DNA of 20,219 nt from a virus. The stretch lies in the IMG/VR virus record IMGVR_UViG_3300009702_000094, positions 1 to 20,219 of that record. One strand, given 5' to 3'. This document shows, piece by piece, positions 1 to 20,219 of this stretch (its first letter is position 1; each line of letters opens with the position of its first letter). Position numbers and translations under genes: made by a program. The notes under the pieces were generated by a model. It was not told where the DNA came from, did no database searches, and saw nothing but the letters and a program-made list of their open reading frames with translations.

Positions 1-117
1 GAAACCCCGTCTAGCCTCACGCCGTCGACCCGGGCGCACCATGGGTCGTTTCGCTGCCCGCGAGCGTATCGCGGGAGGCACGTCATCCGTAACTGACGAG
101 TCGCCCCCGTAGTGCGA

Positions 118-174
118 GAACTACTGCTCAGCGTCGCTTGTGCGCGAAAACGCAAGCAGGACGAGCAGTAGTTC
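118..174 (+). promoter_or_regulatory. Long RNA hairpin just before the capsid gene start
   Basis: A perfect 12-bp inverted repeat (GAACTACTGCTC at 118-129, GAGCAGTAGTTC at 163-174) encloses further pairing: 133-135 with 160-162, and GCTTG 136-140 with CAAGC 153-157. The hairpin ends four bases before the capsid ATG at 179. The only purine-rich, Shine-Dalgarno-like bases (AGGACGAG, 158-165) lie in its 3' arm. No T-tract follows, so it does not look like an intrinsic terminator. It could control capsid translation or be an RNase III processing site. The rest of 1-178 holds no recognisable gene. Two forward frames are open from the window edge to stops near 96 and 112, either of which could be the tail of an upstream gene. 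Confidence 0.6.
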
Positions 175-178
175 ACTC

Positions 179-1231
179 ATGGCGAAGACAAGCTATGGGG
201 TCAATCACCCCCTAGCCGTCAAGAAGTGGTCTCGCAACCTCATGGTCGAGGCGCTGAAGGAGACTTACGCGCTTCGGTTCATGGGGTCGGGAGCGAACGC
301 ACTCTGTCAGATCAAGAACGAGGTCCACGAGGTCGGTAACAAGGTCACCTACGGGCTTCAGATGCAACTGGCGGGAAGCGGCGTTTCCGGGGACGACACG
401 CTCGAAGGTCAGGAAGAAGGGTTGGTCCTGTACAACGACAGCCTCACGGTCAATCAACTGCGTCATGCGGTTCGGTCGGCCGGGAAGATGTCGGAGCAGA
501 GGGTCCCCTTCAGCGTACGCGCCGAGGCTCGGGACGGGCTTGCGGACTGGTGGGCGGACAAGATCGACACCGCTTTCTTCAACCAGCTCGCCGGCTACGA
601 TCCGTCCGATGTGCGTCTCTCCGGCCTGAACAGCGTCACGTCCCCCTCGACGAATCGGAAGATCATCTACGACCAGAACGGAACGACGCATTCAACCGAG
701 GCCAGCCTCGACGCGTCGGACACGTTCAACCTGCAGTTGATCGACTGGGCAGTCGAGAAGGCGGAGACCGCGACTCCCCTCATCCGTCCCGTCCGTTACA
801 TGGGCGAGCGGTACTACTGCATGTTCCTCCACCCCTTCCAGGTGACGTCCTTGCGGACGAACACCAACACGGGGCAGTGGCAGGACATCCAGAAAGCCGC
901 GATGCAGGGTGGCCAGGTCTCGAAGAACCCCATCTTTACCGGGGCCCTCGGGGTCTACAACAACGTCATCCTGCACAAGTCCACGCGGGTTCCGACGCCC
1001 TCCTCGAACGTGTATCGCGCCGTTTTCGCGGGCGCGCAGTCGGCCGGCATCGCCTTCGGGCGAGAGACGACCAACGCCAACACGTTCTCCTGGGCGGAGG
1101 AACTGTTCGACTACGGCAACCAGCTCGGCGTCGCCGCCGGTGCGATCTGGGGATTGAAGAAGTGCATCTTCAATTCCGAGGACTACGGCACCATCGTAGT
1201 CAGCACCTACGGTGCGGCGAAGACTTCCTAA
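179..1231 (+). CDS. Major capsid protein, N4 gp56-like family
   Basis: This is the subunit of the icosahedral shell, an HK97-fold protein by family. The 350-residue product begins MAKTSYGVNHPLAVKKWSRN, which matches the typical opening of N4 gp56-like capsid proteins. The family pattern continues through the acidic stretch near residues 75-85 and the YGNQLGVAAGAIWG segment near the C-terminus. Length is normal for the family. An upstream in-frame GTG at 140 would add 13 residues, but that extension lies in the hairpin and lacks a ribosome-binding site, so ATG 179 is preferred. The gene ends with TAA, directly followed by the binding site of the next gene. Family assignment rests on recognition, not a search. 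Confidence 0.9.
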   Translation: MAKTSYGVNHPLAVKKWSRNLMVEALKETYALRFMGSGANALCQIKNEVHEVGNKVTYGLQMQLAGSGVSGDDTLEGQEEGLVLYNDSLTVNQLRHAVRSAGKMSEQRVPFSVRAEARDGLADWWADKIDTAFFNQLAGYDPSDVRLSGLNSVTSPSTNRKIIYDQNGTTHSTEASLDASDTFNLQLIDWAVEKAETATPLIRPVRYMGERYYCMFLHPFQVTSLRTNTNTGQWQDIQKAAMQGGQVSKNPIFTGALGVYNNVILHKSTRVPTPSSNVYRAVFAGAQSAGIAFGRETTNANTFSWAEELFDYGNQLGVAAGAIWGLKKCIFNSEDYGTIVVSTYGAAKTS

Positions 1232-1243
1232 GGAGGGTTCAAC

Positions 1244-1699
1244 ATGGCAACGCTAACCGCCACACCCGCCGACACCGGAAGCCAGCCCCGAGCCATCCAT
1301 GCCGGAGCGAACGTCGCCCGCGGCGTCTACAGTCTCTCCGCCGACATCGCGAACGGAGACGTGCTGCAGATGGTGAAGGTCCCCAACGGAGCGGTCATCG
1401 ACGATGTCGTCATCGCCCGTACTTCCGAAACCGGCCTCGTGGTCGGATGGGTGTGCGGCGACGGTGATGACACCGACCGTTTCATTCGCAGTGCGATCAC
1501 GAGTTTGACCGCGGATGCCGGCGGCGCCCTCTCGCGCCTCGACAGCCCCGTAGGGCTCGGGTATCGGTACAACTTCAGCGACGCTGTCGTACAGCCGGAG
1601 GACACGGTCGATATCGTGATCTCCAGCGTCAGTGGCGGCGGCTCGCTGGGGCACATCACCTGCGAGGTGACCTTCCACCTGGACGAGGCGGCGGACTGA
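1244..1699 (+). CDS. Small capsid-associated (decoration-like) protein
   Basis: A 151-residue protein starts 12 bases after the capsid stop, behind a strong AGGAGGG ribosome-binding site (about 1231-1237). It is rich in Ala, Gly, Asp and Val, has no signal peptide or membrane segment, and alternates short hydrophobic stretches in a beta-rich pattern (for example NGDVLQMVKVPNGAVIDDVV near residues 38-57). Small proteins encoded immediately after an N4-like capsid gene are often head decoration or capsid-stabilising proteins, and that is the inferred role. No catalytic motif is visible. It shares a transcript with the capsid gene and is closed by the terminator at 1725, so it is probably made in large amounts. 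Confidence 0.65.
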   Translation: MATLTATPADTGSQPRAIHAGANVARGVYSLSADIANGDVLQMVKVPNGAVIDDVVIARTSETGLVVGWVCGDGDDTDRFIRSAITSLTADAGGALSRLDSPVGLGYRYNFSDAVVQPEDTVDIVISSVSGGGSLGHITCEVTFHLDEAAD

Positions 1700-1724
1700 G
1701 AGGTCTGACGACTCAACCCGTACC

Positions 1725-1757
1725 GGGGCGGGGTGACTCCCGCCCCATTTCTTTTCT
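1725..1757 (+). terminator. Rho-independent terminator after the capsid genes
   Basis: GGGGCGGG (1725-1732) pairs perfectly with CCCGCCCC (1739-1746) around a 6-base loop, and the T-rich run ATTTCTTTTCT follows. It lies 25 bases after the stop of the capsid-associated gene. It should end or attenuate transcription there, separating high-level capsid mRNA from the genes downstream. Confidence 0.85.
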
Positions 1758-1771
1758 GCCCACGCTCGTCT

Positions 1772-1777
1772 TATACT
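1772..1777 (+). promoter_or_regulatory. Possible -10 box upstream of the glycosyltransferase cassette
   Basis: TATACT matches five of six bases of the sigma-70 -10 consensus and lies 34 bases before the start at 1812, just after the terminator. At the usual 16-18 base spacing only T-rich sequence is present and no good -35 box, so the promoter is tentative. A five-pair stem (CGGAA 1781-1785 with TTCCG 1795-1799) lies in the presumed leader. Confidence 0.3.
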
Positions 1778-1811
1778 CTGCGGAACGACGGTCCTTCCGT
1801 GGGGAACGTGG

Positions 1812-3263
1812 ATGAAGCGAGTATCTCTGGTCGATGTTCTTGAGCAGGCGCAAGCCTATCTAGCCCAAGAGAAATGGAACGAGGTGATCGAGTCACTTCG
1901 TATCGCCCTCGACCAGAAGCCGGACGACCCCCACCTGCTGTTCTTCATGGCCGCGGCATTCATGGGCCGCGACCACTACGGCATCGCATCCAACCTCCTC
2001 GTACGAGCGATCAGCGTTCGTCCCGACATGGCGGAAGCATGGTCCAACCTCGGGATCTGTTATCGCCGGTCCGGGTCCGTCGAGAAGGCACAGGATGCCT
2101 TCAAGCGGTCTCACGAGATGGGATTCCCGGGGTCCACGACGAACCTGTCGGCCTGCTACGTGAACGAGGGCGAGCCGGAGGAAGGCGAACGCTGGGCCCG
2201 GGAGGCGCTCGAGCGCGACCCATCCGACGAGCGCGCCTCGTGGAACCTCGCCCTGTGCCTGCTGGAGCAGAAGAAGTGGGTCGAAGGATTCCAGGCCTAT
2301 GTTCGCGGGGCGATGTACGAGAAGCGGCTCCAGCGCACCTACACCGAGATTGCGAAAGGGTCAGATCCGAAGGACCGGAAGAACCGGACTCCGATCCTGA
2401 CTTCGCTCGATGACCTGAAGTCTGGGGACGCGGTGGCTATCTACGGGGAGCAGGGCCTCGGGGACGAGGTCATGTTCCTGTCTTGCATGGACGAGTTCCT
2501 CAATGCCTGGAAAGGGCGCACCTACCTCGAGGTCATGGAGGGGCTCGAGCTCGTTTGCCGGCGAACCTGGGGCGACCGCATCGAGGTCTACGGCACCCGC
2601 GGTTCCGATTTCATGACCTGGCCCGTGGACCGGCATGTTGACTGGTCTTGCCCGGTGGGCAATCTGCCCGCGTTCTTCCGCACCAACGATGAAGACTTCA
2701 TGAGTCGGCCGAACGTGCTCGGCTACCTCAAGCCAAACGAGGTGCTCACGAAGGCCTATCGCCAGCAACTCGACGTGCTCTCAGGGGGGCGCCCGACCAT
2801 CGGCATCGCCTGGACGGGTGGCATCCGCAAAACGATGACGCACTACCGGTCACTGTCCCTGGAGGAGATGTACCCCCTCGTTTCCGGGGACGAATTCTGC
2901 TGGGTATCCTTACAGCACGACGACGACGAGTCCGAGATAGAGGCATTCGAGCGCATCTACGGTGTCACGATCCACCGCATGCCGGAGGCGGCGGCCTCGA
3001 AGAACCTCGACCGCACGATGGCCCTCCTCGACGCGCTCGACATGGTCGTCACCGTCTGCTGCTCGGTACACCACTTCGCCGGGGCAATCGGCAAGCCGTG
3101 CTACACGCTGGTCCCATCCGCGCCGGCATGGAGGTACAACCTCAGCGGGGAGATAAACGTCTGGTATCCGGCGACCTGTCGGATGTTCCGTCAGGTGAAG
3201 GAGGACGAAGGATGGACGAGAGTAGTCGAACAGGTACGGCTAGCCCTTCTGGAGAGGTTCTAG
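1812..3263 (+). CDS. TPR-repeat protein with glycosyltransferase (GT9/GT41-like) domain
   Basis: The 483-residue protein has an N-terminal run of about four TPR helical pairs (residues 8-150, with A/W-N-LG-Y/C patterns such as AWSNLGICYRRSG) followed by a GT-B-like transferase domain. The latter shows YGEQGLGDE at 211-219, IGIAWTGG at 330-337 and VHHFAGAIGKP at 419-429. This arrangement occurs in TPR-linked heptosyltransferase or O-GlcNAc-transferase-like proteins, where the repeats bind an acceptor and the C-terminal domain transfers a sugar from a nucleotide donor. Donor and acceptor cannot be read here. GGGGAA at 1801-1806 serves as ribosome-binding site. It is the first gene of the cassette, it is cytosolic, and its 3' end overlaps the methyltransferase start by 52 bases. 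It ends with TAG. Confidence 0.8.
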   Translation: MKRVSLVDVLEQAQAYLAQEKWNEVIESLRIALDQKPDDPHLLFFMAAAFMGRDHYGIASNLLVRAISVRPDMAEAWSNLGICYRRSGSVEKAQDAFKRSHEMGFPGSTTNLSACYVNEGEPEEGERWAREALERDPSDERASWNLALCLLEQKKWVEGFQAYVRGAMYEKRLQRTYTEIAKGSDPKDRKNRTPILTSLDDLKSGDAVAIYGEQGLGDEVMFLSCMDEFLNAWKGRTYLEVMEGLELVCRRTWGDRIEVYGTRGSDFMTWPVDRHVDWSCPVGNLPAFFRTNDEDFMSRPNVLGYLKPNEVLTKAYRQQLDVLSGGRPTIGIAWTGGIRKTMTHYRSLSLEEMYPLVSGDEFCWVSLQHDDDESEIEAFERIYGVTIHRMPEAAASKNLDRTMALLDALDMVVTVCCSVHHFAGAIGKPCYTLVPSAPAWRYNLSGEINVWYPATCRMFRQVKEDEGWTRVVEQVRLALLERF

Positions 3264-3853
3264 ACCTCGAGGACATGCGGCACGGTCTCGTGCGGCAGGT
3301 CAGCTCTGACCTTCGCGGCATTCGTCCCGATCACCCGGAACGATACCGGTGGGCCAAGGAATTGATCGCCGATAATTATCCCGTGATCGACATCGGGTGT
3401 GGGATCGGTTACGGATCCTGGATCCTCGGCGAAAGACTCCCCGTCACCGGCATTGACGCTTCGCACCGTGCCATCGCCTACGCTCGCCGATACTGGTCGA
3501 GCCCGAACGTCACATACCATGTCGTAAGCATCGAATCTTTTCGGGACTACAGACAGTACGGACATGCGGTCATGTTCGAGGTGATCGAGCACCTGCAGGA
3601 CCCGCTGCCGTTTCTCTCGGAGCTCGCCTATGCCGTGCCTGAGCTCTACTGCTCCGTTCCGAACGAGGACGTCGTGCCGTTCAGCCCGCGGGCGAACCCC
3701 GAGCACTGTCGGCACTACACCCCGGACCAGTTCGGAGAACTTCTCACATCGGCCGGCTGGAAGATCAAACAGAAGGCGATGCAGAAATCGAAGACGTCCG
3801 TGGTCGAGCCCGGGTTCGATGGGCGCACCCTCCTCCTGAGGTGCGTGTCGTGA
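3212..3853 (+). CDS. Class I SAM-dependent methyltransferase
   Basis: The 213-residue product carries the SAM-binding glycine loop VIDIGCGIGYG (D60, G62, G64, G66), the second-strand GIDAS motif and FEVIEHLQDP (122-131), typical of UbiE/UbiG-like Rossmann methyltransferases. ATG 3212 is chosen because AGGAGG (3199-3204) stands seven bases upstream; longer in-frame readings would run back inside the glycosyltransferase gene. It overlaps that gene by 52 bases and the next gene by four, implying coupled translation. Similar enzymes in sugar clusters methylate saccharides, but the substrate here is inferred only from the neighbours. Confidence 0.85.
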   Translation: MDESSRTGTASPSGEVLDLEDMRHGLVRQVSSDLRGIRPDHPERYRWAKELIADNYPVIDIGCGIGYGSWILGERLPVTGIDASHRAIAYARRYWSSPNVTYHVVSIESFRDYRQYGHAVMFEVIEHLQDPLPFLSELAYAVPELYCSVPNEDVVPFSPRANPEHCRHYTPDQFGELLTSAGWKIKQKAMQKSKTSVVEPGFDGRTLLLRCVS

Positions 3854-4698
3854 AGGTCCACGTCTACTATCCAGCCTACGACCGGCATCATCGAGACGTC
3901 CTCGAAGCGTTCCGAGACGGGGTCCTTGCTTCCGGTGACGAGGTCGACCTCGTTCCCGCTGCCGCATACGATCCGCAGGAGCCGCCCGACATAGCGGTCA
4001 CCTTCGGCGTATTCAAGCGGGCCATCCGGCAGAGTGAAGACCGCGGGCGGGTCATCGAGGGGCAGAAAGCGGCCGGGAAACCGTGGCTCGTTCTCGAGAC
4101 CGGCTACGTGAAGCGCGACCGATACTATGCCGCCGGCTGGGAAGGTCTGAACGGACGAGCGAACTTCCGCAACCGGGACATGCCGGCGGACCGATGGGAC
4201 CTCCTCGAGGTGGAACTCCAGCCCTGGCGTGACCCGGTCGAGGCCGGGCCTATCCTCCTGTGCGGCCAGGTTCCGTGGGACGCTTCGGTGCAGGACCATG
4301 AGCATCGGGCGTGGCTGGAGGACATAGCGCAACAGATCATGGCGCGGAGCGGGCGGGAGTTGCTCTTCTCACCACATCCGCTCGGCCCGATGTACACGGT
4401 GGCGGGACTGCAGTGCGCTCCCGGGCGGACCCTGCTGGAGAAGGCTCGCGGGTGCTGGTGTGTCGTGACCTTCTCGTCGAACAGCGCAGTCGAGGCGGCG
4501 ATCGCTGGCATCCCGGTGTTCGCCTTCGATGAGGGGTCTATGGCCTTGCCGGTCGCGAATCGCAGCATCGCCAACCTCGACAACCCGGTCACGCCGGACC
4601 GCACGCAGTGGGCGCACGACCTCGCTTACACCCAGTGGACGCTTGAGGAGTTCCGGGCCGGCCTGGCGTGGAAACACCTGACCGAGGAGAGACCATGA
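3850..4698 (+). CDS. Putative GT-B-like glycosyltransferase or capsule-synthesis-like protein
   Basis: The protein has 282 residues. Its most telling part is the C-terminal segment FSSNSAVEAAIAGIPVF (208-224), followed by GSMALPVANRS. This resembles the donor-binding half of GT-B enzymes and of capsule/Kdo-type transferases, where Ser-Asn-Ser and Glu contact the nucleotide sugar. An earlier segment, ELLFSPHPLGP, fits the same fold. GTG 3850 gives a GTGA overlap with the methyltransferase stop and has GAGGTG eight bases upstream; GTG 3841 is an alternative adding three residues. The N-terminal half is less typical, so the exact reaction is unknown. Its place between a methyltransferase and another transferase supports a role in glycan building. 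Confidence 0.6.
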   Translation: MKVHVYYPAYDRHHRDVLEAFRDGVLASGDEVDLVPAAAYDPQEPPDIAVTFGVFKRAIRQSEDRGRVIEGQKAAGKPWLVLETGYVKRDRYYAAGWEGLNGRANFRNRDMPADRWDLLEVELQPWRDPVEAGPILLCGQVPWDASVQDHEHRAWLEDIAQQIMARSGRELLFSPHPLGPMYTVAGLQCAPGRTLLEKARGCWCVVTFSSNSAVEAAIAGIPVFAFDEGSMALPVANRSIANLDNPVTPDRTQWAHDLAYTQWTLEEFRAGLAWKHLTEERP

Positions 4699-5525
4699 GG
4701 CCCGTCACTATCATCACGTCGTTTCCGCCCGACGCGTGGGACGCTTACGCTCGCGAGTTCGTCGAGGGGTTCCTCCTCGCCTGGCCGGATTATAAGCTCG
4801 TCATCTATCACGAGGAGGATGCTTCGGCGAAGAGAAAGCTCGACCACGCACGGATCCGATGGATGTCATTGTGGGACATCGAGTACCTGAAAGACTTCGT
4901 CATGACCATCGGCCAGTCGCCGCCGATGCGCGGCGTCCTGCAGGGGCCGGACGGGAAGAAGGCGTACTCCTATCGCCACGACGCTTATCGATGGGCGCGA
5001 AAATCTTTCGCGATTCACCATGCGGCGACGACCTACCCCGGCATCGTTGTTTGGCTCGACGCAGACATCGTCACGCATTCCCGAGTGCCGGACGAATTCA
5101 TCGAGGGGCTCTTCCCACCCGGCGTGCATCATGCCTACCTCGGCCGCGAAGCGATCCACATGTACTCGGAGACGGGATTCCTCGGCTTCGACACGATGTG
5201 CCCCGGGCACGACATCTTCATGAAGACCATGAGGGCTATCTGGCTGTCGGGCGCCTTTCAGCTACTGTCTGAATGGCATTGCTGCCACGTGTTCGACTTC
5301 ACCCGGAAGCTCGTGCAGACGACCGGAAACAATCTCACGCCGAAGACGTACGGGGGGATCCATCCGTTCATCAATTCGGTACTCGGGGATTACATGGACC
5401 ATCGCAAAGGAGGGCGCAAGGAAAGCCGGTCCGCGCCGAGCGAACGCGTCGTGCCGAGCCTTCACCCCTACTGGCAGGAGGAACCGGACTATGCCAAGAC
5501 CGCAATCAATCACCGGAGCGGTTGA
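4695..5525 (+). CDS. GT-A-like glycosyltransferase
   Basis: A 276-residue protein with a DxD motif in VVWLDADIV (D122, D124), the usual metal and nucleotide-sugar site of GT-A transferases. It is preceded by the helix YRHDAYRWARKSFAI, which leads into the metal site in related proteins. No signal peptide or membrane segment is visible. ATG 4695 gives an ATGA overlap with the previous stop and has GAGGAG four bases before it. Its last 35 bases overlap the radical SAM gene. The family is recognised by motif only; donor and acceptor are unknown. It is probably a cytosolic partner of the other cassette enzymes. Confidence 0.7.
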   Translation: MRPVTIITSFPPDAWDAYAREFVEGFLLAWPDYKLVIYHEEDASAKRKLDHARIRWMSLWDIEYLKDFVMTIGQSPPMRGVLQGPDGKKAYSYRHDAYRWARKSFAIHHAATTYPGIVVWLDADIVTHSRVPDEFIEGLFPPGVHHAYLGREAIHMYSETGFLGFDTMCPGHDIFMKTMRAIWLSGAFQLLSEWHCCHVFDFTRKLVQTTGNNLTPKTYGGIHPFINSVLGDYMDHRKGGRKESRSAPSERVVPSLHPYWQEEPDYAKTAINHRSG

Positions 5526-6447
5526 CAACATCACATCCATGTCGAGCGAGTGGTGTAGCTCGACATTGCCGCCGCCGCCCTCGGTCAAAATCGAACTCAC
5601 GAGTCGGTGCAACTTCAACTGCGCGTTCTGCGCGCACTCGCAGAAGCACCGGAAGAACCAGGACATGGACCGCGGGTTTTACCGCTCCCTGGTCGCCGAG
5701 CTTGCCGCGCTCGGGGTCAAGGAGGTCGGCATGTTCTTTCTCGGGGAGTCGACGATCCTCCCCTGGCTGCCCTGGGCCATCGCCGAGGCGGCCGAGCACA
5801 ACTTCGACCTCGTCTTTCTCACGACGAACGGGTCCCTCGTCACCAAGGACAAGGCGCGAGATTACATGGTCGCCGGCCTCGGCGGTCTCAAGTTCAGCCT
5901 GAACTACGCGAGTCCGCATCAGATGTCCCGCGTGGCCGGCGTGAAGCCGCAGCTCTGGCAGGACGTTATCGACAACCTCAAGGGCGCTTACCGGGTGCGC
6001 CAGGAACTCGGGGCGGACTGCGGCATCTACGTCAGCTACATCGAGTACGACGACCAACAGGCGGGAGAGATGGAGCCCGTCCTGCGCGAGGTCCGCGACT
6101 TCTGCGACGAGATGTACTCGTTGCCCCTGTATTCTCAGGCTACGCTGGCCGAGAGTCAGGAACGCGCCGAGGGATGGGCGCCGACGCCCGGCAACCGCGG
6201 GCGCGCCGGCAATCTCCGAGACCCGCTTCCCTGCTGGTCTATCTTCAAGGAGGGGCATGTCACCGTCGATGGCCGGCTCGTCGGGTGCTGCTTCTCCCAC
6301 GAGCCCGAACGATTCGATTTCGGAGATCTCACCCAGGGTCGTTTCATGGACGCATGGAATTCGCCGGCTGCCCGGGCCCTCCGGTCCGCCCATCTGCAAC
6401 AGGATGTCGTCGGGACGGCATGCGAGAAGTGCGTGCTATATGAATGA
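5491..6447 (+). CDS. Radical SAM enzyme with a shortened SPASM-like C-terminus
   Basis: The 318-residue protein has the radical SAM cluster motif CNFNCAFC (C40, C44, C47), which binds a 4Fe-4S cluster and cleaves SAM to a 5'-deoxyadenosyl radical. FLGESTILP fits the SAM-binding GxGEP-like position, and TTNGS follows. The C-terminal part has CWS (C248), GCC (C266, C267) and CEKC (C311, C314), a twitch/SPASM-like set for one auxiliary cluster, fewer than the seven cysteines of full SPASM domains. Such enzymes modify peptides, proteins or sugars by epimerisation, oxidation or cross-linking. Start ATG 5491 has AGGAGG (5476-5481) and overlaps the previous gene by 35 bases. No precursor peptide gene was seen next to it. 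The substrate is unknown. Confidence 0.88.
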   Translation: MPRPQSITGAVDNITSMSSEWCSSTLPPPPSVKIELTSRCNFNCAFCAHSQKHRKNQDMDRGFYRSLVAELAALGVKEVGMFFLGESTILPWLPWAIAEAAEHNFDLVFLTTNGSLVTKDKARDYMVAGLGGLKFSLNYASPHQMSRVAGVKPQLWQDVIDNLKGAYRVRQELGADCGIYVSYIEYDDQQAGEMEPVLREVRDFCDEMYSLPLYSQATLAESQERAEGWAPTPGNRGRAGNLRDPLPCWSIFKEGHVTVDGRLVGCCFSHEPERFDFGDLTQGRFMDAWNSPAARALRSAHLQQDVVGTACEKCVLYE

Positions 6448-7174
6448 GTCGGTAAATCTCTTCATCGGGTTCGACCGCGCCCAGCCCCGGATGTCGTGGG
6501 TCTTCGCTCGGTCCGTACTGGCCCGCGCCAGCATCCCGGTTCACATGACGTTTCTGTTCCGACCGATGCTCGAGAAAGCGATGCTCTATCTGAGGCCGAA
6601 GAGGGCGGACGAATCGACGGAGTTCACCTTCTCACGTTTCCTCGCTCCGAGCCTCGCGGGCGACTGGGTGCTCTTCTGCGACGGCGACATGCTCTGCCTC
6701 GACGATATCGCGCAACTGTGGGCCCTGCGGGACGATGACTACGCAGTGATGTGCGTTCACCACCCGGAATACAATCCGGCGCCGATCAAGATGGTCGGGA
6801 AGGCGCAGACGTCCCATCCTCGAAAGAACTGGTCATCGGTGATGCTCATCAACTGCCGGCATCCGGCAACGAGCAACCTCGACGCGCAATACGTGGCGAA
6901 TGCCTCTCCCGCAGAGCTGCATCAATTCACATGGGCCGAGGGGGCAGTGGGCGAGATCCCGCCACGCTGGAACCATCTCGTGGGGTATACTGATACCGTA
7001 TCCCCTCCAGGGATTGTACACTTCACCGATGGGGGTCCGTGGCTCCCCGGGTTCGAAGACGTCCCATTCGCCCAGGAGTGGCGAGAAGAGGCGAGAATGA
7101 TGGGCATCTCAGTGAGCACCGGAGAGCATGGTAATGAGCGATCTGGGCACTCTGAAGAGCCGTATTCGCCGTGA
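6440..7174 (+). CDS. GT-A-like glycosyltransferase, last gene of the cassette
   Basis: The 244-residue product starts MNESVNLFIGFDRAQ and carries a DGD motif in VLFCDGDMLCL (D81, D83), matching the metal site of GT-A (GT8-like) transferases. PRKNWSSVMLINC follows at the distance where such enzymes close the donor site. ATG 6440 overlaps the radical SAM stop (ATGAATGA); its ribosome-binding site is weak, so it probably relies on coupling. The end overlaps the adaptor gene by 41 bases, which ties the cassette to the tail operon. The last 25 residues, across the overlap, are hydrophilic and may be non-essential. Confidence 0.72.
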   Translation: MNESVNLFIGFDRAQPRMSWVFARSVLARASIPVHMTFLFRPMLEKAMLYLRPKRADESTEFTFSRFLAPSLAGDWVLFCDGDMLCLDDIAQLWALRDDDYAVMCVHHPEYNPAPIKMVGKAQTSHPRKNWSSVMLINCRHPATSNLDAQYVANASPAELHQFTWAEGAVGEIPPRWNHLVGYTDTVSPPGIVHFTDGGPWLPGFEDVPFAQEWREEARMMGISVSTGEHGNERSGHSEEPYSP

Positions 7175-7796
7175 GTTAAACCGCGCCAGCCTTCGGTCCG
7201 ATGTCGTCGTCGACGAGATTGAGTCGGCGATCCGCCACTACAAGGGCAAGCGTTTCATCTTCAATTCGGTTCTGCGCGAGACCATCTCCGGGTCCTCGGG
7301 CACCGCGGTGCTCACAATCTCGACGGCATCCTCCCTGGTCCAAGTCGACCACGTCGTCCTACTCTGGCCCTCATCCACCTTCCGCGAAAGCCTCCGGCAA
7401 CGCCCGGTCGAGTGGCTCGAGCGCCGGTTCACGACGAACAACTACCGCAGCCGACCGAGCTACTGGGGCGTCCAGGGCGACACCATCGTGTTCGACACCA
7501 TCCAGGATGCCGACTACGACTACGTCCTGAACTACGTCAAGGAGTTGTCGGCCCTGACCTCGGACACCGCAACGAACGCGTGGATGGTCGAGGGCGAGGA
7601 ACTCATCCGCACGCGAGCCAAGCAGAAAATCCTCAAGAACTACATCCGCGGGACGGCCGCCCGCGCCGAGGCGAAGGAACTGGCCGGCGACGAACGCGAG
7701 ACGTATCGCGAGCTTCGGTCTCGTCAGACGCAACGCGAGGCTGGCGGCGACGTCATTCCCTGGGGCCCCGGCTCGCATCGTTCCTGGAACGAATGA
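7134..7796 (+). CDS. Head-tail adaptor protein (SU10/gp6-like)
   Basis: A 220-residue protein beginning MSDLGTLKSRIRRELNRASL. It has the helical opening and the HYKGKRFIFN segment typical of phage adaptor proteins that form a ring below the portal and link head to tail, then a beta-rich middle (QRPVEWLERR, YRSRPSYWGVQGD) and a charged helical C-terminus. ATG 7134 has GGAGAG (7121-7126) at proper spacing; ATG 7128 is an alternative with poor spacing. In many phages this gene follows the capsid genes directly, so here it is displaced by the six-gene cassette. Assigned from sequence pattern and position. Confidence 0.75.
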   Translation: MSDLGTLKSRIRRELNRASLRSDVVVDEIESAIRHYKGKRFIFNSVLRETISGSSGTAVLTISTASSLVQVDHVVLLWPSSTFRESLRQRPVEWLERRFTTNNYRSRPSYWGVQGDTIVFDTIQDADYDYVLNYVKELSALTSDTATNAWMVEGEELIRTRAKQKILKNYIRGTAARAEAKELAGDERETYRELRSRQTQREAGGDVIPWGPGSHRSWNE

Positions 7797-7805
7797 GGTA
7801 GCGAC

Positions 7806-8708
7806 ATGGCTCTTGAATCCCTGACCGACGTAACGGTCTTCATCACCAACCTCGTCAAGACGAACCCGACAGACAGTGACGACGCCTTCGACGGCGACGA
7901 CCACATTCGCGGCATCAAGAACGTTCTGCAGAACACCTTCCCGAAGCTGTCCGGGCAGGCGAGCATGACCCCGGCCGAGCTGAACCTGCTCGTCGGTATG
8001 ACGTCCCTGGCAAGTCACCAGCCGTCCGCCTCCGGCATACTCGCGCCGCACAAGAACCTGGTCTGCAAATACGTCACCGCAGCGACGGTGGACATCGACG
8101 CCGACGAGGTCTTGTTGACCGATTCTTCCGGCGACCAGCTCCTCGTCTCCTCGGTCAATCTGACCCTGGACATCACCGCAAGCGGGGACCTCGGGCTCGA
8201 CACGGGGGCGGAGGCGGGTTCGACGTGGTACTACCTGTGGGTCATGTCGGACGGCACGACGACCACGGGCCGACTATCCACAAGCGCGAGCGCGCCGACG
8301 ATGGGCTCGAATACGTACAAGGGCCTCGTGGGTGCGGTGTACAACGATGCGACCCCCGACTTCGTTGACTTCCACCAGCGAGATCGGCAAGTTTCAATTC
8401 CTCCCACAACTACCCTGTCGGGTGGCGGAGCCACAACTTTCACTGCGCTATCTTTGGGAAACGTCATACCTCCAGAAGCAGTGATCGCGTATGGCCTACT
8501 CGTTCACACGACCATCAATGCAGCACAAGTAGTTCTCGCTCCTTTCTCCGATGGCAAGGGGCAGGTGATAGTTCAAGATCCAGCGGGGGACAATAATATA
8601 GCTGCGCCGTACTATATTCCCGTCATGGATCCGACGAGCCCTCCGCGACTCTGGTACAAGGTCAGCGCGGGCTTGGCGAACATGGCTACTAACGGTTACG
8701 CATGGTGA
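7806..8708 (+). CDS. Tail-fibre-like protein
   Basis: The 300-residue protein opens with a segment typical of phage fibre N-termini: NPTDSDDAFDGDDHIRGIKN followed by VLQNTFPKLSG (residues 19-50). This part normally docks to the tail. The remainder is Thr/Ser/Gly-rich and beta-prone, as expected for a trimeric fibre, and ends with LWYKVSAGLANMATNGYAW. It probably contributes to receptor recognition. GAGG (7795-7798) is the ribosome-binding site. From about 8388 the third-position GC falls to roughly half, against a far higher value in the first half (hand count), suggesting that the distal domain came by recombination. Confidence 0.72.
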   Translation: MALESLTDVTVFITNLVKTNPTDSDDAFDGDDHIRGIKNVLQNTFPKLSGQASMTPAELNLLVGMTSLASHQPSASGILAPHKNLVCKYVTAATVDIDADEVLLTDSSGDQLLVSSVNLTLDITASGDLGLDTGAEAGSTWYYLWVMSDGTTTTGRLSTSASAPTMGSNTYKGLVGAVYNDATPDFVDFHQRDRQVSIPPTTTLSGGGATTFTALSLGNVIPPEAVIAYGLLVHTTINAAQVVLAPFSDGKGQVIVQDPAGDNNIAAPYYIPVMDPTSPPRLWYKVSAGLANMATNGYAW

Positions 8709-8712
8709 CATC

Positions 8713-9015
8713 ATGAAATGGGCGATTACCCCAAGGGGTGTTGGAGAGGAAGTCGGAGCACGAGCAGTTCGCGACGATTGGCCGCTAGCGGACGGGGAGA
8801 CCTTCTTCGCCCCCCATTGGGAAGAGGGAATGCGGCTCGCTCGAGACGGGCAACGTCTTCGTCAAGAAACTCCGGCCGAGAAGGCGAACCGTCTTCGTCC
8901 GCCGCCGGTGATCCCGCGTCGAAAGCTGGAGGCCGGCGCCGGCACGGTAAAACGGGCTGAATTCGAGCAACTGAAGACGATCATCAAAGAGGCATTCCCG
9001 GACCGGTTCGAATGA
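8713..9015 (+). CDS. Small hypothetical protein linked to the tail fibre
   Basis: A 100-residue charged protein (MKWAITPRGVGEEVGARAVR at the start, a basic middle and a helical C-terminus ending FPDRFE), with no membrane segment. It starts four bases after the fibre stop and its own stop overlaps the next start (ATGA). The first 25 codons share the AT-rich third positions of the fibre tip, then codon use returns to normal. It may therefore have travelled with the fibre tip, for example as a fibre chaperone or accessory. No family was recognised. Confidence 0.6.
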   Translation: MKWAITPRGVGEEVGARAVRDDWPLADGETFFAPHWEEGMRLARDGQRLRQETPAEKANRLRPPPVIPRRKLEAGAGTVKRAEFEQLKTIIKEAFPDRFE

Positions 9016-10568
9016 GCATCGTCCACATCAAGCAGTCCGGCAAGTACGGGGTCATCAAAGACCTCGACCCGCACGAGTTGCCCGTCAACGCATGGAGTGA
9101 TGGCGGCAATGTGCGGTGCATCGAGAATTCGGTCGAGAAGTTCCAGGGGCACGACAACTTCACATCCGGCGGACCAACTGTTGCACCGTACTCCATCTTC
9201 CCGGTGCGTCACGGCACGAGCTACCACTACGTCTATGCCGGGGCGGCTGACGTGTACGCGACAGACGGCGGGACCGAGACGAAGATATCGAGCGCAACCT
9301 ATGCCGCCGACGCCGACATTCGATGGACCGGGGGCGTGGTCGGCAACGTCCTGGTGCTGAACAACGGAGTCGACGGACCCGCCATGTGGAATCCATCGAC
9401 GACCGCGACGAAGCTCACGAGCCTGACTGGCTGGGACGCGAACTGGACCTGCGACGTGATGCGGGTCTTCCAGAACTTCCTGCTCGCCCTCAACGTGGTC
9501 AAGAGCGGGACGCGCTATCCGCAGATGGTGAAGTGGTCTCATGGCGGCGTGGCGAACGCAGTCCCGACAAGCTGGGACGAGACCGATCCCACGCTGGACG
9601 CCGGAGAGTCGAACGGCGTGCTCGCTGCCACGGGGGACACCGTTGTCGATTGTCTCCCGCTCGGTTCGATCAACGTGGTCTACAAGGAGGGCTCGACCTA
9701 CGGCATGCAACGCGTGGCGACGAACAGCATCTTTCGATTCTGGACGATGTTCGAGGAGTCCGGGATCCTTGCGCGCCGGTGCGCCGCGAGCTTCCGCCAG
9801 AAGCACTTCGTCGTAACGCAGGAAGATGTCGTCGTTCACGATGGGCAGTCACTCAAGACCATCGCCGACGAACGGGTGCGCGACACGCTCGTCAACGGTA
9901 TCGACCCCGACAACCTCAACAAATGCTTCGTCGTGCCGAACTACGCGAAACGGGAGATCTGGTTCTGCTATCCCAAGGTCGGCTCGACCTGGCCGGATGC
10001 GGCGTGGGTCTGGTCCTGGCTTTACAACACCTGGTATCCGCGGGCCCTTCCGACCGTCGCCGACATCGTTTACGGGCGGACGGACCTCGGCGCCGGCAAG
10101 ACCTGGGGGACTCTCGCCGGGCCCTGGTCTGCGCAGACGTGGCGATGGAACGAGGTGACCTTCAACCCGGTCGCGCGCGGCCTCATCATGGGCAGCTTCG
10201 CGGACACGCGCCTGTACCGCGCGGACCAGGGCTGGCAGTTCGAGTCGGCGACCTACGCGTCCTACGTTGAACGGAAGGGCATGCATTTCGATGAGCACCA
10301 GAACCTGAAGCGGTGGCTTCGCGTGCGCCCGTACATCTCCGGTGTCGGCGGGCAAGCGGTCGGCGTCCGGGTCGGCGGCCACGAGCGACCCGACGACGAC
10401 ATCACCTGGGACGTCAGTGCCACGTACACGGTCGGGACCGACGAGTGGATTGACACCGAGGACATGGAACCGCACCGGTTCTGTGCGATCCGGTTCGAGG
10501 ACCAGGCCGCGGCGAAGTGGCGGCTGGCGCAGTACGACGTCGACCTCATCCTGGATGGCGAACGATGA
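9012..10568 (+). CDS. Large tail structural protein, nozzle-like beta-propeller candidate
   Basis: A 518-residue protein with regularly spaced aromatic/Gly beta segments (WTGGVVGNVLVLNNG, GSTYGMQRVATNSIFRFW, KREIWFCYP, WVWSWLYNTWYP, RGLIMGSFADTRLY), the signature of phage tail proteins folded as beta-propellers or nozzles. IKDLDPHELPVNAWSDGGNVR at the N-terminus is common in this group. It probably closes the distal tail tube of a short-tailed virion. It starts in an ATGA overlap with the previous gene and ends in another with the next, so the block is translationally coupled. Role inferred from sequence style and position. Confidence 0.65.
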   Translation: MSIVHIKQSGKYGVIKDLDPHELPVNAWSDGGNVRCIENSVEKFQGHDNFTSGGPTVAPYSIFPVRHGTSYHYVYAGAADVYATDGGTETKISSATYAADADIRWTGGVVGNVLVLNNGVDGPAMWNPSTTATKLTSLTGWDANWTCDVMRVFQNFLLALNVVKSGTRYPQMVKWSHGGVANAVPTSWDETDPTLDAGESNGVLAATGDTVVDCLPLGSINVVYKEGSTYGMQRVATNSIFRFWTMFEESGILARRCAASFRQKHFVVTQEDVVVHDGQSLKTIADERVRDTLVNGIDPDNLNKCFVVPNYAKREIWFCYPKVGSTWPDAAWVWSWLYNTWYPRALPTVADIVYGRTDLGAGKTWGTLAGPWSAQTWRWNEVTFNPVARGLIMGSFADTRLYRADQGWQFESATYASYVERKGMHFDEHQNLKRWLRVRPYISGVGGQAVGVRVGGHERPDDDITWDVSATYTVGTDEWIDTEDMEPHRFCAIRFEDQAAAKWRLAQYDVDLILDGER

Positions 10569-10813
10569 GCTACGAGCCGCGGCAAGTCGCTCAGGAGGGA
10601 GAACTCCAAGACCTGAAACGATGGCTGAACGAGGAACTCCGGGTGATGGCCGACATCATCAACAAGGAAGGGGGCAACCTCGAGCGACAGTACGTCATGA
10701 TTGACCGGCCGCGCGACGGGGACTACCGCTACTTCAACTCTGCGGTTGTGTCCGCCGCGGCGGCGGAAGGGATCTACTTCTACCACAGTGACACCTGGGA
10801 ACTGTGGCTGTGA
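10565..10813 (+). CDS. Small hypothetical tail-region protein
   Basis: An 82-residue protein. The first half is a charged helix (QDLKRWLNEELRVMADIINK), the second half ends with a short aromatic segment (YFYHSDTWELWL). It has an ATGA overlap with the preceding gene and a GTGA overlap with the next. Small proteins with this helix-plus-aromatic-tail layout occur beside tail genes in podoviruses, perhaps as tail or assembly components. No known domain recognised. Confidence 0.65.
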   Translation: MSYEPRQVAQEGELQDLKRWLNEELRVMADIINKEGGNLERQYVMIDRPRDGDYRYFNSAVVSAAAAEGIYFYHSDTWELWL

Positions 10814-11286
10814 GTTTCACGCTGGAACAGGAGCGCGAGAAGGCGATGGAGTGGTTCCGCGGAGACGTGGACGCCGTCAATTTTCTCGGCGTCGTTGCCC
10901 GCGCGACCCAGGTCGCCGATGACCTCGTCGACGAAACCGTTTCCATCGAGCAGAAGTCGGCCTGGATGACTGAGCTATGGAGTCTGCTGCTCGCGATCCC
11001 AACCATGCCGTATGGAAGAGCGCATCACCTGGAAGTCCTTCCGCTGATCTTGACCGGGGTGATCGAGTGGGATTGCTCGAACGAGTGGCAGCGCGCGCCA
11101 TTTCGCGAATCGCGGATCTTCGGATACGTCCGCCGCGAGGCGCTCGAGTCGCTGATCCACTACATGGCGCTCGTGGCCGGCGGCGCAGAGTGGGCCCGCA
11201 CCGTGGCGCGGGACGTCCATCGCTGGTATCACCTGGAGCACGCCGAGGGCGAAACCCTCGAAACGTGGGAGAAGGAACATGGGTAG
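10810..11286 (+). CDS. Hypothetical tail-region protein
   Basis: The 158-residue product is mainly helical, with EKAMEWFRGD near the start, an acidic ADDLVDE motif near residue 40 and several Trp residues. No membrane segment or known domain is evident. GTG 10810 overlaps the previous stop (GTGA); GTG 10804 would add two residues. The TAG stop lies inside the start of the next gene (ATGGGTAG), which shows that amber codons do terminate genes in this genome. Position suggests a virion or assembly role. Confidence 0.65.
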   Translation: MSFTLEQEREKAMEWFRGDVDAVNFLGVVARATQVADDLVDETVSIEQKSAWMTELWSLLLAIPTMPYGRAHHLEVLPLILTGVIEWDCSNEWQRAPFRESRIFGYVRREALESLIHYMALVAGGAEWARTVARDVHRWYHLEHAEGETLETWEKEHG

Positions 11287-12229
11287 CTCGAGCGGCGGTG
11301 GTGGCGGCAGCACGACGACGGTTCAGAAAGCCGATCCATGGTCTGGAGTACAGCCGTATCTCCAAGACGTCTATCGGACAGCACAAGGGCAGTTCGGCGC
11401 GCCCGGTCCGGCATACTACCCCGGCAACACGGTGCCGCCGATCAATGCCTGGGAACAGCGCGGAAACACCGACATCGGGAACCTCGCGAGTAACCCGAAC
11501 TTCGCCATCGCCCGCGGGCCCGAGGCGAACGCGATCAACTACGGGCTCAGCCCGGAGATCCTGAACCCGGACGCGAATCCCTATCTCGGACGGTACGCGG
11601 AAGCAATCGCCCAGCCGATCACACGCAACCTCACCGAGAACATCTTGCCTTCGATCCGCGCCGGCTCGGACCTCTCCGGGCAGTACGGGGGCACCCGAGA
11701 AGGTCTCGCCTCCGGGCTCGCCGCCGGCAGGACGAGTGACGCTATCGCGAATGCGACCGCAGGCCTCTACTCCCAGGCGTACGGACAGGGGCTCGATCAG
11801 CAGGCCCGTACGCTCGCCCTCGCGCCGGGCGTCGTGGCGCAGCAACAGGCGACAGCCATGGCCGGGCCAGCGGCCGAGCAAGGCCTCGGCGCCTGGTATC
11901 GCGACCTCGCGCAGAGGCAAATTGACGCGGACCGCGCGAAGTGGGATTACAACCAAACGCTTCCCTACGCCAAGCTGCAGAACTACGCAGGCCTCATCGG
12001 GACAGGTCCCGGAGGTGGCGTGACGACCACGAGTTCACGGGGGCCTTCGGGCAACCCGGTGCTCGGAGCGGTCGGCGGCGCCCTCCAGGGCGCGAGCTTG
12101 GCGAACATGCTGTGGCCCGGAACGGCGGCGACTGCCGCCACCGCGACCGCGCCCGCAGTTGCCGCGACCGCGAGCCCCGCGCTCTGGCCGCTACTCATCG
12201 GCGGCGGATTGCTCGGGGCGTTTGGATAA
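11279..12229 (+). CDS. Putative ejection (internal virion) protein with Gly-rich N-terminus
   Basis: A 316-residue protein beginning with a Ser/Gly tract (MGSSSGGGGGSTTTVQK), then a long Ala/Gln-rich helical part with QYGGTREGLASGLAAGR, then a hydrophobic Ala/Thr/Gly-rich C-terminus ending LLIGGGLLGAFG that could insert in a membrane. This layout is typical of podoviral proteins packed in the head or tail and injected ahead of DNA. It overlaps the previous gene by eight bases and has AAGGA (11272-11276) as ribosome-binding site. Function inferred from composition and from its position between tail genes and the giant polyvalent gene. Confidence 0.65.
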   Translation: MGSSSGGGGGSTTTVQKADPWSGVQPYLQDVYRTAQGQFGAPGPAYYPGNTVPPINAWEQRGNTDIGNLASNPNFAIARGPEANAINYGLSPEILNPDANPYLGRYAEAIAQPITRNLTENILPSIRAGSDLSGQYGGTREGLASGLAAGRTSDAIANATAGLYSQAYGQGLDQQARTLALAPGVVAQQQATAMAGPAAEQGLGAWYRDLAQRQIDADRAKWDYNQTLPYAKLQNYAGLIGTGPGGGVTTTSSRGPSGNPVLGAVGGALQGASLANMLWPGTAATAATATAPAVAATASPALWPLLIGGGLLGAFG

Positions 12230-12247
12230 CAGCGGGGCAAGATCATC

Positions 12248-13384
12248 ATGTTCAATTTCCCAGATCTCTCGAAAATGGACCCGCGCACGATGGCGATGCT
12301 TGCGCTCGGCACCCGGCTTGCCCAGCAAGGGCAGCGGCAGGCGCCCGGCGCCGCCCCCGCGGGCCTCGGAAATGCGTTCTCGCACTGGATGCAGGACCTC
12401 TCCTCTATCCAGAACAACTCGCGCATCAATGCCCTGTACAAGCTCAAGATGCAGGAGGCGAAGCAGAAAGGCGACGAACGGGCGCGGCAGCAAGCGGCGC
12501 AGGATAAGACCATCGAGGCGATCCACAAACGGGTCGACGCCGGAAAGCTGTCCGCGGCTCGTGCTCAAACGCTCATCGCCCAGGTCGAGGCGGGGCAGTA
12601 CGGCGGCGCCAGTACGGCACTCGCGCCGAAGCCGAGCTACGGCAAGGAGCGCACCATCAACGTGCCGGGGCTGGGTTCCGCTATCGTGCAACCGGTCACC
12701 ATGCCGGACGGCAGCACCAAGCTGGTTCCCCTCGCGCGATTTCCGAAGCCGACACTGAGCCTCGCCGCTCAGATGGCCGGCATGTACGGAGGGCTCGGAG
12801 CTGGAGCCGGAGCCGGAACTTCGACGACGGGGCTCACCGACAAGGACATCTCCGCAGCGGCCCATGGTGGCGCCAAACCTGGATGGCTCGATACAGGACT
12901 CGGGGCAGTGCGTGGCGCCATCGAGCGTGGACTTCCCTACGTCGACCCCCTCTACAAGACAGCAATCAACACGGCTTCGAATGAGATGGGGGCTGTCGCG
13001 CCGTATATCCGGGGCAAAGAAGCTGCGGGCATCGTTGGGGGACTGCTGAACAAGGGACGGCTTGCCGCGGCAAGCGGGATCGGTTCTGCCGCCGCTGCCG
13101 TGGTCCCGAATATCAAGAGGGGATTGGGCCTCAACGTCACGTCCTCCGGTCCTGTGGGGAACCAGAAGAACCTTTACTACGGGGAGACGAACCAGCCGTA
13201 CGCGAACCTCATGGAGAAGTTCAACGCATCCGTGCCGGGCGCTGGCGGCGCGCCCGTGCGTCCGCCGGCCGCTTTCTACCTCTGGCTCCGGCAGAACAAG
13301 AACATCGACAAGAGGGCCCGGCAAGACATCGCTCGCCGCTATCGCGCAATCTACGACCGGTACAATCAAGCGCAGGGGCGCTAG
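12248..13384 (+). CDS. Putative second ejection (internal virion) protein
   Basis: The 378-residue protein opens with MFNFPDLSKMDPRTMAMLAL and a Gln/Lys/Ala-rich helical stretch (residues 55-110). A Gly/Ala-rich, partly hydrophobic centre follows (about 175-290), and the C-terminus is basic (LRQNKNIDKRARQDIARRYR). Composition and place match proteins that travel with the phage DNA into the host. GCGGGG upstream is a weak ribosome-binding site, and the gap to the previous stop is only 18 bases. It ends with TAG one base before the next start. No enzymatic motif seen. Confidence 0.62.
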   Translation: MFNFPDLSKMDPRTMAMLALGTRLAQQGQRQAPGAAPAGLGNAFSHWMQDLSSIQNNSRINALYKLKMQEAKQKGDERARQQAAQDKTIEAIHKRVDAGKLSAARAQTLIAQVEAGQYGGASTALAPKPSYGKERTINVPGLGSAIVQPVTMPDGSTKLVPLARFPKPTLSLAAQMAGMYGGLGAGAGAGTSTTGLTDKDISAAAHGGAKPGWLDTGLGAVRGAIERGLPYVDPLYKTAINTASNEMGAVAPYIRGKEAAGIVGGLLNKGRLAAASGIGSAAAAVVPNIKRGLGLNVTSSGPVGNQKNLYYGETNQPYANLMEKFNASVPGAGGAPVRPPAAFYLWLRQNKNIDKRARQDIARRYRAIYDRYNQAQGR

Positions 13385-13385
13385 C

Positions 13386-16300
13386 GTGCTCGACTTCCCG
13401 ACTTTCTCCCGCGGTCTGCGGAAGCTCAGGCCTGAACTCGGGACGCCGGAGGTCCGTGCCGCGTACGAGCAACGCTACGGGGTCAAGCTACCCGAAGAGC
13501 GCGGCCTGCTCGGGGAAATCGGCGCCGGCCTCGCCGCGGGAGCGTATGGACTTGGAGGCCTCGCCGGCACCGGGGTACGTCTCGCCGGCAAGGGCCTCGG
13601 CAGTGAAGGGATGGAGACCTTCGGCGGCCTCATGGAAGCTGCGGGAGAGGAACGGGCAGCGAAGTTCCCTGCCTCGCCGTCCATCTCCGGTTCCCCGTGG
13701 GACGATCCCTCCTTGCTCCTCAACCCGAAGTTCTACCTTCGCGGCATCGGAGAATTCGGACCGTCGATGCTGCTCCCGATGGGCGCTGGCGGCATGGCGG
13801 CCCGGGCGGGCCTCGGCACTCTTGGCCGGGCGGCGGCAGCGAGCGCGGCAGGCGCGCCGCTCTTCGGCCTCGACGCCGCGCGCATGGCGGAGCAGGCCGG
13901 GAATGACCCCGGGCAGGCATTCGTCGGCCAGACTGTCGCGGCCGGTCTTCTGGGTATGCTGCCCATGTCCCAGGTCTTCGGGGGCGGGAACTTGGCCCGG
14001 CGCGCAATCGGCGGCGCAGTAGGCCAGGGTCTATCCATGGGCCTCATGCAGCCGACCCAGCGCATGGCCGCCCTCGGCGAGGACCCGGTTACCGCATTCC
14101 AGCGCGCCGCACCCGCGATGGCACAGGTTGGACCCATCGCCGCGCTCACGGGGCTAGGCATGGGCGTGGTGGGCGACCCGAGCCGCACTCCCATAGCGCC
14201 GCCTCAGAGATCTCCCGCGAGAGAGGCTAATTTGCCCGCTCAGGAAGGGGTGCCAAATCTGGCGGAATTGGCGGTAGCCGAGCCAAAGGCGGCCAAGTAC
14301 GGCAAGACCGCAGCGCCACTCAAGAACAAGGCCGGCGACTACCGGCGCAATGCGGCCGGCGACATCGCAGGCGCGCCCCCGGGAATCAAGACCGAGGCGG
14401 ACGTCGATGCTCTGGTGAGGAAGATCACTGCGCATCTCGATCACCCGCTATCAGCAACCGCCCCGGAGGACGGGAGTCCCTCGAGCCTTTACTGGTACGA
14501 CCGTTCTGGCGAAGGGATCCGCGAAGTGACGCGCGGGAACCGTCGTCAGATGGAACGGATGGTTCGCCTCCTCGCCTATCTGTCGGCTGACAACCAGGTC
14601 GGCGGCAACGTGACGGGTGCTATCAAGGCCCTCCATCAATTCGAGCGCGGCAAGACCATGGAAGCGGGTCGATACCCGGATAAGCTCGTCGAAAACGGCC
14701 AGGCTATCATGTCGGCCAAGGTGTTCGACAAGCGTCTCACGGGCGTGTCCGACAAGGTCATGAACTTCTACCGCAACCTCCACGATGCGACGTTCAGGAC
14801 GAACAAGTACGCGAACGCGGGCACGATGGACGTCTGGATGAGCAGACTGCTCGGATACCCGGAGATGGAGAGAACCGACTACGGAAAGGTTACCGGAACG
14901 ACGGCGCGCCTCGGGCCGGCGCAGTACCGCTTCGCCAACATGGTGAACCGGAGGGTCACCGATCTCTACAACCAGCAGAAGGGGACGAAACTTCTGCCTC
15001 GGCAAATCCAGGCCGGGCTGTGGGCATACGCTCGAAATGCGGGGCTGGACCCGGAGTTCACAAAGAGCGCGTCTCCTACCAAACCGAAACCGTACATGGA
15101 CTTCGGCACCTACCTCCAGCGGGCCGAGCAGCACGTCACATTCGAGGCGACTCCGAGCACATCGCTCAAGACCGCTCAATGGCTGGCGAAGGCCCCCTGG
15201 AAGGTGCGCGAGGAATACGCGCGGCGGGTCCTCTCCGCGACCTCGGAGCCCGGCGGCAGGGATGGAGTGCTCGAGCGCATCATGGTCCCCTTGTACCGTA
15301 GCCAACGGTCGGTCGGGACCTACGAGGGCGCACTCAATCCGAACCGCATCACGAGCATCACGTCCCAGAAGAAGACCATCCCCACGGGGCGGCTCAACAA
15401 GCAGGGCAAGCCTACCACCGAGGCCGAGGTCGTCACCGACGACGCCGACCTTTATGCGCTCGCGCAAATGTACATCCACTCGCAGGACGCGGTGCCCTGG
15501 TTCCAGCTCGACCACACCGCGACCGGCGGGGTGCGCGGCGCGTATGCCGAGTTTTCGAAACGCCCCACCCCGCGGGCCCTGGACGCGTTCTATCGCCACC
15601 TGCGCAAGTTCCTGCCGGACGCCGAGTTCACCCTCCTGGACAACAAGGTGCTCGCCATCAACTACGGGTGGGCAGACAAGGACAGCCGGGGGCCCGGGTC
15701 GGTCAACGACAAAAAATTCCAAGACCTGTTCCATCAAGCGGCGGAGTCCTATACAGGACCGGGAGCGAAAGCTATACTTAACGTGGTTACCGACAACGTG
15801 AAAGCGTGGGGGAAATATCATGGCATATGGGACCATTCTCCTGCCGGATGGCAAGACCCGGCTGCCGCGAGTGCGGCGCTTGAAAAGGCGATCAGCGACC
15901 GCGGACGATCCGATCTACTCCCATACCTTCGTAGTCAACGGGACCTCGTTGAACGAGCAAGAGCAGCGTTTGCGCGAGAGCACGCCCAGCGAGCCAAAAG
16001 ACCGAGAGAAATAGGGCTCGACGTCACCATCCCGAAGGACATTCGGGAGAAGGGCGCAACCAGTCTCGTCGGCAAAAAGGTACGCTCGGCCAAGGACCTC
16101 GGCACCCTGGCCCAGGTCTACCGCAATCCGAAGTACGAAACTCTCCGGTACTTCTTCGTCAACGACAAGAACGTCGTCGTCGGGCAGACCGGTGTCTCGT
16201 CGCGCATGCCCGATTCAGCCGCCCTGTTCCCCGGCTCCGAGAAGGTCGACTGGGTAGTGCGGCAAATGCAGAACGTCGGGGCCCGACGCCTATGGATGCT

Positions 16301-17585
16301 CCACAATCATCCGAGCGCTGGACCGAAGCCGAGCACCGCCGACGTGCGCGCAACCTGGGCAGTCAATGATGCTCTGAAGTCGGCTGGCATGGAGGTCGCC
16401 GGCCACGTCGTGATCAACCACGATGCGTTCGCTTCGATCAAAATGCCTCCCCCGGCAAATGCCAATGTTGTTCCGTGGGAGATCATTCAGACGAAGGCTG
16501 GCGCAAAGGGGATCGAGGACCCGTTCGCGAAGGCCTCGCGCCCGCACCCCGTGCTCGGAACCGTCATCAGCAATCCCAACCACGCGATGCTTGTCGGCAA
16601 AATGCTGACGCACTTGCAGGGAGCCGACACGGACTGGCTCGTTGTCGTTGGGCGCAAAGCGCAAACCGGCGGCGTGCGTACCATCATGGAAGTTCCGGCG
16701 TCGACGATGCGGGACTTCGCGCGCGGAAGGGCGATCCTAAGGCAGATCCGCCGGCAGACGGGCTCGGCCGACGCGATGGTAGTAGACCGCGGGAATGTGA
16801 TCCCGGCCGCCCTTCAGGACAGGTACATCGGCGAGGGGCACGCCCTGGACTGGGTCAGCACGTTGCCTGACGGGACGATGCAATCTCGAATGCAAGAGGC
16901 CGCGCCTCCGGTAGTCGAAAGCCCTTCGCCGCCGGGACGCGTCGTTTCAGTATCCGACACGGCGGCGCCATATGCCGACGAACCCCCGCTCCGAACTCGC
17001 GCCCGCACGCGGTCGCCGGAAGATGTGATCGAGCATTCCCGCCGGCACGTTCAGCCATGGCACACGACCCAGGAACTCGCAGACGCGCTCGGGGTGTCCG
17101 AGGCCGAGCTGATGAAGTTCATGCGCCGAAAGGTCGGAAAGAGTTTCAACGCGGAGGAACTCCTGCAGTCTGGCGCGTTCGTCGACGACCTGCACCGGAA
17201 GGTCGAGAGCTTTTCGACCGACTATGTGGACAAGATGAAGGCGGGCACGATCAGCGATGCGGACCGCACCGCGGCAATGGAGCTCCAGCTCGACGCGGTC
17301 ACGCAGATTGCGCAGTTCCTGGGGGTGCGCGCCGAGGCCGGCCGGGCGTTGCAGATCTTTCGGAAGCTGCAGACCGTGGTCGACAAGGCCGAGTACATGC
17401 GGTCCGCGTACGGGGAAGACTCGGTCGATGCACGCATGCTGGCGCTATCGACGATGCCGACGCGTCTCCAGCGGGCCCGGTTCATGCGGAAGACCGCGAC
17501 GCCGACCACCATGGACAAGGTGCTCGAGGCATGGATCAACGGGTTGCTCTCTGGGCCGGCGACCCACATCGTGAATACGACCTAG
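13386..17585 (+). CDS. Giant polyvalent protein with RadC-like JAMM domain, N-terminal 1399 residues
   Basis: GTG 13386 (AGGGG seven bases upstream, one base after the previous stop) begins a frame that runs to an amber codon and then continues in the same frame. Residues 35-240 are Gly/Ala-rich and hydrophobic, as in injected proteins. Residues 330-550 and 560-780 resemble helical and GTYEGALNPN-type segments of large phage polyvalent proteins. A RadC-like JAMM domain covers about 900-1040, with likely zinc ligands H973-x-H975, S983 and D986 (HNHPSAGPKPSTAD). A helix-turn-helix-like ELADALGVSEAEL lies near 1230, and EAGRALQIFRKL near 1320. The product ends GLLSGPATHIVNTT, truncated inside a motif that looks like the conserved GPxTHxVNxxxN of this class. 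It is probably ejected into the host. Confidence 0.8.
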   Translation: MLDFPTFSRGLRKLRPELGTPEVRAAYEQRYGVKLPEERGLLGEIGAGLAAGAYGLGGLAGTGVRLAGKGLGSEGMETFGGLMEAAGEERAAKFPASPSISGSPWDDPSLLLNPKFYLRGIGEFGPSMLLPMGAGGMAARAGLGTLGRAAAASAAGAPLFGLDAARMAEQAGNDPGQAFVGQTVAAGLLGMLPMSQVFGGGNLARRAIGGAVGQGLSMGLMQPTQRMAALGEDPVTAFQRAAPAMAQVGPIAALTGLGMGVVGDPSRTPIAPPQRSPAREANLPAQEGVPNLAELAVAEPKAAKYGKTAAPLKNKAGDYRRNAAGDIAGAPPGIKTEADVDALVRKITAHLDHPLSATAPEDGSPSSLYWYDRSGEGIREVTRGNRRQMERMVRLLAYLSADNQVGGNVTGAIKALHQFERGKTMEAGRYPDKLVENGQAIMSAKVFDKRLTGVSDKVMNFYRNLHDATFRTNKYANAGTMDVWMSRLLGYPEMERTDYGKVTGTTARLGPAQYRFANMVNRRVTDLYNQQKGTKLLPRQIQAGLWAYARNAGLDPEFTKSASPTKPKPYMDFGTYLQRAEQHVTFEATPSTSLKTAQWLAKAPWKVREEYARRVLSATSEPGGRDGVLERIMVPLYRSQRSVGTYEGALNPNRITSITSQKKTIPTGRLNKQGKPTTEAEVVTDDADLYALAQMYIHSQDAVPWFQLDHTATGGVRGAYAEFSKRPTPRALDAFYRHLRKFLPDAEFTLLDNKVLAINYGWADKDSRGPGSVNDKKFQDLFHQAAESYTGPGAKAILNVVTDNVKAWGKYHGIWDHSPAGWQDPAAASAALEKAISDRGRSDLLPYLRSQRDLVERARAAFAREHAQRAKRPREIGLDVTIPKDIREKGATSLVGKKVRSAKDLGTLAQVYRNPKYETLRYFFVNDKNVVVGQTGVSSRMPDSAALFPGSEKVDWVVRQMQNVGARRLWMLHNHPSAGPKPSTADVRATWAVNDALKSAGMEVAGHVVINHDAFASIKMPPPANANVVPWEIIQTKAGAKGIEDPFAKASRPHPVLGTVISNPNHAMLVGKMLTHLQGADTDWLVVVGRKAQTGGVRTIMEVPASTMRDFARGRAILRQIRRQTGSADAMVVDRGNVIPAALQDRYIGEGHALDWVSTLPDGTMQSRMQEAAPPVVESPSPPGRVVSVSDTAAPYADEPPLRTRARTRSPEDVIEHSRRHVQPWHTTQELADALGVSEAELMKFMRRKVGKSFNAEELLQSGAFVDDLHRKVESFSTDYVDKMKAGTISDADRTAAMELQLDAVTQIAQFLGVRAEAGRALQIFRKLQTVVDKAEYMRSAYGEDSVDARMLALSTMPTRLQRARFMRKTATPTTMDKVLEAWINGLLSGPATHIVNTT
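15750..15778 (+). promoter_or_regulatory. Candidate sigma-70-like promoter inside the polyvalent gene
   Basis: TATACA (15750-15755, four of six -35 bases) is followed after exactly 17 bases by TATACT (15773-15778, five of six -10 bases), in a locally AT-enriched stretch. It lies 41 bases before the ATG of the nested frame at 15820, which has GGGGGA (15808-15813) as ribosome-binding site. Both hexamers are imperfect. Confidence 0.4.
15820..16014 (+). CDS. Candidate nested small protein inside the polyvalent gene
   Basis: This 64-residue frame lies one base out of phase with the polyvalent frame. It begins MAYGTILLPDGKTRLPRVRR and ends in a charged segment (QRLRESTPSEPKDREK). It is strongly basic with two beta-prone segments and has no known domain. 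GGGGGA at 15808-15813 is six bases from the ATG, and a promoter-like pair lies at 15750-15778. By hand count about 73% of its codons end in G or C, against about half in the polyvalent frame over the same bases, although the polyvalent frame is GC-ending-rich on both sides. That points to real coding in this frame. Whether both frames are used cannot be decided from sequence. Confidence 0.42.
   Translation: MAYGTILLPDGKTRLPRVRRLKRRSATADDPIYSHTFVVNGTSLNEQEQRLRESTPSEPKDREK
17583..17585 (+). other. In-frame amber codon splitting the polyvalent gene
   Basis: TAG at codon 1400 of the frame starting at 13386. The frame reopens at once (N-T-L-V-Q) and runs 511 more codons. The codon falls where related polyvalent proteins, from memory, have a small residue in GPxTHxVNxxSN. 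One base change (TCG to TAG) would account for it. Weak pairing (GGTGCTCG with CGA/GCACC, 17600-17624) begins 14 bases downstream. Confidence 0.9.
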
Positions 17586-17600
17586 AATACCCTGGTCCAG

Positions 17601-19121
17601 GTGCTCGAGGACGTCGAGCGCACCGTCGCCGCGGGCCTCGGCATCTTCCATTCCGGGGACAAGGTCGGCCTCGACGAGGCGGCGGCCCGCATCATGGCGT
17701 GGGGGCCCGGGACCGCGAAGGGCGTCGACGCATTCTGGGCGGCCCTCAAGAGCGAAGACGCGGTCGACCTGTTCGGCAAGATGGAGGCCGGACACGCCCG
17801 GGCCATCGCCGGCACCAAGGGCAAGGTCATCCGGCTGCCTGGACGGTTCCTCAACGCCGAGGATATGTTCTTCAAGGGCCTCACCGCACATCGCGAGCTC
17901 GTCGCGCTCGCGCACCGGCAGGCGCGCAACACGGGGGAGAACGTCGAGGACATCCTCGCGAACCCGCCCGATGCCCTCCTCGAGCAGGCCTGGAAGGCGG
18001 CCCGCGTCTCGACGTTCACCAACCCTCTCGGCACGCTCGGGCAATCGATCCAGCGCATTCTGACCCGGCACAAACTGCTTCGCTTCATCGTCCCGTTCAT
18101 CCGCACACCGTCGAACATCGTCAAGTTCGCCGCGCACCGTTCGCCGCTCGCGCCGCTCTTCGAGGAGGTGCGCGCCGAACTGGCAGCCGGCGGCGCCCGG
18201 CGTGACCTCGCCCTCTCCCGCATCGCGACCGGCTCGGCCCTCGGCGCGATGACCATGTCGCTCGTGGCCGCGGGACTCGTGACCGGCGGGGCGCCGGACG
18301 ACCCGCGGGAACGCGCCCTGTGGATGCGCACGCGCCAGCCCTACTCGATCCGGGTCGGCGACCGCTGGTACTCGTACGGCAGGCTCGAACCGCTCGGCAT
18401 GATCTTCGGCATCTCGGCTGACATGATGCAGCTCGGCCAGAAGATGGACGCGAAGACGGTCGGCGAGATGGCGGAACTCATGACCGGGAGCTTCGCGCGG
18501 AACATCGCGAGCAAGACATGGCTCCGCGGGCTTACCGACGTCATTCATGCCATGTCGGACCCGGAGCGGTACGGGCAGAACTGGATCCAGTCGTTCTCCG
18601 GCACGCTGATCCCCACCGGTATGGCGCAGGTCGCACACGCCGAGGACCCGTACCTCCGGCGGGCAACGACCATCATGGACACGCTGAAGGCGCGCATCCC
18701 GGGCATGAGTCAGGAGCTTCCGGTCCGCCACGATGTGTTCGGGGAGCCGATCAAGTTCGAATCCTCGGCATTCTCGCCAATCCGATCTCGCTCGGCCGCG
18801 GGCGACCCAGTGGTCTCCGAACTCCAGCGGCTGTCCATCTTCCCTTCGATGCAGGGGAAGCGCATCGGCCAGTACACCCTCCAGCCGGCCGACCGAGAGG
18901 GCCTCGCTGCCGAGATAGGCCAGGCGCAGCAATCGATCCTCCGCCGGGTCGTCGGCAGCCCTGGCTACCAGCGCATGCCGGACTGGTTACGTGCCGAGGT
19001 GCTGCGAAAGCAGATGTCGATGGCGCGGAGGATCGCGCGCATCCGATGGCTCTTCACGCACGACGCCACGCGCGCCGCAGTCCAGCGGGCGAAGGTGAAG
19101 AAGAAATTTCGTCTACAGTAA
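17601..19121 (+). CDS. C-terminal part of the polyvalent protein (506 residues from GTG 17601)
   Basis: This frame is in phase with the preceding gene and separated from it only by the amber codon. Its sequence resembles the C-terminal region of large polyvalent proteins: FIVPFIRTPSNIVKF (residues 163-177 of this part), a hydrophobic GSALGAMTMSLVAAGLVTGG stretch, then PYSIRVGDRWYSYGRLEPLG. The end is basic (RAKVKKKFRLQ). GTG 17601 is the first usual start but has no Shine-Dalgarno sequence, so independent translation looks weak and readthrough, or a nonsense mutation, is more likely. If read through, the full protein would have 1911 codons' worth of residues. Function is presumed shared with the N-terminal part: entry into the host with DNA. 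Confidence 0.75.
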   Translation: MLEDVERTVAAGLGIFHSGDKVGLDEAAARIMAWGPGTAKGVDAFWAALKSEDAVDLFGKMEAGHARAIAGTKGKVIRLPGRFLNAEDMFFKGLTAHRELVALAHRQARNTGENVEDILANPPDALLEQAWKAARVSTFTNPLGTLGQSIQRILTRHKLLRFIVPFIRTPSNIVKFAAHRSPLAPLFEEVRAELAAGGARRDLALSRIATGSALGAMTMSLVAAGLVTGGAPDDPRERALWMRTRQPYSIRVGDRWYSYGRLEPLGMIFGISADMMQLGQKMDAKTVGEMAELMTGSFARNIASKTWLRGLTDVIHAMSDPERYGQNWIQSFSGTLIPTGMAQVAHAEDPYLRRATTIMDTLKARIPGMSQELPVRHDVFGEPIKFESSAFSPIRSRSAAGDPVVSELQRLSIFPSMQGKRIGQYTLQPADREGLAAEIGQAQQSILRRVVGSPGYQRMPDWLRAEVLRKQMSMARRIARIRWLFTHDATRAAVQRAKVKKKFRLQ

Positions 19122-19133
19122 GTCACTCTCCTC

Positions 19134-19265
19134 TCACCCGCTCGGCGATGTAGAAACATCTGACGCCACCGCTTGCGTTGGAGGCTTCCCCGCCCGCCCC
19201 GAAGGCAGGGCGGATTTGTCGGACCGCGCCCTCGTTGATGGGCAGGCAGGGAAACCATTGATCAT
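19134..19265 (-). CDS. Candidate small protein, 43 residues
   Basis: On the minus strand an ATG at 19265 is preceded by GGGAGG eight bases upstream and opens a 43-residue frame (MINGFPACPSTRARSDK at the start, ending SDVSTSPSG). It fits exactly between the end of the late operon at 19121 and the ABA-sandwich gene. The start region is nearly identical to that of the ABA-sandwich gene. The Pro/Ser/Arg-rich sequence has no known domain; the PACPSTRARSDKSALPSG part loosely recalls short Icd/Ash-like phage ORFs (memory only). Third-position GC is moderate. It could instead be non-coding. Confidence 0.35.
   Translation of the reverse strand: MINGFPACPSTRARSDKSALPSGRAGKPPTQAVASDVSTSPSG
19190..19213 (+). 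terminator. Possible terminator-like hairpin between converging operons
   Basis: CCGCCC plus GCC (19190-19198) pairs with GGC and GGGCGG (19204-19213) with one bulged A at 19207 and a CCGAA loop. ATTTGT follows, only a weak T-tract. It lies about 70 bases after the polyvalent stop and inside the candidate small minus-strand ORF, so it is a modest candidate for ending the late transcript. Confidence 0.25.
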
Positions 19266-19280
19266 CGATCAAACCTCCCG
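19261..19280 (-). repeat. Repeated translation-initiation region, copy A
   Basis: The minus-strand sequence CGGGAGGTTTGATCGATGAT matches copy B (19686-19705) at 19 of 20 bases. It contains a Shine-Dalgarno GGGAGG and the ATG of the candidate 43-residue ORF. TTGATC/GATCAA (19258-19272) also forms a six-base inverted repeat here. Confidence 0.85.
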
Positions 19281-19300
19281 TGCCGCCTTGCTGACGGCAT

Positions 19301-19690
19301 TCATGGGAGAATCTCTAGTGGGAGCATCTCTAGCTGCGCCGCCCGTGCGGCTCTGCTAATGGCAAGAGCGTGCGTCTTGGCAAAAGAAAATGCAGCCCGT
19401 CCGTGTTCGCTTACGCAAAATCTCGCCTCCCATTCCCCAGATGGATGCAAAAAGAGAATCAACCGGAGTTCATGTTTCTGCATCGCCGGCACGATGTCGT
19501 CCATGGCGTCGGCAATTCGCGAGGACGGAGACCATGCGTCAGATGTCGAATCGCCGTCAGGGTGTCGCCAATACGAAGGTAAAAGCGGCTTTCTCGGCCT
19601 ACCTTTATATTTTGCTCCGTGGACTCCCTCGACCCACGTCCAGCCCATGACGTGCTCACCTAACCAACGATCTAGCTCGGTTTCCATCAT
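19301..19690 (-). CDS. Phage ABA-sandwich domain protein
   Basis: A 129-residue protein reading MMETELDRWLGEHVMGWTW at the start, a Ser-rich centre with DAWSPSSRIADAMDDIV, a hydrophobic LRLILFLHPSGEWEARF strand pair and FAKTHALAISRAARAA near the end. This order (D-x-x-V/L-x-E-x-V-M-G-W, paired strands, then ALAI-RAA) is typical of small phage proteins with the ABA-sandwich fold, which are common in early regions and of unknown function. GGGAGG precedes the start by eight bases, and the start overlaps the stop of the upstream gene (TGATG). It ends with the tandem pentapeptides LEMLP-LEILP, encoded by a 15-base duplication. Confidence 0.72.
   Translation of the reverse strand: MMETELDRWLGEHVMGWTWVEGVHGAKYKGRPRKPLLPSYWRHPDGDSTSDAWSPSSRIADAMDDIVPAMQKHELRLILFLHPSGEWEARFCVSEHGRAAFSFAKTHALAISRAARAAQLEMLPLEILP
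19305..19333. repeat. 15-base tandem duplication in the ABA-sandwich gene
   Basis: GGGAGAATCTCTAG (19305-19318) and GGGAGCATCTCTAG (19320-19333) differ at one base and are offset by 15 bases. On the minus strand they encode LEILP and LEMLP, so the duplication keeps the frame and extends the C-terminus. Confidence 0.85.
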
Positions 19691-19705
19691 CGCTCAAACC
19701 TCCCG
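19686..19705 (-). repeat. Repeated translation-initiation region, copy B
   Basis: The minus-strand sequence CGGGAGGTTTGAGCGATGAT, carrying GGGAGG and the ATG of the ABA-sandwich gene, differs from copy A (19261-19280) at one base. It also contains the end of the upstream one-TM gene (CGATGA). Confidence 0.85.
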
Positions 19706-19917
19706 CGCACGACATTGCTCGGCAACTGCACGAACTGCTCGTCCATGACCGCAGGCGCATCCCACTCATCGCCGAAGATGTCGCGCAGCATTCGGGTTCC
19801 TTGCTCGTGTCTCTTCTCGCATTCAATCCGCCGCCGCTTGTATTCAAGCCACCGCTGCACCAGCGAACCGACGGCAAGGCCGAGGGCGAATGCGATGAAG
19901 ACAGCGACGGAGGCCAT
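19687..19917 (-). CDS. Small single-pass membrane protein
   Basis: The 76-residue product has one hydrophobic N-terminal segment (VAVFIAFALGLAVGSLV, residues 4-20) followed at once by basic residues (RWLEYKRRR), so it is probably anchored with its C-terminus in the cytosol. The rest is charged, with LRDIFGDEWDAP. Start ATG overlaps the stop of the upstream gene by one base (TGATG), and its own stop overlaps the ABA-sandwich start, so the genes are coupled. No family recognised; spanin or holin roles are not supported by anything else seen. Confidence 0.65.
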   Translation of the reverse strand: MASVAVFIAFALGLAVGSLVQRWLEYKRRRIECEKRHEQGTRMLRDIFGDEWDAPAVMDEQFVQLPSNVVRGRFER

Positions 19918-20219
19918 CAGTACACGATCTCCACGTGCCGGACCTTCCCGTCTCGGATCGCCTCTACGACTCGGCGCGCCTCGTCGGCACTGACGAGGTC
20001 TTCGAGCACGAGAGATTCAACCGCCTCGCCTTCGACCTTCCGCCGGTGCGCCTGCTTGGCCTTACGCTTCTCCTCGGCCTGCCGCTCACGTTCCGCTTCC
20101 GCCTCCTTGGCCGCCCGCTCCCGCTCGATGCGTTCCCGCTCGGCCTTCGCGGCGCGCTCGGCAGCTTCCTTGGCATCCCGCTCGGCCTTGGCCGCTGCGG
20201 CCTTCGCCTTCTCCTCGCC
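19917..20219 (-). CDS. Glu/Lys/Ala/Arg-rich coiled-coil protein, C-terminal part
   Basis: The gene enters from the right edge, and its last 100 residues are visible. About 60 residues form an uninterrupted charged helix (repeats such as KAERE, AAKEAEAERER, AEEKRKAK). A short domain follows, with HRRKVEGEAVESLVLEDL, SADEARRVVEAIRDGKV and the end RHVEIVY. Phage early-region proteins with a charged helix and this kind of ...AI..GK..H..I.Y ending often sit near single-strand annealing recombination genes. That link is from memory and uncertain. The stop overlaps the start of the next gene by one base. Confidence 0.65.
   Translation of the reverse strand, partial: GEEKAKAAAAKAERDAKEAAERAAKAERERIERERAAKEAEAERERQAEEKRKAKQAHRRKVEGEAVESLVLEDLVSADEARRVVEAIRDGKVRHVEIVY

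Follow-up and report, generated by a model that had tools for sequence, protein, structure and literature searches.

The window analyzed here, a stretch of 20,219 nucleotides from an IMG/VR virus record (IMGVR_UViG_3300009702_000094, positions 1 to 20,219), carries among its structural genes a cassette of six enzyme genes that is probably a virion-glycosylation module. This reading builds on the gene content, the folds and motifs, the conserved placement and a terminator, all of them observed directly. The wider proposal, which we regard as evenly poised between right and wrong, is that uncultivated phages harbor an undescribed and widespread form of virion glycosylation, in which a TPR-containing glycosyltransferase (TPR-GT) of the OGT/FlmG kind, homologous to those that neighbor pilin genes in bacteria, would begin the glycan on a shell protein, a radical SAM enzyme and a methyltransferase would furnish it with an unusual sugar, and several capsid families would have independently acquired the set downstream of their capsid gene.

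Layout of the cassette

The six genes that the initial annotation had reported are all present and intact on the + strand, spanning 1812-7174, as judged from ORFs and starts read from the sequence; the cassette coordinates below are those of the likely starts. The cassette lies on the structural strand, with a decoration-type head gene upstream and an SU10-type adaptor downstream.

140..1231, + strand: major capsid protein (MCP), N4-gp56/Phage_capsid_3 type (Pfam PF13252, 1e-73; PHROG 334 major head protein, 4e-85)
1244..1699, + strand: small decoration-like head protein, after the MCP here and in relatives (weak PHROG virion structural match, 6e-4)
1725..1746, + strand: terminator-like hairpin between the shell genes and the cassette
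1812..3263, + strand: TPR-GT, N-terminal TPR domain and C-terminal GT-B domain (GT9-like)
3212..3853, + strand: class I SAM methyltransferase (Pfam Methyltransf_23, 5e-11)
3850..4698, + strand: GT-B glycosyltransferase of the KpsC/WbbB (CMP-Kdo transferase) fold
4695..5525, + strand: GT-A-like protein with a conserved DxD (D122-D124)
5491..6447, + strand: radical SAM enzyme with a SPASM domain (Pfam Radical_SAM, 7e-12; SPASM, 2e-10)
6440..7174, + strand: GT8-type GT-A glycosyltransferase (DGD; PHROG 28018; Pfam Glyco_transf_8, 25.4 bits)
7134..7796, + strand: SU10-type adaptor, closing the cassette (Pfam SU10_adaptor, 3e-11)

For the methyltransferase, the start at 3212 is preferred because a GGAGG precedes it and the start at 3098 is too far upstream. 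Successive cassette genes overlap by 52, 4, 4, 35 and 8 nt, and the last overlaps the adaptor by 41 nt. Only the TPR-GT gene is set apart, 112 nt downstream of the decoration gene, with the hairpin in the gap. Terminator-like hairpins recur in 32 of 55 decoration-to-TPR-GT gaps of relatives, against 0.2 expected from shuffles; they were found in 0/108 control stretches and in 2/23 cassette-less loci. Each of the six genes has relatives in other phages, and therefore they are not a chance set of ORFs. None of the six proteins has a membrane segment (top 19-residue hydropathy, 1.51), and neither hydropathy nor Pfam found a flippase, a polymerase or a membrane glycosyltransferase among them. The initial annotation went too far in calling the set complete, for there is no nucleotide-sugar synthesis gene within the window, though the cassettes of relatives add sugar-making genes (DegT aminotransferase, GDP-mannose dehydratase and SIS/arabinose-5-phosphate isomerase).

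Predicted activities of the enzymes

The N-terminal half of the TPR-GT matches Pfam TPR families down to 6e-16 and forms a helical array in the AF2 model (pLDDT 86.5), for which the best solved matches in Foldseek are SPINDLY and OGTs. The catalytic half resembles the GT9 structure 3tov (Z 17.3, rmsd 3.3, 259 residues); a profile of it had as its sole match a weak GT9 hit (1psw, E 0.54), and Pfam Glyco_transf_41 found no match in the protein. D218 is a conserved Asp of the TPR-GT. As modeled, then, this is the OGT/SPINDLY architecture with a GT9-like catalytic half. OGT and SPINDLY are TPR proteins that place a sugar on target proteins, and by analogy we propose that the TPR-GT is a putative protein-recognizing, glycan-initiating transferase.

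Three further transferases accompany it. The KpsC-like protein (AF2 pLDDT 92.9) matches KpsC/WbbB with a Foldseek E of 1e-8; its model scores Z 14.0 over 241 residues against 6mgb, and Z 14.0-13.3 for KpsC/WbbB compared with 10.2 for the next unrelated fold. A GQVPWD stretch is conserved, and its D144, invariant in 8 cassette homologues, aligns with the Asp of the KpsC GQVESD in a weak alignment (E 0.07), from which we infer that D144 may be the nucleophile. The phage protein thus has in common with the KpsC/WbbB CMP-Kdo transferases the GT-B fold and a GQVxxD stretch, but it is a soluble single domain inside a phage cassette. Perhaps it adds Kdo or a Kdo-like sugar. The only hint of a CMP-Kdo donor is the arabinose-5-phosphate isomerase of related loci; a link between isomerase and KpsC-like gene was considered and dropped, as the two occur together in just 2/9 isomerase loci, and the main ground for proposing Kdo is therefore the fold. 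The radical SAM gene, for its part, is present in 9/9 of these loci (about six distinct contigs). The GT-A-like protein, whose family is also present in other cassettes, has no Pfam match and no PDB match by profile, and its putative class assignment rests on the DxD and the neighboring genes. The GT8-type protein passes Glyco_transf_8 at 25.4 bits against a cut-off of 24.3, with D81/D83 (DxD) invariant.

In the radical SAM protein, C40/C44/C47 (CxxxCxxC) and the SPASM cysteines C248/C266/C267/C311/C314 are invariant, and the nearest solved structure is BtrN (3e-12), whose substrate is an aminocyclitol. We propose sugar oxidation or epimerization as its putative activity, and sugar O-methylation as that of the methyltransferase. 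Peptides are common substrates of SPASM radical SAM enzymes, and some RiPP enzymes are found among the weaker structural matches, so that the enzyme might instead mature a peptide which the transferases decorate. This is most unlikely: the top solved match acts on an aminocyclitol, the cassette ORFs are packed with no precursor-like gene, and of 77 viral radical SAM genes, 53 have a GT8-type gene at most 8 kb away, directly adjoining in 35. Taken with the placement among structural genes, these families and folds support the enzyme classes and the phage-encoded glycan pathway of the initial annotation, as putative assignments.

Placement behind the capsid gene and the likely target

Related viral loci were picked by similarity to cassette genes, so the sample is not unbiased, and capsid-locus counts were made over all ORFs. 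The adaptor lies downstream in 81/103 distinct viral TPR-GT loci, in most cases with GT8-type and methyltransferase genes in the interval; the partner counts are 64 for the GT8-type gene, 54 for the small methyltransferase and 26 for the radical SAM gene. Counted from the capsid side, two families together provide 83 distinct capsid loci with a TPR-GT within 4 kb. It follows the capsid genes in two podovirus capsid lineages, and in podoviruses is nearly always the first gene after the decoration gene. Related enzyme sets, lacking the TPR-GT, come after the capsid gene in the PHROG 283 and PHROG 1005 capsid families. Cassette-type enzyme sets thus recur behind the capsid gene in at least 4 shell-protein families and dozens of uncultured phages. 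That capsid or decoration genes are followed directly by the adaptor, as initially stated, is true of cassette-less relatives, in which MCP and adaptor are about 0.4-2 kb apart (typically about 1 kb), but not of cassette-bearing ones; likewise, the arrangement is unusual among deposited phages, where the TPR-GT matched 1/50,697 records and the radical SAM protein 0/50,697 (tblastn, E 1e-5), but common among uncultivated relatives.

The complete circular phage genome MW202512.1 has the same gene order, as do scores of contigs, and on a 79-row capsid tree cassette presence changes 4 times, against 20.9 in shuffles. Misassembly, or a stray bacterial locus misplaced in the phage, is thereby ruled out, and the cassette genes are not scattered in close relatives. 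One related locus lies in a prophage-like element of Reyranella sp. CPCC 100927.

The initial annotation left the target between virions and host surface. Enzymes of the GT8 and KpsC-like kinds are characteristic of lipopolysaccharide and capsule loci, and larger phages have GT8-type relatives in gene clusters that are not structural; the cassette could therefore serve superinfection exclusion by remodeling the lipopolysaccharide or capsule of the host, whether in lysogeny or late in infection. We consider this unlikely. The virion side is favored because the set follows the capsid gene in a fixed position across several capsid families and has no membrane segment, flippase or polymerase; moreover, the TPR-GT architecture is that of a protein-modifying enzyme. 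On the virion itself, the target might be a non-shell protein (tail fiber, adaptor or nozzle), the capsid-side location serving merely for late expression. In PHROG 283/1005-type phages the enzyme set is indeed separated from the connector by large virion-like genes, one of which, in locus L058, encodes a malectin-domain protein of 1034 aa. However, the podovirus TPR-GT nearly always directly follows the decoration gene and its bacterial homologues adjoin a filament-forming pilin, so that a non-shell target seems quite unlikely.

With a shell protein as the preferred target, the major capsid protein is a candidate acceptor and the decoration-like protein, whose family is also found behind the MCP in relatives, a second candidate. 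An apparent split into separate decoration families in cassette-bearing and cassette-less phages was a BLAST-threshold artefact, as both prove to share one family when searched by profile. Decoration protein Ser is 10.6% in cassette-bearing and 6.8% in cassette-less phages, but Ser/Thr enrichment of the decoration or capsid protein was rejected as an acceptor sign: the cassette-less decoration proteins are mostly one clade and near neighbors overlap, leaving no clean difference in decoration Ser/Thr content between the two sets of lineages.

Known systems and the proposed pathway

In 12 bacterial loci a canonical type IV pilin gene stands beside TPR-GT clusters, several of which also have the same small methyltransferase and GT8-type genes. 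These clusters thus share with the phage cassette three homologous genes and an adjoining polymer-subunit gene; they differ in being bacterial and in their tandem TPR-GTs. One such pilin-side cluster is that of the methanotroph Methylococcus. DNA hypermodification is another known activity of virus-encoded glycosyltransferases (Pyle et al. 2024, as cited in PMC12619734), but such a role is very improbable here, given the pilin-side homologues and the finding of a thymidylate-synthase-type gene (PF00303) in 0/14 related records, with controls positive; TET/JBP had no match in the same search, in which their positive controls were silent too.

The closest architectural likeness is to FlmG of Caulobacter crescentus, a cytoplasmic enzyme that binds flagellin through its N-terminal TPR domain and O-glycosylates it through its C-terminal GT-B domain, with pseudaminic acid from a cellular pathway (PMC7591256). 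Domain order, cytoplasmic setting and an acceptor that is the subunit of a large polymer would be common to both, whereas the phage gene is viral, lies beside capsid genes and has methyltransferase and radical SAM partners. Chlorovirus PBCV-1 glycosylates its major capsid protein in the cytoplasm with its own genes, including several glycosyltransferases and the sugar O-methyltransferase A064R, much as we propose here; it differs in its eukaryotic host and N-linked glycan, and the available part of the source names no TPR-GT or radical SAM enzyme (PMC7019647). Mycobacteriophages (Che8 and others) likewise encode glycosyltransferases, and the subunits of their capsids and tail tubes bear glycans (Freeman et al. 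2023, as cited in PMC12619734 and PMC11256854). None was among the tblastn matches, at the sequence level, for the TPR-GT, GT8-type and radical SAM proteins (E 1e-5), and in mycobacteriophage Maravista the transferase genes are near the genome end, not after the capsid gene. Virion glycosylation is, then, already known; a literature search covering mostly papers outside subscription found no description of this gene set, nor of the TPR-GT architecture with post-capsid placement.

The acceptor, the order of steps and the sugars would be as follows. The newly made shell protein (decoration or major capsid) would be bound in the cytoplasm by the TPR half of the enzyme, and the GT-B half would attach the first sugar, as FlmG does on flagellin and OGT/SPINDLY on their targets. 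Three transferases (GT8-type, GT-A-like and KpsC-like) would lengthen it into a short glycan, to which the KpsC-like one might contribute Kdo or a sugar resembling it; the radical SAM enzyme would oxidize or epimerize a sugar alcohol, the methyltransferase would cap the glycan, and the terminator after the shell genes would hold the enzymes at low levels while shell protein is abundant. Since the PHROG 283/1005 sets lack the TPR-GT, it is not always the initiator.

If this is true, decorated shells are common in uncultured environmental phages, not a mycobacteriophage peculiarity, and most would have escaped notice because deposited phages hardly carry such genes. Phage capsids would then join bacterial flagella and pili in following a single rule, by which the gene for a TPR transferase sits next to that for the building block of a large polymer. 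Bench study could take up both a modular glycan system and a radical SAM enzyme that modifies sugars, and roles of capsid glycans in stability, in shielding from antibodies or receptors, and in adherence to mucus or host glycans would become testable questions.

Part of the enzyme toolkit has other uses, given that relatives of the GT8-type gene are also found away from structural genes in some phages, such as Pelagibacter phage Mosig.

Layout and expression of the cassette

The IMG/VR virus record is linear (20,219 bases). Its six cassette genes, all on the + strand, are preceded by a Phage_capsid_3-type major capsid gene and a small decoration-like gene (5′ flank) and followed by an SU10-type adaptor (3′ flank). 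Each gene start was refined from ribosome-binding sites and overlaps, as follows:

1812-3263, +, TPR-GT (TPR domain plus glycosyltransferase half)
3212-3853, +, methyltransferase of the class I SAM fold family
3850-4698, +, GT-B-like (KpsC-like) protein
4695-5525, +, GT-A-like protein
5491-6447, +, radical SAM protein
6440-7174, +, GT8-type protein

The G+C content of these genes (0.60-0.66) matches that of the flanks (0.63-0.65), and thus nothing in base composition points to recent import. At window 1725-1746 there is a terminator-like hairpin, with the decoration gene upstream and the TPR-GT downstream. Such a hairpin occupies this junction in 32 of 55 relatives, where shuffling predicts 0.2, and none of the 108 control stretches taken at the TPR-GT stop has one; in the cassette-less loci, one lies between capsid and adaptor in 2 of 23. 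Judged from sequence, this placement fits enzymes made in smaller amounts than the shell protein. Elsewhere in the structural block, a 1507-residue ORF (window 13062-17585) has only weak, partial PHROG matches, one of them, over residues 1019-1127, to a DNA repair family.

Placement behind capsid genes

Among 56 loci retrieved with the window capsid protein as query, some carry the cassette and others have the direct capsid-decoration-adaptor order; many further loci were added by querying with the GT8-type, TPR-GT and radical SAM families. These relatives were picked by similarity and are mostly fragments. The TPR-GT lies within 4 kb of the capsid gene in 83 distinct loci (all ORFs counted) from two capsid families, 55 of the window's and 28 of PHROG 1328. 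By the same count, 24 capsid loci lack a TPR-GT within 4 kb; their median gap is 1.0 kb and cassette enzymes are absent, except in one viral locus, L341, where the TPR-GT appears to have relocated upstream of the capsid gene. An adaptor follows 81 of 103 distinct viral TPR-GTs, and the intervening genes in those 81 loci include GT8-type (64), small methyltransferase (54), radical SAM (26), GT-A-like (7) and KpsC-like (6) members. The complete circular phage MW202512.1 has the capsid-cassette-adaptor arrangement, which was absent from the Paracoccus, Rhizobium and Microcystis phages examined. A tree built from 79 capsid proteins accounts for TPR-GT presence with 4 changes, versus 20.9 with shuffled labels, and therefore the TPR-GT is inherited, with few gains and losses; all three cultured isolates on this tree sit in cassette-less groups.

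Contig L055 (IMGVR_UViG_3300009702_000532) shares 94-95% identity with the window's capsid protein over the first 93 residues; it terminates within the capsid gene and would supply about 10 kb of upstream genome from a near relative. A prophage-like region in a named strain, Reyranella sp. CPCC 100927 (NZ_VOHA01000004.1, about 361-395 kb; L158 and L376-L378), has P22-type portal, capsid, TPR-GT, GT8-type and adaptor genes; between portal and capsid lie cellular-type genes, MatE and NMT1-type. Loci of the capsid/TPR-GT/adaptor type in Thiotrichaceae, Bradyrhizobium and Acidobacteria MAGs (L149, L172 and L179) are possible host hints, or may instead reflect binning of free phages.

Enzyme sets are also found with other capsid families. 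In two loci with a PHROG 283 major head protein and the head-tail adaptor Ad1 (L058 and L342), all or most of the enzymes of window genes 2-6 lie between capsid gene and adaptor, accompanied by an arabinose-5-phosphate-isomerase-type gene; in two PHROG 1005 loci (L340 and L320) the set is downstream of the capsid gene. None of these four sets includes a TPR-GT. Such placement has thus arisen more than once, and this repeated origin is the strongest hint of shell involvement; for late expression alone, other sites in the structural block would do. L058 also encodes, between enzyme set and adaptor (12944-16048), a Ser/Thr-rich protein of 1034 aa that contains a malectin (carbohydrate-binding) domain. 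In Pelagibacter phage Mosig, GT8-type relatives are near ribonucleotide reductase genes, away from capsid genes.

Protein identities

Pfam matched only the TPRs of the TPR-GT. Its structural model (pLDDT 86.5) matches SPINDLY and O-GlcNAc transferases as a whole, and the second half resembles GT9 enzymes (3tov, Z 17.3, rmsd 3.3, 259 residues; heptosyltransferase II, 1psw, Z 16.3). The nearly invariant family motif GEQGxGDE aligns at the GxxWVGD stretch of heptosyltransferase II, an alignment segment not significant by itself. The KpsC-like protein has no Pfam match; its model (pLDDT 92.9) matches the CMP-Kdo transferases KpsC and WbbB at E 1e-8 (Z 14.0 over 241 residues; the unrelated fold that comes next scores 10.2), and GQVPWD, aligned with GQVESD of KpsC, is kept in its eight nearest cassette homologues.

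The CxxxCxxC and SPASM cysteines of the radical SAM protein are invariant, and its nearest solved relative (E 3e-12) is BtrN, which oxidizes an alcohol on an aminocyclitol. One viral locus (L375) has three genes of this family, and L365 and L316 have two each. The GT8-type protein is barely over the Pfam cut-off, with an invariant DxD; the GT-A-like protein has a conserved DxD and no other match.

Sugar supply, acceptors and bacterial counterparts

There are no nucleotide-sugar genes within the window, and therefore donors must be host-supplied. The cassette of one relative (L307) carries both a DegT aminotransferase gene and a GDP-mannose-dehydratase-type gene, those of L248 and L250 carry one of the two each, and those of L346 and L058 include a sugar isomerase gene; these additions support a glycan, and one of variable structure. 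The acceptor of the predicted glycan could be a virion protein other than the shell. Phage virion glycosylation as such is already established, from mycobacteriophages (as cited in PMC12619734 and PMC11256854); so is that of chlorovirus capsids, which involves a sugar methyltransferase as well as virus-encoded transferases (PMC7019647).

The two-part architecture of the phage TPR-GT is shared with FlmG, in which the TPR domain is the flagellin-binding part and modification needs both domains (PMC7591256). Bacterial TPR-GT relatives often stand in tandem with small methyltransferase and GT8-type genes of the families seen in the phage cassettes. Pilin, at 8 of 100, is the commonest Pfam family among their neighbours, and the N-methylation motif occurs in 9; a canonical type IV pilin gene is within about 1.2 kb of a TPR-GT in 12 bacterial loci. 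The theme common to the phage, pilin-side and FlmG cases is a TPR transferase beside a polymer-subunit gene. Tandem TPR-GTs with small methyltransferase and/or GT8-type genes lie by type IV major pilin genes in L144, L146, L147, L151, L152, L155, L156, L163, L164 and other bacterial loci, possibly constituting an undescribed cytoplasmic pilin glycosylation system of beta- and gammaproteobacteria.
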